The notes beneath the pieces are model-generated. The model had not been told where the DNA came from, ran no database searches, and saw nothing but the letters and a program-made list of their open reading frames with translations. A program made the translations under genes and the position numbers. This document shows positions 1-64,000 of a DNA stretch of 64,000 bases, piece after piece (the first letter of the stretch is position 1; the number at the start of each line of letters is the position of its first letter). The stretch is taken from positions 2,413,931 through 2,477,930 of the forward strand of contig OY282355.1 of assembly GCA_958295525.1 (NCBI GenBank), read 5' to 3'. This stretch comes from an uncultured Dehalococcoidia bacterium (GTDB taxonomy: Bacteria; Chloroflexota; Dehalococcoidia; Lucifugimonadales; Australimonadaceae).

Positions 1-579
1 GCCGCCGAATTGCCGTGCCCCGCCGTCGTCGTCCGTGTTCCTGCGAGCGAGACGCTCGGCGCCGCACTCAACGCCGCCGTCGCCGCGTCGAGCGGAGCAC
101 TGCTGGCCAAGATGGACGATGACGACGCCTACGGGGCGGAGCATGTTTGGGATCTTGTTCTCGCGCGCGCCTATTCGCAGGCGCAACTGGTCGGCAAAAG
201 CGGCGGATTCACGTATCTCTCCGAATCAGATTGCACCATTCGGAGATTCGCCGGAGACGCCGAAGGCCGGCGGACGTTCAACATAGCCGGGGGCTCCATG
301 CTGATCTCCCGCCGCGACCTCGAGCGGGCCGGCGGCTGGCGGAACGCGCCCCACTCGGTGGATACGCTGCTCATCATCGACGTTCTCCGCAGAGGCGGAC
401 GGGCGCACCGGACGCACGACGCCGGATATATGCACGTGCGGCACGGCGGAGGCCACACGTGGGACGTGCCGGAAGCCCTCTTCCTCGAACAGGCGGATGT
501 CGTCGCGCCCGGGTGGAATCCGGCGATGGCCGGACTCGGCGGCCTTCCGCGCCCGCAGGCGCCGCGGCAAGACGGCTAA
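1..579 (+). CDS. Glycosyltransferase family 2, C-terminal part (cut by window edge)
   Basis: The gene enters from the left edge in frame; 192 codons remain before the TAA. An acidic run DDDD (about residues 39-42 of the visible part), preceded by LLAKM, fits the metal and nucleotide-sugar binding DxD region of GT-A fold enzymes. Further on, GGSML followed by a GGW motif resembles the acceptor side of family 2 transferases. The gene is followed by a sulfotransferase and a flippase on the same strand, so it probably helps build a sulfated surface glycan. The N-terminal nucleotide-binding strand lies outside the window, and donor and acceptor sugars cannot be inferred. Confidence 0.75.
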   Translation, partial: AAELPCPAVVVRVPASETLGAALNAAVAASSGALLAKMDDDDAYGAEHVWDLVLARAYSQAQLVGKSGGFTYLSESDCTIRRFAGDAEGRRTFNIAGGSMLISRRDLERAGGWRNAPHSVDTLLIIDVLRRGGRAHRTHDAGYMHVRHGGGHTWDVPEALFLEQADVVAPGWNPAMAGLGGLPRPQAPRQDG

Positions 580-589
580 CCGCGCTTGC

Positions 590-595
590 TATACT
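590..595 (+). promoter_or_regulatory. Probable extended -10 element (TG-n-TATACT)
   Basis: TATACT lies 51 bases before the GTG of the sulfotransferase gene and is preceded by TG with one base between, an extended -10 arrangement. No convincing -35 is visible upstream, because that stretch is still coding for the preceding glycosyltransferase. Similar TATACT boxes occur before proC and HU in this window. Confidence 0.35.
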
Positions 596-645
596 GAGCG
601 GGAGCGCCTTCGCAGCGGCCTCTTGCGAAAGCTGCGCCGTAGGCC

Positions 646-1545
646 GTGATCAGCATGATCAATCCGAAAACAGCGCATAGAATCGCCTCGTCGCTGCTCC
701 GCCGCCCGGAGATAGCCGGAGACGTCGCGGGCTCGCTGATGCGCCGACGGTTCGCGGACGCGGCGCGGCGGGCGCGCGCGGCGGCGCGCCGCCCCGACGT
801 TTTCGCGGAAAAAGTGATCTCCCGCAAATACAACTATCTCTGGCTATGCAACCCGAAGGTCGCCTCACGGAGCATCATCGCCGCGCTGCTCGCCGCCGAC
901 CCCGGCGCCGAGGTCATCCGCGACGCGAGCGTCTCCCGCGTTCTCCAAACGCATCCCGAGGCGCGGGAGTACTCTACGTTCGCGTTCGTCAGGCACCCCG
1001 CCGCTCGCGCCTACTCGTTCCATCGGGAATTGCGCTCCGCTCATCTGACCTACGAAGGGGAGCAGCGGCTGGGCAAGGAGCGAAAACGCGGCCTCTTGTT
1101 CCGCCTGTGCTACGGACTGGAAGAGGCGGACAGTTTCGAGGCGTACTGCGAGTGGCTCCACACCCCCTATGGATCGGACGCTTTCGCCGACCGGCACTTC
1201 CTCTCGCAAAGCGCGCACCTGCGCCTCCCGGACGGACGCCCGCCCGACTTTATCGGACGCCTCGAGAGCCTCGACGCGGACTTCCACGCCGTCGCGGAGC
1301 GCCTCGGCATGCCGGAGCGGTGGCTGCCGCTTCTGAACTCGATGGCCGGATGGGAGGCGCGGCGCGAGGACGTGGAATCCGCAAGAGCGGAGATGGACGC
1401 CTGCCTCACCCCTCGCGTCGAGGAATTGCTGCGAACGCGCTACGCGGAGGACTACGAACTCGGCGGCTACACGGCGGACGGCGGCGCGGCAACCGAGACG
1501 GCAGGGCGCAACGGCGTTCCCCCTCGGCGCGATGTCTTTCATTAG
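646..1545 (+). CDS. Sulfotransferase family protein (PAPS-dependent)
   Basis: This 299-residue protein is predicted to move a sulfuryl group from PAPS to a carbohydrate. The 5'-phosphosulfate-binding loop is visible as NPKVASRS at about residues 69-76. The 3'-phosphate-binding strand is FAFVRHPAARAYS at about 112-124, where the Arg and Ser are the usual PAPS contacts. The length fits the bacterial Sulfotransfer_2 class. Translation probably starts at GTG 646, with ATG 655 as an in-frame alternative. The 3' end overlaps the flippase gene by 14 bases, so the two are probably cotranslated. Between a glycosyltransferase and a flippase, modification of a surface polysaccharide is the best guess. 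Confidence 0.82.
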   Translation: MISMINPKTAHRIASSLLRRPEIAGDVAGSLMRRRFADAARRARAAARRPDVFAEKVISRKYNYLWLCNPKVASRSIIAALLAADPGAEVIRDASVSRVLQTHPEAREYSTFAFVRHPAARAYSFHRELRSAHLTYEGEQRLGKERKRGLLFRLCYGLEEADSFEAYCEWLHTPYGSDAFADRHFLSQSAHLRLPDGRPPDFIGRLESLDADFHAVAERLGMPERWLPLLNSMAGWEARREDVESARAEMDACLTPRVEELLRTRYAEDYELGGYTADGGAATETAGRNGVPPRRDVFH

Positions 1546-2941
1546 GCGGGCGTTTTCTCAGTCGGAGCGGCGCGCGGCGCGGCAAGCGCTCTGGCTAAAC
1601 GGCGCGCTGGTGATCGAATTCCTCAGCGGCGCCGCGCAACTGGTCATCGCGGCGCGGATGCTTGGGCCGGAGGGCTTTGGCGCGCTGGCCGTCATCGCCG
1701 CCGTTGCGACGCTCATCCACGGCTTGGCGGCGGCGCCTGGCGGCGACGCCGTGGCGACGTTCGCAACGCGAGGCGCCGCCGAAGGGCGGCCCGAAGAGGC
1801 CGCGAGCGTGCTGCGCTTCACTCTCGCCGCCTCGCTCGCGCTGTCGCTCGTCGCCTATGCGGTCATCGCGCTGCTCGCCGCCGCATCCGGCCTCGCCGGC
1901 GTTGACCCCGCCTACCGCGAGGCGGCGCTGCTCTACGGACTCGTGGGCGTGTTTATGGCCACGCAGACCGAGACGCAAACGGCGCTGCGCTTGGCCGACC
2001 GCGTGCCGCTGACGTTCGCCGTCACCGCCGCGAGCGCGCTCGTCCGCGTCGGGCTGCTCGCCGCCGCGTGGCGGGCCAACGCAGGCATCGAGGCGGTCGT
2101 CTTGGCGTATGCCGCAGGCGCGGCGGTTTACGGAGGAGGTATGCTCGCTGCTGCCGCCGCGTCCGCGCACCGCGCGGGAATGCCCGGCCTGCTGCGCTCC
2201 CTCTCGATCAGCGTTCCCCCGGACGTAAAGCGGTTTCAGATCGGGATATTCGGGAGAACGGCCATTGAAACGGCCAGTTGGAACGTCGACTCCGTCCTCG
2301 TGGCGCAAGCGGCGGGCGCGCAGGACGCCGGGCTGTACCGCGCCGCGCGCCGGATAATGGACGCCGCTCGGCGGCCCATCGCTATGATGGCGCTGTCCGC
2401 GCAGACGGAGCACAGCAGGCAATGGCGCTTCGGGCAGGGGAAGGAACTGCGCCGCTCGATTCTGCGCTTCACGCTGCTGGGCGCCGCGCTCGCCGCGGTT
2501 GGCTTCGCGCTGCTGGCGGCGTTTCGGGAGCCCGTCGTCCGGCTCGCCCTGGGCGAGGAGTTTTCGGAGTCCGCCTCGCTGCTGCTGATTCTGATTCCGG
2601 GCGCGTTCGCGGCCAACGCCGCCGCTCCGTTCGTCGCGCTGCCGCTCGCGGCGGGGCGCGCCGCGCCTTACCTGTGGTCAATGGGGACGGCGCTCGCGGT
2701 CTCCATTCCAGCCTACTTCTGGCTGGCGTCGGCCTACGGCGCAGAGGGAGCGGCGTTCGCCCGCGTCGCGCACATCGTCGTTTCCCTGCTGATCATCGCG
2801 CCGTTCGCGGCTTCGACGCTGCGCCAAAGCCGGCGCTTGCGCCCTCCCGCCGTTGGAGGCGCTCTGCCTGTGCACGCGCCCCTTCTCTCTCCCGACGTCG
2901 GGAGAGGGAGTCAGACGGGATTCCCGCCTACGCGGGAATGA
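1532..2941 (+). CDS. Oligosaccharide flippase (Wzx/MATE-like membrane protein)
   Basis: A 469-residue, strongly hydrophobic protein with roughly a dozen membrane segments from about residue 20 to 430. The N-terminal stretch around AARMLGPEGFGALAV matches the first helix and loop typical of polysaccharide-biosynthesis flippases, which move lipid-linked oligosaccharides across the cytoplasmic membrane. It overlaps the sulfotransferase and completes a small polysaccharide cluster. The last dozen or so residues are read from a dispersed palindrome (2920-2939) that supplies the stop codon, so the original C-terminus was probably different. The exported glycan is unknown. Confidence 0.8.
   Translation: MSFIRRAFSQSERRAARQALWLNGALVIEFLSGAAQLVIAARMLGPEGFGALAVIAAVATLIHGLAAAPGGDAVATFATRGAAEGRPEEAASVLRFTLAASLALSLVAYAVIALLAAASGLAGVDPAYREAALLYGLVGVFMATQTETQTALRLADRVPLTFAVTAASALVRVGLLAAAWRANAGIEAVVLAYAAGAAVYGGGMLAAAAASAHRAGMPGLLRSLSISVPPDVKRFQIGIFGRTAIETASWNVDSVLVAQAAGAQDAGLYRAARRIMDAARRPIAMMALSAQTEHSRQWRFGQGKELRRSILRFTLLGAALAAVGFALLAAFREPVVRLALGEEFSESASLLLILIPGAFAANAAAPFVALPLAAGRAAPYLWSMGTALAVSIPAYFWLASAYGAEGAAFARVAHIVVSLLIIAPFAASTLRQSRRLRPPAVGGALPVHAPLLSPDVGRGSQTGFPPTRE
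2920..2939. repeat. dRS3-like palindrome inside the flippase 3' end
   Basis: A perfect ATTCCC-N8-GGGAAT palindrome followed by GACG, the same element seen in intergenic gaps and in the 59-kb array. Here it lies in the coding frame of the flippase and its TGA ends that gene. Confidence 0.85.
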
Positions 2942-2996
2942 CGATAGGGGGCGGGATGACGACGGGTAGCGGGGCGCTCCGTCAGGAGGCGGCTGC

Positions 2997-3785
2997 TTAG
3001 GGGAGGCGGTAGAAGGAAGAGGCGGTTGCGGCGAGGAGGTCGGCGAGTTGGCCGTCGGTCGTTGGGGCTGCGGCCTCGACGGTGGCGCGGACGACCTCGC
3101 CGTAGGTGGCGCGCTCGATGTGGCGGGGCCAGTCGCTGCCGAACATAACGCGGCGGCAGCCGAAGAGGCGGAGCGTCGGCTCGACGAAGAGTTTGATGCG
3201 GGCGGCGCTCCACGGCTCGGCGTCGAGGGAGACGAGGCCGCTCATTTTGACGAAGACGTTGGGCATCGGGGCGAGCCTGAGCATCGCGACGCCCCAGGGT
3301 TCGCGTTGGCCGCGCCCGATGAACGGCGATCCGAGGTCGGCGACTGCGATGCGGAGGTCGGGGATTTCTTGCGCGAGGTCGCGCACGGAAGGCAACTGGC
3401 GGGGCTCGACAATGACGTCGAGGCTGAGGCCGCGCTTGGCGGCGGCGCGCAGGCCGCGCAAGACGTCGGGGCGCGTGAGCCAGTGGTTGTCCTCCTCGAG
3501 GCGGGCGGGCAGGCAGACGCCGCGCAATTTGCGGGCGCGGGAGATCCGGCCAAGCGTTTTGTCGATGTCGCGGGACGCGACGTCCGCCCAGACGACGGCG
3601 GCCGCGACGAAATCGTCGGACTCCGCCGCGTCCAGGGCGGCGCGAGAGGCGTCTTCGGACGGCTCCGGCTGGACGAGCACGGAGCGCTCGACGCCGTTCT
3701 CCGCAAGAAGCGTGGCCAGCGCGTCGGCCGGGGCGTCTGGTCCGCCGAGTTGGCGATGCGCGTCTACGATGGGGGGCAACTGCAT
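2997..3785 (-). CDS. Amidohydrolase family protein (COG3618-like TIM barrel)
   Basis: This 262-residue protein resembles the amidohydrolase-2 group that includes lactonases and dicarboxylate hydrolases. It has the N-terminal metal-site strand (VDAHRQL, residues 7-13), a central barrel with EPRQLPS, and the C-terminal GSDWPRH motif (about residue 222) carrying the usual catalytic Asp. The first metal motif reads H-x-Q where the family normally has H-x-H, so metal binding may differ. It stands alone on the minus strand, convergent with the flippase. The substrate cannot be predicted. Confidence 0.75.
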   Translation of the reverse strand: MQLPPIVDAHRQLGGPDAPADALATLLAENGVERSVLVQPEPSEDASRAALDAAESDDFVAAAVVWADVASRDIDKTLGRISRARKLRGVCLPARLEEDNHWLTRPDVLRGLRAAAKRGLSLDVIVEPRQLPSVRDLAQEIPDLRIAVADLGSPFIGRGQREPWGVAMLRLAPMPNVFVKMSGLVSLDAEPWSAARIKLFVEPTLRLFGCRRVMFGSDWPRHIERATYGEVVRATVEAAAPTTDGQLADLLAATASSFYRLP

Positions 3786-3830
3786 TGGGGCGTTCCTGCG
3801 CGCGGGGTTCCGCTTATCTCATCATAGCGC

Positions 3831-3836
3831 AAACGG
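3831..3836 (-). promoter_or_regulatory. Probable -10 element (TATGAT) for the amidohydrolase gene
   Basis: On the minus strand TATGAT sits 45 bases before the ATG at 3785. No clear -35 was found. The same TATGAT box occurs before rplI. Confidence 0.3.
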
Positions 3837-3960
3837 GGTAGCGCAAGGGGCATAGCGAAAAGCGCTGGCGGCCTTGCGTCGGGATGCACGTATTGGGATG
3901 ACCCCAAGTCGTTAATCCGCCAGGAGCGCCGCATCGGAACGCGCGCAACCGCCGCAGTAG

Positions 3961-3985
3961 GTTCCCCGCCTGCGCGGGAATGACG
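3961..3985. repeat. dRS3-like palindrome copy
   Basis: A slightly degenerate copy (GTTCCCCGCC...GGGAATGACG) of the dispersed palindrome, lying between the amidohydrolase gene and the proC promoter. Confidence 0.7.
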
Positions 3986-3998
3986 GAAGGGAGTGGGG

Positions 3999-4004
3999 TA
4001 TACT
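3999..4004 (+). promoter_or_regulatory. Probable -10 element (TATACT) for proC
   Basis: TATACT lies 60 bases upstream of the chosen proC ATG at 4064, and just downstream of a palindrome copy. The -35 region is unclear. Confidence 0.35.
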
Positions 4005-4063
4005 TGCGGTTTGCGCCCGCGAACGGCGGGCGGCGATTTTCAGGCGGGGAGGCGTTCTCGGGT

Positions 4064-4870
4064 ATGCGCGTGGGATTCATCGGAGGCGGTGTGATGGCGG
4101 AGGCGATGCTCGGCAGAGCGGTCGCGGCCGGCCTGTGCGCGCCGGAAGAGGCCGCAATCGGCGAGCCTATCGCAGCCCGCCGCGCCGCGCTCGCCGCGCA
4201 ATACGGCGTGGCCGCTCACGCGGACAACGCTCCCGCAGCCCAGGGCGCGGAGGTCGTCGTCATCGCCGTCAAGCCGCAGCATATCGGCGGGGTCTACGCC
4301 GATCTTCAGGGCGCGCTCCAACCGGAGCAGACTGTCCTCTCCATTGCGGCGGGCGTCCCCTTGCGCGCGCTCGCCGACGGGCTGAGCCATACGCGGATCG
4401 TCAGGGCGATGCCGAACACGCCCGCTCAGATCGGCGCGGGCGTCTCCGTATGGACGGCGACGGCGGACACGCCGGACGAGGCGCAGGGCGCCGCTGCGTC
4501 GCTCCTCGCGGTTCTGGGGCGCGAGATCCGCGTCGAGAGCGAGGAATATCTGGACATTGCGACCGCGCTGTCGGGCAGCGGCCCGGCCTATGTGTTCGCA
4601 TTCATCGAGGCGCTGACGGAGGCGGGCGCGCTGCTGGGGATGGCGCGCGAGACGGCGCGGACGCTCGCGGTGGAGACGACGCTGGGGGCGGCGGCGCTGG
4701 CCCGCGAATCGGGCGAGTCTCCCGCCGTTTTGCGCGAGCGCGTCACCTCGCCGGGGGGCACGACGGCGGCGGCGCTGCGGGAACTGGAGCGCGCCGGATT
4801 CAAGTCGGGGGTTATGGAGGCCGCGAGCGCGGCGTTCCGGCGGGCGCGGGAGTTGGGGGGCAACGCATGA
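4064..4870 (+). CDS. proC: Pyrroline-5-carboxylate reductase
   Basis: ProC makes L-proline by NAD(P)H-dependent reduction of 1-pyrroline-5-carboxylate in the cytoplasm. The protein is 268 residues, the usual length. It starts with the Rossmann motif VGFIGGGVMAEAM (residues 3-15) and has the ALSGSGPAYVF and VTSPGGTT signatures of the dimer and active-site region in its second half. The reading frame is open back to 3980, but the dinucleotide fold begins right after ATG 4064, so that start was chosen. The stop overlaps the start of the YggT gene (ATGA at 4867). Confidence 0.93.
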   Translation: MRVGFIGGGVMAEAMLGRAVAAGLCAPEEAAIGEPIAARRAALAAQYGVAAHADNAPAAQGAEVVVIAVKPQHIGGVYADLQGALQPEQTVLSIAAGVPLRALADGLSHTRIVRAMPNTPAQIGAGVSVWTATADTPDEAQGAAASLLAVLGREIRVESEEYLDIATALSGSGPAYVFAFIEALTEAGALLGMARETARTLAVETTLGAAALARESGESPAVLRERVTSPGGTTAAALRELERAGFKSGVMEAASAAFRRARELGGNA

Positions 4871-5124
4871 GGTCGCTCGCGCTCAGCATCATCCAACTCA
4901 TTCTGCTCGTCATCGTCGCGCACGCGATGCTCTCATGGCTGCTCGCCGCCGGCATGCGGAGCGACGCGATCATCCGCGTCCACCAAACGCTGCATCTCGC
5001 GCTCGAGCCGCTGTTCCGCCCGCTCCGCCGGGTCATTCCGCCCTTCGGCATGTTCGACCTCACGCCCATCGCGGCGATCTTCATTCTCGTCATCATCAGA
5101 AGCCTCATCATCCGTCTCGCCTAG
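4867..5124 (+). CDS. YggT family membrane protein
   Basis: An 85-residue protein with two hydrophobic segments: residues 4-24, and a C-terminal one from about 62 to 82 ending in IIRSLI. The segment between holds EPLFRPLRRVIPP, the hallmark of the YggT (YGGT) family, whose members often sit directly after proC. It overlaps proC by four bases. The family has been linked to osmotic stress and, in some bacteria, to membrane or division functions, but its biochemical role is unresolved. Confidence 0.88.
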   Translation: MRSLALSIIQLILLVIVAHAMLSWLLAAGMRSDAIIRVHQTLHLALEPLFRPLRRVIPPFGMFDLTPIAAIFILVIIRSLIIRLA

Positions 5125-5169
5125 CGCCGCTTCGCCGCGGCATACGGGCGCGGTTCCGGTCAGCGCATT

Positions 5170-6027
5170 ATGGCCACCGCCATCGTCTCCGACTCCAACG
5201 CATCCCTGCCCGCCGAGGCCGCGCGCGGGTTGCCCGTCTTTTTCGCGCCGCTGGAGATCCGCATTGCGGGGCGCGTCTACACGGACGGTGTTGACCTGGC
5301 GCCCGCCGATTTCTACGCGCTGCTGCGGTCGGGCGGCGCGCTTCCCACGACGTCCGCGCCGACGCCCGCGGCGTTTCTCGACGCTTTCCGGCGGGCGTCG
5401 GCGACCGCGAGCGAGGCGGTCTGCGTCACGCTTTCCGCCGAATTGAGCGCGGCGCGGGCGTCGGCGCGGGAGGCCGTCCGGCTCGCGGAGCGCGAGTTGC
5501 CCGGCTTCGCCGTGACGCTGGCGGACTCGCGGAGCGCGGGCCCGGCGCAGTCGCTCATCGTGCTCGACGCGGCGCGCCTCGCCGCCTCGGGGGCGCCGCC
5601 GGCCGCCGTCTTGGAGCGCGTGGAGCGGCGGGCGGCGGACACGTTCCTGATGGGGTATCTCGATACGCTCCGGCATCTCAGCCGCAGCGGGCGCGTTCCG
5701 CGTCTGGCGGCGTGGGCGGGCGGGCTCTTGAACGTGAAGCCGGTTTTGCATCTGGCGGACGGGCGCATACGGCTGCTGGAGCGTCCGCGCTCGGAAGGGA
5801 AGGCGCTGACGCGAGTCGCGGCGATTGCGCGGGAGCGGCTTGGCGGAAGGCCGGCGCGGGCGGCGGTCGCGCATGCCGGCGCCCCTGAAAGCGCGGAGGC
5901 GCTCGCGGAGCGTTTGCGGGCAAGCCTCGCGGTGGCGGAGTTGTTCGTGATGGAACTCACGCCCGCCATCGGCGCGCACACGGGCCCCGGCCTCGTGGCG
6001 TGCGCTTTGCAGCCTGCGGATGCGTAG
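5170..6027 (+). CDS. DegV family fatty-acid-binding protein
   Basis: A 285-residue DegV-type protein. The N-terminal strand ATAIVSDSNASLP (residues 2-14) corresponds to the conserved TDS(A/T)xDL region, LPTTSAPTP (about 58-66) to the family TSQPSP motif, and LNVKPVLHLADGRI (about 183-196) to the LxIKPIL motif. DegV proteins bind a fatty acid; in Firmicutes the FakB members present it to the kinase FakA. No fakA is in the window. The gene follows yggT by 45 bases on the same strand, and two palindrome copies lie just behind its stop. Confidence 0.85.
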   Translation: MATAIVSDSNASLPAEAARGLPVFFAPLEIRIAGRVYTDGVDLAPADFYALLRSGGALPTTSAPTPAAFLDAFRRASATASEAVCVTLSAELSAARASAREAVRLAERELPGFAVTLADSRSAGPAQSLIVLDAARLAASGAPPAAVLERVERRAADTFLMGYLDTLRHLSRSGRVPRLAAWAGGLLNVKPVLHLADGRIRLLERPRSEGKALTRVAAIARERLGGRPARAAVAHAGAPESAEALAERLRASLAVAELFVMELTPAIGAHTGPGLVACALQPADA

Positions 6028-6034
6028 GGGCGGG

Positions 6035-6090
6035 ATTCCCGCCTACGCGGGAATGACGATTGGGGGCGAGATTCCCGCCTACGCGGGAAT
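6035..6090. repeat. Two dRS3-like palindromes in tandem
   Basis: Two perfect ATTCCC-N8-GGGAAT copies at 6035-6054 and 6071-6090, each followed by GACG and separated by a G-rich linker, 36 bases apart. This is the same geometry as the large array at 59.3 kb, in miniature. Confidence 0.88.
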
Positions 6091-6221
6091 GACGGGGCTA
6101 GGGGGCGAGCACCTCCGGCCTGCCGTATTCTGCCCAGGCAGTCGGCGGTAGTTATGCAAAGGTCTCCGTAGGGCAGATCTCTACCGCATCGACGGGGCGG
6201 GAACGGCGAAGGCGCCGGACG

Positions 6222-7598
6222 TCATACTCCGACCGGCGCGCCGGAGAACTCGGTGGCGAGCGTTTGGAAGCGCGAGAACTTACCGTCGAAGTAGAGGTGA
6301 ATCGCGCGGGTCGGGCCGTGCCGGTTCTTGGCGATGACGAGTTGCGCGAGGTTCGCGGGGTAGGCGTCGGTCGGATGGCGCTGCTCCCACTGCTCGGGCG
6401 TGAGGTATTTGTCCTCGCGGTGAATGAACGCCACGACGTCCGCGTCCTGCTCGATGCTTCCCGATTCGCGGAGGTCGGAGAGTTGCGGATGGTGGTCGGG
6501 GCGCTGCTCGATGGCGCGGGACAACTGCGATATGGCGATGACCGGAACGTTGAGGTCACGGGCTATCGCCTTCAACTGGCGGGTGATGTCGCTCAGTTCC
6601 TGCACGCGGTTGTCGCCCCGGTTCTCGCGCCCGGAGATGAGTTGCAGGTAGTCCACGATCACGAGGTCGAGGCTCCGGCTCGTGTGCAGGCGGCGGAGTT
6701 TGGAGCGCATCTCCAGCACGGTCTGGGCTGGGGAGTCGTCCATATAGACTGCGAGGTCGGAGAGCGCGCCGATGCCGGTCATCACGCGGGTCTGCGCCGT
6801 CTCGCCGAGCAGCCCCAGCCGCAGCAGGTGGCTGTCCACTTCCGCCTCGGCGGAGAGGAGGCGGAGCGCGAGTTGCTCGCGGCTCATCTCCAAACTGATC
6901 ACGCCGATGACGGCGCCCTCGCCCGCCGCGTTCCGCGCGATGTTCATCGCAAGCGTTGACTTGCCCAGCGCGGGGCGCGCCGCCAAAATGAAAAGGTCGC
7001 CGCGCTGCAGGCGGCCCAGCGCGTTGTCCAAGTCCGTGAAGCCCGTCGGCACGGGCGCGACGCCGTGGTCCAGCGGGTCGAGGTTGGCCGTCCCCTCGAG
7101 GTATTGGTCGAGCACTTCGCGGATCGTCACGAAGTCGCGCGACGCCTGCGCGTTGCTCACGCGGAAGAGGATGTCTTCCGATTTCTGCAGCGCCGTTTGG
7201 GGGTCGGCGGCGTCCGAATAGCCGATCGCGGCGATCTGCCCGGCGGCCTCGATCAGCCGCCGCATCGTCGCGGCGCCGTTGACGATTCCCGCGAAATGCT
7301 CCGCGTGCGCCGACGTCGGGACGACCGTGACGACGTGGCTCAGATACGCGGGCCCGCCGACCTCGTTCAGCCGCTCCTTGATGGAGAGTTCCCGCGCGAC
7401 GCTCACCTGGTCTATCGGCTCGCCGCGGTGGTAGAGCGACTGGCACGCCTCGAAGCACCAGCGGTTCCGCTCGCGGTAGAAGTCCTCCGGCTTGACGAGC
7501 GGCGCGATGCGGCTCATCGCCTCTCCGTCTATGAGGAGCGATCCGAGAACCGATTCCTCGGCGGCGATGTCGTGAGGAGGCAGTCTCTCCGCGTACAT
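6222..7598 (-). CDS. dnaB: Replicative DNA helicase DnaB
   Basis: The hexameric helicase that unwinds DNA at the replication fork. The 458-residue protein has the N-terminal helical domain beginning at PHDIAAEESVLG (residues 8-19) and the RecA-like C-terminal domain with Walker A ARPALGKST (207-215) and Walker B LDLVIVDYLQL (310-320). The conserved sensor region with SQLSR and the arginine-rich DLRESGSIEQDAD stretch follow. No intein is present. It lies 12 bases behind rplI in the same direction, a conserved bacterial pair that shares the promoter in front of rplI. Confidence 0.96.
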   Translation of the reverse strand: MYAERLPPHDIAAEESVLGSLLIDGEAMSRIAPLVKPEDFYRERNRWCFEACQSLYHRGEPIDQVSVARELSIKERLNEVGGPAYLSHVVTVVPTSAHAEHFAGIVNGAATMRRLIEAAGQIAAIGYSDAADPQTALQKSEDILFRVSNAQASRDFVTIREVLDQYLEGTANLDPLDHGVAPVPTGFTDLDNALGRLQRGDLFILAARPALGKSTLAMNIARNAAGEGAVIGVISLEMSREQLALRLLSAEAEVDSHLLRLGLLGETAQTRVMTGIGALSDLAVYMDDSPAQTVLEMRSKLRRLHTSRSLDLVIVDYLQLISGRENRGDNRVQELSDITRQLKAIARDLNVPVIAISQLSRAIEQRPDHHPQLSDLRESGSIEQDADVVAFIHREDKYLTPEQWEQRHPTDAYPANLAQLVIAKNRHGPTRAIHLYFDGKFSRFQTLATEFSGAPVGV

Positions 7599-7610
7599 TC
7601 CGCCCTCGCG

Positions 7611-8213
7611 CTACGCCTGCGCGGCTGCTTCGGCAGGTTCGGCGCCGTCCGCCGGCGGAGCGTCGTCGTCATCGGCGTCGTCATCAAACGCGGCGTCTCC
7701 CGCGTCCGGATCGAGCGCGTCCTCGTCCTCCTCACCGGCGGCGGCGGCCGCGGCGGGCTCCTCGTATCCCTCCGGGACGACCGACACCTTCACTTGCGCG
7801 GTGACCTCGCGGTACAGCCGCACGGACACCAGGTAGTCGCCGGGCTCGTGGATGGCGGAGCCGAGCAGCACCTGCCGGTGGTCTATCGTCCGCCCCGTGG
7901 CGTCCGAGAGCCGGTCGGCGATGTTCCGCCCCGTGACCGACCCGAACAGCCGCCCCGTGGGCCCGACGCGCACCTCGACGGGGATCTCGGTTCCCTCGAT
8001 GAGCGCCGCGACTTCCGACCACTCCTCGGAGCGCTGGAGGCGCTTCTGCTTCGCGGCCTGCTCTATGGCGCGGGCGCGCTGCAACTGCGCGGGCGTCGCG
8101 GGAGCGGCGAGCCCTTTCGGAAGCAGGTAGTTCCGCGCGAACCCGTTCTTCACTTCTTTGACCTCGCCCGCATCGGCGGCGCCGGCCACGTCTTCCAGGA
8201 ATATGACCCTCAT
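7611..8213 (-). CDS. rplI: 50S ribosomal protein bL9 with acidic C-terminal tail
   Basis: Ribosomal protein bL9 binds 23S rRNA near the base of the L1 stalk. The N-domain is typical: FLEDVAGAADAGEVKEVKNG, followed by ARNYLLPKGLA, within residues 5-37. The C-domain ends at about residue 150, the normal bL9 length. Here roughly 45 more residues follow, rich in Asp, Glu and Ala and containing a run such as DDDADDDD. A comparable low-complexity tail occurs on S18 in this window. The gene is directly upstream of dnaB, but separated from its usual partners rpsF-ssb-rpsR, which are at 42-43.7 kb. Confidence 0.95.
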   Translation of the reverse strand: MRVIFLEDVAGAADAGEVKEVKNGFARNYLLPKGLAAPATPAQLQRARAIEQAAKQKRLQRSEEWSEVAALIEGTEIPVEVRVGPTGRLFGSVTGRNIADRLSDATGRTIDHRQVLLGSAIHEPGDYLVSVRLYREVTAQVKVSVVPEGYEEPAAAAAAGEEDEDALDPDAGDAAFDDDADDDDAPPADGAEPAEAAAQA

Positions 8214-8302
8214 ATCGTGAATCCCCTTGCGCTTGGTGTGGACGCTCGCGCGCTTGCGGCGCGGCGCTGGGAGAAGCGGCCTTGCTGCGGCCCCTTCCCC
8301 TC

Positions 8303-8308
8303 ATCATA
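8303..8308 (-). promoter_or_regulatory. Probable -10 element (TATGAT) for rplI-dnaB
   Basis: TATGAT on the minus strand lies 90 bases upstream of the rplI ATG, leaving a leader of about 80 nucleotides. No clear -35 was identified. Confidence 0.35.
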
Positions 8309-8491
8309 CCTGATTACCCCACATCGCGGCGCGTCCCGCAAGGCCCGAATGTCCGATTGCCCCGCGCCGCGCGCATCCTCCGCAGGACGATTCTCCCGCA
8401 ACGGCGCCTCCGCCGCCGAGGGCGGGACTCGCCGAAATCGGCTTTCGCGCCGCTTGCGTTTTCGTCCCCCGCTCCCGACTGAAGGCAACGC

Positions 8492-8526
8492 AACGGCGCC
8501 CCGCTCACAATGAGCGGGGCGCCGTT
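8492..8526 (-). terminator. Strong hairpin, probable terminator of the secreted-protein gene
   Basis: A perfect 16-base-pair stem (left arm 8492-8507, right arm 8511-8526) with a three-base loop begins 32 bases after the minus-strand stop at 8559. There is no good T-run on either side, so termination efficiency is uncertain; it may instead protect the 3' end. Confidence 0.6.
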
Positions 8527-8558
8527 CGCTGTTCGCTTATGCCGCCGGCGCTTGCGCG

Positions 8559-9596
8559 CTAGGCGGTCATACGGCGGCTGCGGAAGACCAGCATCCCGCC
8601 GCCGAGCGCGAGGGCCAAGCCCGCCAGCAGCGCCGCGAGCGCAACCGTGGAGACGAGCGCGTCGCCGGTGGGAGGCGGAGCGCCGACGCCGGGGCGGAAC
8701 GCTCCGAGGTCTTGCGTCTTCTCGTAGACGGCCAGCGCGCCGCCGCCCAAGCAGGAATCGTCGAGCGAGCCGCCGTCCCTGCTCGTTCCGTTGTACAGGC
8801 GTTCGGCGTCCAGCATCAGGTTTTGCGTCTGAACTTTCACTGCGACGTCGACGGCCGGCGCGTCCACGACGCGCATCGCCGCAGCCTTCGTGTTGCCTGC
8901 GAGGCGCGCCACGCAGTTCGCCGCTTCGATGATGGCGTTCGCCGTGTCGTCAATTGGCTGGCTGCCGCCGCTCGCGCCGGAGAGCACGAGGTTGTTCGCC
9001 TGCCCTGACGCGGCCTGCGCCTGCGCCACGACGCCGTCCAGCGCGTCGATCACCCGTTGGGCGTGCGTCTTGCGCTCCTCCAGGTCGTCCGCGTTGAAGG
9101 CCGCGCGGGCGTGCCCCAAAACGCTCGCGGCTTGGTCGCGCACCGCGACGGCGGGGCCGAGGAGCGAGGTGATTCCGGAAAGCACCGGCCCGCGCGTCGC
9201 CGCCCCGTAGGACACGGAGCCTGACGGAGCGTCGTCATCGTCCTCCAGCGCCTCGGTGGTGATTATGAAGGTGGTGTAGCGGGCGAGGAGGTCCGTCCCG
9301 TCGGGGTCGGTGTACTCGCCCTGCAAGTACGGCCCCCGGCCAAGCGTTCCCACGCTCATCCACGTGTCGTCCTCGTCGCCGTCGCCGTCGACGAGCCACG
9401 CTTCGTAGCGGGAGCCGTGGGGGAGTTCCACCGCGCCGGTGAAGTCGATGACCAACTTGTCGCTGGCCGCGTTCGCGTCGCGGAAGTAGGCCGACCCGCC
9501 GAGCGCGGCTTGCTGCGCGCTGGCGCTGATGGTCATAAGCATGGTCAGCGCAAGCCCGAGGGCGACGCTGCTAATGATCTTCCGGCGTGTCAACAT
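8559..9596 (-). CDS. Secreted protein with C-terminal membrane anchor, unknown function
   Basis: A 345-residue protein. An N-terminal signal peptide (residues 1-28) has a twin-Arg start, a hydrophobic core and an SASAQQ cleavage region. A beta-rich domain of about 110 residues follows; its phrase YEAWLVDGDGDED resembles extracytoplasmic domains of RskA-type anti-sigma proteins. Next comes an alanine-rich helical domain with two cysteines, in EAANCVARL and DDSCLGG. The end has the layout of a sorting signal: PPPTGD, a hydrophobic helix of about 25 residues and an FRSRR tail. This predicts a cell-surface protein held in the membrane or wall. No enzyme motif is visible. Confidence 0.7.
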   Translation of the reverse strand: MLTRRKIISSVALGLALTMLMTISASAQQAALGGSAYFRDANAASDKLVIDFTGAVELPHGSRYEAWLVDGDGDEDDTWMSVGTLGRGPYLQGEYTDPDGTDLLARYTTFIITTEALEDDDDAPSGSVSYGAATRGPVLSGITSLLGPAVAVRDQAASVLGHARAAFNADDLEERKTHAQRVIDALDGVVAQAQAASGQANNLVLSGASGGSQPIDDTANAIIEAANCVARLAGNTKAAAMRVVDAPAVDVAVKVQTQNLMLDAERLYNGTSRDGGSLDDSCLGGGALAVYEKTQDLGAFRPGVGAPPPTGDALVSTVALAALLAGLALALGGGMLVFRSRRMTA

Positions 9597-9713
9597 CCCG
9601 CCTCCTGTATCGTCCGATGAGTCTGGCGCCTTGAGGCTCCCCTGCGCGGGCGCGCCTCAATTGCATATCACATATCCGCCCGAATTGATAGCGGGCAAGG
9701 CTTTCCGGCGAGC

Positions 9714-9719
9714 ATTATA
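9714..9719 (-). promoter_or_regulatory. -10 element TATAAT for the secreted-protein gene
   Basis: A consensus TATAAT on the minus strand, in the context TACTATAAT, lies 118 bases before the ATG at 9596. This gives a long leader of about 110 nucleotides. The -35 is poor. A near-identical box (TACTATAAG) stands before cofE. Confidence 0.5.
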
Positions 9720-9800
9720 GTACAACATCGGCGGCGCGCCATACTTTTTAGCCGCTCCTATGCGGCGAGTTTTCGCGCTCCGTCCGCCGCATCGCGGCTA

Positions 9801-9829
9801 TTGACCGCCGCGCCGCGCGCCTGTACCAT
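9801..9829 (+). promoter_or_regulatory. Sigma-70-type promoter of the thiamine-salvage operon
   Basis: TTGACC (9801-9806), a 17-base spacer and TACCAT (9824-9829), with TG directly before the -10 box. Transcription would begin near 9836, just upstream of the TPP riboswitch. Confidence 0.6.
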
Positions 9830-9850
9830 CCTTCCAAACCGAATAGCGAA

Positions 9851-9942
9851 CGTTCAGGGGAGCCGGGCGCGCAGTCCGGCTGAGAGGCCCGCAGCGGGCG
9901 ACCCTCAGAACCTGACCTGGGTCATTCCAGCGGAGGAAGAGC
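9851..9942 (+). promoter_or_regulatory. TPP riboswitch (THI element)
   Basis: The conserved core of the thiamine-pyrophosphate aptamer is present in order: a G-rich P1 5' side (GGGGAGCC), the GGCTGAGAG box at 9878-9886, then GACCC, GAACCTGACCTGGGT (about 9908-9922) and the closing CAGCGGAGGA. The aptamer precedes a symporter, tenA and thiD, which are thiamine-salvage genes. Its likely effect is to shut down the operon when TPP is plentiful. Confidence 0.93.
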
Positions 9943-9967
9943 AACGGCGCGGCGCGCGCCGCGATAG

Positions 9968-9998
9968 GGCCGCTCCTTCGTTGGGCGGCCTTTCGCTT
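9968..9998 (+). terminator. Intrinsic terminator in the riboswitch leader (expression platform)
   Basis: The stem GGCCGC/GCGGCC (9968-9973 with 9985-9990) closes a ten-base loop and is followed by TTTCGCTTT. It lies 25 bases after the aptamer and 32 before the symporter start, where a TPP-controlled terminator is expected. The competing antiterminator pairing was not worked out. Confidence 0.6.
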
Positions 9999-10030
9999 TG
10001 CAGGGCCTTCGCCCTCTCCAGGAGGAAACG

Positions 10031-11542
10031 ATGTCCGCCGCCGCATGGGCGCTCGCCGCCGCAATCGCCGTAATGATCGCTATGTCCGCCGCAGGCGTCG
10101 CCTACGCCCGAACGCGGCGCCGCTCCATCGAGGATTTCGTGTCCGCTCGGGGCTCCATCGGCGGCCTGACGGCGATGGCGACGATGGCCGCCTCGCTGAT
10201 GGGCGCCTGGATCCTGTTCAGCCCCGCCGAAGCCGCGACTTGGGCGGGCGCGGCCGCCCTCATCGGCTACGGGCTCGGCCAGGCCGCCCCCATCGGAGCG
10301 TTCGCCGTCCTCGGCCCGCGCCTGCGCGAACTCGCCCCGAACGGACGCTCGCTCACGGAATTCATCCTGGGCCGCTACGGACGCCCCATGCACCTCTTCG
10401 TCCTCTTCGTTGTCGCGCTCTATATGTTCACGTTCCTCGCCGCCGAAATGGGCGCAATCGCGCGCGCGGTCGGGCTGGCGGCGGACGCCCCGCTCGTCCT
10501 GACGCTGGGACTGGTCGGCGCGGCCACGCTCGCCTACACCGTCTACGGCGGACTCCGCGCCTCCATCTTCACCGACTCTATTCAGTTCGCGGTCATCGTC
10601 CCCCTGCTCATCGCCGCGCTCATCGCTGCGCTCGCCTACCTCGGAGGCTGGACGGCGTCGTTCGACGCGGTGCGCGAGGCGAACCCCGCGCTCCTCGACG
10701 TAACCTACCTGCCGGGCATCGAGTTCGGCCTCACGCTCGTCATCGCCATCCTCGCGGCCAACCTCTTCCATCAAGGGCTGTGGCAGCGCGTCTACGCCGC
10801 GAAATCGGACGCGGACATCCGCAGGGGATTCATCGCCGCAGGCGTCATCGTCATTCCCGCGATCATCGGCGCGGGGCTCTTCGGCCTGTGGGCGGTCGGC
10901 AACGGCTTGGTGAACGCCGATCAGCCCGCCGCCGTCGCCCTCTTCACCCTCGCGATAGAGATTCTTCCCGGATGGGCGCTCACCCTCCTCGTCGCGCTCG
11001 CCTTGATGCTCGTAATGAGCAGTATGGACACGCTGCTGAACGGCATGGCCAGCGTCTTCGCCGCCGACCTCTCGCGCCTGCGGCCGGGGCTCGACGGGCG
11101 CAGCCTCCTCAGATCCACGCGCGTCATCACCGCGCTGCTGATCGTTCCGGCGGCGGTCGTCGGCTATCTGTTCGACAGCGTGCTCTACCTGTTCCTCATC
11201 GCCGACCTCGTATGCGCGGGCGCGATGGTTCCCGCCTTCGCGGGGATGTGGTCGCGGCGGCTCACGGGCGGCGGAGCATTGGCAAGCGCCGCCGCCGGCA
11301 TCCTCGTCGGCGCGCTTTTCTTCCCCACGAAAGCGCCGCCCGGCGGCGATTGGTGGACGTGGGACGCGCTCACCGGCGCATGGCATATTCTCGCGTCCGG
11401 CAACCTGCTCGCCAGTTTCCTCTCCGCCGTCGTCGTCTCCTCGCTGGCGACGCTGCTCTTCATTCTGACGGGCGGGCGCGGCAAGGAGTTCGCGCTCGAG
11501 TCGCTCGCCGACGAGATCCGTCCGCTGGAGAGCGCGGGATGA
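10031..11542 (+). CDS. Sodium:solute symporter, predicted thiamine-precursor (HMP) transporter
   Basis: A 503-residue member of the solute:sodium symporter family with about 13 membrane helices. The first helix starts at residue 3, and the YGLGQAAPIGAF region matches the second or third helix of the family. ATG 10031 is chosen because AGGAGGAAACG directly precedes it. The TPP riboswitch in front, and tenA and thiD behind (tenA overlaps by ATGA), indicate a role in importing thiamine or its pyrimidine precursor, like the riboswitch-linked symporters named ThiV. The substrate rests on context only. Confidence 0.85.
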   Translation: MSAAAWALAAAIAVMIAMSAAGVAYARTRRRSIEDFVSARGSIGGLTAMATMAASLMGAWILFSPAEAATWAGAAALIGYGLGQAAPIGAFAVLGPRLRELAPNGRSLTEFILGRYGRPMHLFVLFVVALYMFTFLAAEMGAIARAVGLAADAPLVLTLGLVGAATLAYTVYGGLRASIFTDSIQFAVIVPLLIAALIAALAYLGGWTASFDAVREANPALLDVTYLPGIEFGLTLVIAILAANLFHQGLWQRVYAAKSDADIRRGFIAAGVIVIPAIIGAGLFGLWAVGNGLVNADQPAAVALFTLAIEILPGWALTLLVALALMLVMSSMDTLLNGMASVFAADLSRLRPGLDGRSLLRSTRVITALLIVPAAVVGYLFDSVLYLFLIADLVCAGAMVPAFAGMWSRRLTGGGALASAAAGILVGALFFPTKAPPGGDWWTWDALTGAWHILASGNLLASFLSAVVVSSLATLLFILTGGRGKEFALESLADEIRPLESAG

Positions 11543-12210
11543 GCGGGACGTTCTCCGCCCGCCTGAGGGAAGCCGCCGCGAGCGTTTGGGAGGCGCAGCA
11601 CGCCCATCCTTTCATCCGGGGCATCGGCGACGGCAGCCTCTCGCTCGACCGTTTCGCCTACTGGGTGCGGCAGGACTACCTCTTTCTCATCGAGTACGCG
11701 CGCATGCTCGCTCTCGCCGCCGCCCGCGCGCCCGGCCTCGCCGATACGACGAAACTCGCCCAACTCGCCAACGAGACGCTCACCGGCGAGATGAACCTCC
11801 ACCGCTCCTACGCCGCCCAATTCGGCATAAGCGAAGAGGAGTTGGAGCGCGAGCGGGCGTCGCCCACCTGCAGGGCGTACACGGACTTCCTTGTCCGCGT
11901 GGCCGCGACGGGCGGCTTCCCGGAAATCGCCGGCGCGCTGCTGCCCTGTATGTGGGGCTTTTCGGAGGTGGGGCAGCGCCTCGCCGCGCGCGGAAAGCCC
12001 GCCGACGCCCGCTACGCCGAATGGATCGATACGTATGCATCCCCGGAGTTCGCCGAACTCGCCGTTTGGTGCAGGGGACTCCTCGACCGCGCCGCCGACG
12101 GCCTGCCCGAGCGCGGCCTCGCCCGGGTGGAGGACGCCTTCCTCACCAGTTCCCGCTACGAATATCTCTTTTGGGAGATGGCGTGGAATCAGGAGGAGTG
12201 GCCGGTATGA
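11539..12210 (+). CDS. tenA: TenA family aminopyrimidine aminohydrolase / thiaminase II
   Basis: TenA hydrolyses aminomethyl- or formylaminopyrimidine breakdown products of thiamine to HMP for salvage. The 223-residue all-helical protein has the family length. Typical motifs are HPFIRGIGDGSL (about 24-35), the WVRQDYLFLIEYAR stretch (about 41-54) with the substrate-binding Asp and Tyr, MWGFSEVG in the middle, and a C-terminal YEYLFWEMAW that carries the conserved catalytic Glu. A catalytic Cys sits in SPTCRAY. Starts and stops overlap by ATGA with both neighbours, so translation is coupled. Confidence 0.93.
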   Translation: MSGTFSARLREAAASVWEAQHAHPFIRGIGDGSLSLDRFAYWVRQDYLFLIEYARMLALAAARAPGLADTTKLAQLANETLTGEMNLHRSYAAQFGISEEELERERASPTCRAYTDFLVRVAATGGFPEIAGALLPCMWGFSEVGQRLAARGKPADARYAEWIDTYASPEFAELAVWCRGLLDRAADGLPERGLARVEDAFLTSSRYEYLFWEMAWNQEEWPV

Positions 12211-13007
12211 GCGCCGACCGCAAGCCCGTTGCGTTGACTATCGCGGGGTCGGACTCCGGCGGCGGCGCCGGAATTCAGGCCGACCTCAAGACGTTCGCCG
12301 CCTTCGGCGTCTACGGAGCGAGCGCCGTCACAGCCGTAACCGCCCAGAACACGCTTGGCGTGACCGCCGTGCACGAGGTTCCCCCGGACGTCGCGCAGGC
12401 GCAAATAGACGCCGTGCTCAGCGACATCGGCGCGGACGCCGTCAAGACGGGCATGCTGGCGTCCGTTCCCATCATCGAGGCCGTCGCCGATCGGCTGGAG
12501 CGCCGCGCCGTCCAATGCCTTGTCGTTGATCCCGTGATGACGGCGAAGGGCGGCGACCGCCTGCTTCGGGAGGACGCCGTCGGCGCGCTCGCGTCGCGTT
12601 TGCTTCCGCTCGCGCTCGTGGCGACCCCGAACGCGAGCGAGGCCGAGGCGCTCTCGGGGTGCCCCGTCCGCACGATGGAGCAGGCGCGGGAGGCCGCCCG
12701 CGCCATCCACGCGCTCGGCCCCCGCCGCGTCGTCGTCAAAGGGGGCCACTTCGGCGAGGACGCGGTGGACGTTCTCTACGACGGCGCCGCCTTCGAGGAG
12801 TTCCCGGCGCGCCGCATCGCCACGTCCAACACGCATGGCACGGGGTGCACGTTCGCCTCGGCGGTCGCGGCGGCGCTCGCGCACGGCGACAGCGTGGAGA
12901 GCGCGGTGGCGCAAGCGAAAGCCTACGTGACCGCCGCCATCGCAAGCGCCTTCCCCGTCGGCGCGGGGCACGGCCCCCTCAACCACTTCCACCGCTGGTG
13001 GACGTAG
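12207..13007 (+). CDS. thiD: Hydroxymethylpyrimidine/phosphomethylpyrimidine kinase
   Basis: ThiD phosphorylates HMP and HMP-P to give HMP-PP, the pyrimidine half of thiamine. This 266-residue ribokinase-fold protein has the N-terminal signature LTIAGSDSGGGAGIQADLKT (residues 9-28), VDPVMTAKGGDRLL in the middle, and THGTGCTFASAVAAAL near residue 210 with the catalytic anion-hole and Cys. It is the last gene of the riboswitch operon, and a promoter for HU begins 37 bases downstream. Confidence 0.95.
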   Translation: MSADRKPVALTIAGSDSGGGAGIQADLKTFAAFGVYGASAVTAVTAQNTLGVTAVHEVPPDVAQAQIDAVLSDIGADAVKTGMLASVPIIEAVADRLERRAVQCLVVDPVMTAKGGDRLLREDAVGALASRLLPLALVATPNASEAEALSGCPVRTMEQAREAARAIHALGPRRVVVKGGHFGEDAVDVLYDGAAFEEFPARRIATSNTHGTGCTFASAVAAALAHGDSVESAVAQAKAYVTAAIASAFPVGAGHGPLNHFHRWWT

Positions 13008-13043
13008 GAGCGGGAATCCGCTCGAGCAGGCGTCGTTTAAGCC

Positions 13044-13070
13044 TTGACGCGCGGATTCCTATGCTATACT
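13044..13070 (+). promoter_or_regulatory. Promoter of the HU gene
   Basis: TTGACG (13044-13049) and TATACT (13065-13070) are separated by 15 bases, shorter than the usual 17. Shifting the -35 by one base gives 16. The leader would be about 60 nucleotides. Confidence 0.5.
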
Positions 13071-13139
13071 GCGCCGCGCCTGCGCGGTTGGCGCGATTCC
13101 CCGCGCAGCCGAGTATGAACGCTTACGGAGGTGGCGAAA

Positions 13140-13433
13140 GTGGCAACGGTGCGAAAGGGAGACTTGGCGGTCAGAGTTTCGGCCAAACTGGGCGGCACGC
13201 GCGCCGCGGGCGACCAGGCCCTCGACGCGGTGGTGGAGGCCATCCATGAGGCGGTGGCGAGCGGCGACCGCGTCGTCATCACCGGCTTCGGCGCCTTCGA
13301 AACGCGCTCGGTGAAGGAGCGGCGCGTGAAGGCGATCCTCGGCCCCCAGAAGGGCCAGTACATCACCGTCCCCGCTCACAAGCGCGTCGGCTTCACTCCC
13401 GGCTCCGACCTCACGAACGCCGTCCGCAAGTAG
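13140..13433 (+). CDS. HU family DNA-binding protein
   Basis: A nucleoid-associated protein of the HU/IHF family, 97 residues from GTG 13140. The family core is clear: a helical dimerisation part (KGDLAVRVSAKLGG), GDRVVITGFGAFETRSVKERR with the beta-arm base, and ending PGSDLTNAVRK. The flexible arm tip (ILGPQKGQYITVPAHK) lacks the usual RNP motif. The frame also allows GTG 13131, but GGAGG at 13127-13131 is spaced eight bases from 13140, which decides the start. It is transcribed alone, with its own promoter and a terminator behind. Confidence 0.92.
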   Translation: MATVRKGDLAVRVSAKLGGTRAAGDQALDAVVEAIHEAVASGDRVVITGFGAFETRSVKERRVKAILGPQKGQYITVPAHKRVGFTPGSDLTNAVRK

Positions 13434-13495
13434 CGCCTGGGCGCATCCTGCGGCGCCGTCCGCAAGCAACGCGGACGCATGCCCTAACCGATAAG

Positions 13496-13535
13496 AAGGC
13501 CGCCCCTCTCTCCGCAAGGGAAGGGCGGCCTTCTT
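13496..13535. terminator. Bidirectional intrinsic terminator
   Basis: Stem AAGGCCGCCC (13496-13505) pairs with GGGCGGCCTT (13523-13532) around a loop, followed by CTTT on the plus strand and preceded by A-rich bases. It lies between convergent HU and the Rieske oxygenase gene and can serve both. Confidence 0.8.
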
Positions 13536-13634
13536 TCGCGTTTCGCATAGCATCCGCCCTATTGCGTAGGCGGAATCCTGCATTCCTGATACTGCATTGC
13601 TGATCGGAGACTGGGCGCTCGCGCCCTCCCCCGC

Positions 13635-14816
13635 CTACGCGCGCGCCGCGACGGGCTGCGGGGCTCCCCAGCGGTGGGCGGGCTGCTTTTGCCAGACGTC
13701 CTCGTCTATGTTGGTGTCCACGATGGGGTGGCCGGGGTCGCGGACGACGCCGAGCGGATCCTCGCCGCGAGCGACGCGCTCCATCTGCTCGAACATCGTG
13801 CGCCTCAGGAGAACGACGCCCCGGTCGGAGTAGGAGAGATGCTCGGCGGAGCGGTCGGCTATGGGGCCCTGCGTCTCCCACGCCATGTGGTCTTGGGAGA
13901 GAACGGAGCGGCGGTCGTACCAGGCGAACGGATGGCTCTTATCGGCGGGGGATTTGTAGGGCTCGATGTACTCGACGGGCGGGTTCCATGTCTCCGGAGT
14001 CGGCTGGCCGTCCTCGGCGAGCCAGAAGTTGACGTGGACGTGCCACGTGCGCTCGTCGTCTATAGGCGTGCGGAACTGCGTGCTGGGGCCTTGCCGGAGG
14101 ATGGAGGGGAAGAGCACGGGGTGTTCGTCAATGACGCCGTTCTTGTACGCGCGCTTCTTCATCAGGCCGTAGGGGGTGAGGTAGAACTCGAACGACTCGA
14201 CGTCGTCGGTGAAGCCGCGCGTTGTGTTGACGGGTTCGCGCTGCCCTCGGGCGTAGTACTCCTGGTGGAGGATCTGGAGATGCGCCGGGTCCATCGAGTT
14301 CTCCATCGCTTGGAACCAGTTGCAGTCCAAGATGGGATGGACGAGGATCTTGCGCCGCCCGTCCTCGCGGGTCAGCGTGTCGAACGGAGTGAAGACGGGA
14401 ACGGGGGCCGGGCCCATATACGCCCAGACGAGGCCGAGCCGGACCTCGACGGGGTAGGCGGTCTGCCTGACGGAGCGCATAACGGCCTCGTTCTTCTCCG
14501 GCGGCGTCTCGAGGATGTTGCCGTCGCAGTCGTAGAGCCAGCCGTGGTAGGCGCAGGCGATGCCGCGCTCCTCGACCCTTCCGTAGACGAGCGAGGCGCT
14601 GCGGTGGGCGCAGTGGTCGCCGAGGAGCCCCCAGCGGTCGGACTTGTCCCGGAAGATCACGAGGTCTTCGCCGAGGATGCGGACGGCCTTCGTCGGCTGC
14701 TCGTCCGTGATCTCGGACGCCACGGCGATGGGATGCCAGTAGCGGCGGAGGAGTTCGCCCGCAGGCGTCCCGGGGCCGACGCGAGTGAGTTTCTCGTTGT
14801 CCTCTTTGGTGAGCAT
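13635..14816 (-). CDS. Rieske 2Fe-2S ring-hydroxylating oxygenase, catalytic subunit
   Basis: A 393-residue oxygenase. The Rieske cluster ligands are C69 and H71 (CAH) and C88 and H91 (CAYH). The mononuclear iron site is in NSMDPAHLQILH (about 173-184), with His179 and His184 as ligands and Asp176 as the bridge. The layout fits the phthalate/vanillate-demethylase type of alpha subunit. No reductase or ferredoxin gene is next to it, so electrons must come from elsewhere. The amidohydrolase gene upstream on the same strand is probably its operon partner, suggesting breakdown of an aromatic or heteroaromatic compound. Confidence 0.88.
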   Translation of the reverse strand: MLTKEDNEKLTRVGPGTPAGELLRRYWHPIAVASEITDEQPTKAVRILGEDLVIFRDKSDRWGLLGDHCAHRSASLVYGRVEERGIACAYHGWLYDCDGNILETPPEKNEAVMRSVRQTAYPVEVRLGLVWAYMGPAPVPVFTPFDTLTREDGRRKILVHPILDCNWFQAMENSMDPAHLQILHQEYYARGQREPVNTTRGFTDDVESFEFYLTPYGLMKKRAYKNGVIDEHPVLFPSILRQGPSTQFRTPIDDERTWHVHVNFWLAEDGQPTPETWNPPVEYIEPYKSPADKSHPFAWYDRRSVLSQDHMAWETQGPIADRSAEHLSYSDRGVVLLRRTMFEQMERVARGEDPLGVVRDPGHPIVDTNIDEDVWQKQPAHRWGAPQPVAARA

Positions 14817-14905
14817 AGGAGGCTCCTTGTCGTTTCGCCTGCGCCGCGCGCGGCGTCGCCGCCCGCGCTCCGTCCCGAATCCCGCCCTTCCCGGGCGGGG
14901 CCGCC

Positions 14906-15970
14906 CTAGACGGCGATGCCGTAGAATTCGATCGCGTTCCGCCCCATGATGTCGTCCACGACGGCGGGGTCCAGCCCGCCCTCCTCCTTGATAATCCGCA
15001 TCGCCTCGATCTCGCTGGACTGATCCTGGTGGCCGTAGTCGGTGCCGATGAGGAGATGGCGGTGGTTGACGTAGCGCAGCACCTCCGGGAGATTATCGTC
15101 CGTCTGCGCCGTCACCCAGATGTTGTACGCCCCCAGCACGTCCTCCTCGAGTTCGCGGCCCCGCGTCTCGAGCCTGCGGCGCAGGTCGTGAATCGCGTAA
15201 GGGAGCCACTGGCTGCTCGCCTCGATGTAGCCCCAGCGCAAGTTCGGGAACTTCTTCGGCGTGGCGGTCGTGATCAGTTGGTGGAACGAGGCGACGGACA
15301 TCAAACGCAGCCCGCCGAACGTGCCGCCGATGCCGTCCCGCGCCATCAGGCCGCGAATGTAGGCGTTGGAGTTGCCGATGTGCACCGTGATCGGCTGGTT
15401 CAGGCGCGCGGCCTCCTCGTAGACGGGGTGGAAGTACTCGTCGATGAGCAGGCGCTCGTCCTCGATGGCGCGCATCGTGACGCCGCACGCGCCGTGCTCC
15501 GCCGACCAGCGCAACTGATTCAGCGCCTCGTCCATCGTGGCGAGGGGAATGATCGACGTCCAGCGGAGGCGCCCCTTGCTCTGCTCCCAGATGTCGGCGA
15601 GCCAGCGATTGTAACTCCGGGCGAGCGCGGCCTCCGTGTCCGGGTCGTCGCACATGCGCCCGATGTACATAGTGGGGTAGAGCACCTGGACGTCGATGCC
15701 CAGTTCGTCCATATGGGCGATGCGGCCGGGGATGTCCTCCATATACCGCTTGGCGTCGTCGGTGACCATATTGCGGCGCACCTTGTCGGAGAGGCCGTGG
15801 GCGGCGACGGGGCCCCGTGCGCGGGCGCGGATCTGCCCGTCGATCTTCCAGAAGAGCGCTCCGCTGCCGTCGTCCACCACCTGCGGGCGGCGCTTCTCGT
15901 CGCCCGGGTCCAGATAGTCCCACGTGTGCTCCGTCTCGACCACGTGCGCGTCGGAATCTATGACCGGCAT
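14906..15970 (-). CDS. Amidohydrolase family protein (COG2159-type decarboxylase/hydrolase)
   Basis: A 354-residue TIM-barrel metal enzyme of the amidohydrolase-2 group that includes aromatic decarboxylases. The N-terminus VIDSDAHVVE (residues 3-12) holds the D-x-H metal site, TVHIGNSN in the middle supplies a second His, and LIGTDYGHQD near residue 292 supplies the catalytic Asp. It lies 89 bases upstream of the Rieske oxygenase gene on the same strand, so a shared catabolic role is likely. The exact substrate and chemistry, whether decarboxylation or hydrolysis, cannot be told. Confidence 0.82.
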   Translation of the reverse strand: MPVIDSDAHVVETEHTWDYLDPGDEKRRPQVVDDGSGALFWKIDGQIRARARGPVAAHGLSDKVRRNMVTDDAKRYMEDIPGRIAHMDELGIDVQVLYPTMYIGRMCDDPDTEAALARSYNRWLADIWEQSKGRLRWTSIIPLATMDEALNQLRWSAEHGACGVTMRAIEDERLLIDEYFHPVYEEAARLNQPITVHIGNSNAYIRGLMARDGIGGTFGGLRLMSVASFHQLITTATPKKFPNLRWGYIEASSQWLPYAIHDLRRRLETRGRELEEDVLGAYNIWVTAQTDDNLPEVLRYVNHRHLLIGTDYGHQDQSSEIEAMRIIKEEGGLDPAVVDDIMGRNAIEFYGIAV

Positions 15971-16073
15971 GGCGAACCTCCTTGCCGTCCGCTTGCGTCC
16001 CGCTCGACGCCGCCAACGCTAGCGCTCCGCAAGCCGCGTGTCAAAGGGTTGCGCAAGGAGCGGCGCGCGCTTT

Positions 16074-17999
16074 CTACACCTCCCGGTACTCGCCTTCTAT
16101 GGCGTTTTCGTCGTCGTTGGAGGGGGAGGCGTCCGCGCCGGAATCGGCGTCAGCAGGGGGCGCGGCGTCTTCGGGGGGCGCGGCGTCGGCTTGCCGCTTT
16201 GCGTAGACGGCTTCGCCGATCTTCTGGACGGCGACGCCCAGCGCCGCGACCGCCGCGTTCAGCGCGGCGGCGTCCGCGTCCTCGCGGGCGAGCGCGCTCC
16301 GCACGTCGGCGACGCGGGCCTGCACCTCGCTCTTGACGGCGTCGTCCACCTGATCGCCGAACTCGGCGAGCGTCTTCTCCGCTTGGTAGGCGCTGTTGTC
16401 GGCGATGTTGCGCGCCTCGACGAGTTCGCGCTTGCGGGCGTCCTCTTCGGCGTGCGATTCGGCTTCCTTCACGAGCCGCTCCACTTCGTCTTTGGCGAGG
16501 CCGGACGACGCCGTGATCGTAATGCGCTGCTCCTTGCCCGTCGCCTTGTCTCTCGCGGAGACGTTGAGGATGCCGTTCGCGTCTATGTCGAACGAGACTT
16601 CGATCTGCGGAACGCCGCGCGGGGCGGGAGCGACGCCGTCCAGGTTGAACCGGCCAATCGTCTTGTTCTCCGCGGCCATGCTGCGCTCGCCCTGCAGAAC
16701 GTGAATCTCGACGCTGGGCTGGCTGTCGGACGCGGTGGTGAACGTCTCCGCCATCGAGGTTGGGATGGTGGTGTTGCGCTTGATGAGCGGGGTGGCCACG
16801 CCGCCGAGCGTCTCGATGCCGAGCGTGAGCGGGGTGACGTCGAGGAGGAGGATGTCGGTGACGTCGCCCTGCAGCACGCCGGCTTGGATGGCCGCGCCGA
16901 CGGCGACGACTTCGTCCGGGTTGACGCCTTTGTGGGGCTCCTTGCCGAAGAGTTCCTTCGCCTTTTCGATGACGGCGGGCATCCGGGTCATTCCGCCGAC
17001 GAGGACGACTTCGGCGACGCCGCCCGCGCTGACGCCGGCGTCTTTCAGGGCTTGGCGGCAGGGGCCGTCGGTGCGTGCGACGAGGTCGGCGACGAGTTGC
17101 TCCAGTTTCGCCCGGCTGAGGCTTATCGCCAAGTGCTTGGGGCCGGAGGAGTCGGCGGTTACGAACGGGAGGTTGATCTCGGTTTGCTGGGCGCTGGAGA
17201 GTTCGATCTTGGCGCGCTCGGCGGCTTCCTTGAGGCGCTGGAGCGCCATACGGTCTTGGCGCAGGTCGATGCCTTGCTCGCGCTTGAATTCGTCGGCCAT
17301 CCAGTCGATGACGCGCTGGTCGAAGTCGTCGCCGCCGAGGTGTGTGTCGCCGTTGGTGGACTTGACTTCGAACACGCCGTCGCCGATGTGGAGGATGGAG
17401 ATGTCGAACGTGCCGCCGCCGAGGTCGTAGACGGCGATGATCTCGTCCTGATGCTTGTCGAGGCCGTAGGCGAGCGCGGCGGCGGTGGGCTCGTTGATGA
17501 TGCGGAGGACTTCGAGCCCGGCGATGGTTCCCGCGTCCTTCGTCGCTTGCCGCTGGCTGTCGTTGAAGTAGGCGGGGACGGTGATGACGGCTTGGTTGAC
17601 CGGCTCGCCGAGTTTGGCCTCCGCGTCGGCCTTCAGTTTCTGCAGCGTCATCGCGGAGATTTCCGGAGGCGAGTAGTCGCGCTCGCCCATAGCGACCGCC
17701 GCGTCGCCGCCCTTGCCCGCCTTCGTCGCGTAGCCGAGCGTCTTGCGCTCCTCTTCGATCTCCGTGAACTTCCGCCCGATGAGGCGCTTCACGGAGTAGA
17801 CGGTGTTCGTTGGGTTGGTGACGGCCTGCCGCTTGGCGACCATGCCGACGTAACGCTCTCCGCTCTTGGGGTTGACGGCGACGATGGACGGCGTGGTGCG
17901 TCCGCCTTCCGCGTTTTCGAGCACTTCGGGCTCTCCGGCCTCCATAACGGCCATCGCCGAATTCGTTGTTCCCAGGTCTATGCCGATCACTTTCGCCAT
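16074..17999 (-). CDS. dnaK: Chaperone DnaK (Hsp70)
   Basis: The ATP-driven Hsp70 chaperone, 641 residues from ATG 17999. Motifs include [16 protein letters not shown] at the N-terminus, [13 protein letters not shown], the phosphate-2 motif [13 protein letters not shown] and [12 protein letters not shown] in the ATPase domain, then the [14 protein letters not shown] linker and substrate domain. The tail ends EGEYREV, close to the usual EEV-type ends. The frame is open upstream to 18425, but that overlaps grpE and has no family similarity. It is the last gene of the hspR-grpE-dnaK series. No dnaJ is in the window. Confidence 0.97.
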
Positions 18000-18055
18000 T
18001 GCTCGATGCGCTCCTTGCGTTGGGTGGTTGTTGATTTTCTCGCCGCGTTCGCGGG

Positions 18056-18595
18056 CTATCCGCCGTTCCCGTCGGCGGGGGGGCCGCCCGAAACGACGAC
18101 CTGCGCGGCCCGCAGCACGCGGTCGGCGGCGATGTAGCCGGGGCCGACGGTTTCGAGCACCGCGCCCGCCGGATGCTCCGCGCTGGGACGGGAGGCGACG
18201 GCCTCTTGCCGCGCCGGATCGAACGCATCGCCCGTGGCGGGCTCGAAAGGGGTCACGCCTTCGGACTCCAGAAGCGCCAGCGCGTTCTGGAGGATGAGGC
18301 GCGCGCCGCCCGCCCACTCGTCCGGCGCCTCCGGGGGAAGGGCGTCGACGGCGCGCCGCAGATCGTCCACGATGGGCAGCAGTTTGCCGATGACGACGTG
18401 CGAGGCGCTGCGGGCGAGCGCCCAACGCTCCTCCTCCGCCCTGCGCTTGTAGTTCACCAAGTCGGCTTGGGCGCGCTGGGCGGCGGCTTTCATTTCGTCG
18501 CGCTCGCGCTCCGCCTTCGCCGCCGGGTCTTCCGGGGCTTGCGTTTCGTCCGCCCCGTTCAAGGGCCGCTCTTCTTCCGTCCGTTCCGTCGTCAT
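18056..18595 (-). CDS. grpE: Nucleotide exchange factor GrpE
   Basis: GrpE releases ADP from DnaK. The 179-residue protein has a charged coiled-coil N-terminus (residues 20-60), the conserved [13 protein letters not shown] segment (about 44-56), the [16 protein letters not shown] helix (about 70-85), and the C-terminal beta wing with [21 protein letters not shown]. The start overlaps the stop of hspR by four bases (ATGA at 18592-18595), so the two are translationally coupled. dnaK follows after a 56-base gap. Confidence 0.95.
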
Positions 18596-19134
18596 TCGGC
18601 CTGCCTGCCGCTCGTTCCGTCGGGCCGCTGGGGCGCGGCGCCGTCGGCTCCGAGGAACATATTGATGATGTCTTGCATCGCCTGCTCGAAGGGGAGCGGG
18701 GCGGCTCTCGCTGGACGCTCCGCAGGAGATTGCGCCGCTTGCGCCGCCGCCGCGAGCCGGTCGAACACTGCGAGGGCCATCTCCACGCCCGCTAAGTTCA
18801 GGCGCATCTCGTCCACGAGATGCTTGATCATCCGAAGTTTCGCAATATCGTGCTCCGAGTAGAGGCGGAGCATTCCCACGGTCCGCGAGGGGCGGACGAG
18901 CCCGACCCGCTCGTACTTGCGGAGCGTTTGCGGATGCATCCGCAAAATGCGCGCCGCCACGCTGATGATGTACACGCCTTCCTCTTGCGCCCCGGGCTCC
19001 CCGGCGCTGGGCGGAGGATCAGGCGCGGCCTCCCGCGCCCGCCGCGCGGGGGGAGCGGCGCGCTCCTCCTCGACGGCTATGCGAAACACGGGAGCGATGC
19101 GCTCCGCGCTCGCCAGTCTGCGTCTCTCCTGCAT
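18592..19134 (-). CDS. hspR: MerR-family heat-shock repressor HspR
   Basis: HspR represses dnaK operons in actinobacteria and related groups, with DnaK as co-repressor. This 180-residue form carries the MerR winged helix, [22 protein letters not shown] and then GLVRPSRT, in its first half. A helical segment follows, and a hydrophobic C-terminal piece [14 protein letters not shown]. About 50 Pro/Ala-rich residues precede the DNA-binding domain. The frame is open to 19215, but that lies inside the operator and before the promoter, so ATG 19134 with AGAGGG upstream is chosen. It is first in the operon, ahead of grpE and dnaK. Confidence 0.88.
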
Positions 19135-19186
19135 GCGGCGCCCTCTTGGTTCCGAACGCTCAACCGCGAATTGCGGGACAACTCGT

Positions 19187-19225
19187 ATGCTATACATTGA
19201 CATATCGCGTGTCAAGCCTTATCAT
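19187..19225. promoter_or_regulatory. HAIR-like HspR operator with divergent promoters
   Basis: A palindrome ATTGACA-N7-TGTCAAG (19196-19216) has the 7-7-7 layout of the HspR operator HAIR (CTTGAGT-N7-ACTCAAG). Its two half-sites are TTGACA -35 boxes on opposite strands. Minus strand: TTGACA (19215-19210), 17 bases, TAGCAT (19192-19187), driving hspR. Plus strand: TTGACA (19197-19202), 17 bases, TATCAT (19220-19225), driving the zinc-ribbon gene. HspR binding would block both. Confidence 0.75.
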
Positions 19226-19328
19226 ACGCGCATGCGGCGCGGGCGAGCCTTCGTCCGACTAGGAGATCCAAAACCGCCCGCCGAGCGTAATTGCCGCTGA
19301 GAGAGCCGGACGAGGGAGGAGGTAGGCG

Positions 19329-19526
19329 ATGATGGTCTATATGAAAGCGTGCAAGCGGTGCCGGGGCGACCTGCGCGAATCCGGCGATATGTACGGCCCG
19401 TACCTGCAGTGCGTCCAGTGCGGCCACGTCGTTGACCTGCCGGACGACCGGCTCGCCAGAGCCGCCGCGGCCGCGTCCCTGGTCAAGAGGCCGGCGGTCG
19501 CCAGGGTCGAGAGGCCCGCCGCCTAG
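19329..19526 (+). CDS. Small zinc-ribbon protein, unknown function
   Basis: A 65-residue protein with two CxxC pairs, CKRC (residues 8-11) and CVQC (about 28-31), spaced as in a zinc ribbon. A basic and alanine-rich helical tail follows. GGAGGAGG lies eight bases before ATG 19329, a very strong ribosome-binding site, so it is certainly translated. It diverges from hspR and its promoter shares the HspR-type operator, so it may be heat-induced. A terminator follows. No known family was recognised; a transcription- or ribosome-associated role is only a guess. Confidence 0.8.
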   Translation: MMVYMKACKRCRGDLRESGDMYGPYLQCVQCGHVVDLPDDRLARAAAAASLVKRPAVARVERPAA

Positions 19527-19554
19527 CCGCCCCGTCCGCGACGCCGCGACAGCG

Positions 19555-19587
19555 CGCCCCGCCTTCCGCACGGGAGGCGGGGCGTTT
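19555..19587 (+). terminator. Intrinsic terminator after the zinc-ribbon gene
   Basis: CGCCCCGCCT (19555-19564) pairs with AGGCGGGGCG (19575-19584), followed by TTT. It starts 28 bases after the stop codon. Confidence 0.8.
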
Positions 19588-19679
19588 CGCGTTCTCATCG
19601 CCGTCCCCGCGCCTTGCCGAGGTTCAGTTACGCACGTTGACGGGAGGCGTATCCCTAATTCCTATCCTTTCGGGCCGCG

Positions 19680-20300
19680 CTACTTCGACGCTTTCAGCAG
19701 GACGGTGCGCTCGTTGATTTCCTCGGCGTCGACCGCGGAGAAGCCGGCCTCTTTGAGCCATTGGACGTGCGTGTCCACGCCCCCGGCTTGCGCCGCGTAG
19801 TCGAGGTTGGCGAACATGCCGCCCTCGGCGGTGAGGCCGCAGATGTCCTTGTAGATGCTCGCGATGAGGTCGTCGTTGTACATATTGTGGATGGCGATGG
19901 CGGACATCACGAAGTCGAACGGCCCGCCGAGCCCGGCGGCCCAGTCGCGCTGCGAGAAGTCGCTGTTGATGAAGGTCGTGCGGCCGGCGTGCTCGGCGAG
20001 GCGCTCGCGGGCGTGCGCGAACATCGGCTCCGAGACGTCCTGCAGCGTGACCTGCGCGTTGGGGAAGCGCTCCAGCAGGCGGCGCGAGAGAAGGCCGTAG
20101 CCCGCGCCGACGTCCAGCGCGCGGACGGCCATATCCGCGGGGAAGGGCGCCGCGCTCACGGCGGCCTCGATCATCGGCCCGCGCTGGTCTTGCCTGCCGT
20201 CGTCGCGCGTCACCCAGTTGTCCACGAAATCCCGCTCTTGCCACTGCTCGGGCACGTCGTGGGTCTGGGCCCATTCGGCTTTGTTGTGGCGGTTGGTCAT
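19680..20300 (-). CDS. Class I SAM-dependent methyltransferase
   Basis: A 206-residue methyltransferase. The SAM-binding motif I is VRALDVGAGYGLLSRRLLE (about 64-82), with the acidic motif II in VTLQDVSEPM and a post-I region FDFVMSAIAIHNM that corresponds to motif III. The RALDVGAG fold is intact, so the enzyme is probably active. It stands alone between the zinc-ribbon gene and the PfkB kinase gene. The substrate is unknown; the AIHNM stretch is typical of small-molecule methyltransferases. Confidence 0.85.
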   Translation of the reverse strand: MTNRHNKAEWAQTHDVPEQWQERDFVDNWVTRDDGRQDQRGPMIEAAVSAAPFPADMAVRALDVGAGYGLLSRRLLERFPNAQVTLQDVSEPMFAHARERLAEHAGRTTFINSDFSQRDWAAGLGGPFDFVMSAIAIHNMYNDDLIASIYKDICGLTAEGGMFANLDYAAQAGGVDTHVQWLKEAGFSAVDAEEINERTVLLKASK

Positions 20301-20328
20301 ACCGCGCCTCCTCTTGCGCTCTGGTTGA

Positions 20329-21372
20329 TCAGTCCGTTGGGCTCGCGCCCGCGAGGATGGCGGCGACCGATTGGCGGGGCGGCTCTTTCAAGCGCGCGCC
20401 GAACGCGGTCACCACTTTCGCGGACGCGAACACGCCGAGTTTAGCAGCATCGGCGGGGCTGAGGCTATGCGTGAGGCCGTAGAGCGCGCCCGCCGCGAAA
20501 GCGTCGCCCGCTCCGGTCGTGTCCACCACCGGCACGGCGCGGCCCGGGATATGGACGGCGCCGCCGTCCGCGTCGAGCGCCGTCGCGCCGTCCGCGCCGC
20601 GCGTCATAAAGACGACGGGCGCGTCTTGCCCCAACGCCCGCAGGCGCCCGTCCACGTCTCCTCCGCCCGTGTAGACCTCCGCCTCTTGCTCGTTGCAGAA
20701 GAGGATGTCCACGTACTCCCGCGCGAGCCGGCGGAACGGATCGGCGAAATGCGCGGCGAGCGCCGGGTCGGAGAGGCTGAGCGCGACGCGCGCGCCCGAT
20801 TCGACGGCGAGGCGCATCACGCGCTCGATGGCGTCCGGGCCGTCGGGCGCGCCGATCAGGTAGCCCTCGACGTAGACGACGGCGCTCGACCGGGCGTGCT
20901 CCGGCGCGACGTCGGCGGGGCCGATGGTCGCCGCCGCGCCGAGGCTCGTGAGCATCGTGCGCTCGCCGTCGGGCGTGACCAGCGCGAGGCAGACGCCAGT
21001 GGGCTCGGCGGAATTGACGGCGAGGTCGAACGCTACTCCGGCCTCGGCGAGGCTCTCGCGGTAGAGGGCGGCGTTCATATCCGCGCCGGACTTGCCCGCG
21101 AAAAACGCCCGCCCGCCGAACTGCGCGACTCCGGCCATCGTGTTGGCGACGGAGCCGCCCGCGCTCCGATGCAGGTCCGCGCCGGAAAGGTCGGCGAGGA
21201 CGGCGCTCAGGGTTTCGGCGGGCGCGAGCGTCATAATGCCCTTCTCGAACCCGCGCGCGGCGAGAAAGGCGTCGTCCACCAGCGCCTCGGTGTCCACGAG
21301 GACGCTGCCGACGCCATAGACGTCGTGCCGCGCGGGCGCGTTCGGGGCGCTTGGGGCGTTCACGGAGGTCAT
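20329..21372 (-). CDS. PfkB-family sugar/nucleoside kinase (adenosine kinase-like)
   Basis: A 347-residue ribokinase-fold kinase. The N-terminal substrate lid has GGSVANTMAGVAQFGG (about 72-87, the GGNxxN-type motif), and the C-terminal signature DTTGAGDAFAAGALYG (about 286-301) contains the catalytic Asp and anion hole. The order DVYGVGSVLVDTEALVDD at the start is the pattern of the adenosine-kinase-like subgroup. Its ATG overlaps the stop of the upstream GT39-type gene (ATGA at 21369-21372), suggesting cotranslation with no obvious functional link. Substrate choice, adenosine or a sugar, is uncertain. Confidence 0.85.
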   Translation of the reverse strand: MTSVNAPSAPNAPARHDVYGVGSVLVDTEALVDDAFLAARGFEKGIMTLAPAETLSAVLADLSGADLHRSAGGSVANTMAGVAQFGGRAFFAGKSGADMNAALYRESLAEAGVAFDLAVNSAEPTGVCLALVTPDGERTMLTSLGAAATIGPADVAPEHARSSAVVYVEGYLIGAPDGPDAIERVMRLAVESGARVALSLSDPALAAHFADPFRRLAREYVDILFCNEQEAEVYTGGGDVDGRLRALGQDAPVVFMTRGADGATALDADGGAVHIPGRAVPVVDTTGAGDAFAAGALYGLTHSLSPADAAKLGVFASAKVVTAFGARLKEPPRQSVAAILAGASPTD

Positions 21373-23369
21373 AGGCCGTCCAGCACATAGGCGGCGTAGA
21401 GGAGGTTGCCGCGCTCGTCGTATTCCTCATGCAGGCGCGCCTGCGGGAAGGCGGCTTGCGCTTGCGGCCCGACTTCGTAGACGTAGGGGCCGACGAGGAT
21501 CCATGCCGTTGGGCCGTTCACGCTGCCGGCGTCCGCCTCGCCGCTGCCGCCGAACTCGCGGGCGCCCTCGACGCGGCCGCGGTTTTCTAGGAACCACCGC
21601 ACCGAGGAGTTTTCGGCGCTGACGCGGCCCAAGTAGAAGCGCAACTCGTACTCCTCGCCGAGCGACTGCGCGAACCGCGCCGCAGCGACGTGCTCGCGCG
21701 TCAGCGCCCACTCGGACGCGATGAGCCAGTCGTCGAACTTGCGCTCGTGCTGCGCGGCGTAGATCCACACGAACGCCGCGAGGACGGCGGTCAGCAGGGC
21801 GGCGCCCGCCCATCCCGCCAGGATGGGAATGGGAAGCGATTGCGTCCGCCTCTTCCATAAGCGGTGGAGCATTCCCGCCGCGGCGTCCAATCCGACGGCG
21901 GCGATGGCGAGGAGAAAGAAGACGCCGACGAGATACCGCCTTGATTCCGCGTCAGGAGCGATGACCGCCGGAAGCGCCGCCACGAGCCAGCCCAGAAGAA
22001 GCAGTTGGGCGGAGCCGCGCCGGATGAAGAGGAGAAGCGCGCCGAGCCCTAGCCAGAAGAAGAGCGCCGTCGCGGGGTTCAGCAGCGGAACGCCGCCGGT
22101 TCCCGCGACGGCCTCGAAAGGCGTGGGGCTATGGGCGTAGGAGAGGAGTTCTCCGATTCTGCGGAGGACGGGGAGCGGCGAGAAAGCGGTGGCGTCGTAG
22201 AAGCCCTGCGCCTGCGAAACCCGCCCCTCCAGCGTGAAGAAGAAGAGGTTGACGAAGTGCGCGCCAACCGCCAGCGAGGCGCCGAAAAACCAGTAGACCT
22301 CTTTGCGGCGCAGGTCTTTCCGCACTAGCAGCGCGGCGGCGAGCAGCGCCCACATTCCAAGCGCGTAGGGGATGAACGACTGATAGACGTAGAGGCCGCC
22401 TGCGAACGTCGCGCCTCCGAGCGCGGACATCCACCAGCGGCTCGTTCTGACGCCCGCGAGCAGCAGGCCGGATCCGGCGATGAAGCAGAACGCCGCGGGC
22501 GTCGCGGGAAAGGCGATGCGGCTGTACGCCAGGAACCAGACGTGGAACGTTACGAAGGCGGCGGCGAGGAACGCGGCGCGCGCGGAGAAGAGTTGCCGCA
22601 TCAGGAAGTAGGCTGCGGGAACCGTCGCCGCGCCGAGCAGCGCGCCGGTCATCCGCGCGGCGGCGACGGACGGCTCCAGCAGGCGGAACAACAGCGCTTG
22701 CGGGTAGAGCAGACCGGCGGGCGTTCCCAGAGCCGCGGGCGTCCACGCGCCGGGCCAGCCCTCGCCCCGGGCGAGGGCCAGCGCGTGAAACGCGAGTTCC
22801 GCCTCGTCGTTCTGAAAACCCGGGGGAACCAACTCCAAATTGGGGAGGCGGACGGCGAGCGCGGCGAACGTGAGCGCGGCGAGTCCGGCCCACTCGACCC
22901 ATCGCGCTCCGGCGATTGCGCCCGTTTCCGTTCCAGCGCGAGCGCCCGCCTCGGGCTCAACGGACGCCGCCGCCTCGCCGCGAGCGCCGCCCTCGCGGCC
23001 TTCATTCGGCGGGGCGTCGCGCCCGGGGTAGGCCGCCGCGAGAGCGTCAGCCGCGCCGCCGAACATTCGACGAATGCGTTGCGCGGCTTGCCCCGCCCAA
23101 TCGCGCGCCGCGCCGGCGAGCGGGGCCGCGCCTCGAGCGAATCCCCCCGCGCTTCGAGCGGCGACGTCCGCGCCGCGAGCGAATCCTCCTGCGCCGCGAG
23201 CGGCGCCGTCCGCGTTCAGCGAGGGCGCCCGCAAGCCGCCGTCGCCGGCTGCAATCTGCTCAGGAGCGGGCTGAGCGGCGTCGGCGGAGGCCATCCGCCG
23301 CCCGCATGCGGAGCAGAAGCGGGCGGAGAGGTCGTTGTGCTCGCCGCAATGTGGGCAGGGTGTGATCAA
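21369..23369 (-). CDS. Zinc-ribbon / GT39-type membrane glycosyltransferase fusion
   Basis: A large protein with three parts. First, an N-terminal zinc ribbon with CPHC and CSAC within the first 25 residues. Second, about 100 residues of low-complexity Ala/Gly/Arg sequence with repeats such as GGFARGA. Third, a C-terminal multi-spanning region resembling ArnT/PMT lipid-linked sugar transferases, where FQNDEAELAFHAL holds the acidic catalytic motif of the first outer loop. The frame is open to ATG 23501. TTG 23369 is preferred because the zinc ribbon starts there and a -10-like TATCAT lies between the two. Either start is possible. It is translationally coupled to the PfkB gene. Confidence 0.75.
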   Translation of the reverse strand: MITPCPHCGEHNDLSARFCSACGRRMASADAAQPAPEQIAAGDGGLRAPSLNADGAARGAGGFARGADVAARSAGGFARGAAPLAGAARDWAGQAAQRIRRMFGGAADALAAAYPGRDAPPNEGREGGARGEAAASVEPEAGARAGTETGAIAGARWVEWAGLAALTFAALAVRLPNLELVPPGFQNDEAELAFHALALARGEGWPGAWTPAALGTPAGLLYPQALLFRLLEPSVAAARMTGALLGAATVPAAYFLMRQLFSARAAFLAAAFVTFHVWFLAYSRIAFPATPAAFCFIAGSGLLLAGVRTSRWWMSALGGATFAGGLYVYQSFIPYALGMWALLAAALLVRKDLRRKEVYWFFGASLAVGAHFVNLFFFTLEGRVSQAQGFYDATAFSPLPVLRRIGELLSYAHSPTPFEAVAGTGGVPLLNPATALFFWLGLGALLLFIRRGSAQLLLLGWLVAALPAVIAPDAESRRYLVGVFFLLAIAAVGLDAAAGMLHRLWKRRTQSLPIPILAGWAGAALLTAVLAAFVWIYAAQHERKFDDWLIASEWALTREHVAAARFAQSLGEEYELRFYLGRVSAENSSVRWFLENRGRVEGAREFGGSGEADAGSVNGPTAWILVGPYVYEVGPQAQAAFPQARLHEEYDERGNLLYAAYVLDGL

Positions 23370-23630
23370 GCGCGGGCGTCCAAGAATTCGCGGAGAATGC
23401 GGGGCGTGCCCCGTATGATAGCGCTCTCCGCGCAGGAACCCGAATTCCCACCGAACTCGTTTATTACGCAAGGAGACAGGTGGGCGCGAGGTCGCCTCCA
23501 TACGCTGCGCCCCAAGACCTCATCGGACTCGCCGGCCAAGCCTAGTCGTCCCGCTCGGGTCGCCGGAGGTTGCGCGGGCGGCATAACTATCTAATGAATA
23601 CAGCGAACCCGCGCGGCGCGCCGGACGGCG

Positions 23631-23636
23631 TACAAT
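23631..23636 (+). promoter_or_regulatory. Probable -10 element (TACAAT) for the NHL gene
   Basis: TACAAT lies 37 bases before the ATG at 23673, with GGAGG between at about 23661. No -35 was recognised. Confidence 0.35.
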
Positions 23637-23672
23637 CTTGGCGGCGATTCCGAGGATTCGCAGGAGGCGCGC

Positions 23673-24611
23673 ATGAGCGAGATTTTCGGCTACGGCGAGT
23701 TCCGGTACGAGCACGTTCCCGGCTGGCCAACGATTCCCGACGGCTACGCGCTGGTGGAGTGCCCCGGCGTGGCGGTGGACTCGCAAGACAACGTGTTCCT
23801 GCTGACGCGGGGCGCGCACCCGCTGATGCAGTTCGACACGCAGGGGAACTTCGTCAAGTCGTTCGGCGAAGGGCTGTTCAGCAACCGCACGCACGGGCTT
23901 TACGCGGCGGGCGACGACACGCTGCTGGTCGCGGACGACGGGATTCACACAATTCAGCGGTTCAACACGGCGGGCGAGCGTCTGTTCGAGTTGGGGGAGC
24001 GCGGCAAGCCCGCCGAAAAGTGGAGCGGCGCGCCTTTCAACCGGCCCACGTCGGCGGCGATACGCCCGTCCAACGGCGACTGGTACGTGTCGGACGGCTA
24101 CGGGAACGCGCGGATTCACGTCTACGACAGCGCGGGAGAGCATAAGTTCTCGTGGGGGAGCCCGGGGATAGACGCGGGGCAGTTTATGCGCCCGCACAAC
24201 ATCGCCATCGACGCGGAGGAGCGCGTGTACGTGGCGGACCGCGAGGCGCACCGCATTCAGATATTCGACACGGACGGCAAGTTCATCGCTATGTGGAGCA
24301 ACGTCCACCGGCCCGACGCGATGACGCTGTGGGGCGGGCATATCTACGTGGGGGAACTGAACGCCATCGGGGGATTCGACTCGCCGAATATGGGGCATCG
24401 GGTGGACGTGTTCGATCTCGACGGTGAACTGGTCTGCCGGTTCGGGGCGGCGGATGAAGGCGAAGGGCCGGGCGAGTTCGTCGCGCCGCACGGAATCGCG
24501 GTGGATTCGGAGGGCAGTTTGTACGTCGCGGAAGTGTCGTACACGATCCGCGGGCGGCATCTCGACCCGCCCCGTGAAATGCGGAGCGTCTCGAAATACC
24601 GTCGCGTGTAG
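23673..24611 (+). CDS. NHL-repeat beta-propeller protein
   Basis: A 312-residue protein made of repeated NHL-type blades. Typical phrases recur: GVAVDSQDNVFLLTRG, HGLYAAGDDTLLVADD, HNIAIDAEERVYVADREAHRIQIF and HGIAVDSEGSLYVAEVS, each a strand pattern with Asp and Val-Ala-Asp turns. The arrangement resembles the propeller of peptidyl-alpha-hydroxyglycine amidating lyase, but there is no signal peptide, and the metal and catalytic residues were not verified. GGAGG precedes the start. ispE follows after six bases on the same strand. Function is unknown; binding or lactonase-like activity are options. Confidence 0.82.
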   Translation: MSEIFGYGEFRYEHVPGWPTIPDGYALVECPGVAVDSQDNVFLLTRGAHPLMQFDTQGNFVKSFGEGLFSNRTHGLYAAGDDTLLVADDGIHTIQRFNTAGERLFELGERGKPAEKWSGAPFNRPTSAAIRPSNGDWYVSDGYGNARIHVYDSAGEHKFSWGSPGIDAGQFMRPHNIAIDAEERVYVADREAHRIQIFDTDGKFIAMWSNVHRPDAMTLWGGHIYVGELNAIGGFDSPNMGHRVDVFDLDGELVCRFGAADEGEGPGEFVAPHGIAVDSEGSLYVAEVSYTIRGRHLDPPREMRSVSKYRRV

Positions 24612-24617
24612 GGCGCG

Positions 24618-25559
24618 ATGCTGCGCCTGCTCGCTCCGGCGAAAGTCAATCTGACGTTCGAGGCGCTTGGCCGACGCGCCGACGGCTACCACGAGGCGCG
24701 GACGGCGCTGCAGGCGATCAGCCTAGCCGACGAGATTTCGTTCGAGTCCGCCGCTGACTTGAGCCTCGCCGTCGGGCCCCCGCTGGCGGGCGCGCTCCCG
24801 TCCGCGGCCTCTGTCCCGACCGGGGACGACAACCTCGTTATGCAGGCGGCGCGCCTGCTGCGGCGGGAGGCGGGCGTGAGGGAAGGGGCGGCGATTCGCC
24901 TGCGGAAGCGCATCCCGGCGGCGGCGGGGCTGGGCGGAGGAAGCAGCGACGCGGCGGCGGCGCTGCGGGGCCTGCGCCGTCTGTGGGGGCTTGATCTGGG
25001 CGCGGACGCGCTTCGAGAACTGGCGGCGCGGCTCGGCAGCGACGTTCCGTTCTTCGTGACGGGCGGCGCGGCGCTCGCGGAAGGAAGAGGCGAGCGGCTG
25101 ACGCCGCTGCCCCCCGCGCAAGGGAGCGTAGTCGTTATGGCTTCGCCGGACGAAACCGCCGACGGCAAGACGGCGGCGCTCTACGGCCTGCTGAGGCCTA
25201 AGCATTACTCGGACGGGAGGGCGGCGGATGCGCTCGCGCAACGGCTGCGCGACGGAGCGCCCTTCTCCGATTGGCGCCTCGATCTGACTAACGCTTTCGA
25301 GGCGGTCGCGCCGCAGGCGTATCCGTCCTACGCGGCGATGCGCGATGCGTTCGAGGCGGAAGGAATGCGTCCGCTGCTGTGCGGAGCGGGGCCCGCGATG
25401 TTCGCGCTCGCGCCGGACGCTCCCGCCGCCGCCGCCCGCCTGCGGCGGGCTGGCTGGCGCGCGCGGCACGCGCGGTTCCTCCCCCAGTGGGACGCTTTCA
25501 GCGGGGCGATTTCGCGTAGCGAGGGAGATAGGCGGAGGGCCGCCGCCGCTGCTCCCTAA
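24618..25559 (+). CDS. ispE: 4-diphosphocytidyl-2-C-methyl-D-erythritol kinase
   Basis: IspE is the ATP-dependent kinase of the non-mevalonate (MEP) isoprenoid pathway. The 313-residue GHMP kinase starts APAKVNLTFEALGRRADGYHE (catalytic Lys at position 9). The ATP-binding glycine loop is PAAAGLGGGSSDAA (100-113), SDVPFFVTGGAALAEGRGE carries the catalytic Asp, and a C-terminal LLCGAGPAMFAL matches GHMP motif 3. The tail is about 20 residues longer than usual. It is cotranscribed with the NHL gene. Confidence 0.95.
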   Translation: MLRLLAPAKVNLTFEALGRRADGYHEARTALQAISLADEISFESAADLSLAVGPPLAGALPSAASVPTGDDNLVMQAARLLRREAGVREGAAIRLRKRIPAAAGLGGGSSDAAAALRGLRRLWGLDLGADALRELAARLGSDVPFFVTGGAALAEGRGERLTPLPPAQGSVVVMASPDETADGKTAALYGLLRPKHYSDGRAADALAQRLRDGAPFSDWRLDLTNAFEAVAPQAYPSYAAMRDAFEAEGMRPLLCGAGPAMFALAPDAPAAAARLRRAGWRARHARFLPQWDAFSGAISRSEGDRRRAAAAAP

Positions 25560-25573
25560 TTTAAGGTTCCACA

Positions 25574-25603
25574 TTGCGCGAATTTTGCTATTGCGCGAAT
25601 TAT
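25574..25603 (+). repeat. Short direct repeat (ATTGCGCGAATT) in a promoter region
   Basis: Two copies of ATTGCGCGAATT lie 18 bases apart, in an AT-rich island just after ispE and upstream of the promoter of the secreted triplet. They could be a protein-binding site. On sequence alone this is only a pattern. Confidence 0.4.
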
Positions 25604-25657
25604 GTTGTATGCTACGCGCCGCGCGCCGCCGGTTTGGAAGGTCCGGTGGCGCAAGGC

Positions 25658-25685
25658 TTGACATACGCCCGATATTCCGTATAGT
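25658..25685 (+). promoter_or_regulatory. Strong promoter of the secreted-protein triplet
   Basis: Consensus TTGACA (25658-25663), 16 bases, TATAGT (25680-25685). The leader of about 65 nucleotides contains an arm pair CCTGCG/CGCAGG enclosing G/C-rich sequence before GAGGAGG and the start codon. It is one of the best promoters in the window and implies high expression. Confidence 0.7.
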
Positions 25686-25755
25686 CTCTGCGCCGCGCCT
25701 GCGGGCAACCCCACGGGGCCTTACGGCGGGCGCAGGGTTATTGAGGAGGAAAGCC

Positions 25756-26289
25756 GTGATCCGAACGCATTCGTTGCTTACGCCGAGGTTCGCGTTGGTC
25801 TGGGTGGCCGCCGCTCTCTTGCTGGGGCTCGCCATCGCAGCCGCGCTCTCCAACGACAGAGGGAACGTCCGCGCCGACGGCCACGTCACCGGGGCCGAGA
25901 CCCTCGTGGTGACGCCGTCCGAGGCGGACTTCCAGCCGGGGCTCCGCAGTTCCCCGACATCCGTCTGGGTGTACGGCTCCGGCTTCACCCCCGGCGCGAG
26001 CGTCCTCGTGCTCATCGCCGACCAGCGGGGAGTCGCCACGGATATCGGGGCGCTTTCCGGCATTGACGTCGCCGCCAACGACGACGGCGCATTCGGATTC
26101 GAGTGGACGTTCGGTCGCTTCTCCCGCTCCGGCGTCGGCGGCGAGGGAATGCAATCCGTCCGCGCCGTGGACGCGGGCTCGTTCGACGAACTGGCCACCG
26201 CCCCCCTCGCCCTTTGCAACCTGACACGCAACGCCGACCTCGAAGAAGGGGCCGACCCCGCGGAAGTTCCGGGCCACTGCTCCGCCTAA
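25756..26289 (+). CDS. Secreted triplet protein 1, unknown family
   Basis: A 177-residue exported or membrane-anchored protein starting at GTG 25756, with GAGGAGG before it. The N-terminus has a basic start and a hydrophobic helix (about residues 12-31), then RADGHVTGAETLVVTP. The body is a beta-rich domain with VYGSGFTPGASVLVLIAD (about 75-92), NDDGAFGFEWTFGRFSR and a final LALCNL...HCSA with cysteines at 154 and 175. The same pattern recurs in the next two genes. GSGFxPG followed by strand-rich sequence looks like an immunoglobulin-like or IPT-type fold. I do not recognise the family. Confidence 0.8.
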   Translation: MIRTHSLLTPRFALVWVAAALLLGLAIAAALSNDRGNVRADGHVTGAETLVVTPSEADFQPGLRSSPTSVWVYGSGFTPGASVLVLIADQRGVATDIGALSGIDVAANDDGAFGFEWTFGRFSRSGVGGEGMQSVRAVDAGSFDELATAPLALCNLTRNADLEEGADPAEVPGHCSA

Positions 26290-26329
26290 CGGCGCAGGGC
26301 TTCGCAAACACGCCGAGTAGGAGGACTCA

Positions 26330-26911
26330 GTGATAGGCGCTACGACAATGACCAAACGGGCGGCCTCCATCTGGATCGCCGCAGGGCTCTTCGCCGGCCT
26401 CGTCTTGGCCGTCGCGCTCTCCGCAGTGCAGGGCGCGCGGGCGGACGGCCACGTCACCGGCACGGAGAGCATCGTCCTCTCCCAGACGGAAGTGAACTTC
26501 GAGCCCGGCGCGAGCCGCTCGGGAGAAGAGGTTTGGATCCGCGGCTCCGGCTTCACCCCCGGCATGCAGATAGACCTCCTCGTCGCGGACTTCCAGGGCG
26601 CGCTCTACATCCTGAGCAATTGCCGCTGGGGCAGCGACGGGCAATGCGACCCGGCCCGCTACCGCGACGGCGCGGGAAGCGTCTGGCCGCTCATCGTCAA
26701 CGATGACGGCGCGTTCGCCACCAAGTGGCGGCTTGGCCGCTTCACCCGCGCCAACGTCGGCGCGGAGCGGCTCGCGACCGTATGGGCGGCGGACGCGGCC
26801 AGTTACGACTTCCTCGCCAGCGCGCCGATAGCCCTTTGCAACTTGGAACGCAACGCCGATCTCGAAGAAGGGGCCGACCCCGTCGAAGTCCCCGACTACT
26901 GCTCGGCGTAA
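26330..26911 (+). CDS. Secreted triplet protein 2, unknown family
   Basis: A 193-residue paralogue of the preceding gene, 40 bases downstream, with TAGGAGG before GTG 26330. It keeps the N-terminal hydrophobic helix, RADGHVTGTESIVLS, the IRGSGFTPGMQIDLLVAD core, NDDGAFATKW then LGRFTR, and a near-identical C-terminus with cysteines at about 170 and 191. It differs by an insertion in the middle that contains two extra cysteines (NCRWGSDGQCDP), probably a second disulfide loop. ATG 26348 is an alternative start that would still include the hydrophobic helix. Confidence 0.8.
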   Translation: MIGATTMTKRAASIWIAAGLFAGLVLAVALSAVQGARADGHVTGTESIVLSQTEVNFEPGASRSGEEVWIRGSGFTPGMQIDLLVADFQGALYILSNCRWGSDGQCDPARYRDGAGSVWPLIVNDDGAFATKWRLGRFTRANVGAERLATVWAADAASYDFLASAPIALCNLERNADLEEGADPVEVPDYCSA

Positions 26912-26942
26912 GAACCGCTAGGTCCATAGGAGGTACTACATC

Positions 26943-27860
26943 GTGACGCACGCAATCGCAAAGCGCCCCCGGGCCGTGGTTCTCACGCTGATCGTGGCGG
27001 GTCTGCTGCTCGGGCTCATCGCAGGCAACGCCTTCCTCACCTCGAGGCAGGCGTCCGCCGACGGCCACCTCTCCGGTTTGGAGAACGTGGTCGTGGGCGA
27101 CCAGGTCGTTGACCACGAACTCGGCAGGCGGACGTCCCGCGAGACGGTCCGCATCTGGGGATCCGGTTTCGCTCCCGGGCAGGAGGTCATCCTGCTGGTG
27201 AACGACGGCCCCGGAACGCCGTCGGACATCACGAACTACGTGAGCAACAGGAGCGCGAACAACACGCTCGTCGCCAACGACCAGGGCGCGTGGACGTCCG
27301 TCTGGACGCTCGGCCGCTTCACGCGGCAACGCTCCGGCATCGGCCCCGGCGACGGCGACGTCGAGCGGGTGCGCTCCCTGAGCGTCATTGATCCCGGAAC
27401 GTTCGACGTTGTCGCATCCACCCCGCTCGCGTTCTGCCGCGTAACCGACCGCGCGAACGAGGTCGCCGCGGGCGTCGAGGCCGCCGAGGCCGTCGCCGCC
27501 GGGCATCAAGAGACGATTGACGGCCTGACCGCCTCTATGGAGGAAACGCAGGCGTCCATCGAGGAGCAGCAGGCGGCGCTGGCCGAGTTCCGCGCCAACG
27601 TGGTTCCGGATCTGCCCGATAGGCCGGTCAACGTGACCGACGCGGCTTGGGGGCTGGCCACCCGGTTCTACGCGGGACTGAAGGCCGCCGAAGACGCGCA
27701 AATCGCGGAGATGGAGGCGGGCATCGCGGAGGCGCAGGACAGCCTCTCGTCTATGCAAGACGACCTCGCGGCCGCGATGGCGGCTCTGGAGGGCGCGATG
27801 GCCGACATCGAGACGGCGAAGGCGGTCGTGATCGAGCCCCCGGCGCACTGCCCGGCGTAA
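26943..27860 (+). CDS. Secreted triplet protein 3 with coiled-coil hairpin, unknown family
   Basis: A 305-residue paralogue, 31 bases after the second gene, starting at GTG 26943. The first 165 residues follow the same plan: hydrophobic helix 11-30, SADGHLSGLENV, WGSGFAPGQEVILLVND, WTLGRFTR, then C165. The paralogues have 20 residues between the two C-terminal cysteines; this protein has 137 (C165 to C303). These form two long heptad-like helices (about 170-222 and 242-295), broken by a Pro-rich turn and VTDAAWGLATRF. The result looks like an antiparallel coiled-coil hairpin closed by a disulfide at its base. Confidence 0.8.
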   Translation: MTHAIAKRPRAVVLTLIVAGLLLGLIAGNAFLTSRQASADGHLSGLENVVVGDQVVDHELGRRTSRETVRIWGSGFAPGQEVILLVNDGPGTPSDITNYVSNRSANNTLVANDQGAWTSVWTLGRFTRQRSGIGPGDGDVERVRSLSVIDPGTFDVVASTPLAFCRVTDRANEVAAGVEAAEAVAAGHQETIDGLTASMEETQASIEEQQAALAEFRANVVPDLPDRPVNVTDAAWGLATRFYAGLKAAEDAQIAEMEAGIAEAQDSLSSMQDDLAAAMAALEGAMADIETAKAVVIEPPAHCPA

Positions 27861-27884
27861 CCCAACGCCAAAAGCGAACGTGAG

Positions 27885-27920
27885 AGAAGGCCATCCGGCG
27901 CCGCCGGATGGCCTTCTTGT
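27885..27920 (+). terminator. Intrinsic terminator after the secreted triplet
   Basis: AAGGCCATCCGGC (27887-27899) pairs with GCCGGATGGCCTT (27903-27915) around a three-base loop; TCTTGTTT follows. It closes the three-gene unit. Confidence 0.88.
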
Positions 27921-27955
27921 TTGGGACGCGGCGGGGGGCTTCTCTTTCCCTATCG

Positions 27956-27961
27956 TATAAT
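27956..27961 (+). promoter_or_regulatory. -10 element TATAAT for the DUF2442/DUF4160 pair
   Basis: Consensus TATAAT lies only 16 bases before ATG 27978, so the transcript would have a leader of about ten bases that includes GGAGG. No clear -35 is seen. Confidence 0.5.
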
Positions 27962-27977
27962 GGAGACGGAGGCGCGG

Positions 27978-28283
27978 ATGAGCAAACAAGCGATTCCCCG
28001 GTTGCTGGAGGCGGAAGCCCGCGAAGGCTGCCGCCTGTGGCTCCGCTACGCCGACGGAGCGTCCGGCGAAGTGGACCTGTCTTCCCTCGCAGGGCAAGGC
28101 GTTTTCGCCGCGTGGAACGACCGCAATTTCTTCGCGACCGCCCGCCTCGCGCCCGAGGGCGCGGTCGTCTGGGGCGACGACGAGCGCATAGACGCTTGCC
28201 CCGACGCGCTGTATATGCGGCTCACCGGCAAGACGCCCGAGGAACTGATGCCTGCCGCCCGCAAGCCGCTTGCCTATGCCTGA
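27978..28283 (+). CDS. DUF2442 domain protein
   Basis: A 101-residue protein. The core, RLWLRYADGASGEVDLSSL followed by GVFAAWND..FF, is the DUF2442 pattern, in which a short beta-rich domain reads out a strand-turn motif around an acidic residue (VVWGDDERIDACPDALYMRL). ATG 27978 with GGAGG upstream is used; the frame extends further upstream without support. It overlaps the DUF4160 gene by eight bases. The two domains commonly occur as adjacent genes and have been suspected to form toxin-antitoxin-like pairs. That is inference here. Confidence 0.8.
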   Translation: MSKQAIPRLLEAEAREGCRLWLRYADGASGEVDLSSLAGQGVFAAWNDRNFFATARLAPEGAVVWGDDERIDACPDALYMRLTGKTPEELMPAARKPLAYA

Positions 28284-28536
28284 GATCGCGCGGTTCTACG
28301 GAATCATCATTCGCATGCATTTCGTTGATCACGCTCCGCCGCATTTCCACGCGCTCTATCAGGGCGCTAACGCCGCGATAGACCTTGAGCGGCTCGTAAT
28401 CTTGGACGGATGGCTTCCCAAGCGCGCGTTAGGCCTCGTGAACGAATGGGCGTCCCTCCACCAAGAGGAACTACGGCAAGCGTGGGAACGCAGAGAGCGC
28501 GGACAACCCGTAGGCTCAATTGACCCGCTTCCCTGA
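28276..28536 (+). CDS. DUF4160 domain protein
   Basis: An 86-residue protein with the family signature: PEIARFYGIIIRMHFVDH (residues 2-19), then the histidine-rich PPHFHALYQG (about 21-30), and a C-terminal helix with NEWASLHQEELRQAWE. The conserved H-x(5)-H-x-H pattern could bind metal or be catalytic. It is translated from within the end of the DUF2442 gene. Function is unknown. The partner arrangement favours a two-component module, but neither toxicity nor binding can be read from the sequence. Confidence 0.82.
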   Translation: MPEIARFYGIIIRMHFVDHAPPHFHALYQGANAAIDLERLVILDGWLPKRALGLVNEWASLHQEELRQAWERRERGQPVGSIDPLP

Positions 28537-28563
28537 TCCGCTCCGCCGCCCGCGCTTGCCGGA

Positions 28564-28583
28564 ATTCCCGCCTACGCGGGAAT
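28564..28583. repeat. dRS3-like palindrome copy
   Basis: A perfect ATTCCC-N8-GGGAAT copy followed by GACG, between the DUF4160 gene and the first MFS gene. Confidence 0.85.
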
Positions 28584-28608
28584 GACGAGGCAAGGGGGGC
28601 ACCTCGCC

Positions 28609-28622
28609 GCGCGTGATAAGGT
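28609..28622 (+). promoter_or_regulatory. Conserved element before MFS gene 1 (GCGCGTGATAAGGT)
   Basis: This 14-mer matches the sequence at 34531-34544 before the second MFS gene at 13 of 14 positions, at a similar distance from the ATG (14 versus 9 bases). It may be a -10 region or a regulator site shared by the two paralogues. Confidence 0.4.
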
Positions 28623-28636
28623 TGCGGCGTGACCGG

Positions 28637-29938
28637 ATGACGACTCCGCAGCCCCGCATATCGCGCCTCTGGCCGTTCCGCCGCGTCTACTACGGCTGGG
28701 CGGTGATGGCCGCCAGCATGCTCGCGGCGGCGGCGAGCGTTCCGATGCAGGGGCCAATTATGGGCGTCTTTCTGCGCCCGATACAGGACGAGTTGGGCTG
28801 GTCGGCCACCTCCATCAGCGTGGGCTTCGCCATCGGATCGGGCATGGGCGGGGTCTGCTCCGTGTGGGTGGGGAAGGCGCTCGACCGGCGAGGCGCGCGC
28901 GGCGTAATGGTCGTCTCCGGGATGATTCTCGTCGGCTGCATGGCCGGGCTCGCGGCGATGACGCAGGCATGGCACTTCTGGGGGCTGTTCGGCCTGGCGC
29001 GGGGGACGGCGGCGGCGGGAGCGCAACTCGGCACGATGGTCGCCCTCGCCTCGTGGTTCGTGCGGAAGCGCGGGCGGGTCGTCGGGCTGCTCGGCGTCGG
29101 CCAGCGGACGGGGCAGGCGCTGATGCCCATCCCCATTGCGCTGATGATCGCCTACTTCGGCTGGCGCGAGGCGTGGCTCGCCCTCGCCGGCTTCGCCTTC
29201 CTCTCGCTGGTTCTGCCCAGCGCCGCCTATATGCGCCGGCGCCCCGAGGACTACGGCCTTCTGCCCGACGGCCAGCAGCCCGTGTCGGAGGTTCGCATCG
29301 GCGAGGCGTCGGAGTCGGCGGGCGAGACGTTGTGGAGCCTCGCCGAGGCGAAGCGCACCCGCACGCTTTGGGCGCTCATCGTCGGGCAGGCCGCCGTCGT
29401 GCTCGCCGTCAACGCCACGAATCTCCACATCACCGCGAGTTTCCGAGACAAGGGGCTGTCGCAAGCGGCGGCGGTCAACGCGCTGACGATCTATCTGGTC
29501 GTCGCCGCGCTGTCCGTGTTCGGCTGGGGGCTCGTGATGGAGCGCGTCCACACGCGCTACTTGGCCATAACCGCCGCCGCGCTCTTCTGCGTCTCGATGG
29601 GGCTGGCGACTATCGCGTCGTCGTTTGCGATGGCCGCGCTGTTCAGCGTTGCGTTCGGCTCCGCGCTCGGCGTGTGGACGGTCGTCAGCCGTATGCTGTT
29701 CGCCAACTACTTCGGCAGGCGTTCGTTCGGCGCGATACGAGGGTTCGCCGCGCCGATTATGTCCGGCGTGAGCATGATCGGCCCGATCTTCGCCGGACGG
29801 ATATGGGACGCGACGGGGAGTTACGACGCGGCGTTCGCGACGTTCGCGGGCGTGTTCGTCGTGGCGTTCGGCGCGTTCGCGCTCGCCGCGCCCGTCCGCA
29901 AGCCTGATGCGGATGCGGCCCTAGCCCTCCGCCGTTAG
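28637..29938 (+). CDS. MFS transporter (OFA/monocarboxylate-like), paralogue 1
   Basis: A 433-residue major-facilitator protein with twelve predicted helices. The first begins YYGWAVMAASMLAAAASVP, the loop between helices 2 and 3 reads VGKALDRRGARGVM (the GxLxDRxGxR motif), and the central loop has RRRPEDYGLLPDG. This pattern is common in oxalate/formate-like and monocarboxylate carriers of catabolic loci. GTG 28613 is an alternative start. It is closely related to the MFS protein at 34.6 kb. The substrate is unknown, perhaps an organic acid or aromatic acid. Confidence 0.85.
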   Translation: MTTPQPRISRLWPFRRVYYGWAVMAASMLAAAASVPMQGPIMGVFLRPIQDELGWSATSISVGFAIGSGMGGVCSVWVGKALDRRGARGVMVVSGMILVGCMAGLAAMTQAWHFWGLFGLARGTAAAGAQLGTMVALASWFVRKRGRVVGLLGVGQRTGQALMPIPIALMIAYFGWREAWLALAGFAFLSLVLPSAAYMRRRPEDYGLLPDGQQPVSEVRIGEASESAGETLWSLAEAKRTRTLWALIVGQAAVVLAVNATNLHITASFRDKGLSQAAAVNALTIYLVVAALSVFGWGLVMERVHTRYLAITAAALFCVSMGLATIASSFAMAALFSVAFGSALGVWTVVSRMLFANYFGRRSFGAIRGFAAPIMSGVSMIGPIFAGRIWDATGSYDAAFATFAGVFVVAFGAFALAAPVRKPDADAALALRR

Positions 29939-29975
29939 GGGCGCCGCCCCGCTTGCCGACGCGCTCCGGCGCGAG

Positions 29976-30002
29976 CCGCTCGACGTCGGGACGTCGGAGC
30001 GG
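29976..30002. terminator. Hairpin between convergent MFS and amidase genes
   Basis: CCGCTCGACGTC (29976-29987) pairs with GACGTCGGAGCGG (29990-30002) with one bulged base and a very short loop. There is no T-run, but the position between two stop codons suggests a shared terminator. Confidence 0.5.
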
Positions 30003-30006
30003 CGGA

Positions 30007-31422
30007 TTACGCGGCGGCCTCCTCCAGCGGAGGGCGGCGCTCGTGCCAGTCAACGCGGCTCTGGTAGGCGCGGCCCACGCGGAAGAGCGTATTCTCCGCG
30101 AAGGGGCGGGCGGCGAGTTGCGCGCTGAGGGGCAGCCCGCCCTCCGTGAAGCCGCAGGGCACGGCCATCGCGGGCACGCCAGAGAGGTTGAACGGGCTGC
30201 GGTGCGAGCGTATGCCGAAGAACTGCGCCATCACCGCCTCTTTGGAGGTGAGCCCCGTCTCCGTCGGGATGGGGGGCGCGCCCGCCGGTTGCGCGGGAGT
30301 GACGAGAACGTCGAACCGCCCCAGTTCGCGCATTACGTGGCGGCGCATCAGAGAGCGGAAGCGCAGCAGTTTCGCGTAGACCGCCCCGGGGACGAGGCTC
30401 GCGGCCATCAGCCTGCGCCGCGTTGCGAAGTCGTAGTCCGCCGCCCGCTCGCGCAGCCACTTCCGGTGCGTGTGGGCCGCCTCGACGTCCGACAGCGTGT
30501 TGGCGATCAACCCTCCGCGCTCGAAGAGGGGCAGCGATGCGTCGCCGACGCTTGCGCCCGCGTCCGTCAGGACGCCCATCGCCGCGTCGAGGGCGGCGGC
30601 GGCCTCCGGGCTCGCCATGCCGTTTTCGACGCTCTCGCGCACGACGCCGATCCGCATGCCCTGCAGGTCGTCGTTCGGCTCGAACGGCGCGACCGGGCGT
30701 TTGGACGTGTACGGGTCTTTCGGATCGCTGCCCGCGATGACCTGATGGAGCATCGCCGCGTCGTCGACCGTCTTGGTCATCGGGCCGATGGTGTCCATAA
30801 ACCACGCCATAGGGAACGCGCCGTGGCGGCTGACGGCTCCCCAGGTCGGGCGCAGCCCCACGATGCCGCACCATCCCGCCGGGCCGCGTATGGAGCCCGC
30901 CGTGTCGCCGCCGAGCGCCGCCGCGCAAAGCGACGCCGCGACCGCCACGCCGGAGCCGCTGCTGGACTGCCCCGCCTGCCGCGTCTCGTCCCACGGGTTG
31001 CGCGGGACGCCGAAGGGATGCTGCACGTTGCCGCCCAGCGCGTACTCGCTGAGGTTGAGTTTGCCGAGCAGCACGGCGCCGGCGCTCCGAAGGCGGGCGA
31101 CCGCCGTCGCGTCCTCCTCCGCGACGTAGTCCACGATGTTGCCGCCAAGCGTCGTCCGCACGCCTTTCGCGTCGAACTGGTCTTTCACGGCGACGGGGAG
31201 GCCGTGCAAGGGGCCGCGGCCGCCGCCGCGCGCGAGTTCTGCTTCGGCCTCGCGGGCCGCCCGCAGCGCGCCCTCCTCGTCCAGCGTGATGTAGGCGTTG
31301 AGCCGCGCGAAACGCTTGGCGCGCGCCAGGAACGCCTCGGTCAACTCCACCGGCGAAACGTCGCGCGACGCGAGCATCCCCGCCAGTTCCGTCGCGGAGC
31401 GGAGCGTGAGATCATCCGGCAT
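30007..31422 (-). CDS. Amidase signature family protein
   Basis: A 471-residue serine amidase. The Ser-cisSer-Lys triad can be placed at K80 (GLPVAVKD), cis-Ser about 154 in AGQSSSGSGVAVAA, and nucleophile Ser177 in GGDTAGSIRGPA. The order and length fit the AS family that includes GatA, AtzE and many aryl or alkyl amidases. A 70-residue GatC-like gene directly upstream overlaps it by 11 bases, as with AtzE/AtzG. GatB is absent, so this is probably a catabolic amidase rather than the Glu-tRNA amidotransferase. The substrate is unknown. Confidence 0.9.
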   Translation of the reverse strand: MPDDLTLRSATELAGMLASRDVSPVELTEAFLARAKRFARLNAYITLDEEGALRAAREAEAELARGGGRGPLHGLPVAVKDQFDAKGVRTTLGGNIVDYVAEEDATAVARLRSAGAVLLGKLNLSEYALGGNVQHPFGVPRNPWDETRQAGQSSSGSGVAVAASLCAAALGGDTAGSIRGPAGWCGIVGLRPTWGAVSRHGAFPMAWFMDTIGPMTKTVDDAAMLHQVIAGSDPKDPYTSKRPVAPFEPNDDLQGMRIGVVRESVENGMASPEAAAALDAAMGVLTDAGASVGDASLPLFERGGLIANTLSDVEAAHTHRKWLRERAADYDFATRRRLMAASLVPGAVYAKLLRFRSLMRRHVMRELGRFDVLVTPAQPAGAPPIPTETGLTSKEAVMAQFFGIRSHRSPFNLSGVPAMAVPCGFTEGGLPLSAQLAARPFAENTLFRVGRAYQSRVDWHERRPPLEEAAA

Positions 31423-31624
31423 CGCCGTGCTCCTCTCCCTCCGCCGTGAGCCAAAAGACGGGAATGGGGTCTATCGCGTCGGCTTCGGGGTCTTCCAGCG
31501 CGGCGGCGGCCTCGTTGATCGCGTTCACGCGGTGCGTGATCTCGTCGAGGTCGACCGCGTCGAGCGGCGCGAGGTCGAGGGCGCGCAGCAGCGAGCGCGT
31601 TTCGTCGGCGGTCAGATCGGGCAT
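31412..31624 (-). CDS. AtzG/GatC-like small partner of the amidase
   Basis: A 70-residue protein with a helical N-terminus (TADETRSLLRALDLAPLD), the HRVNAINEAAAALEDPEADAI helix and linker, and a C-terminal DPIPVFW-like extended stretch. This is the pattern of GatC and its relative AtzG, which wrap around and stabilise an amidase subunit. It overlaps the amidase gene by 11 bases in a different frame, so the two products are made together. It was named from context as much as from sequence. Confidence 0.7.
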   Translation of the reverse strand: MPDLTADETRSLLRALDLAPLDAVDLDEITHRVNAINEAAAALEDPEADAIDPIPVFWLTAEGEEHGDAG

Positions 31625-31678
31625 AGCGGCCTCCCGGCGCGCATTGTAGCGTTTCGGCGCGCCAGCGGGCCCCCACGC

Positions 31679-32542
31679 CTACCCGCCGAGGAAGGCGTCC
31701 CGCCAAGCGTTGTAGCGGGCGCTCCCGAGCGCCGCGGCCGTCATCGCCGGCTCGGGTTCCCGGTCCGCCAATTCGGACGCCGCGAGGCCCCGCGCCTGAT
31801 GCTCGAGCGACTCGTAGATCGTTCGGATGGTCTGGGTGTACGTTCCGTGCCCGCGCAAAACGAATTTGACGCCGTAGCGGGCGAGGAGGCCGTCGCCGAG
31901 CGATTCCGGCGTGCTGCCGAGCATCAACGGAAGGCTCGTCACGGAGCGGACGGCTTGAAGGTGGGCTTCCTCGCGCACGCCCATCAGAAAGACGCCGTCC
32001 ACTCCCGTCTCCGCGTAGGCGGCGGCGCGCTCCACCGCGTCGTCGAGGCTCGCGGCCTGCAGCGCGTGCGAGCGCCCGAAAAGCACGGTCGCCGGATCTT
32101 GCCGCGCCGCGACGGCCGCGCGGAGTTTGTCCGTCATTTCGCCGATGGGGATGAGTTCCTCTTTGCCGCCGGAGCCGTAGCGGCTGGGGAGCGCAGTGTC
32201 TTCTATGGTCATTGCGCTCGCGCCGGCGTCCTCCAGTTCGCGCACCGTCCGCATCACGTTGAGCGCGTTGCCGTAGCCGTGGTCGGCGTCGACGATCTGG
32301 CTGATGTCGGACGCGCGGGTGATGCGGCGCACTTGCCCCGCGAGTTCCGTGAGCGTCATCACGGCGACGTCGGGCGCGCCGAGGATCACGGCGCTTGCGA
32401 TGGAGCCGCCGAGCATGCCGACCTCGAAGCCGAGCGCGAAGGCGATGCGGGACGAGACGGCGTCGAACACCGAGGCGGGGCGCATGCACGCATCGCTTTG
32501 GAGATAGCCGCGCAAGCGGCGGCGGCGGTCGGTCGGCAGCAT
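31679..32542 (-). CDS. Isocitrate lyase/PEP mutase superfamily protein, oxaloacetate decarboxylase-like
   Basis: A 287-residue TIM-barrel enzyme. PASVFDAVSSRIAFALGFE at the N-terminus, DADHGYGNALNVMRTV in the middle (metal and substrate residues) and AMTIEDTALPSRYG match the subgroup typified by Pseudomonas PA4872, an oxaloacetate decarboxylase. The KKCGH-type cysteine motif of isocitrate lyase is absent, consistent with that subgroup. ATG 32542 is chosen; the frame runs on upstream through the ABC gene on the other strand, which is spurious. It diverges from the ABC transporter genes. Confidence 0.85.
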   Translation of the reverse strand: MLPTDRRRRLRGYLQSDACMRPASVFDAVSSRIAFALGFEVGMLGGSIASAVILGAPDVAVMTLTELAGQVRRITRASDISQIVDADHGYGNALNVMRTVRELEDAGASAMTIEDTALPSRYGSGGKEELIPIGEMTDKLRAAVAARQDPATVLFGRSHALQAASLDDAVERAAAYAETGVDGVFLMGVREEAHLQAVRSVTSLPLMLGSTPESLGDGLLARYGVKFVLRGHGTYTQTIRTIYESLEHQARGLAASELADREPEPAMTAAALGSARYNAWRDAFLGG

Positions 32543-32665
32543 ACGGAAGACTCCTGTGCGACAGCAGGCCGTTGCGCGTTCGCAAGGGCGGCCGGTAGGT
32601 TGTGCCTGCTGATGATAGCGCAGGGCGAAGCGTTGCGTAGTATCCTCGGAAAGGATGGAGAGGGA

Positions 32666-33664
32666 ATGGCTGACTTGACGCATGCGATAGAAGCGACTGG
32701 CTTGCATCGGGATTTCGGCGACGTGCGCGCCGTCAAGGGCGTGACGCTCGCGGTGCGGCAGGGAGAGATATACGGCTTCCTGGGCCCGAACGGGGCGGGG
32801 AAGACGACGACGCTCCGCATCCTGACGACGCTGCTGCTCCCCTCGAGCGGCTCGGCGCGGGTGGCGGGGCACGACGTCGTCTCCGACGCGATCAATGTCC
32901 GGCTGAAGATCGGCACGGCCCTGCAGGACGTGGGGCTCGACGCGAAGCAGACCGGGCTGGAACTGCTGCGCTTGCAGGGGTCGCTCTACGGGCTCTCGCG
33001 CCGCGAAACGAACCGGCGCATCGAGGAGTTGGAGCACCTCGTGGACATCGGGGACGCGATCAACCGCCTCATCGGGACGTACTCGGGGGGGATGAAGCGC
33101 CGACTGGACTTGGCGGCGTCGCTGATTCACGCGCCGGAAGCGCTGTTCCTCGACGAGCCGACGACGGGGCTGGACCCGATCAGCCGCTCGCGGGTGTGGG
33201 AGTACGTGCGGGCGATCAACAAGGAGATGGGCGTCACCATATTCCTGACGACGCAGTACCTGGAGGAGGCGGACGCGCTCGCGGAGCGGGTAGGGATCAT
33301 CAATCACGGGGAACTCGAAGCCGAGGGGACGCCGGCCGAACTCAAGCGCGCCGTCGGGGCCGACGTGATCGTGGCGAACGTGACGGAGCCGGAGCAGGCG
33401 CGCGCGGCGCTCGGGCGCGTGAAGTCCATCACGCAGGTGGACGCTTACGAGAACGAACTCTCAATCTCCACGACGGACGGCGCCGCGCTCGTCAGCGACG
33501 TCGCGCTCGCGCTGAATCAGGCGGGCGTCAGCGTGAACTCGCTCACGCTCCGCACCCCGACTCTCGACGACGTGTTCCTGCAGGTCACGGGCGCGCGCCT
33601 GGAAGCGGGGGCGGAAGCGCCGCAGCGGGAGAGCGGGCAGACGGTGTTGGAGGCGGCGTCATGA
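32666..33664 (+). CDS. ABC transporter ATP-binding protein (DrrA-like)
   Basis: A 332-residue ATPase with Walker A GPNGAGKTTT (about 39-48), the signature YSGGMKRRLDLAASL, Walker B ALFLDEPTTGLD and a switch region beginning TIFLTTQYLEEAD. A C-terminal extension of about 100 residues contains the LRTPTLDDVFLQVTG motif typical of DrrA/CcmA-type exporters. ATG 32666 follows GGAGAGGGA. The next gene encodes the permease and overlaps by ATGA. Together they form an ABC-2 exporter of lipophilic compounds or polysaccharide. Confidence 0.92.
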   Translation: MADLTHAIEATGLHRDFGDVRAVKGVTLAVRQGEIYGFLGPNGAGKTTTLRILTTLLLPSSGSARVAGHDVVSDAINVRLKIGTALQDVGLDAKQTGLELLRLQGSLYGLSRRETNRRIEELEHLVDIGDAINRLIGTYSGGMKRRLDLAASLIHAPEALFLDEPTTGLDPISRSRVWEYVRAINKEMGVTIFLTTQYLEEADALAERVGIINHGELEAEGTPAELKRAVGADVIVANVTEPEQARAALGRVKSITQVDAYENELSISTTDGAALVSDVALALNQAGVSVNSLTLRTPTLDDVFLQVTGARLEAGAEAPQRESGQTVLEAAS

Positions 33665-34488
33665 GCGCGGCGGCGGCGAGGCCGATGACCAACGTGACCG
33701 CCAAGCGCGCCGGATTCTTCCGCGACGTCGGCAGCCTCGGCGGGCGGGCGTTGCGCTCCATTCCCCGGGATATGGAGACGCTGTTCCCCGCGCTCATCAT
33801 CCCCGTGTTCTTCTTCGCCATCAACGTCGGAATGATGCAAGACCTCATCGAGCGGTCTCCGTTCGGAGGGGAGATGCCGGGGAACGTCGACTACAAGGCG
33901 TTCCAGATTCCGGTGGCCGTTCTGTTCGCGGTGACCGGCTTGAGCCGCGCCAACGTGATGGTTATAGACATCCAGAGCGGCTATTTCGACCGGCTCGCGC
34001 TGACGCCGATGAACCGGGTGGCGATGCTGCTGGGGTTTATGGTGGCGGATATGGCGCTCGCCGTCGCGATGTCCATTCCCGTGCTCATCTTGGCGTTCGT
34101 CATCGGCGTGGACTTCGCAACGGGGATTCTGGGCATCGCCGCGCTGCTGGCGCTCACGGTGGTTTGGGCGATCGTCTACAACGGATTCCCTTACGCCATC
34201 GCGCTCAAGACGGGGAACCCCGCAGCGGTGAACACGAGTTTCATCATCTTCTTCCCGGTGGTGTTCCTCACGCCGCTGTTCGTGCCGCAAGAGGCGATGA
34301 CGGGCTGGATGGCGACAATCGTGCAGTACAACCCGGTGACCTACCTGCTGCGCGGGATGCGCGCGCTCATCAGCGAGGGCTGGGCGCTGGACGACATCTT
34401 GGCCGCGGCGGCGGGCATCGGCGTCGTTGGGCTGATCACGATTCCGCTGGCGACGCTCGCGCTCCTCAGCCGCATCCGCCGGGGCTAG
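33661..34488 (+). CDS. ABC-2 type transporter permease (DrrB-like)
   Basis: A 275-residue membrane protein with six hydrophobic segments. The first is FPALIIPVFFFAINVGMM, and the last lies before LATLALLSRIRRG. The conserved ABC-2 region shows as FPVVFLTPLFVP followed by the NPVTYLLRGMRAL motif near the C-terminus. It overlaps the ATPase gene by four bases, so the two halves are made in balance. The exported substrate is unknown. Confidence 0.9.
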   Translation: MSAAAARPMTNVTAKRAGFFRDVGSLGGRALRSIPRDMETLFPALIIPVFFFAINVGMMQDLIERSPFGGEMPGNVDYKAFQIPVAVLFAVTGLSRANVMVIDIQSGYFDRLALTPMNRVAMLLGFMVADMALAVAMSIPVLILAFVIGVDFATGILGIAALLALTVVWAIVYNGFPYAIALKTGNPAAVNTSFIIFFPVVFLTPLFVPQEAMTGWMATIVQYNPVTYLLRGMRALISEGWALDDILAAAAGIGVVGLITIPLATLALLSRIRRG

Positions 34489-34530
34489 CCTCCCGCGCAG
34501 GCGAGGGGCGGGGCGCGATGCCTGCCCGCG

Positions 34531-34544
34531 GCGCGTGATAGGGT
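34531..34544 (+). promoter_or_regulatory. Conserved element before MFS gene 2 (GCGCGTGATAGGGT)
   Basis: Differs from the element at 28609-28622 at one base. It lies nine bases before ATG 34554. Confidence 0.4.
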
Positions 34545-34553
34545 AGGCTCCTT

Positions 34554-35855
34554 ATGGAGCGTCGCCCCTCGCGCATACGCCCTCTTCCCCGGCTATGGCC
34601 GCCTCGTTTCTATTACGGCTGGGCCATCGTCTGGGCGAGTTTCTTCATATCCGTCGCGCAGGTTCCGATGTACGGGCCGGTGTTCTCCGTATTCGTGAAG
34701 CCGATTGCGGACGACTTGGGCTGGTCGCGCTCGACGATCACGATCGCCTTCACCGCCGGCAGCCTCGGCGGGGCGCTGCTCGCGGCGGGCGTCGGGCCGA
34801 TGCTCGACCGCTACGGAGCGCGCGGCGTGATGGCGGCGACGGGCGTGATCGTCGCGGCGGCGCTGCTCGGCGTGGCGGCGATGAGCGAGCCATGGCACTT
34901 CTGGCTCGCCTACGGCGCGGCGCGGACGGCGGCGGTCGCGGGCGTCAGCCTTGGAACCACGGTCGCCATCGCCAACTGGTTCATCCGAATGCGCGGGCGC
35001 GCCATTGCAATCCGCGCGGCGGGGCAACGCGGAGGGCAGGCCGTCGTTCCGCTTTTGATCTTGCCTCTGCTGCTGACGTTCGGATGGCGGGAGGCGTTCG
35101 CGGCGCTCGCCGTCTCCGCGCTCATTTTCGTGACCATTCCGTCCCTTCTAACGATCCGCCGCAGGCCCGAGGATTACGGGCTGCGCCCGGACGGGGACGG
35201 GCGGGCGTCGGCGGGCGAGGCGTCCGGCGGCGTCGGCACGGCGGGCGAGCCTTCTTGGACGCTCGGCGAGGCGCGAAGGACGAGGACGCTCTGGGCGCTC
35301 ACGGCGGGGATGTCGTGCGGCATCGCCGCGCAGATCGCGATCAACGTCCACGCGGCGCCTCACTTTCAAGACAAGGGCATTTCAGAGAGCCTCGCGGTCA
35401 CCATCGTGAGCGTCTTCACGGGAGTGGCCGCCTTGTCTATGGCGGGGTGGGGGGCGCTGCTGGAGCGCGTTCACGTTCGCTGCGCGAGCATGGCGGCGAT
35501 GGCGCTGTTCGCCGCGGCAATGGGCGTCTTGCTGATCGCGGACACTTATCCGCTAGCGGTTGTGTTCGCCGTGCTGTTTGGTCTGGGCACGGGAGGTTGG
35601 ACGGTCGCGCAAATGATTATGATTCCGAACTACTTCGGGCGGTTCCACGCGGGGGCGATCAAAGGGTTTATCTCGCCCATTGAAGGGGTTGTGGGGATCA
35701 GCGGCCCGCTGATCGCGGCGGCGGTGTTCGACGCGACGGGGCGTTACGACTGGGCGTTCGCGGGCGCCGCGGGACTGTTCGCGGCGGGCTTCGCGGCGTT
35801 CTACGCGGCCAAGCCGTTGGGCGCGCCGCCGGCGAGTTGCGGCATGGCGGCGTAA
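34554..35855 (+). CDS. MFS transporter (OFA/monocarboxylate-like), paralogue 2
   Basis: A 433-residue carrier of the same subfamily as the gene at 28.6 kb. The first helix begins with FYYGWAIVWASFFISVAQVP, the loop has GPMLDRYGARGVM, and the central loop has RRRPEDYGLRPDG. It shares the same length, the YF(G)R motif in the ninth or tenth helix region (NYFGRFHAGAIKG) and the upstream promoter-like element. Paralogues of this kind often transport different organic acids in related pathways. Confidence 0.85.
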   Translation: MERRPSRIRPLPRLWPPRFYYGWAIVWASFFISVAQVPMYGPVFSVFVKPIADDLGWSRSTITIAFTAGSLGGALLAAGVGPMLDRYGARGVMAATGVIVAAALLGVAAMSEPWHFWLAYGAARTAAVAGVSLGTTVAIANWFIRMRGRAIAIRAAGQRGGQAVVPLLILPLLLTFGWREAFAALAVSALIFVTIPSLLTIRRRPEDYGLRPDGDGRASAGEASGGVGTAGEPSWTLGEARRTRTLWALTAGMSCGIAAQIAINVHAAPHFQDKGISESLAVTIVSVFTGVAALSMAGWGALLERVHVRCASMAAMALFAAAMGVLLIADTYPLAVVFAVLFGLGTGGWTVAQMIMIPNYFGRFHAGAIKGFISPIEGVVGISGPLIAAAVFDATGRYDWAFAGAAGLFAAGFAAFYAAKPLGAPPASCGMAA

Positions 35856-35933
35856 GCAGTGTAAGTTGTTACGGTCCGGAGCAATCGCTCGCGCCATGCA
35901 CGGACCCCAGACTATGAGGGCTCTTCGGTAGGT

Positions 35934-37130
35934 TCACTTGGCGAATGACGCGGCGATGCGGTCGTAGGCGGCGGAGAGGCGGGCGGCGGCGGCTTCCCAG
36001 GTGAACGTTCGCGCCCAGGGGACGCCCGCCTCGCCCAGGCGCCTCGCGCGGGCGGGGTCGTCCAGGAGCGCGTCGAGCGCGACGGCGAGGGCGCCGGGGG
36101 CGCCGGGCTCGCAGAGGACGCCGGTTTCGTCCTCGCGGACGATCTGGCGGAGGCCGCCCGCGCGCGAGGCGGCGACAGGCGTCCCGCAGGCCATCGCCTC
36201 CAGCGCGACGAGCCCGAACGTTTCGTGGAGCGACGGCACGGCGCAGACATCGGCGGCGGCGTAGTAGCGGGGGAGTTCGTCGTGGGGAGCGGCGCCGCGC
36301 GCGTCTATCTGGGCGCTGACGCCGCCCGCCCACGCCGCGTCGCGCAGCCACTGAACGTCGGAGCCGTCCTGCCCACCCCCGACGATCAGGAGGCGGACGC
36401 CGCCGGGGTCGCGGAGCAGGGAGAGCGCCTGCACGAGCACGCCCGGTCCCTTGAACGGCTCGGTGCGCCCGACGAAGAGAACGACGCGCTCATCCGCGCC
36501 GATGCCCAGAGCGTTCCGCGCCTGCACGCGGGGCAGCGGTCTGAAGAGCGATGCGTCCACCCCCATCGGAACGGCGTGAACGCGGTCGGCGGGGAATTCG
36601 AACAGGGCGCTGACGGCGGCGGCCTCTTCGTCGGTGGCGGTCACGACGGCGTCGGATTCGTGGATGGCGGCGGCCTCCGCCTGTTTGCGGACGGCGGACT
36701 CAGGGGCGCCGCCCGCGCGCTCCTTCACTTCGGCGATGGTGTGGCCGGTGAAGACATGGGGGGCGCCGAGCCGCCGAGCGAGGCGGATTCCGGGCTCCGC
36801 CGAGAGCCAGTAGTGGCTGTGCACGAGGTCGTAGCCCTCGCCGTCCGCGTCGGCGTAGGCGAGCAGCCGCCGCGTGAAGCCGCCTGCGTCGCCTGCGTCC
36901 ATATGCATAATGCGAAGGGAGGGGGAGCCGGTCTGTCCGCATCCCGCCGCGGCGGACGGCGCCGGACAGGCGCCGTGCAAGCCGGTGAAGACGTCCACGC
37001 GCACGCCTGCGCGCTCCAGGGCGCAGGCGGCGTTGCGGAGGACGACGCTCATCCCTCCCGCCGCGCCGACGCCCGGCGACGCGAGGGGGCAGCCGTGAGC
37101 GGAGACGTATGCGACGCGGGCGACGCTCAT
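35934..37130 (-). CDS. Glycosyltransferase family 4 protein (MshA/sucrose-phosphate-synthase-like)
   Basis: A 398-residue GT-B glycosyltransferase. The N-domain has the acceptor loop GGMSVVLRNAACAL (about 25-38). The C-domain carries the donor site, with RTEPFKGPGVLV and the E-x7-E motif PSLHETFGLVALEAMACG, plus the final GGLRQIVRE strand. The pattern resembles MshA and related sugar transferases using UDP- or GDP-sugars. It is the last gene of the long minus-strand series. The acyltransferase gene upstream ends four bases before its start. Confidence 0.87.
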   Translation of the reverse strand: MSVARVAYVSAHGCPLASPGVGAAGGMSVVLRNAACALERAGVRVDVFTGLHGACPAPSAAAGCGQTGSPSLRIMHMDAGDAGGFTRRLLAYADADGEGYDLVHSHYWLSAEPGIRLARRLGAPHVFTGHTIAEVKERAGGAPESAVRKQAEAAAIHESDAVVTATDEEAAAVSALFEFPADRVHAVPMGVDASLFRPLPRVQARNALGIGADERVVLFVGRTEPFKGPGVLVQALSLLRDPGGVRLLIVGGGQDGSDVQWLRDAAWAGGVSAQIDARGAAPHDELPRYYAAADVCAVPSLHETFGLVALEAMACGTPVAASRAGGLRQIVREDETGVLCEPGAPGALAVALDALLDDPARARRLGEAGVPWARTFTWEAAAARLSAAYDRIAASFAK

Positions 37131-37134
37131 CGGC

Positions 37135-38100
37135 TCAGCGGGTCACGCGGATGCGGAGGATGCGGGCGTCCACGGCGCCGAGCCGATGCTTGTAGGGCTC
37201 GCCGCCCCGCAGCAAGTCGAAGTAGGCGAGCCCATTGGCGATGGCGTCTTTGACGCAGAGGGCTTTGAGCATTAGCCCGGCGGCGAGATCGGCATGCTCG
37301 TGGCGGTAGCCGCTGTTGTAGAGCAAGCGTTTGCCGTCGTAGTCGAAGGCGAGCACGGCGGCGGCGGGGTCGCCCGCTATCTCCAGCAGGAAGAGGCGCA
37401 GACGCCCGGCGTCTTGCATCTTGTGGACGATGCTTCGGAAGAACGATTCGCGCTCCGGGCTGAGGAACTCGCGCTTCTCCTCGCGGCTCTCGGCCATCAC
37501 GTCGTTGAATACGGCGAAGTCGCGCTCGATGCTGCCGGGGCTTGCGAGGCGGACGCGGATTTCTCCCGCGGCCTCGAGCCGCCGGAGTTTGCGGCGCAAC
37601 TCGTGGCGGTCTTTCTTGCGGAGCGAGGCGAGGTACTCGTCCCATGAGGGGGGGAGCGCGAGGCCGGGCGCGACGTCCTCGTCCTCGATTTCGACGGCGC
37701 AGCCGCGCTCGCGGGCGGCTTCCGGCAGCAGGCGCAGCGTCGGCGACCACTCCGGCACGGAGTCGAGCGTCATCGTCCGCCAGTCCTCGCGCTCGAGGCA
37801 GTCGAAGAGGGCGGGGTAGAAGGCGGGGTCGGCGGCGATGAAGTCGTGATAGTCGAAAAGGTCGGCGCCGCCGAGAAAGGAGAGGGCGCCGTCGCGCAGA
37901 CGGAGAGGGGCGAGCCCGAGCGGAGCGCCGGACGGGCCGACGGCGATGAGGCGGAGTTCGCCGTCGCTTCCGAACTCGTCCCACCAGGTTTCCTGCCACT
38001 CGGGCGTGAGGAACACGCTGCGCCAGGGCATCCGGCGCAGCAGGCTCTCCCAAAGGGGCCGCGCGGGCGCGAAAGACGCCGCTTCAGCGATGCAGGTCAA
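37135..38100 (-). CDS. BioF2-like (GNAT/CelD-type) acyltransferase domain protein
   Basis: A 321-residue protein of the Acetyltransf_6/BioF2-like group found in CelD and FemAB-related enzymes. The conserved core shows [15 protein letters not shown] near the start, the helix [20 protein letters not shown] (about 169-188), and the strand [24 protein letters not shown], here split: [15 protein letters not shown], then [12 protein letters not shown]. It starts with TTG 38100, overlapping the folE stop (TTGA), so translation is coupled. Neighbouring the glycosyltransferase gene, it may modify an extracellular polymer or peptide. The acyl donor is unknown. Confidence 0.72.
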
Positions 38101-38666
38101 TGCAGCCCTTCCCGCAGGAGGCTGAGCGCCTCGGTGCGCGTGGGGCCGTTGGAGACGAACACGCCCCGGAGGGCGGAGGTTACGATGGAGGAGCCGGGCT
38201 TGCGGACGCCGCGCATCGCCATGCAGAGGTGCTCGGCGCGGAGCACGACGGCCACGCCCTCGGGCTGGACGGCCTCCATTACGGCGTCGGCTATCTGGGA
38301 AGTGAGGCGCTCCTGCACCTGCGGGCGCTTGGCGAATATGTCCACGGCGCGGGCGAGTTTGCTGATGCCGACGACTTTGCCCCGCGGAATGTAGGCGACG
38401 TGGGCGGTTCCGAAGAAGGGGAGCAGGTGGTGCTCGCAGAGCGAGTAGAAGGGGGCGTCGCGCATCAGCACCATCTCTTGGTGCGCCTCGTCGAACTGAA
38501 CGGAGAGCGGTTCCGTCGGGTCGAGGTCGGAGCCGGCGGCGGTCTCGGCGTACATTTGGGCGACGCGATTGGGCGTGCCGCGCAGCCCCTCGCGGTCGGG
38601 GTCTTCTCCGATGGCGATGAGCAGTTCGCGGACGGCGCGCGCGGCTCGCTCCTGATCTACGGCCAA
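38097..38666 (-). CDS. folE: GTP cyclohydrolase I
   Basis: FolE converts GTP to 7,8-dihydroneopterin triphosphate, the first step of folate synthesis. This 189-residue protein is the standard length. The zinc ligands can be placed at C77 and H80 in [13 protein letters not shown] and C148 in EHLCMAMRG. The QVQERLT stretch and the C-terminal [10 protein letters not shown] are also present. The start codon is TTG 38666, three bases after the thrC stop. Other folate genes are not in the window, so its place in an amino-acid operon looks accidental. Confidence 0.95.
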
Positions 38667-38668
38667 CG

Positions 38669-39736
38669 CTAGGCTCCTTGCCCGCGCTCGATCAGCCGCG
38701 CGACGGCTTCGACGTCCGGGGGGACGCTTTCGGGCGGGCGGACGGCGAGCCGCTCGGCGGCGGGAGCGTCCTTCAGGCCGGCGCCGGTGATCACGCAGAC
38801 CACGCAGGAGCCGGAGAAGTCCTCGCCCGCGCGCGCGCGCTTGATCAGCCCCGCGACTGCGGCGGCGGACGCGGGCTCGCAGAAGATACCCTCCGCGGCG
38901 GGAAGCAGGCCGTAGGCTTCGAGTATCTCGTCGTCGGAGACGGCGTCTATCGCTCCGCCGGACTCGTCTCTGGCGGCGACGGCGCGGGCCCAGTTGGCGG
39001 GGTTGCCGATGCGAATGGCGGAGGCGACGGTCTCCGGGTTGGGAACGGGGGCGCCGTTGACGATGGGGGCGGCGCCCGCCGCCTGCACGCCCATCATACG
39101 CGGGAGCCGGGTCGCTTCGCCGTCTTGCGCGTACTCGCGGAAGCCCGCCCAGTACGCCGTGATGTTCCCCGCGTTGCCGACGGGAATGAAGAGGCAGTCC
39201 GGGGCGTCGCCCAAGTCGTCGACGATCTCGAACGCGGCGGTCTTCTGTCCGGCGATGCGATGGGGATTCACGGAGTTGACGAGCGCGAAGCGCTCGGCGT
39301 AGTCGGCGAGTTCCCGGGCGATGCGGAGCGCGTCGTCGAAGTTGCCCTGAATGGTGACGACGCGGGCGCCGTAGGCGACGGCCTGGCTCATCTTCCCCGG
39401 GGCGATGCTGCCCTCGGGCACGAGGACGACGGTCTCGAGGCCGGCGGCGGCGCCGTAGGCGGCGGCGGACGCGCTGGTGTTGCCGGTGGAGGCGCAGAGC
39501 AGGCGCGACATCCCGTCCTCCATCGCTTTGGCGACGGCGACGACCATGCCGCGGTCTTTGAAAGAGCCTGTGGGGTTGCAGCCCTCGAGTTTGAAATAGA
39601 GCGCGCCGATTCCGAATCCGCCCTCGAGGTTGCGGGAGCGGACGAGCGGCGTTCCGCCCTCGCCGATAGTCAGCGCGGGAGTGGCCTCCGTGATCGGGAG
39701 GCGGTCGGCGTACCGAACGAGCGCTCCTGGGTTCAC
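38669..39736 (-). CDS. thrC: Threonine synthase
   Basis: ThrC is a PLP enzyme turning O-phosphohomoserine into threonine. It has 355 residues and starts with GTG. The PLP lysine is K60 in [11 protein letters not shown], the phosphate loop is around [15 protein letters not shown], and [16 protein letters not shown] is the substrate Asn/Ser loop. It is of the short bacterial/plant class-I-related type. hom lies 10 bases upstream on the same strand, so the operon has hom-thrC. A thrB kinase is not in the window. Confidence 0.94.
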
Positions 39737-39746
39737 GCTTCCTCCG

Positions 39747-41060
39747 TCAGGCGGGGCTCACGCCGGAGCCGTCCTCGATGCGGATGAGTTTCGGGGGGCC
39801 GCAGACGACGCTGAGCGCCTCCAGTTGGCGCGCGGCCTCCTGCACGTCCCGCTCGCGGGCGCGGTGCGTGACGATGACGACCTCCGCCGGCCCGCCCGCG
39901 TCCTCCGGCGCTTCCTTCTGAATGACGGACGCCAAACTCACGCCCATCGCGCCGAGCGCGCCCGTGATCTGCGCCATAACGCCCGGCCTGTCGGCGGCCC
40001 TCAGCCGGAGATAGTACTTCGTTTCCAAATCCGCCATTGGAAGGATCGGAACGCGGGCGCCGACTTCAGGATACGCGAGCGCGCCGCCGGACGGGGCAGC
40101 CCGGGCGATGGCGAGGAGATCGCCGATGACGGCGGACGCCGTCGCGCCGGGCCCGGCGCCGGGCCCTTGGAACATCGCCCATCCGACGAGGCCGCCCTCC
40201 AGTTCGACGGCGTTGTAGACGCCGTCCACTTTCGCCAGCGGGTGGCGCTCGGGCAGGAACGCGGGGTGGACGCGCGCGCGCACCGCGCCGTTCTCCAAAC
40301 GGCTCGCCGCCAGCAGTTTGATCGCGTAGCCCAACTCGCGGGCGTAGCGGAAGTCCGCCGCGTCCAGGTTGCGGATGCCCTCGCGGAAGACGTCGGGCTC
40401 GCGCACCGCGCCGCGGAACGCCAGCGCGCTGAGGATCGCCAGTTTGTAGGCGGCGTCCTCGCCGTCCACGTCTTCGGAAGGGTCGGATTCGGCGTAGCCG
40501 TTGCGCTGCGCCTCGGCCAGGGCTTCCTCGTAGGAGGCGCCGTCCCGCGCGATGCGCGTCAGCACGTAGTTCGTCGTGCCGTTGATGACGGCGTTGACGG
40601 CGGCGATGCGGTTGGCGGCGAGGTCGCGGACGAGCGGGCCGATGATGGGAATGCCGCCGCCGACGCTCGCCTCGAACGCGAGAGCGGCGTTGTTCGCCGC
40701 GGCGAGCGCGAGCAGTTCCGGCCCGCGCCGCGCCATCACTTTCTTGTTGGCGGTCACCACGTGCCGGCCGGAGCGCAGCGCGGCTTCGATATAGGCGAGC
40801 GCGGGCTGCTCTCCGCCCATAACCTCGATGACGACGTCCACGCCTTCGGCCTCGAGGAGGACGGACGGATCGTCGGTCACTGGGAGGCCGGCGGGGAGGC
40901 CGGGGCGCGGCTTGGCGGAGTCGCGGACGAGCGCGCCCGCGAGGCGGATCGGGCGGCCCGCGGCGCGCTCCAGCGCGTCGGCGTCGTCCGCGAGCGTCCG
41001 CGCCACTTGCGCGCCGACCGCCCCCGCGCCGAGGAGCGCGACGCCGACGCCGGCGCTCAT
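39747..41060 (-). CDS. hom: Homoserine dehydrogenase with ACT domain
   Basis: Homoserine dehydrogenase reduces aspartate-semialdehyde to homoserine. The 437-residue protein has the Rossmann motif VGVALLGAGAVGAQVART (residues 5-22), the EASVGGGIPIIGPLV substrate region, NGTTNYVLTRI (about 170) and the catalytic motif GYAESDPSEDVDGEDAAYKLAI with the conserved Lys. The C-terminal about 90 residues form an ACT regulatory domain (DRPGVMAQITGALGAMGVSL), so threonine feedback is likely. Its ATG overlaps the stop of the PPIase gene (ATGA). Confidence 0.95.
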   Translation of the reverse strand: MSAGVGVALLGAGAVGAQVARTLADDADALERAAGRPIRLAGALVRDSAKPRPGLPAGLPVTDDPSVLLEAEGVDVVIEVMGGEQPALAYIEAALRSGRHVVTANKKVMARRGPELLALAAANNAALAFEASVGGGIPIIGPLVRDLAANRIAAVNAVINGTTNYVLTRIARDGASYEEALAEAQRNGYAESDPSEDVDGEDAAYKLAILSALAFRGAVREPDVFREGIRNLDAADFRYARELGYAIKLLAASRLENGAVRARVHPAFLPERHPLAKVDGVYNAVELEGGLVGWAMFQGPGAGPGATASAVIGDLLAIARAAPSGGALAYPEVGARVPILPMADLETKYYLRLRAADRPGVMAQITGALGAMGVSLASVIQKEAPEDAGGPAEVVIVTHRARERDVQEAARQLEALSVVCGPPKLIRIEDGSGVSPA

Positions 41061-42070
41061 CAGAGCCCTTCCAACTGGCGCAGCGCCCACTCCCCGTCGC
41101 CTTGCGTGAAATCGTAGGCGACCTCCGCGCTCCGCTCGTCCAGCCATTGCTGGAACGCGCCTTGCCCCAGCAGTTGGCGCATCTCCTCGCTGACCGGCTG
41201 CTCCGACGGGCCGTCGGTTACGCGGAACACGACGTTGCCGATGGTTGTGGTGTGCGGGCCCTGGAGTTCCCCCTGCGGAAGATCGTCGGCGAAGATCAAA
41301 CGCTCCAGATCGGCGGGGAACGCGCCCCGGGGCGTCCAGCCCAGCGCGCCGTCCTCGTCGCCCAGCCCTTGATTGAGGTGCAGTTCGGCGGCGACCTCCG
41401 CGAACTCCTCGCCCGACTCGACGCGCTCGATCGCGTCGTCTGCCTGCTGGGACGACGCGGCGACGATCCACTCGACGTAGAGTTGCTCCGCCGTCTCCGC
41501 GCTCTGCGCGACGAAATAATCGCGGGCGGCCTCGGCGCGGAGTTCTCCGGCGATCCAGGCGCGGTGCTCGGCGTCGCTCACGCGAAACACGTCTAGGAAC
41601 TCGCGGAGCGCGTCGCGCCCCTCTTCGCTGAGGGACGCGGGAGGCTCGGCGTCTTCGCCCTCCGGAGGCGGCTCGAACTGGCGGACGACCTCCGCGTCGA
41701 CGTCTTCGTCCGTCACTTCCGCCTGGATTTCTTCGCTGCGGCGTTCGAGGATCGCGTTGCGGACGAGCGCGCTCAGCCCGGCGTTCGGATTCAGCGAGCC
41801 TGTGGCCGGAGCGGTGAGCGCCGAGTAGGGAACGACCTCCCGCAGTTGGATGCCGACGCCCTCGAATTCGGCGACGACTTTGCGGGGAAGGCGGTAGGAG
41901 TTGAGGTACCAGCCCGACGCGAGCAGGCCGGCGAGGGCGATTGCGACCACGGCGATGACGCCGTAGAGGATGCGCTGGGCTCTACGGTCGCTTACGCGGC
42001 GGCGGCTTCCGGTTTCCTGCGAAGCCGAGCGCGCCGCTTGCTGGCGTTCCGCGCGGCGGCGTTGTCGCAT
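41060..42070 (-). CDS. SurA/PrsA-like peptidyl-prolyl isomerase, membrane-anchored
   Basis: A 336-residue protein with a basic N-terminus, one transmembrane helix (about residues 35-56), a helical SurA-N-like domain, and a C-terminal PpiC/parvulin domain containing LGDEDGALGWTPRGAFP (about 250-266) and the GPHTTTIGNVVFRV strand. It is the layout of extracytoplasmic folding factors. It starts right after the rpsR stop codon and is coupled to hom by ATGA. It probably helps fold exported proteins such as those at 8.5, 25.7 and 58.5 kb. Confidence 0.87.
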   Translation of the reverse strand: MRQRRRAERQQAARSASQETGSRRRVSDRRAQRILYGVIAVVAIALAGLLASGWYLNSYRLPRKVVAEFEGVGIQLREVVPYSALTAPATGSLNPNAGLSALVRNAILERRSEEIQAEVTDEDVDAEVVRQFEPPPEGEDAEPPASLSEEGRDALREFLDVFRVSDAEHRAWIAGELRAEAARDYFVAQSAETAEQLYVEWIVAASSQQADDAIERVESGEEFAEVAAELHLNQGLGDEDGALGWTPRGAFPADLERLIFADDLPQGELQGPHTTTIGNVVFRVTDGPSEQPVSEEMRQLLGQGAFQQWLDERSAEVAYDFTQGDGEWALRQLEGL

Positions 42071-42865
42071 CTAGGCGTTCGTCTGCTCTTGAGGTTCGGG
42101 CGCGCCTGCGGCTCCGGCAGGAGCCTCGGCTGCGGGCGCATCGGCGGCGGCGGACTCTTCCGCCGCAGGAGCCTCGGCTGCGGGCGCATCGGCGGCGGCG
42201 GACTCTTCCGCCGCAGGAGCCTCGGCTGCAGGCGCATCGGCGACGGCGGACTCTTCCGCCGCAGGAGCCTCGGCTGCGGGCGCATCGGCGGCGGCGGACT
42301 CTTCCGCCGCAGGAGCCTCGGCTGCGGGCGCATCGGCGGCGGCGGACTCTTCCGCCGCAGGAGCCTCGGCTGCAGGCGCATCGGCGACGGCGGACTCTTC
42401 CGCCGCAGGAGCCTCGGCTGCGGGCGCATCGGCGGCGGGCGCCTGCGGCGGCGCCTCGCCTGTCCCCGGAGCAGGGGCGGACGCCTGCGCCTGCGGAGCT
42501 CCGGCGCCGGGCGGCGGGCCGGACGGCCTGCCCTCGCGCGGGCGCCCCCCGTCGCGGTCGCGCCGGAAGCCGCCGCGGCCGCCGCCCCGGTCGGGGCGCG
42601 TCATCTCGATGAGGCTGTGGCCGCCGGTGTAGGGCAGCAGGGCGAGGAAGCGGGCGCGCTTGATGGCGACGGCGAGTTTCCGCTGGTGCCGGGCGCGCGT
42701 GCCGGTGCGCCTGCTGGAGTCTATCTTGCCCCATTCGGAGATGAAGCGGCGCAGGACGGGCACGTCCTTGTAACTCGGCGTCTTCTTCTCGGCGCTGAAG
42801 TAGCAGACCTTCCGCCGGGGAAAGAACCGCCGCCCTCCGGGGCGCCGCCGTCTCGTGCTCTGCAT
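42071..42865 (-). CDS. rpsR: 30S ribosomal protein bS18 with repetitive Ala/Glu tail
   Basis: Ribosomal protein bS18 sits on the platform of the small subunit next to bS6. The first about 88 residues are a normal S18: [21 protein letters not shown], then [26 protein letters not shown] further about 175 residues follow: a Gly/Arg-rich linker (about 93-120), a Pro/Ala stretch, then six perfect 16-residue repeats [15 protein letters not shown](A or V) at 145-240 and a partial seventh. Normal S18 is 75-90 residues, so two thirds of this protein is extension. It follows ssb, as in most bacteria, but rplI and dnaB are elsewhere. Confidence 0.93.
42116..42433. repeat. 48-bp tandem repeat array in the rpsR tail
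   Basis: Six 48-bp units (42146-42433) plus a partial one encode the 16-residue repeat of S18. The units carrying Val at the last position are the first and fourth, giving a pattern VAA-VAA. The GCGACGGCG variant occurs at two sites exactly 144 bases apart, so the array grew by duplicating a 144-bp block. Copy number may vary between strains. Confidence 0.95.
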
Positions 42866-42924
42866 TTAGGCGTTCTCCTCGCTGGTTGGCGCGGGCCGTT
42901 CGCTCCGCCCTGCGCCGCTCGTCG

Positions 42925-43398
42925 TCAGAATGGGAGGTCGTCGGGGGACTGCGCGTCGGACGGCGGGGAGTAGTCGCCCCCGCCGTAGCCGCCCCCGCTT
43001 TGCCGGTAGCCTCCGCCGTAGCCGCCCGCCGCGCCGGCGGCGTACTCGTCGCCGTCGCCGGGCCTGTCTATGAACAGCGCGCGTTCGGCGATGATCTCGT
43101 TGCGGAATCGCGTTTGGCCGTCCTGCCCAGTGTAGGAGTGGCTATGCAAGCGTCCCTCGACGTAGACCTTGCGCCCTTTCGCCAAGTACTGGTTCACCTG
43201 CTCGGCGAGGCCGCCTCCGTCCCGCCGCCCCCAGGCGACGACGGTGAACCACTCGGTTTCCTGCTTGCGCTCGCCGTCCTGTCCGGTGTAGGAGCGGCTG
43301 GTGGCGATGCGGAAGGAGGTGACGGGAGCGCCGGAGGGCGTGTACCGCATCTCCGGGTCCGTTCCCACGTTCCCGATGATCATAATCTTGTTCAGCAT
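42925..43398 (-). CDS. ssb: Single-stranded DNA-binding protein
   Basis: SSB coats single-stranded DNA in replication and repair. The 157-residue protein begins MLNKIMIIGNVGTDPEMRYTP, with an OB-fold core to about residue 110 that includes WFTVVAWGRR and KVYVEGRLHSHSYTG. A Gly/Tyr-rich flexible linker follows, and the acidic tip DDLPF that recruits partner proteins. It is placed between rpsF and rpsR, as in most bacteria; 14 bases separate it from rpsF. Confidence 0.96.
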   Translation of the reverse strand: MLNKIMIIGNVGTDPEMRYTPSGAPVTSFRIATSRSYTGQDGERKQETEWFTVVAWGRRDGGGLAEQVNQYLAKGRKVYVEGRLHSHSYTGQDGQTRFRNEIIAERALFIDRPGDGDEYAAGAAGGYGGGYRQSGGGYGGGDYSPPSDAQSPDDLPF

Positions 43399-43412
43399 CG
43401 GCGGGCTCCTGC

Positions 43413-43703
43413 CTACTCCTCGTCCAACCGGATGAGGAGGTGGCGGATGACGTCGTCCGTCAGTTTGAGGGCGTTGTCGAGGACCGCGGCGCCCCCGCCC
43501 TCCATCTGGAGGTTGGCGAGGTGATAGTTGGCCTCCGTGAAGCGTCCGATCTTGTAGGCGAGTTTGCGCTTGCCCCAGCCGTCCTCGCCGGTGACGTCCC
43601 CGCCGTGGTCGGCCGCGACGCGGCGCACGCGCTCAACGACCGCGCTCAAGCGCTCCTCGTCGGCGTCCGGATGCACGAGCAACACCAATTCGTACTGACG
43701 CAC
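43413..43703 (-). CDS. rpsF: 30S ribosomal protein bS6
   Basis: Ribosomal protein bS6, partner of S18. The 96-residue protein has MRQYELVLLVHPDADEERL and, in the second half, GWGKRKLAYKIGRFTEANY, both standard. It starts at GTG 43703, with AGGAGAGG upstream. It is the first gene of the long minus-strand operon, downstream of a good promoter and a hairpin-containing leader. Confidence 0.96.
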   Translation of the reverse strand: MRQYELVLLVHPDADEERLSAVVERVRRVAADHGGDVTGEDGWGKRKLAYKIGRFTEANYHLANLQMEGGGAAVLDNALKLTDDVIRHLLIRLDEE

Positions 43704-43750
43704 TGCCTCTCCTGTGTCCCGAATCCTATGCCCTGAAATCGCAACGGAAG

Positions 43751-43768
43751 GCGGGGGCGCTCCCCCGC
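43751..43768 (-). promoter_or_regulatory. GC-rich hairpin in the rpsF leader
   Basis: The leader right after the predicted transcription start can form a seven-pair GC stem with a four-base loop (GCGGGGG/CCCCCGC). In other bacteria an S6:S18 complex represses this operon by binding a leader structure. The hairpin here is too simple to say it is that element. Confidence 0.35.
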
Positions 43769-43776
43769 GTCCCGCG

Positions 43777-43806
43777 ATTATAGCGCAACGGAACGGGCGG
43801 CGGCAA
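43777..43806 (-). promoter_or_regulatory. Promoter of the rpsF-ssb-rpsR operon
   Basis: Minus strand: TTGCCG (43806-43801), 18 bases, perfect TATAAT (43782-43777). The start site would be near 43770, and the leader about 65 nucleotides. This promoter could drive the nine genes down to the GT4 gene. Confidence 0.65.
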
Positions 43807-43862
43807 CACTATGCGCTCGTTCACTATCTAGCTAAGCGTCAATCGGGTTGAGCGGCGCGCGC

Positions 43863-44063
43863 CTATCCGCCGCCGACGGGACGCACGATCTCGATGCGGT
43901 CGCCGTCTTGCAGCGTTACGCCGGGGAAAGCGGCGCGGTCGAGCACGTCGCCGTTGCGGGCGACGGCGACGTAGCGCCCCGCGAGCCCGAGCGTTTCGAG
44001 GTACTGCGCGACGGTCACCGGGCCGGACACCTCGCGCGCCTCGCCGTTGATCGTGAGCATCAT
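43863..44063 (-). CDS. thiS: Sulfur carrier protein ThiS
   Basis: A 66-residue ubiquitin-fold protein whose C-terminal glycine is thiocarboxylated to donate sulfur to the thiazole ring. It reads MLTINGEAREVSGPVTV at the start, LQDGDRIEIVRPVGGG at the end, with the required terminal glycines. ATG 44063 or 44060 can serve as start. The longer open frame extending to 44507 is antisense to thiE and was ignored. It is the last gene of thiG-thiE-thiS, behind thiE by about 41 bases. Confidence 0.9.
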   Translation of the reverse strand: MMLTINGEAREVSGPVTVAQYLETLGLAGRYVAVARNGDVLDRAAFPGVTLQDGDRIEIVRPVGGG

Positions 44064-44104
44064 CGCGGCTCCTACGCTCCTCTGCGCGAATTCAGGATAC
44101 GCCT

Positions 44105-44758
44105 CTATGCGGACGTTGCGCCCCGGACGGCGGCGGCGAGTTCCGCCGCCGCCTCTCCGGGGTTGGGCGCGCCGAGAATCGCGCTGATTACTGCGACGCC
44201 CGCCGCGCCTGCCCGCATCGCGGCGCCCGCGTTGCCGGCGGTGATGCCGCCGATGGCGACGACCGGAACGGCGGCGGCGGCGACGCACGCGCCGATGAGT
44301 CCGACGCCCGCAGGCGTTTGCCCTGGGTGCGTGGGCGATGGGTTGACGGCGCCGGCGACGACGAGCGACGCCCCTTGCGCCGCCGCTTCCCGCGCCCCGT
44401 CCGCGTCGTGCGCGGAGCGTCCGATCAGAAGAGGGCGCGCCGCCGCCGCCCGAACCGCCGCCACGGTGCGCGAACGCTCGCCGAGGTGAACGCCGTCGGC
44501 GCCGCACGCTTCGGCCACGCTCAGACTGTCGTTGACGAACAGGAGCGCCTTGCCCCCCGCCGCCTCGCGGAGGCGTTGGGCGAGCGCGAGTTGCGCGGCG
44601 TCGGGCAGGTCTTTCTCACGCATCTGCACGAGGTTGACGCCGTTGGCGACGGCCTGCGCGACGGCTTCTACGAGCGCGTCCTCGCCGCCTGCGAGGGATC
44701 TGCTCGTTACGAGCGCGACGATGGGGGACGGGAGAGCGGGGAGGGATGAAGCGTTCAC
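44105..44758 (-). CDS. thiE: Thiamine-phosphate synthase
   Basis: ThiE joins the thiazole phosphate and HMP-PP. The 217-residue TIM-barrel protein shows the family motifs QMREKDLPDAAQLALAQRLRE, LLFVNDSLSVAEACGADGVHLG and GRSAHDADGAREAAAQGAS, then the phosphate-binding AIGGITAGNAGAAMRAGAAG. It starts at GTG 44758. No riboswitch precedes the thiG-thiE-thiS operon, unlike the salvage operon at 9.8 kb. Confidence 0.93.
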   Translation of the reverse strand: MNASSLPALPSPIVALVTSRSLAGGEDALVEAVAQAVANGVNLVQMREKDLPDAAQLALAQRLREAAGGKALLFVNDSLSVAEACGADGVHLGERSRTVAAVRAAAARPLLIGRSAHDADGAREAAAQGASLVVAGAVNPSPTHPGQTPAGVGLIGACVAAAAVPVVAIGGITAGNAGAAMRAGAAGVAVISAILGAPNPGEAAAELAAAVRGATSA

Positions 44759-44782
44759 GGCGGAGTTGCCTCGAATGGTGGA

Positions 44783-45571
44783 TTAGGTGGAGCGGATGAC
44801 GCCTTCCAGCGGACTGCTCGCCTGCGCGTAACGCTGCGCGGCGATGCGCCCCGCGAGAAACGCCAAGCGCCCGGCCTCGACGCCCCGGCGGAACGCCTCG
44901 GCCATCAGCGCGGGGTTCCCGGCCCGGGCGATGGCGGTGTTGACGAGCACGGCGTCCGCGCCCATCTCCATTGCCTGCGCCGCGTGGGAGGGAACGGCGA
45001 GGCCAGCGTCCACGATGACGGGAACATTGGCCTGCTCGATGATAATGGATATTTCCTCGGCGGTGTGAATGCCTTGCCCGGAGCCGATGGCGGAGCCGAG
45101 CGGCATCACGGCGGCGCAGCCAACCTCCTCCAAACGCTTGGCCAGCACGGGGTCGGCGTGAATGTAAGGGAGCACGGCGAAGCCGTCGGCGACGAGCGCT
45201 TTGGCGGCCTCCAATGTGCCGACCGGGTCGGGCAGCAGGTATTTCGGGTCGGGAATGACCTCAAGTTTCACCCAGTTGGGCAGGCCAAGCGAGCGGGCGA
45301 GGCGCGCGGTCATCAGCGCGTCCTCCGCGGTGGCGCAACCGGCGGTGTTCGGGAGAATCGCGCAGCGCCGCGGGTCAACGACGTCGAGGATGGTCGGCTC
45401 GGCGGGGTTATCCAGATTCAGCCGGCGGATGGCGACCGTGACGACCTCCGCGCCGGAGGCTTCGAGCGAGGCCGTGAGTTCGGCGTCGCTGCGGTGGCGC
45501 CCTGTTCCGGCGAAGAGGCGCGAGGCGAACGAGAATTCGCCGATGCGGAGGATGTCGTCGCGCGTCGTCAT
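44783..45571 (-). CDS. thiG: Thiazole synthase
   Basis: ThiG makes the thiazole phosphate from deoxyxylulose phosphate, ThiS-thiocarboxylate and dehydroglycine. The 262-residue TIM-barrel enzyme has the Schiff-base lysine region [15 protein letters not shown] (about 104-118), the [11 protein letters not shown] motif and the phosphate-binding [13 protein letters not shown] and [20 protein letters not shown] stretches. It is first in the operon. Its ATG lies about ten bases after a -10-like TATCAT, so the transcript may have almost no leader. ThiO or ThiH, which supply dehydroglycine, are not visible here. Confidence 0.94.
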
Positions 45572-45665
45572 AGCCCTGGAGGATATGATACGCGCACTAG
45601 AGGGGCGACTGCCGCTGCCTCTGGAACTGGCCCTCGTAAACGGCGGGCTCGACGTCGCGCCCGCG

Positions 45666-46436
45666 CTAGCGAAACAGGTCTTTCCCCCGCTCGCGGATGA
45701 CGGAGCGGACGCCGGATTCGCTCTTGCGGTAAGGGTAGCCGCGCATAATTGCGGCTGGCGCGCGGTCGAGTTTGCCCATCGCGAGTTCCGCCGCCGAGGC
45801 GATTTCGTCGGCTACTGCGATGACTGTGGAGCGCAACTCGCGTCCGTCGTCGTCGGCTTGGCCCCGGTAGTCGAGGAGCGGCTCGACGCCCGCCGCTCCG
45901 ATGGCGACGTTCACCGCGCCCTCCCGCCACGGGCGCCCAAACGTATCGGAGACGATGACGGCAATGTCCGCTCCGTTGGCCTCGCGCAAGGCGCCGCGGA
46001 TGCGCCGCGCCGAAGCGTCCGGGTCGAGCGGAAGGAGCACGACGCAGTCCTCGCCGCCTCTGCCGACGTTGGAAGCGTCCACCCCGGAGTTGGCGCAAAC
46101 GAAGCCGTGGCGCGTCTCCGTGATGATCACGCCGTTCTCCATGCGGACGACGCGGACGGCCTCGCGCAGGACGACCTCGACGGCGCGCGCGTCTTTCTCC
46201 CATGCTTCCGCGAAATCGCGCGCCCGCGCCGACGGCTCGACGCCGCTCAGATCGAGGACGCGCCCCTCGGCCTTCGAGACGATCTTCTGCGTCACGACGA
46301 GGACGTCGCCGTCCGCGAGCGGAGTCGCCTGGGCTTCGCAGGCGCGGGCGATGAGCATGCCGAGGTCGTCGCCCTCCGCGATCTCAGGCAAGCCGTGGAC
46401 GCCGAGGATTGTTAGGCCGGAATGAACGTTAGGCAC
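45666..46436 (-). CDS. cofE: Coenzyme F420-0:L-glutamate ligase
   Basis: CofE (FbiB N-domain) adds glutamates to F420-0. The 256-residue protein shows VVTQKIVSKAEGR (about 47-59), the NGVIITETRHGFVCANSGVDASN stretch with metal ligands, split as ITETRHGFVCANSGVDASN, and VSDTFGRPWREGAVNVAIG (about 165-183). There is no fused nitroreductase domain, so it is the archaeal-type stand-alone form. It starts at GTG. The presence of F420 biosynthesis supports an actinobacterial/chloroflexotan affinity. Confidence 0.94.
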   Translation of the reverse strand: MPNVHSGLTILGVHGLPEIAEGDDLGMLIARACEAQATPLADGDVLVVTQKIVSKAEGRVLDLSGVEPSARARDFAEAWEKDARAVEVVLREAVRVVRMENGVIITETRHGFVCANSGVDASNVGRGGEDCVVLLPLDPDASARRIRGALREANGADIAVIVSDTFGRPWREGAVNVAIGAAGVEPLLDYRGQADDDGRELRSTVIAVADEIASAAELAMGKLDRAPAAIMRGYPYRKSESGVRSVIRERGKDLFR

Positions 46437-46483
46437 AGCATCCGCCTCCAGAGCGCGACTCCCGCTTGGTGCAACGCGCTAGG

Positions 46484-46489
46484 CTTATA
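46484..46489 (-). promoter_or_regulatory. -10 element (TATAAG) for cofE
   Basis: TATAAG on the minus strand, in TACTATAAG context, lies 48 bases before the cofE GTG. The same TAC-prefixed box precedes the secreted-protein gene at 9.6 kb. Confidence 0.4.
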
Positions 46490-46507
46490 GTACGCGGGGA
46501 GAGGAAT

Positions 46508-47434
46508 TCACGGCCAGGCGCGGCGTTCCGCCTGGGGAGGCTCGATGGTGGCGATGGAACGGAGCGGCCGCGTGGACTGGCGGACGAGCCAGAAGAGGCA
46601 CTGGTTGGCGTAGCCCGCGTCGGCGCCGAAGCGGCTCCACGCCCATTCGCGGGCTTCGGCGTATTTGGCGTTGACGGGCAGCCCGTACCACTCGCGCAAG
46701 ACCTTGAGCGCCCAGCGGTCGATGGGGAACGCCTCCGTCTTGTCCAGCGCGAAGAGCATCACGCAGTCGGCGATCTTGTCGCCGACGCCGCGCAGCGACG
46801 TGAGGGCGGCGAGCGCGTCTGCGTAGGGCGCGCCGCGGAGCGCGTCGAGAGGCAGAGCGCCGGAGGCGACCGCGGCGGCGGCCTCCGCGAGGTACGGGGC
46901 GCGGAACCCGCAGCCGAGTTCGCGGAGCCGCGACTCGCCGGCCTCGGCCAAACGCTCGGGCGAGGGGAACGTTCGGCGCGCCGCGCCGTTCAGCGTTACG
47001 CGCTCGCCAAAAGTTTCGGCGAGCAATTCGACGGTGCGGCTGATGCGCGGCATATTAGAGGTCGAGGAAAGGATGAAGGCGGCGAGCGTCTCCCACGGCT
47101 CTTGCCGGAGCACGCGCATTCCCGGATAGGCCGCGACGCCCTCGCTGACGCGCTCGTCCCAGCAGATGCGCCTCTGCACGGCGGCGAGGTCGTCGCCGAT
47201 GCGGAAGTAACCGGCGAGGGCTTTGGCCGTCTCATCCGGCGGCGAGGGCGCGCTCTCGACGGCGATGGCCCCGCCGGACGCGGGCGAGAGGCGGACGACG
47301 TCGCCGCCAAGCGCGCCCGTCCAGCGTCCAGCGTCGTCAACGCGCCACCGGAAGCACTGACCGGACGTGAGCGAACTCGTCAGGTCGAGCGGCTCGCCGG
47401 GAATGAACAAGGCTGTGGGCAAGGCGGTGGTCAT
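46508..47434 (-). CDS. ogg: 8-oxoguanine DNA glycosylase/AP lyase (OGG1-type)
   Basis: A 308-residue HhH-GPD base-excision glycosylase. GQCFRW at 25-30 and the N-terminal OGG domain precede the helix-hairpin-helix LRGVGDKIADCVMLF (214-228). Catalytic K220 and the Asp at 239 (FPIDRW) fit OGG1 enzymes, which remove 8-oxoguanine. ATG 47434 overlaps the stop of dinG (ATGA), and the frame open further upstream runs antisense through dinG and was ignored. It is the last gene of cca-dinG-ogg. Confidence 0.9.
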   Translation of the reverse strand: MTTALPTALFIPGEPLDLTSSLTSGQCFRWRVDDAGRWTGALGGDVVRLSPASGGAIAVESAPSPPDETAKALAGYFRIGDDLAAVQRRICWDERVSEGVAAYPGMRVLRQEPWETLAAFILSSTSNMPRISRTVELLAETFGERVTLNGAARRTFPSPERLAEAGESRLRELGCGFRAPYLAEAAAAVASGALPLDALRGAPYADALAALTSLRGVGDKIADCVMLFALDKTEAFPIDRWALKVLREWYGLPVNAKYAEAREWAWSRFGADAGYANQCLFWLVRQSTRPLRSIATIEPPQAERRAWP

Positions 47435-50223
47435 TGCGGCGCGTCGCCGTCGGCGAGCCAGCGGCGGATCGCCGGCGCGAGTTCGCCGAAAGGCGCGCGC
47501 ATCGTCGAGGCGGGAGGAATGGATTCGAGGAAGACTCGTCCGTAGGCTTTCGACGCGATGCGGCTGTCGAGGACGACAACGACGCCGCGGTCGCCTTTGC
47601 TGCGGATGAGGCGCCCGAAGCCCTGGCGGAAGCGGAGCACGGCCTGCGGGACGGCGTATTGCATAAACGCCTGCTGCTCGTATTGGGCGGAGCGCGCCGC
47701 GAAGATGGGCTCGGTGGGAACGTTGAAGGGCAGCCGCGCCAGGACGAGCGTTTTGAGCGCGGCGTTGCCGACGTCCACGCCTTCCCAGAACGAGGCGGTG
47801 CCGAGCAGAATGGCGCGCGGTCGGCGGCGGAAGCGCGCCAGCAGTTGCTGAGGCGCGCCGTCCGGGCCTTGCGCGAGCACGCCGATTCCGCGAGGCGGGA
47901 GCGTCCTGCGGAGGCGCGCCGCGGCTGCGCGAAGGGCGGCGTGGGAGGTGAACAGCGCCATCGTGCGCCCCTCGGACATTCGCGCGACCTCGTCCAGCAC
48001 GCGGGCGACGGCGTCGGCGTAGCGCGGATCGCGCGGCTCCGGCACGTCGGTCGGCAGGCAAAGGAGCGCGGCCTTGCGGTAGTCGAACGGCGAGCCGAGC
48101 GCGACCTCCTCCGGCTCCTCGACGCCGAGCCGGTCGCGGACGTGCGCGAATCCTCCGCCCACGGCGAGCGTCGCGCTCGTGAGAACGACGGCCTGCTTCG
48201 CGTCGAAGAGTTCCTCGCGCAAGCGCGGCGCGACGTCGAGCGGCGCGCCGTTCAGCGAGAGGTTCGCGCCGCGTCCGATCCAGTAGACGGTCTGATCGTC
48301 CGGCTCGGATACGAAAGACCGCGCCGACGCCCGCGCTTCGGCCTGATCGGCGAGCCATTCCGTCAAGTCGCCTTTCAATTGATCGAGGCCGGGCACGGCG
48401 CCGGAGGGCAGACTTTCCATTTCGCGGAACAGCGCGGCGGCGCGTTCGGCGGCTTCCGCGATGCTCCGCTCAAAAGCGTCCCAATCGACGTCGAGGGCGG
48501 ACCAGGCGGGCTGCGCGCGCTCGGCTCGCGTGATGCGGAGTTCGCCGTCGTCCGATTCCCCGGCGCGTTGCGCGGCGGCGAACTCCGCGAGCCCCGCCGT
48601 GAGGCGCGCCCACTCGTCGCGGACGCGGTAAAGGGGCGTCTGCGCCTCGTCGCGGCGGAGGTCGGCGCTTTCCTTGCGCGCTTGCTCCATCGCGCTCGCC
48701 CGCGCGGCTATGCCGAAACTATGAATGACGCCGCCTAGCCGCTCGACGAGATCCTCGACCGTTGACTGCGAGATGCGGAACCCGAATTGCCGGGTGGCCT
48801 CCGTCTCCAGATTGTGCGCCTCGTCCACGATGAGGAAGTCGTAGTCCGGCAGAAGCGAGCCGCCGACCTGCAGATCGGAGAGCAGCAGCGAGTGATTGAC
48901 GACGAGCAAGTGCGCGGCGGCGGCCTCCTCGCGTGCGTGGCGGTAGAAGCAGGCGCCCTCCCGCGCTCCGGCGCATGCGGAGAAGCCGCTCGCGCTCATC
49001 CGCCCCCAAGCCCCGACTTCCGCCGCGTCGAGCCGCAGTTCGGCGCGGTCGCCGGTGCGGGTCTCGTCGAGCCATGCGAGCGTTTTGGCCAGCATTCGCG
49101 CCTCGTCGGGAGACGCGGCGTCGGCGTTGGCGTGCGCTTCCCAGCGGCGGAGGCAAAGGTAGTTCGCCTTGCCCTTGAGTTGCGCGCAGCGGAATCTCGA
49201 CAAGTCCAACTCCGGCTCGTCCCGCAGCGCGTCCAGCAGATCGGGGATGTCTTTCGCGATCAGTTGCTCTTGCAGGTTGATCGTGTTGGTGGAAATGACT
49301 ACGCGGACGTTGTTGCGGAGCGCGAACAAGGCGGCGGGCAGCAGATAGGCGACGGACTTGCCGATGCCGGTGCCGCCCTCGACGAGCAGATGGCGCGGGC
49401 CGCCGCCGTTCGCGGAGCCGCCGCCGTCCGGGGAGCCCAGGGCGCGGGCGACCGCTTCGGCCATCGCCGCCTGCTCAGCGCGAGGCTCGTACCGGGGAAA
49501 GCGCCGGGCGAACGGGCCGCCGTCCGCGAGCAGCGCGCCGACCTCGCCCGGGGCGAACGGCTTGGGGGCGTTCGGCGTTCCCAGCGAGCGCGGACGCTCC
49601 AGCCTGCTTGCGATTGCGGCCTCGTCGACCGCGCCGACGCGCCCGGTTCCGGGCCCGGCCGGGGCGTCGGCGAGCGCGGCGATCAGTTCGGCCAGCGGGC
49701 TTTGGGCACGCCGCAACAGGTCGGCCAGACGAAGGAGCGCGCCGACCGGGAGCGCCCGCGCCCGCTCCACGAGCGCGAGATGAACGGCGCGGGTCGCGTG
49801 CGCGTCGCCGATCACCTCGGAGGCGGCGGCGTCTTCGGATGACGGCCATTCCAAGCCGAGCCGCGCCGTCAACTGCGGCAGCGCGTCGTCGGCGCTCGCG
49901 GGCAGCAGCAATTCGGCCAACTCGCGCGTGTCCCATACGCTCGCGCCGAGCGCGGCGTCCAGCCCCGCCTGCGCCAATGCGCCCCTCAGCCCGTGCGCCG
50001 CGAGCGGCGCGTCGCCGACGAAATCGGCCAGCGCCGCGATGCCCGCCGCGTCGTCCGCATGGAACGCGCCGAGGACGCGCTCGCCGTGAAATTTCACCGC
50101 GCCGACGGCGGTGAGAACGGCGCGGTCGGGGCCGCGCTCCTCAATCTGCGCCGCCAGCGCGACGACCGGCGCGTCGAGCGGATGCGCGCGCAGCAGAGAC
50201 GTTCGGAAAGGAAATTGCGTCAT
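47431..50223 (-). CDS. dinG: DinG/XPD-type ATP-dependent helicase with degenerate exonuclease domain
   Basis: A 930-residue superfamily-2 helicase. Walker A is EGGTGIGKS (282-290) and the DEAH box is VDEAHNLE (466-473). Cysteines C346, C357, C417 and C425 fit the iron-sulfur ligands of DinG/XPD, and FRQGFGRLIRSKGDRG near the C-terminus is motif VI. Residues 1-190 align in position with the DnaQ-like exonuclease of Firmicutes DinG, but Exo I reads ALAAQIE without D-x-E. ATG 50223 is used rather than the frame start at 50895. It lies behind cca by eight bases and is coupled to ogg. Confidence 0.9.
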   Translation of the reverse strand: MTQFPFRTSLLRAHPLDAPVVALAAQIEERGPDRAVLTAVGAVKFHGERVLGAFHADDAAGIAALADFVGDAPLAAHGLRGALAQAGLDAALGASVWDTRELAELLLPASADDALPQLTARLGLEWPSSEDAAASEVIGDAHATRAVHLALVERARALPVGALLRLADLLRRAQSPLAELIAALADAPAGPGTGRVGAVDEAAIASRLERPRSLGTPNAPKPFAPGEVGALLADGGPFARRFPRYEPRAEQAAMAEAVARALGSPDGGGSANGGGPRHLLVEGGTGIGKSVAYLLPAALFALRNNVRVVISTNTINLQEQLIAKDIPDLLDALRDEPELDLSRFRCAQLKGKANYLCLRRWEAHANADAASPDEARMLAKTLAWLDETRTGDRAELRLDAAEVGAWGRMSASGFSACAGAREGACFYRHAREEAAAAHLLVVNHSLLLSDLQVGGSLLPDYDFLIVDEAHNLETEATRQFGFRISQSTVEDLVERLGGVIHSFGIAARASAMEQARKESADLRRDEAQTPLYRVRDEWARLTAGLAEFAAAQRAGESDDGELRITRAERAQPAWSALDVDWDAFERSIAEAAERAAALFREMESLPSGAVPGLDQLKGDLTEWLADQAEARASARSFVSEPDDQTVYWIGRGANLSLNGAPLDVAPRLREELFDAKQAVVLTSATLAVGGGFAHVRDRLGVEEPEEVALGSPFDYRKAALLCLPTDVPEPRDPRYADAVARVLDEVARMSEGRTMALFTSHAALRAAAARLRRTLPPRGIGVLAQGPDGAPQQLLARFRRRPRAILLGTASFWEGVDVGNAALKTLVLARLPFNVPTEPIFAARSAQYEQQAFMQYAVPQAVLRFRQGFGRLIRSKGDRGVVVVLDSRIASKAYGRVFLESIPPASTMRAPFGELAPAIRRWLADGDAPQ

Positions 50224-50231
50224 CGCTCGAG

Positions 50232-51476
50232 TTACGGCGAGCGGCCCAGCCGCCTCGCCGCCAGCGTCCGGGCGACGAAATCCTCGGCTTCGGCGACGCT
50301 CTCCACGCCGCCGTCCAGAACGGCGAGGCGCAGCGCCTCCGCGATTTCGCCGACCGCCGGGCCGGGGGGCGCTCCGAGCGCCATCAAGTCGTCTCCGTCC
50401 AGCAAGACATCGTGCTCGGACTCGAAGAAGTAGGTGATGAGGTTCCGCCGAGCGGCGGGGCTGGTCGCGGCGGCGCACGCCCCTTCGATGGCGTCGTCGG
50501 GAGCGCGCCCCACGACGGCGTCGGTTTCGCTGGGGCGCAGCGCGCGATGGAGGCGCGGCTCCGCCTCGCGCAAGCGAACCGCCCATTGGACGACTTCCCG
50601 TTGCGGCTTGGTCGCGCTGATGCGCTCGCAGAAGGCTTCGGCGCGGTCGTCCGGCAAAGCGTAGGCGAAGGCGGCGAGCGCCGCGAGACGCCCCAAGCCG
50701 AGTCGCCAGGCCCGGTCGAGGGTCTGCCGGACGGCGGGGGCGCCGCTCGCGGGCTCCACTGCGGGAAGCGCGCCGAGGCTGATCGCGGCGGCGAGCGCTT
50801 TCGGCGAGTTCCGTTCCGCGAGGATGCGCTCGATTTCGCGGCGGATCCGCGCGCCGGAGACGTCCTGAAGATGGGGCAGCCCGTTCCGCAGCCAACGGCG
50901 CGTGGCGGGTTCGACCTCGAAGCCCAAGCGCGCGGCGTAGCGCGCGGCGCGGAAGCAGCGAGTGGGGTCGTCAACGAACGACTGGGCGTGCAGCGCGCGG
51001 ATGACGCCCCCCCGAACGTCGGCCTCGCCTCCGCGCGTGTCCAGCAATTCCGCGAACCTGTCAGGGCGGAGCGACGCGGCCATCGCGTTGATGCTGAAGT
51101 CGCGCCGCGCGAGGTCGGCCTCGAGGCCGGCCCAGGTCACGGAGGGCAGCGCGCCGGGCTTGGCGTAGCGCTCCGCGCGCGTCGTGGCGAGGTCAATCGC
51201 CTTCCCGCCGGCGCGAATCTTGACGGTTCCGAACGCTGAACTCCCGCCGCAGGAGCCGCCCAATTCCGCCGCGAGCAGCGGCCCCAGTTCGTCGGCCGGC
51301 GTTTCGGACGCGAGGTCCAAGTCGCGTATGGGGCGTCCCAGGAAAGCGTCGCGCACGGGCCCGCCGACGAGCCACAGGCTTGCGCCCGCGTTCGCCGCCG
51401 CCTCGCCGGCGCGCCGCAGCAATCCGAGAGCGGGCTCCGGGGGATACAACCCATTTGCAATCGGAACGACAGTCAT
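50232..51476 (-). CDS. cca: CCA tRNA nucleotidyltransferase / poly(A) polymerase family protein
   Basis: A 414-residue class II nucleotidyltransferase that adds or repairs the tRNA CCA end, or adds poly(A). The catalytic signature LVGGPVRDAFLGRP-IRDLDLA (about 36-56) includes the metal-binding D-x-D. The RRDFSINAMA motif (about 125-134) and FVDDPTRCFRAARYAARLGF (about 168-187) follow. An HD domain is not apparent. It is the first gene of cca-dinG-ogg. Which of the two activities it has cannot be told from sequence alone. Confidence 0.9.
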   Translation of the reverse strand: MTVVPIANGLYPPEPALGLLRRAGEAAANAGASLWLVGGPVRDAFLGRPIRDLDLASETPADELGPLLAAELGGSCGGSSAFGTVKIRAGGKAIDLATTRAERYAKPGALPSVTWAGLEADLARRDFSINAMAASLRPDRFAELLDTRGGEADVRGGVIRALHAQSFVDDPTRCFRAARYAARLGFEVEPATRRWLRNGLPHLQDVSGARIRREIERILAERNSPKALAAAISLGALPAVEPASGAPAVRQTLDRAWRLGLGRLAALAAFAYALPDDRAEAFCERISATKPQREVVQWAVRLREAEPRLHRALRPSETDAVVGRAPDDAIEGACAAATSPAARRNLITYFFESEHDVLLDGDDLMALGAPPGPAVGEIAEALRLAVLDGGVESVAEAEDFVARTLAARRLGRSP

Positions 51477-51562
51477 AGCGTTGAGGGTATCACGCCCCTC
51501 CGCCTCGCGGTTCCGCGCAGGCGGGCAGGGCGAAACAGAGAGAGACAGGGACAGGGGGCGAG

Positions 51563-51676
51563 ATTCCCGCTTTCGCGGGAATGACGTGGCAAGGGGGGCG
51601 CTGCGCGCCGCCTGGATTCCCGCCTGCGCGGGCAGGGCGATGCTCCCAGTAGGTTCCCGCTTTCGCGGGAATGACG
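51563..51676. repeat. Three dRS3-like palindromes in tandem
   Basis: Copies at 51563-51582 (perfect), about 51614-51633 (degenerate, ending GGGCAG) and 51653-51672, the first and last in ATTCCC- or GTTCCCGCTTTCGCGGGAAT form followed by GACG. They lie between cca and gpsA. Confidence 0.85.
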
Positions 51677-51697
51677 TGGCGCGTGGGGTGCTGCGCG

Positions 51698-52756
51698 CTA
51701 CTCCCGCCTCGGCGCTCGCGTCATCAAGTCGTACAGGACGTCGCGGGGCGCCTCGCCTTGGAACAGCGCGCGCGCCGTCGCTTCCGTTATGGGCATTTCG
51801 ACGCTAAGCGCGGCGGCCATCTCCAGCGCCGCCTGCGTCGCGGCGACGCCTTCCGCGACTTGCCCGCCGAGCGAGGCTAGCGCGTCATCGAGCGAGCGCC
51901 CTTCTCCCAGCGCGACCCCCAAGCGGCGGTTGCGGCTCAAGGCGCTGGAGCAGGTGGCCATCAGGTCGCCGAATCCCGCGTTGCCCGCGAAGGTCGCCGC
52001 TTCTCCGCCGGCGGCGACGCCCAGCCGCGTGATCTCCGCGAGTCCCCGCGTCAGGAAGGCCGCCTTCGCGTTGTCGCCGAGTCCGAGCGCGTCGCACGTC
52101 CCCGCGCCGATGGCGATGATGTTCTTCAGCGCGCCCGCGAGTTCCGTTCCGATCACGTCGCGGTTCGTGTAGACGCGGAAGGTTGGCGAGTTGAGGAGCG
52201 CCTGCGCCTGCGCCGCCGCGTCCGCGTCCGCCGAGGCGACGACCGCCGAGGCCGGAAGCCCGCGCGCCACCTCGTGGGCGAGGTTCGGGCCGGAGAGGAC
52301 GCAAAGCCTCGGGGCGGCGTCCGCCAGTCCCTCCTCCAGCACGGCGCTCATCCGCCGGAACGTTCCGCGCTCCAAGCCTTTGCACGCGGAGATGACGATT
52401 ACGCCTTGCGGGAGGGAGGGCGCGGCGCGGCGGGCGTTCTCCCGCAGCGTCTGGCTAGGGACGGCGAACAGCGCGAACGGCGCGCCCTGCATTCCGGCGC
52501 CCCAGTCCGCCGTGACGCGCAGCGACGGAGGGAAGCGATGGCCGGGCAGCCGCGCCGCGTGCTCCCCGTCAGCCGCGAGCCGCTGAGCCTCAGCGGACGT
52601 TCGCGCCAGCAGGCGGACGTCCGCGCCGCGGCGGGCTAGCGTCAGCGCGAGCGTCGTTCCCCAGGACGTCGCGCCCACGACGGCGGCGGGGCCGGGGCGC
52701 TGCTGCGTCGGTTCGGCAGGCATAGCGTTCGCAACGGCGGGGCGTCGTTCCCTCAT
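51698..52756 (-). CDS. gpsA: Glycerol-3-phosphate dehydrogenase (NAD(P)+)
   Basis: GpsA makes sn-glycerol-3-phosphate for phospholipids from DHAP. The 352-residue protein begins, after about 23 variable residues, with AAVVGATSWGTTLALTLARRG (24-44), the Rossmann loop in the family GxxxWGT form. The catalytic Lys is in ELAGALKNIIAIGAG, and GNAGFGDLMATCSSALSRNRRLG is the glycerol-phosphate motif. The start at 52756 overlaps the stop of the upstream epimerase gene (ATGA), so this start is likely; ATG 52723 is the other option. Confidence 0.93.
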   Translation of the reverse strand: MRERRPAVANAMPAEPTQQRPGPAAVVGATSWGTTLALTLARRGADVRLLARTSAEAQRLAADGEHAARLPGHRFPPSLRVTADWGAGMQGAPFALFAVPSQTLRENARRAAPSLPQGVIVISACKGLERGTFRRMSAVLEEGLADAAPRLCVLSGPNLAHEVARGLPASAVVASADADAAAQAQALLNSPTFRVYTNRDVIGTELAGALKNIIAIGAGTCDALGLGDNAKAAFLTRGLAEITRLGVAAGGEAATFAGNAGFGDLMATCSSALSRNRRLGVALGEGRSLDDALASLGGQVAEGVAATQAALEMAAALSVEMPITEATARALFQGEAPRDVLYDLMTRAPRRE

Positions 52757-53700
52757 CCCTGCGCGGCGCGCATTTCCTCAACGTAGTCGGCGAAGGCTTC
52801 CGCGATGGAGTATTCCGGCGCCCAGTCCAAGAGCGCGCGCGCGCGGGATATGTCCAGCGGCGTCGTGGGTCCCGGCAGCGGCCCTTCGGCGGGCGCGATC
52901 GTCACGTCGAGGTTCGGCAGCGCCGAGCGCACGGCGTCCGCGAGTTCCTCGAACGACGTGATGTAGCCGTTGCCGCCGTTGAACGCCGCCGCGCCGGAGA
53001 CGGGAACGGTCGCGGCGCGCCGCACGAGCCTGCCCAAGTCTTTCGCGTAGACGTACTCGAAGGCGCGGGCGCGAATCGCCGGAACGACGAGCGGCTCGCC
53101 GGAGAATCCGGCCTCGACGAGGCTGTGGACGGTCATTCCGCCCCCGGAGCCGCCACGGAAGTGCCCGTAGCCGAACACGTTGGACGGACGGACAAAGACG
53201 AGTTCGAAGCCGTAGTAGGCCGCGTAGGCTTCCGCGATGTGCTCGTTGGCGACTTTGGACGCGGAGTAGGGCACGCCCTCGCCCGCTCGCGGGTAATCCT
53301 CCGTGATGGCGGACGCGGCCTCGCCTCGCCGGTCGTACACGCCGTAGGTGCTGACGTGAACGAAACGCTTGACGCCCGTCAGCCGCGCGGCCTCGAGCGT
53401 GTTGATCGTCCCTTGCACGTTGATCTGCATGCCCGTGTAGACGGGGCTTTGGACGCTGTTGCCGATGAGTCCGGCGGTGTGGACGACGACCTCCGGGGTA
53501 TGCCGCTGCATCGCGGCCACGAGCGCGGGCAAGTCGCGCAAGTCGCCCTGAACGGCGTCGTAGGGCGCCCCGCCGAGTTTGACGCTCAGGAAGTCCGCGT
53601 CGGGCCGCGCGTCGAAAAAGACGGCGCGGTCTCCCTCCGCGATGGCCTCCCTGGCGTAAGCCGCGCCGACGAGTCCCGCTCCGGTGATGAGGCTGGTCAT
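52753..53700 (-). CDS. NAD-dependent epimerase/dehydratase (extended SDR), copy A
   Basis: A 315-residue short-chain dehydrogenase. The cofactor loop is TGAGLVGAAYAREA (6-19), the active-site Tyr and Lys are in PYSASKVANEHIAEAY (about 149-164), and the STYGVY stretch supplies the Ser/Thr. DFDARPDADFL-like acidic residues after strand 2 (FFDARPDAD) suggest NAD use. The same gene is repeated upstream, so this is one of a recent tandem pair. It is cotranslated with gpsA by ATGA overlap. Sugar or steroid-like substrates are possible. Confidence 0.85.
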   Translation of the reverse strand: MTSLITGAGLVGAAYAREAIAEGDRAVFFDARPDADFLSVKLGGAPYDAVQGDLRDLPALVAAMQRHTPEVVVHTAGLIGNSVQSPVYTGMQINVQGTINTLEAARLTGVKRFVHVSTYGVYDRRGEAASAITEDYPRAGEGVPYSASKVANEHIAEAYAAYYGFELVFVRPSNVFGYGHFRGGSGGGMTVHSLVEAGFSGEPLVVPAIRARAFEYVYAKDLGRLVRRAATVPVSGAAAFNGGNGYITSFEELADAVRSALPNLDVTIAPAEGPLPGPTTPLDISRARALLDWAPEYSIAEAFADYVEEMRAAQG

Positions 53701-53859
53701 TTCGTGCTCCTTCCTAGTCGCTGTAATCTATCGTCCTGACCTCGCATAACCTAACCGCCTCGCCCCCGCAGGCGGAATCCATCCCCCGCGCCCCGGCGTT
53801 CCGCGAAGGCGGGAACCTCGCCCTACTGTCCGCCGCCTGACCGCGCAAGCGCTCGCTTC
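53701..53859. repeat. Spacer between epimerase copies with degenerate palindromes
   Basis: These 159 bases separate the two epimerase genes. They hold two degenerate, reverse-oriented dRS3-like copies (about 53767-53779 and 53799-53816). No gene or promoter is evident. Confidence 0.55.
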
Positions 53860-54807
53860 TCATCCCTGCGCGGCGCGCATTTCCTCGGCGTAGTCGGCGA
53901 AGGCTTCCGCGATGGAGCGCTCCGGCGCCCAGCCCAACAGCGCTTTCGCGCGAGTGATGTCCAGCGGCGCCTCGGGCTCCGGCGGCGGCCCTTCGGCGGG
54001 GGCGATCGTCACGTTGAGGTTCGGCAGCGCCGAGCGCGCGGCGTCCGCGAGTTCCTCGAACGGCGTGACGTAGCCGTTGCCGCCGTTGAACGCCGCCGCG
54101 CCGGAGACGGGAACGGCCGCGGCGCGCCGCACGAGCCTGCCCAGGTCTTTCGCGTAGAGGTGCTCGAAGGCGCGGGCGCGAATCGCCGGAACGACGAGCG
54201 GCTCGCCGGAGAGTCCGGCCTCGACAAGGCTGTGGACGGTCATGCCGCCCCTTGAGCCGCCCCGGAAATGCCCGTAGCCGAACACGTTGGACGGGCGGAC
54301 AAGGACGAGTTCGAAGCCGTAGTAGGCCGCGTAGGCTTCCGCGATGTGCTCGTTGGCGACTTTGGACGCCAGGTAGGGCGAGCCCCCGCCCGCCCGCGGA
54401 CAGTCCTCCGTGATGGCGGACGCGGCATCGCCTCGCCGGTCGTACACGCCGTCAGTGCTGATATGGACGAAGCGCTTGACGCCCGTAAGCCGCGCGGCCT
54501 CGAGCGCGTTGATCGTCCCCTGCACATTGACCTGCATGCCCGTGTAGACGGGGCTTTGGACGCTGTTGCCGATGAGGCCGGCGGTGTGGATGACGACCTC
54601 CGGGGTATGCCGCTGCATCGCGTCCACGAGCGCGGGCAAGTCGCGCAAGTCGCCCTGAACGGCGTCGTAGGGCGCCCCGCCGAGTTTGGCGCGCAGGAAG
54701 TCCGCGTCGGGCCGCGCGTCGAAGAAGACGGCGCGGTCTCCCTCCGCGATGGCCTCCCTGGCGTAGGCCGCGCCGACGAGTCCCGCTCCGGTGATGAGGC
54801 TGGTCAT
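53860..54807 (-). CDS. NAD-dependent epimerase/dehydratase (extended SDR), copy B
   Basis: A 315-residue close duplicate of copy A, with identical cofactor loop and length. Differences are concentrated in a few places: STDGVY instead of STYGVY, PYLASK instead of PYSASK with the catalytic Tyr kept, and RAKLGG instead of SVKLGG. The start-to-start distance of 1,107 bases marks a tandem gene duplication. ATG 54807 is chosen, because it aligns with copy A. Both active-site sets are intact, so both are probably functional with diverging specificity. Confidence 0.85.
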   Translation of the reverse strand: MTSLITGAGLVGAAYAREAIAEGDRAVFFDARPDADFLRAKLGGAPYDAVQGDLRDLPALVDAMQRHTPEVVIHTAGLIGNSVQSPVYTGMQVNVQGTINALEAARLTGVKRFVHISTDGVYDRRGDAASAITEDCPRAGGGSPYLASKVANEHIAEAYAAYYGFELVLVRPSNVFGYGHFRGGSRGGMTVHSLVEAGLSGEPLVVPAIRARAFEHLYAKDLGRLVRRAAAVPVSGAAAFNGGNGYVTPFEELADAARSALPNLNVTIAPAEGPPPEPEAPLDITRAKALLGWAPERSIAEAFADYAEEMRAAQG

Positions 54808-54840
54808 CTCGTGCTCTTTATGTCGCTGCAACCTGTCGGC

Positions 54841-55021
54841 TGCGCCCCGTCGTTCCCGCGAAGGCGGGAACCTCGCCCCCTATGACGCGGCGCGCAGCGC
54901 ATCGTCATTCCCGCGCAGGCGGAATCCATCCCTTGCGCCCCGTCGTTCCCGCGAAGGCGGGAATCTCGCCCCCCTTTAACGCGGCGCGCAGCGCATCGTC
55001 ATTCCCGCGCAGGCGGAATCT
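54841..55021. repeat. 93-bp tandem duplication carrying dRS3-like palindromes
   Basis: Two nearly identical copies of a 93-base unit (start 54841 and 54934) carry GTTCCCGCGAAGGCGGGAA, a GACGCGGCGCGCAGCGCATC linker and ATTCCCGCGCAGGCGGAATC. The palindromes are in the opposite orientation to most other copies. They lie upstream of epimerase copy B and before the molybdenum hydroxylase promoter. Confidence 0.85.
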
Positions 55022-55128
55022 TACCTGAATTCCGCGCCGCCCATCGTTGCGAATCCGGCGAACCCGCGGCAGCCGCGCGCCACGCGAAGCAAGCGCCGCC
55101 CCCCCTCTGCCCCGCCCCGCCTCCGCCG

Positions 55129-55137
55129 TGCTATCCT
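55129..55137 (+). promoter_or_regulatory. Extended -10 (TG-n-TATCCT) for the molybdenum hydroxylase gene
   Basis: TG, one base, TATCCT ends 34 bases before ATG 55172. A weak GGAG lies between at about 55159. Confidence 0.35.
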
Positions 55138-55171
55138 CTGCATCCCAATCCCGCCCGCTTGGAGTCGCTGA

Positions 55172-57421
55172 ATGACCGCCCAACCCTCCGGACGCGCAAT
55201 CGGCGCGCCCACCCCCCGCGTTGACGGCGTGGACAAGACCACCGGACGCGCCGCCTACACCGCCGACGTCCAACTCGACGGCGCCCTCTTCGGCAAGACG
55301 CTCCGCTCGCCGTACCCCCACGCCCGCATACGCTCCATTGACGCGACGGAAGCCGAGCGGCTGCCCGGCGTCCGCGCCGTCGTCACCGGCGCCGACATCC
55401 GCCCCGGCGCGCGGCACGGACGCGCCGTCCTCGACGTCCCCGTCCTCGCGCAGGGCGTCGCCCGCTTCATCGGCGAGCAGGTCGCCGCCGTCGCCGCGGA
55501 CGACGAGGAGACCGCCCAGCGCGCCCTCGACCTCATCGAGGTGGACTACGAGGAAATCCCCGCCGTCCTCTCGATGGACGAGGCGAAGGCGGAAGGCGCG
55601 CCCCTCGTCCACGAGGATATGCTGGAGATCAAAGGCTACCCGAAAGAGGTGGCGGAGCCGAGCAACGTCTACACCGTCTGGGAGTGGGCGAAGGGCGACG
55701 TGGACGCGGGAATGGCGGAGGCCGACGTCATCGTCGAGAACGTCTTCAGCACGCCGCGCCAGCATCAGGCGTATCTCGAGCCTCACACCTGCCTCGTGCT
55801 CGCGCATCCGTCGGGCAAAGTGGACGTGTGGGCGGGCAACAAGTCTCCGCATCCGGGCAAGCGCATGGTCGCGGCGGCCATCGGCGCGGACGCCGCCGAC
55901 GTCGTGTTCAACCCGGTCACCATCGGCGGCGACTTCGGCGGCAAGGGCTCCGCGATGGCCATCCCCGCCGCATGGATGCTCTCGCGGCGCGCGGGCAGGC
56001 CCGTCAAAATCGTCTTCGACTACGCGGAAGACCTCGCGTCCGCCAACCCGCGCCACGCATCCCGCGTCACGATGCGGACGGGCGCGAAGCGCGACGGAAC
56101 CATCGTCGCCCACGAGGCGCTCGTCGAGTACGACAGCGGCGCCTACGCCGGATTCAAGCCCGGCGGGCACCTCGGCGGCGCGAGCGCGGCGGCCGGCCCC
56201 TACCGCGCCCCCAACACGCGCATCGTCGAGCATCAGGTCTACACCAACAACGTCCCCTGCGGCTATATGCGCGGCCCCGGCGAGCCGCAGGCGATGTTCG
56301 CCGTCGAGTCCCAAATGGACTGCCTCGCCGCCGAACTGGGAATGAGCCCCGTGGAACTGCGCCGCAAAAACCTCGTCGTCGAGGGGCAGGAAGACTCGCT
56401 CGGCACGCTGTTCCAGCAAGTCCGCTCCATCGAGACGCTCGACGCCGCGCTCGACGCCGCCCGCTACGCCGAACCCCTGCCCTCCGGCGGGCGCGTCGCC
56501 TACGGCAGAGGCGTCGCCATCGGCGAGCGCGTGCAGGCCGGCGGCGAAACTCACGCCGGCGTGACGCTCCATCCCGACGGCTCCGTCGTCGTCAATACGT
56601 CCGTCTTCGAGCAGGGCACCGGCTCCTACACCGTGATGCAGCAGATCGTCGCCGACGAACTCCGCTTGCCCGTGGAGCAGGTCAGCGTCGCCGTTTGGGA
56701 CACCGCGAGCGCGTCGTTCGACTCAGGCATCGGCGGCGCGCGCGTGACCCGGATGGCGAGCGCGGCGGTATGGGACGCGGCGCAGGCCGCGAAAGCCGAA
56801 CTCTTCAAACTCGCCGCCGACTTGCTCGGCTGGCCCGAGGACGGGCTGGAAGTGAACGGCGAGGCGCTCCGCCGGACGGACACCGGCGAGTCCGTCGCCT
56901 GGGCCTCTCTCGCCGAGCGCGTCGGCGCGCCCATCGCCGGATTCGGCGACGTGCAGGACACCGCCCGCAACCCCTACACGGCCTTCACCGCGCAAGTCGC
57001 CGAAGTCGCCGTCGACCGCGAGACCGGCCAGGTGAAACTCCTCACGATGACCACCGCCCACGACACCGGCAAGATACTCAACCCCATCGGCCATCAGGGG
57101 CAGATCAACGGCGGCCTCGTGCAAGGCATCGGCTTCGGCCTGCAGGAGGAACTCGCCGTCGAGGACGGGCGCGTCACCACCGCGTCGTTCGCCGACTACA
57201 AAATCCCGACGATGGCCGACCTGCCGGAGTTGCGGACGGCGATTCTGGACGAGGAGGAGGGCGGCGGATGGGGCCCCTACCGGATCAAGGGCATCGGCGA
57301 GCAGTCCAACTCGCAGACCGCCCCCGCCATAGCGAACGCCGTCGCCGACGCCGTGGGCGTCCGCGTCCGCGACCTCCCCGTAACCGCGGAGAAGGTCCAC
57401 CGCGCCCTCCGCGAATCGTAG
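55172..57421 (+). CDS. Xanthine dehydrogenase family molybdopterin-binding (large) subunit
   Basis: A 749-residue aldehyde oxidase/xanthine dehydrogenase-type large subunit that holds the Mo-pterin cofactor. The first domain is around GVDKTTGRAAYTADVQLDGALFG, split as VDKTTGRAAYTADV. Mo-binding glycine loops include GGDFGGKGSAMAIPAA, RGPGEPQAMFAVES and FEQGTGSYTVMQQI. The catalytic Glu is placed in IKGIGEQSNSQTAPAIANA near residue 710. The iron-sulfur and FAD subunits are not adjacent, and trpA follows convergently, so partners must be encoded elsewhere. The substrate is unknown. Confidence 0.9.
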   Translation: MTAQPSGRAIGAPTPRVDGVDKTTGRAAYTADVQLDGALFGKTLRSPYPHARIRSIDATEAERLPGVRAVVTGADIRPGARHGRAVLDVPVLAQGVARFIGEQVAAVAADDEETAQRALDLIEVDYEEIPAVLSMDEAKAEGAPLVHEDMLEIKGYPKEVAEPSNVYTVWEWAKGDVDAGMAEADVIVENVFSTPRQHQAYLEPHTCLVLAHPSGKVDVWAGNKSPHPGKRMVAAAIGADAADVVFNPVTIGGDFGGKGSAMAIPAAWMLSRRAGRPVKIVFDYAEDLASANPRHASRVTMRTGAKRDGTIVAHEALVEYDSGAYAGFKPGGHLGGASAAAGPYRAPNTRIVEHQVYTNNVPCGYMRGPGEPQAMFAVESQMDCLAAELGMSPVELRRKNLVVEGQEDSLGTLFQQVRSIETLDAALDAARYAEPLPSGGRVAYGRGVAIGERVQAGGETHAGVTLHPDGSVVVNTSVFEQGTGSYTVMQQIVADELRLPVEQVSVAVWDTASASFDSGIGGARVTRMASAAVWDAAQAAKAELFKLAADLLGWPEDGLEVNGEALRRTDTGESVAWASLAERVGAPIAGFGDVQDTARNPYTAFTAQVAEVAVDRETGQVKLLTMTTAHDTGKILNPIGHQGQINGGLVQGIGFGLQEELAVEDGRVTTASFADYKIPTMADLPELRTAILDEEEGGGWGPYRIKGIGEQSNSQTAPAIANAVADAVGVRVRDLPVTAEKVHRALRES

Positions 57422-57452
57422 GCCCGGGGCGCGGCGCCTTGCCAATTCGCGC

Positions 57453-58250
57453 CTATCTGAACGGGCGCGCCAACCCGCCGATGAACGCCGCCGCGCGCGA
57501 TGCGGCCTCTCCGGGCGGCGCTGATCCGATCGCCTCGATGAGCGCGCTGCCGACCGCGGCCGCGTCGGCGACCGCTCCCACGCGCTCGACGTGCAACCGC
57601 TCCGAGACGCCGAATCCGACCGCCACGGGCAAACTCGTATGCCGCCGCACGCGCTCGACGAAGCCGGGCAAGTCGTCCGGCAGGTTGTTCCGCGAGCCAG
57701 TCACCCCCGTGACGCTGACGCAGTAGACGAATCCGCTGGACGCGGCGCAGCCGAGCGCGACGCGCTCGTCCGTGCTCGTCGGCGCGAGCATGCTCACGAG
57801 GCCCAGTCCGCGCTGTTGGAGCGCGTCCCGCAATTCTCCCGCCTCGTCGGGCGGAAGGTCGGGGACGAGGAGCGCGTCCACGCCCGCGTCGGCGCAATCG
57901 GCGGCGTAAGCGGCGGGGCCGTACTGCAGAATCGGGTTGTAGTAGCCCATAAAGATGAGCGGAACGCCAACGCCGGCCTGCCTGAGGGAGCGCGCCGCGT
58001 CGAGGCAGCCCCGTATGCTCATTCCGCCTTGCAACGCGCGATGGCTGGCCGCCTGTATCGTCGGGCCGTCCGCGAGCGGGTCGCTGTAAGGAACGCCAAG
58101 TTCGATGACGTCCGCCCCCGCGCGCTCAATGGCGGGAACGATGGCGAGTGTGTCCTCGAGCGTCGGAAAGCCGACGGTCACGTAAGGAATGACGGCGGTG
58201 CGCCGTTCCCGCCGGGCGGCGTCCAAAGCATTTTCGAGCCGGTCGAGCAT
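57453..58250 (-). CDS. trpA: Tryptophan synthase alpha chain
   Basis: TrpA cleaves indole-3-glycerol phosphate to indole. The 265-residue TIM-barrel protein has VIELGVPYSDPLADGPTIQ (about 48-66) with the catalytic Glu and Asp, LIFMGYYNPILQYG (about 97-110) and SVTGVTGSRNNLP (about 179-191), which carries the phosphate loop. It is not next to trpB or other trp genes in this window. Convergent to the molybdenum hydroxylase gene. Complete family match. Confidence 0.95.
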   Translation of the reverse strand: MLDRLENALDAARRERRTAVIPYVTVGFPTLEDTLAIVPAIERAGADVIELGVPYSDPLADGPTIQAASHRALQGGMSIRGCLDAARSLRQAGVGVPLIFMGYYNPILQYGPAAYAADCADAGVDALLVPDLPPDEAGELRDALQQRGLGLVSMLAPTSTDERVALGCAASSGFVYCVSVTGVTGSRNNLPDDLPGFVERVRRHTSLPVAVGFGVSERLHVERVGAVADAAAVGSALIEAIGSAPPGEAASRAAAFIGGLARPFR

Positions 58251-58383
58251 AGCAATCCAGTATACCTATTGTTGCCCGCCTCCAGCGGAACCCGCGACGC
58301 CGATCAGTACGACCCCCCAGCCCTCACCCCAGCCGCTCCTTGCGCCGACTGGGGCGGGGGAGGAATGACTGGGGCGCCGACTG

Positions 58384-58403
58384 GATTCCCGCCTTCGCGG
58401 GCA
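58384..58403. repeat. dRS3-like palindrome copy
   Basis: ATTCCCGCCTTCGCGGGCAG, a degenerate copy between trpA and the lipoprotein gene. The flanking stretch 58251-58466 has no gene or other recognised element. Confidence 0.75.
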
Positions 58404-58466
58404 GGGCGTGGCGCGTGGGACGCTTTGGAGACGTGGCGCGTTGCGGGGGGCGTTCCTTCCGTTCGT

Positions 58467-59183
58467 CTACTGGAGGAGGCCGTTGTGCGGCTCGTTGAGG
58501 CAGAGGCGCGCCCGGTAGCGCTCCCGCCACAGGGGGAAGTCCCTCATCACCGATGCGAATCTGTCGTTTGTCGCCCACGCGAAGCCAACATCGCGGCCGT
58601 CGGAGCACTCTACGAAGATGTGCCACTGCAGATTGGTCCGTCCGCCTGTGCTGGTCTGTCCATCGAATCTGGGCTGTCCGTCCAGGCCGATCAGTCCGTC
58701 GCTGATATAGGCGTACAGACGGCTGCCGGACTGCTCCAGCCTGTAGCGGCGCTGCCCTGTGAACCTGAAGTCGAAGGGCCCGCCGTCGGCGGTGGTGGTC
58801 TCCCATACGGGGGTCGGCGTAAGCGTCGGCGTGGGGCTAGGCGTAGAGGTAGGAGTCGCCGTCGCCGTAGGGGTAGGGGTGTTCGTAGGCGTGGGAGTCG
58901 GCGTAGGCTCCGGCGTCCACGTGGGGGCGGGAGTAGGCGTAGGCGTCCAGGTAGGCATCGGCGTCCACGTGGGGACGGGCGTCCAGGTCGGCGGCGGGGT
59001 GGGCGTCGGCGCAGGAGTGGACGTCGGGACGGGTGTCGGCGACGGCGCAATGGTGGGAGTCGGCGCAGGCGTCGGCGCAACGTCGGGCGTAGGCGTAGGC
59101 GTACTGGTGGGCGTCGGCGTGGGGTTGGCCGAGCACGCCGCGAGCAGGACGGCCAGCGCCGCTGCGATGGCGATCACCTTCAT
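58467..59183 (-). CDS. Pro/Thr-rich lipoprotein, unknown function
   Basis: A 238-residue predicted lipoprotein. The signal peptide ends in a lipobox LLAAC (Cys at 17), and GGGAGGAACGAG precedes ATG 59183, the better of two starts. About 110 residues of Pro/Thr repeats follow (PTPTP units and several TWTP units), a flexible stalk common on surface proteins. A C-terminal beta-rich domain of about 105 residues ([10 protein letters not shown] onward) has two cysteines (VECSD and ARLCLNE) that could pair. It was not recognised as a known family. It is probably a surface-exposed domain on a stalk. Confidence 0.75.
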
Positions 59184-59272
59184 CTCGTTCCTCCCCTTGT
59201 CCTGCGTCTCATTTGGAGCGGCGACGGGGCAGAACGGAGTTAGGATACCGCATCCGAACAATCGGCGCGGGG

Positions 59273-59640
59273 GTCCCGCCTAACGCGGGAACGACGGCAG
59301 AGGGGGCGAGATTCCCGCCTACGCGGGAATGACGGCAAGGGGGCGCGATTCCCGCCTACGCGGGAACGACGGCAAGGGGGCGAGGTTCCCGCCTTCGCGG
59401 GAACGACGGCAAGGGGGCGAGGTTCCCGCCTTCGCGGGAACGACGAGACAGGGGCGCGAGGCTCCCGCCTACGCGGGAATGACGGGCAAGGGGGCGAGAT
59501 TCCCGCCTACGCGGGAAGGGGCAATGGGGCGAGGTTCTCGCCTACGCGGGAACGACGGGATAGGGGCGCGATTCCCGCCTACGCGGGAATGACGAGACAG
59601 GGCGCGATTCCCGCCTACGCGGGAATGACGAGACAGGGAC
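59273..59640. repeat. Array of ten dRS3-like palindromes (CRISPR look-alike)
   Basis: Ten copies of a 20-bp palindrome (ATTCCC- or GTTCCCGCCTACGCGGGAAT-type) start at about 59273, 59311, 59348, 59385, 59422, 59461, 59499, 59534, 59571 and 59607, at a spacing of 35-39 bases. The linkers are nearly the same G-rich sequence (GACGGCAAGGGGGCGAG), so this is a tandem array and not CRISPR with unique spacers. The array fills the 522-base gap between the lipoprotein and alcohol dehydrogenase genes. Reading frames across it are artefacts. Confidence 0.92.
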
Positions 59641-59705
59641 GCGCTACTCGAAGGCGGCCATACGGTAGGCCAGGCTGCGGGCGCGACGCAGTGAGCATCC
59701 GCCGG

Positions 59706-60806
59706 CTACTCCATCTCGATGACGGCGCGGCCTACGATTTCCCCGGCGGCGAGCGCGGCGTAGGCGTCGTTCACTTCGTCGAGCGCGTAGCGGCGCGTGA
59801 TCGGCGCGCTCACGTCCACCGCGCCCCGCCGCGCGAGTTCGATGACCTCCGGCATATCGCTCCGCGCCTTCGCGCCGTAGGAGCCGACGACCGTGACGCC
59901 GCGCCGCACGAACCGCGTAATCTCCAGCGGAACCTCGACGCCCGCCGCCGCGATGCCGATCAGCACGACCTTCCCGCCGTCGCGGACGGACTCGAACGCC
60001 TGCCGCGCGGTGACGGGCGAGCCCAGCGCCTCCACCGCGACGTCGACGCCGCGCCCGCCGGTCAGTTCGCGCACGCGGGCGGGAGCGTCCTCCTCCGCGC
60101 CGTTCACGACGGCCGTCGCCCCCATCTCCAGCGCTTTCTCCAATTTGTCGCCGCGTATGTCCACGGCGATGACGGGAGACGCGCCGAACGCCCGCGCCAT
60201 TTGCAGAACTTGCGTGCCAACGCCGCCGACCGCGAACACCGCGACGCTCTGCCCTGGGCGGACGTCCGCCTGATTCCGCACTGCGCCGTAGGCCGTGAAG
60301 ATCGAGCAGCCGATGATCGCCGCGTCGTTGAGCGGAACGCTTTCGGGGAGCGGGAACACGGACGTCGCGGGCGTGACGGCGTACTCGGCCAGCCCGCCCA
60401 TGCTGTACATCGCAACCGGCTCGCCGTTCGGCCTGTAGAGGCGCGTGGATCCGTCGTAGAGTTGCCCCTTGAGGCGGTTGTACGCGAAGAACGTCTCGCA
60501 GAGGTCTTCGCGCCCGCGAACGCAGTAGCCGCACGCGCCGCAGGGCATAATGAACGAGCAGGCCACGCGGTCGCCGGGCGCGGCGCCGTCAACGTTCGGG
60601 CCGACCGCGTCCACGACGCCGGAGACCTCGTGCCCGAGCACGGCGGGCGTGGGGAAGGCCACCTCGCCCTTCAGCACGTGCAGATCGGTATGGCACACGC
60701 CGCACGCCGCGACTTTCAGGCGAATCTCGCCCCTGCCGGGCTCCGGCAGCGCCAGTTCGTCCACGGACATCGGCTGCCCGGGCTGGGAGAAGACCGCCGC
60801 GCGCAT
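59706..60806 (-). CDS. Zinc-dependent alcohol dehydrogenase (MDR family)
   Basis: A 366-residue medium-chain dehydrogenase from ATG 60806. The catalytic zinc residues lie in GVCHTDLH and VLGHEVSGVV, the structural zinc cysteines in MPCGACGYCVRGREDLCE, and the NAD fold in VAVFAVGGVGTQVLQMARAFGA. The C-terminus GEIVGRAVIEM is standard. An in-frame GTG at 60818 would add four residues and overlap the upstream gene. It directly follows an acylating aldehyde dehydrogenase gene, so the two probably oxidise an alcohol to an acyl-CoA in one pathway. Confidence 0.9.
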   Translation of the reverse strand: MRAAVFSQPGQPMSVDELALPEPGRGEIRLKVAACGVCHTDLHVLKGEVAFPTPAVLGHEVSGVVDAVGPNVDGAAPGDRVACSFIMPCGACGYCVRGREDLCETFFAYNRLKGQLYDGSTRLYRPNGEPVAMYSMGGLAEYAVTPATSVFPLPESVPLNDAAIIGCSIFTAYGAVRNQADVRPGQSVAVFAVGGVGTQVLQMARAFGASPVIAVDIRGDKLEKALEMGATAVVNGAEEDAPARVRELTGGRGVDVAVEALGSPVTARQAFESVRDGGKVVLIGIAAAGVEVPLEITRFVRRGVTVVGSYGAKARSDMPEVIELARRGAVDVSAPITRRYALDEVNDAYAALAAGEIVGRAVIEME

Positions 60807-60808
60807 CG

Positions 60809-62281
60809 TTACGACCACCTGCTGATCACGACCTTGCGGTCGGTGAAGAAGTCAACCACCTCGCGCCCCTGCGCGTGCACGGCGCCGAAGAATGAGTCTT
60901 TCATTCCGCCGAAGGGGAAGAACGCCATCGGCGCGGCGACTCCGACGTTGACGCCGATGTTGCCCGCAGTGACGCGCCGCTTGAACTCCCGCGCCGCGCC
61001 TCCGCCGGACGTAAAGATGCTCGCCGCGTTGCCGAACGGCAGATCTTCGATGAGGTCAATCGCCTCGTCCAGCGAGTCCGCCCGCATAATCGCGGCCACC
61101 GGCCCGAAAATCTCCTTCCGCGCTATCGCCATATCCGGCTCCGCGCCGTCGAACACGCACGGCCCCGCGAAGTAGCCCGCCAGTTCCTCCTCCCGCCGCG
61201 CCGAGCGCCGGTCGACGATCAGCCGCGCGCCTTCCTCGACGCCCTTGTCCACGTAGCCCAGCACGCGGTCGAGCGACGCCTGCGAAATGACCGGCCCCAT
61301 GCCGACGCTCTCGTCCAGCCCGTAGCCGAGTTTCAGGTTGCGCGCTCCTTCCGTGAGCCGGTCGCGCACGCCCTCGTAGGCGCTCCCCACCGCCACGACG
61401 ACCGACCCCGCGAGGCAGCGCTGCCCCGCCGCTCCGAAGATGGAGCCCATCATATTGTCCACCGCCGCGTCCATCTGCGCGTCCGGCATCGCCACAAGGA
61501 AGTTCTTCGCGCCGCCTCCGCACTGGACGCGCTTCCCCTCCGCCGACGCTTTCGCGTAGACGTGGCGCGCGACGGGCGACGACCCGACGAACGAGACGCC
61601 CCGCACGTCCGGGTGCTCCAGCAGCGCGTTCACCGCGTCTTTCGCGCCGTGCGCGACGTTCAGCACGCCCGGGGGAATGCCCGCCTCCAACGCCAGTTCC
61701 GCCATCCGCGTCAGGGACAGCGGCGTCTGCTCGGACGGCTTCACGACCACCGTGTTGCCGGTCGCAATCGCGTAGGGAATGAACCAGTTGGGCACCATCA
61801 GCGGGAAGTTGAACGGGCCGATGACGGCGAAGACGCCCAGCGGCTGGCGGACGGCCTCCGCGTCTATTCCGCTTGCGATGTTCTCGAGGCCGTAGCCCTG
61901 CATCAGCGTGGGGATGCCCGCCGCGACCTCCACGTTTTCGATGGCGCGCCGCGTCTCGCCCCGCGCGTCCTCTATGGTTTTGCCGTGCTCCTGCACGATG
62001 ACGCGGGCGAATTCTTCGAAACGCTCCTCCATCAACGCCTTCAGCGTGAAGAGGCGTCGGGCGCGGAGCACGGGCGGCGTGTCGCGCCAAGCGGGGAACG
62101 CCGCTTTCGCCGCCGCGACCGCCGCGCCGACGTCGTCCGCCCCGGAGAGCGGAACCCGCGCGATGACGCCCGCCGTCGCCGGATTCTCGACATCGAGCCG
62201 GCCGCCGCCGGACGGCTCGACCCACTCGCCGTTGACCAAATTCCTCAGTTCGCCGTAGTTCGCCTTGACCTCGGGCAGCAC
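60809..62281 (-). CDS. mmsA: CoA-acylating methylmalonate-semialdehyde dehydrogenase
   Basis: A 490-residue ALDH6-type enzyme. It has GPFNFPLMVPNWFIPYAIATGN (split as FNFPLMVPNWFIPYAIATG), VVKPSEQTPLS, FVGSSPVARHVY and the catalytic Cys region SIFGAAGQRCLAGSVVV near residue 289. The absence of the usual catalytic Glu near the active site is a feature of the CoA-acylating group, but was not checked residue by residue. It is involved in valine/propionate-type catabolism. It starts at GTG, and its 3' end abuts the alcohol dehydrogenase gene. Confidence 0.9.
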   Translation of the reverse strand: MLPEVKANYGELRNLVNGEWVEPSGGGRLDVENPATAGVIARVPLSGADDVGAAVAAAKAAFPAWRDTPPVLRARRLFTLKALMEERFEEFARVIVQEHGKTIEDARGETRRAIENVEVAAGIPTLMQGYGLENIASGIDAEAVRQPLGVFAVIGPFNFPLMVPNWFIPYAIATGNTVVVKPSEQTPLSLTRMAELALEAGIPPGVLNVAHGAKDAVNALLEHPDVRGVSFVGSSPVARHVYAKASAEGKRVQCGGGAKNFLVAMPDAQMDAAVDNMMGSIFGAAGQRCLAGSVVVAVGSAYEGVRDRLTEGARNLKLGYGLDESVGMGPVISQASLDRVLGYVDKGVEEGARLIVDRRSARREEELAGYFAGPCVFDGAEPDMAIARKEIFGPVAAIMRADSLDEAIDLIEDLPFGNAASIFTSGGGAAREFKRRVTAGNIGVNVGVAAPMAFFPFGGMKDSFFGAVHAQGREVVDFFTDRKVVISRWS

Positions 62282-62316
62282 GCGCGCGTCCTCCTGAATG
62301 GGGATAGGGAACGCCG

Positions 62317-62322
62317 CTATTC
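62317..62322 (-). promoter_or_regulatory. Probable -10 element (TAGAAT) for mmsA-adh
   Basis: TAGAAT on the minus strand lies 36 bases before the GTG of mmsA. A -35 is not evident. Confidence 0.35.
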
Positions 62323-62380
62323 TACGCGAGCGGAGGGGCTGCGCGCAGTCCCGACGCTTATCGCCTTGCCAGCGCGGGAA

Positions 62381-62420
62381 TGACGGAGATGGGCGCGAGG
62401 TTCCCGCCTACGCGAAGTTA
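62381..62420. repeat. Degenerate dRS3-like palindrome copies
   Basis: A half copy (GCGGGAATGACGG, about 62376-62388) and a 3'-truncated copy (GTTCCCGCCTACGCGAA, about 62400-62416) lie between mmsA and the EutA-like gene. Confidence 0.5.
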
Positions 62421-62495
62421 CACTAGGTCCACTCTGGCGCGGGAAGGGCTAGGCCAGCACGATGCGCGCAGTACGCAAGCCGATGCGCGATGCGC

Positions 62496-62503
62496 TAATA
62501 TAA
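62496..62503 (+). promoter_or_regulatory. -10 element (TAATATAA) for the EutA-like gene
   Basis: TAATATAAG, containing TAATAT and TATAAG, lies about 30 bases before ATG 62533; AAGGA serves as ribosome-binding site at about 62522. Confidence 0.45.
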
Positions 62504-62532
62504 GCCCCTACTCCACCCTGCAAGGACGGCCA

Positions 62533-64000
62533 ATGCACGACGACGAAGACCACGACCATTTTCACGCGCTCGACCTGATCGACAGCGACGAGGCGGAGGA
62601 CATCGAGGGGATCGAGAAGTTCACGCTGCACAGCGTGGGCATAGACATCGGCTCGTCCACGACGCACACGATCTTCTCCCGCCTCATCCTCCGGCGCGAG
62701 GGCGCAGGGCTCTCGGCGAAGTTCGTGGTGACCAACCGCGACGTCCTGCACCGCTCCCCGATTATGCTCACGCCGTATTCGTCGGGCTCGGCGATCGACA
62801 CCGACAGCGTCGGGCGTTTCATCGAGCGCTCCTACGAGGAGGCCGGCTTCACGCCGGACGACATTGACACGGGAGCGGTCGTCATCACCGGCGAGGCGCT
62901 CAAGAAGGAGAACGCGCAGCCCATTCTGGAGCGTTTTTCGGAGGAGTCCGGGCGTTTCATTTGCGCCTCAGCGGGCCCGATGCACGAGGCGCTTCTCGCC
63001 GCCTACGGCTCCGGCGCGGTCGCCATCTCCAAGAGCCACTCCAACTCCGTGCTGGACGTGGATATGGGCGGGGGCACCACGAAAATCTCGCTCATTCAAG
63101 GCGGCGAGATCGCCCAGATGGTCGCCGTCGAGATTGGCGCCCGCCTCATCGCCTACGACGCCGACGGGACGATAACGCGCGTCGAGCAGCCCGCGCGCAC
63201 GATCATGGGGTCGCTCGGTCAGGAAGTCGAGGTCGGGGGCAAACTCACCGACGCCCAGCGCGACCAATTCGTCGAAGCGATGACCAACATTCTCTTCGAC
63301 GTCATCAGCGGCGGCGAGGTTTCGCCTCTCGCGCAGTCGCTCTTGCTGACCGACGGCCTCCGCATCGAGTCGCTGGCCGACGTTGACCACGTCGTCTACT
63401 CCGGCGGCGTCTCCGAGTACGTGTACGAGCGGACCGCCGAATCCTACGGCGACGCCGGCCCCTGGTTCGGGCGCGCCGTCCGCGAGCGCTCGGAGGCCGA
63501 ATTCCGCCCCGGGATGCTCGTCACGCCGGCCGAGGGGATTCGCGCGACCGTGATCGGGGCGGGCGAGTACACCCTTCAGGCGAGCGGCAGCACCTCCTAC
63601 ATCTCCACGCCCGACGCGCTGCCCGTGCGGGGCATACAGGTCGCCCGCGCCTTCATCAGCAAAGAGCAGTCCGCCGAGGAGATGGACGCCGCGCTCGCGG
63701 CGGCCGTCGGGAAGTACGACCTCGCCAAACTCCCTTCCGATATGGCGCTTGCGATGTCCATAGACGGCCAGCCGGATTACGGCTACATACGCCGTCTCGC
63801 CGAAGCCGTGGTCCGCGCCGTCGCCGACGAGCCCCCGGAAGCGCCCGTCTTTCTCGTCGTGGACGTCGACGTGGCGAAGTCGCTCGGCGGCATCCTGCGC
63901 GAGGAACTGGCGCTCCCCCGCGCCGTCATCGCCGTGGACGGCATCGAGGTCGGCGACCTCGACTACGTGGACATCGGCAAGCCGATGGGCGCCAGCGAAG
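62533..64000 (+). CDS. eutA: EutA-like ethanolamine ammonia-lyase reactivating factor (cut by window edge)
   Basis: 489 codons are visible from ATG 62533, open to the right edge. The actin-like ATPase fold typical of B12-enzyme reactivases shows as SVGIDIGSSTTHTIFSRL near residue 34, VLDVDMGGGTTKISLI (about 172-187) and the long VAVEIGARLIAYD stretch. The N-terminus is rich in Asp, Glu and His (HDDEDHDHFHAL), which is unusual. EutA proteins swap damaged cobalamin in ethanolamine ammonia-lyase. The partner genes eutB and eutC, if present, would lie to the right. Only a few residues of the family length should be missing. Confidence 0.85.
   Translation, partial: MHDDEDHDHFHALDLIDSDEAEDIEGIEKFTLHSVGIDIGSSTTHTIFSRLILRREGAGLSAKFVVTNRDVLHRSPIMLTPYSSGSAIDTDSVGRFIERSYEEAGFTPDDIDTGAVVITGEALKKENAQPILERFSEESGRFICASAGPMHEALLAAYGSGAVAISKSHSNSVLDVDMGGGTTKISLIQGGEIAQMVAVEIGARLIAYDADGTITRVEQPARTIMGSLGQEVEVGGKLTDAQRDQFVEAMTNILFDVISGGEVSPLAQSLLLTDGLRIESLADVDHVVYSGGVSEYVYERTAESYGDAGPWFGRAVRERSEAEFRPGMLVTPAEGIRATVIGAGEYTLQASGSTSYISTPDALPVRGIQVARAFISKEQSAEEMDAALAAAVGKYDLAKLPSDMALAMSIDGQPDYGYIRRLAEAVVRAVADEPPEAPVFLVVDVDVAKSLGGILREELALPRAVIAVDGIEVGDLDYVDIGKPMGASE

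Follow-up and report, generated by a model that had tools for sequence, protein, structure and literature searches.

We describe here three adjacent genes, P1, P2 and P3, in a 64,000-nucleotide stretch of the genome of an uncultured Dehalococcoidia bacterium (that whole stretch being what we call the window), whose products are predicted to be exported and to share an Ig-like core. The third of these proteins carries, between two cysteines common to the family, an insert that both structure prediction and its pattern of length change support as an antiparallel helical hairpin with a conserved tip. The genes and the signals that enclose them are as follows.

25658 to 25685, plus strand: candidate promoter TTGACA-16-TATAGT upstream of P1, conserved in same-genus genomes
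25756 to 26289, plus strand: P1, 177 amino acids, predicted exported; predicted Ig-like/neocarzinostatin-like core; Cys154 and Cys175, spacer 20
26330 to 26911, plus strand: P2, 193 amino acids, predicted exported; P1-type core with Cys98-x7-Cys106-DP; terminal Cys170 and Cys191, spacer 20
26943 to 27860, plus strand: P3, 305 amino acids, predicted exported; core at residues ~46-165; predicted helical hairpin between Cys165 and Cys303
27884 to 27918, plus strand: predicted intrinsic terminator with a 16-bp stem, a 3-nt loop and a T-rich tail

The original prediction of three tandem paralogues enclosed by a strong promoter and a strong terminator is borne out. The open reading frames are contiguous and alike in their GTG starts and AGGAGG ribosome sites, and the proteins are 48% (P1/P2), 38% (P1/P3) and 34% (P2/P3) identical, with E values from 8e-58 to 4e-26. 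The promoter agrees with the consensus at 11 of 12 bases (one such site found, against 0.1 expected in 3.2 kb), and the terminator stem folds at -31.4 kcal/mol (z -7.4). Same-genus genomes have TTGACA-16-TATAG(T/C) upstream of P1 and genus g4 has a similar TTGACA...GATAGT site; at the position equivalent to the terminator, inspection of the relatives' sequence suggests GC-rich stems with T-rich stretches behind them. The three genes apparently form one transcription unit and, judging from the near-consensus promoter, would be highly expressed. Directly downstream lie a DUF2442 gene and a DUF4160 gene, which overlap (window 27921-28536, plus strand).

The argument for the hairpin turns on five features within P3.

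27435 to 27437, plus strand: codon of Cys165, which ends the last core strand and is the first member of the family cysteine pair
27441 to 27596, plus strand: helix 1, residues 167-218, first arm in the AlphaFold model
27621 to 27650, plus strand: tip RPVNVTDAAW, residues 227-236, [KR]P....[DE]A.W in the P3 orthologues of two genera
27639 to 27827, plus strand: helix 2, residues 233-295, second arm in the AlphaFold model
27849 to 27851, plus strand: codon of Cys303, second cysteine of the family pair

A helical hairpin between the two family cysteines had been proposed at the outset, and the proposal is now supported from two directions. First, AlphaFold models the insert as antiparallel helices with a turn, the helices lying mostly at pLDDT 91-98, and the motif [KR]PVNV[ST][DE]AAW, conserved at the P3 tip, lies in the turn region. 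Second, consider the lengths of the two arms, measured from the first cysteine to the tip motif and from the tip motif to the second cysteine. Six same-genus P3 orthologues have 32+10+37 residues and genus g4 has arms of 33 and 36, so that the spacer is 79 in every other P3 orthologue of the two genera, despite the quite different sequence in g4. The window protein has 61+10+66, an additional 29 residues on each side, with the tip aligned without gaps. It is the sole long version seen, so that the symmetric lengthening is a single event; an equal split of the 58 added residues would arise by chance about once in 59 times under an even random split. Because paired arms must lengthen together, the addition of 29 residues to each speaks, independently of any model, for an antiparallel hairpin.

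The heptad-like character originally ascribed to these segments did not hold up. Helix 1 peaks at a period of 3.5, a peak equalled by 211 of 2000 shuffles, and helix 2 peaks at 3.35; we therefore reject a coiled coil argued from heptad periodicity, the period not being significant against shuffles. Coiled-coil matches of P3 to CT398, HlyD, SMC and JetC look compositional and were set aside, as was a recent duplication as the source of the longer hairpin, there being no exact DNA repeat longer than 10 bases. The HlyD hairpin and the helical domains of PcsB and RipA are likewise antiparallel helical hairpins in exported or periplasmic proteins, and HlyD aligns with the P3 hairpin at a VIA Z of 9.8 and 1.6 angstrom over 106 residues, which may mean just a common arrangement. 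None of the three shows a sequence relation to P3, whose hairpin sits instead between the cysteines that end an Ig-like domain.

The tip also fits the suggestion that the insert is a docking arm. Mean pairwise identity among six P3 orthologues is 93% in the tip and 89% in the core, compared with 71% and 64% in the arms; the greater conservation of the tip thus stands as observed, and docking itself is what we infer from it. The hairpin would carry the tip tens of angstroms from the sandwich (~78 if helix 1 is straight), where it may dock onto a partner. Arm length would be changeable solely in both arms together, here by about eight whole helical turns (8 x 3.6 = 28.8 residues of alpha-helix, against 29 added), so that the direction of the tip would be kept.

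The pair of cysteines that in P3 brackets the hairpin is kept without exception, both in all P3 sequences and in 15 sequences of the P1/P2 type. The spacers first given for the window proteins (20 in P1, 20 in P2 and 137 in P3) are correct, and across the family we find spacers of 8, 10, 13, 14, 18, 20, 26, 79, 107 and 137: 13-20 in P1 and P2, 26 in the G014 protein, 79 in P3 and likewise in a G009 protein rich in Ala, 107 in genus g2, where the insert is a different one, and 8-10 in some distant paralogues. Since the spacers vary and the inserts differ, the cysteine slot accepts different inserts, and evolution appears to have used the cysteine-closed C-terminal loop as an insertion slot. VIA-align places the end of the P3 sandwich at residue 164-167, that is, at Cys165; the last strand would end at this cysteine, and its C-terminal partner would close the loop through a disulfide. 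Such a disulfide is likely, because the pair is invariant, the proteins are predicted to be exported and the window genome has a DsbA-family match; a search for VKOR found none. One could go further and see in the family a lineage-specific exported scaffold, with an interchangeable disulfide-closed slot (holding a short loop, an Ala-rich helix, a helical hairpin or the 107-residue insert), an arm whose sides grow in step, a tip that binds a partner and possibly a copper- or nickel-binding N-terminus, a composite picture that we consider possible but doubtful.

Two members with unusual spacers deserve separate mention. The g2 protein with the 107-residue spacer (L062:7757-9016, with a close copy in L014) has an N-terminal domain of ~130 residues that looks cupredoxin-like by eye and has no Pfam match. 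A distant paralogue in the window genome itself (L067:8156-8866; G000:C1 ~74,446) has a GSGLEP turn and two cysteines near the C-terminus with a spacer of 8, and similar genes occur in same-genus genomes.

As to the core, AlphaFold gives an Ig-like sandwich in P2 and P3, in models that are only moderately confident (P2 mean pLDDT 65, P3 loops below 50) and draw on 11-17 sequences of close relatives. In Foldseek, neocarzinostatin and macromomycin come top for the P2 and P3 models (E 1.3e-3 and 3.2e-4). In VIA-align the P3 core matches the neocarzinostatin family at Z 7.5-8.1 over 87-101 residues, a level at which other Ig-like domains tie; the sandwich is matched best by neocarzinostatin, macromomycin and C-1027, with actinoxanthin slightly lower. 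Other Ig-like domains score level with neocarzinostatin in the structural search with P2 as well. The members of this family (PF00960, NF040680) are likewise small exported single-domain Ig-like sandwiches, and they have V-x-GxGF-xP and DxxGxF motifs in an order like that of the triplet. Absent from the original description is a second conserved cysteine pair in P2, C-x7-C-(D/A)-P, which resembles the C...CDP pair of PF00960 proteins and which hhalign places upon that pair in the Chloroflexota PF00960 proteins, in an alignment that is overall non-significant (profile-profile probability ~1-4%). At the same time, there are differences. In the neocarzinostatin family two disulfides occupy fixed positions within the sandwich; P1, with its C-terminal pair only, has no counterpart of these, and P2 has a possible counterpart of one. 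The triplet, for its part, has the extra C-terminal cysteine pair with its inserts and a conserved three-gene arrangement, and no chromophore is known for its proteins.

The HMM scores do not support membership of the neocarzinostatin family, lying far below the cut-offs: the best NF040680 score is 15.7 bits against a cut-off of 86, with 3 of 15 members matching at all and P1 at E 0.01; PF00960 gives a sub-threshold best E of 0.039 in 1 of 15 members; and a PF00960 search of the window's own genome found no match. We regard the core as neocarzinostatin-like by predicted fold and not as an established member of the family. This bears on whether the proteins could be small-molecule carriers like the neocarzinostatin apoproteins, the sandwich cleft holding a hydrophobic compound that the P3 arm would pass to a membrane partner. 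The identity of the top P3 matches, the weak NF040680 match of P1 and the alignment of the P2 cysteine pair would fit such carriers. Nonetheless, every family score is below cut-off, the profile-profile probability is low, the fold is a common one for which other Ig-like domains do as well, and P1 lacks the expected cysteine pairs; we find the carrier role unlikely.

The IPT/TIG and other Ig-like (E-set) domains found in bacterial surface proteins also have the GSGFTPG turn and the sandwich fold; the triplet proteins differ in being single-domain and without repeats, and TIG (PF01833) matches none of the window proteins and, among 15 relatives, matches two, below cut-off (best E 0.0079). In two lipoprotein-like proteins (L077:1216-1788 and L041:1132-1776) an Ig-like domain with GxGFTPG comes after collagen-like repeats. 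More generally, searches of the triplet against the Pfam, NCBIfam, PHROGs and PADLOC families gave no match above any cut-off, PDB sequence searches gave nothing convincing, and we found no paper that describes the family. The claim of an undescribed surface module survives in that no family model reaches its cut-off, and fails in that the core fold is already known: the family is apparently undescribed and lineage-specific, assembled from known kinds of parts.

Each protein begins with a signal-peptide-like stretch ending in AxA|D (VRA|D in P1), which would direct its export. In nearly all close members (A/V)xA followed by D-G/S-H stands at the predicted signal-peptidase site, and the sequence between the hydrophobic stretch and AxA|D or VxA|D is variable. 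The ADGH motif reported earlier is indeed common to the genes, and it loses its standing as a domain motif since it marks the predicted cleavage point. Were the N-terminal helix to remain uncleaved, the proteins would be anchored in the membrane and the P3 hairpin would be a passive spacer; the hydrophobic stretches, at ~20 residues, are long enough to span a membrane, but the recurrence of the cleavage motif after them and the conserved P3 tip speak against this arrangement, which we judge improbable. In one relative (L004:2714-3358, minus strand, apparently the same genome as L022) P1 has 214 residues, part of the signal peptide and ADSH being duplicated.

An N-terminal X-X-His is an ATCUN-type motif, which binds Cu(II) and Ni(II), and the cleaved proteins would begin with just such a motif, D-G-H or D-S-H. 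P1, P2, P3 and the g2 and G014 single genes all retain A-D-[GS]-H amid variable neighbouring residues, the G009 protein retains X-X-His as GAH, the DGH stretch lies in a low-confidence and probably flexible part of the AlphaFold models, and a scan of the window genome for DNA encoding A-x-A-D-[GS]-H with G at +3 finds P2 and P3 only. Against metal binding, the corresponding residues are DGDHDH in the g4 P3 and DSAR in the G022 protein, cleavage is itself a prediction, metal genes show no linkage to the triplet, and the TG-E that follows the His is also conserved, so that the reason for conservation may be structural. Copper or nickel binding strikes us as improbable, a lead more than a finding.

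The window genome is a single contig of 2.51 Mb, and its named relatives are SAR202, Dehalococcoidia and Chloroflexi MAGs, among them bin16 from the sponge Aplysina aerophoba (PMC5649159). The triplet and its cysteines are both kept in close relatives, the point on which the original prediction had called for a check: the order P1-P2-P3 recurs in all five other same-genus genomes, in two from genus g4 and also in G200. The last of these is filed in another family of the order, yet its triplet and neighbours (L057, contig C7) are close to those of the window genus, and it may represent a misbinned contig or a transfer. A tree built on the cores resolves P1, P2 and P3 as one group each (support 94/97, 95/87 and 98/96), and since each group extends across g1 and g4, the triplet predates the split of these genera. 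The sister genera g5 and g2 have a single gene, which groups with P2 and stands at the triplet locus beside an acyl-CoA dehydrogenase gene, in g5 also beside a zinc dehydrogenase gene. The same two genes flank the triplet in other genomes of the window's genus. In the window genome the triplet adjoins ispE, ~1 Mb from the acyl-CoA dehydrogenase (L112, G000:C1:1453001-1473000), a rearrangement having separated them; the flanking genes are therefore not obligatory partners, and we reject a functional link to these metabolic genes. Elsewhere the family is rare, occurring in 16 of 250 genomes of the order and, within the phylum, in 5 of 400, a pair of them at marginal scores; no relative was found in viral contigs or plasmids. 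It looks almost confined to the SAR202/Dehalococcoidia-type lineage.

This distribution also weighs on the idea of a structural envelope or sheath, in which three abundant paralogues would tile the surface and the P3 arm would link subunits. The conserved promoter, the ribosome sites, the terminator, the predicted signal peptides and the common orientation of three paralogues all suit such a structure; the occurrence of one gene only in sister genera does not, nor does the lack of any anchoring domain after cleavage, and we think it a poor candidate.

Overall, what fits best is a set of binding or surface proteins with the P3 arm as its docking part. The full proposal, that one unit yields three exported Ig-like proteins with a disulfide-closed slot, that their sandwich domains bind a ligand or an envelope component outside the cell, and that the P3 arm docks its tip on a partner, we hold in even balance between acceptance and doubt. 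The triplet is a naturally occurring case of an Ig-like domain whose insertion slot is closed by a cysteine pair, and of a helical arm that changed length symmetrically with its tip retained, which may interest protein designers. Little is known about what is exported by SAR202-type bacteria, an abundant group with few cultivated members; in this context, the triplet, with its strong-looking promoter, is a compact and conserved candidate.
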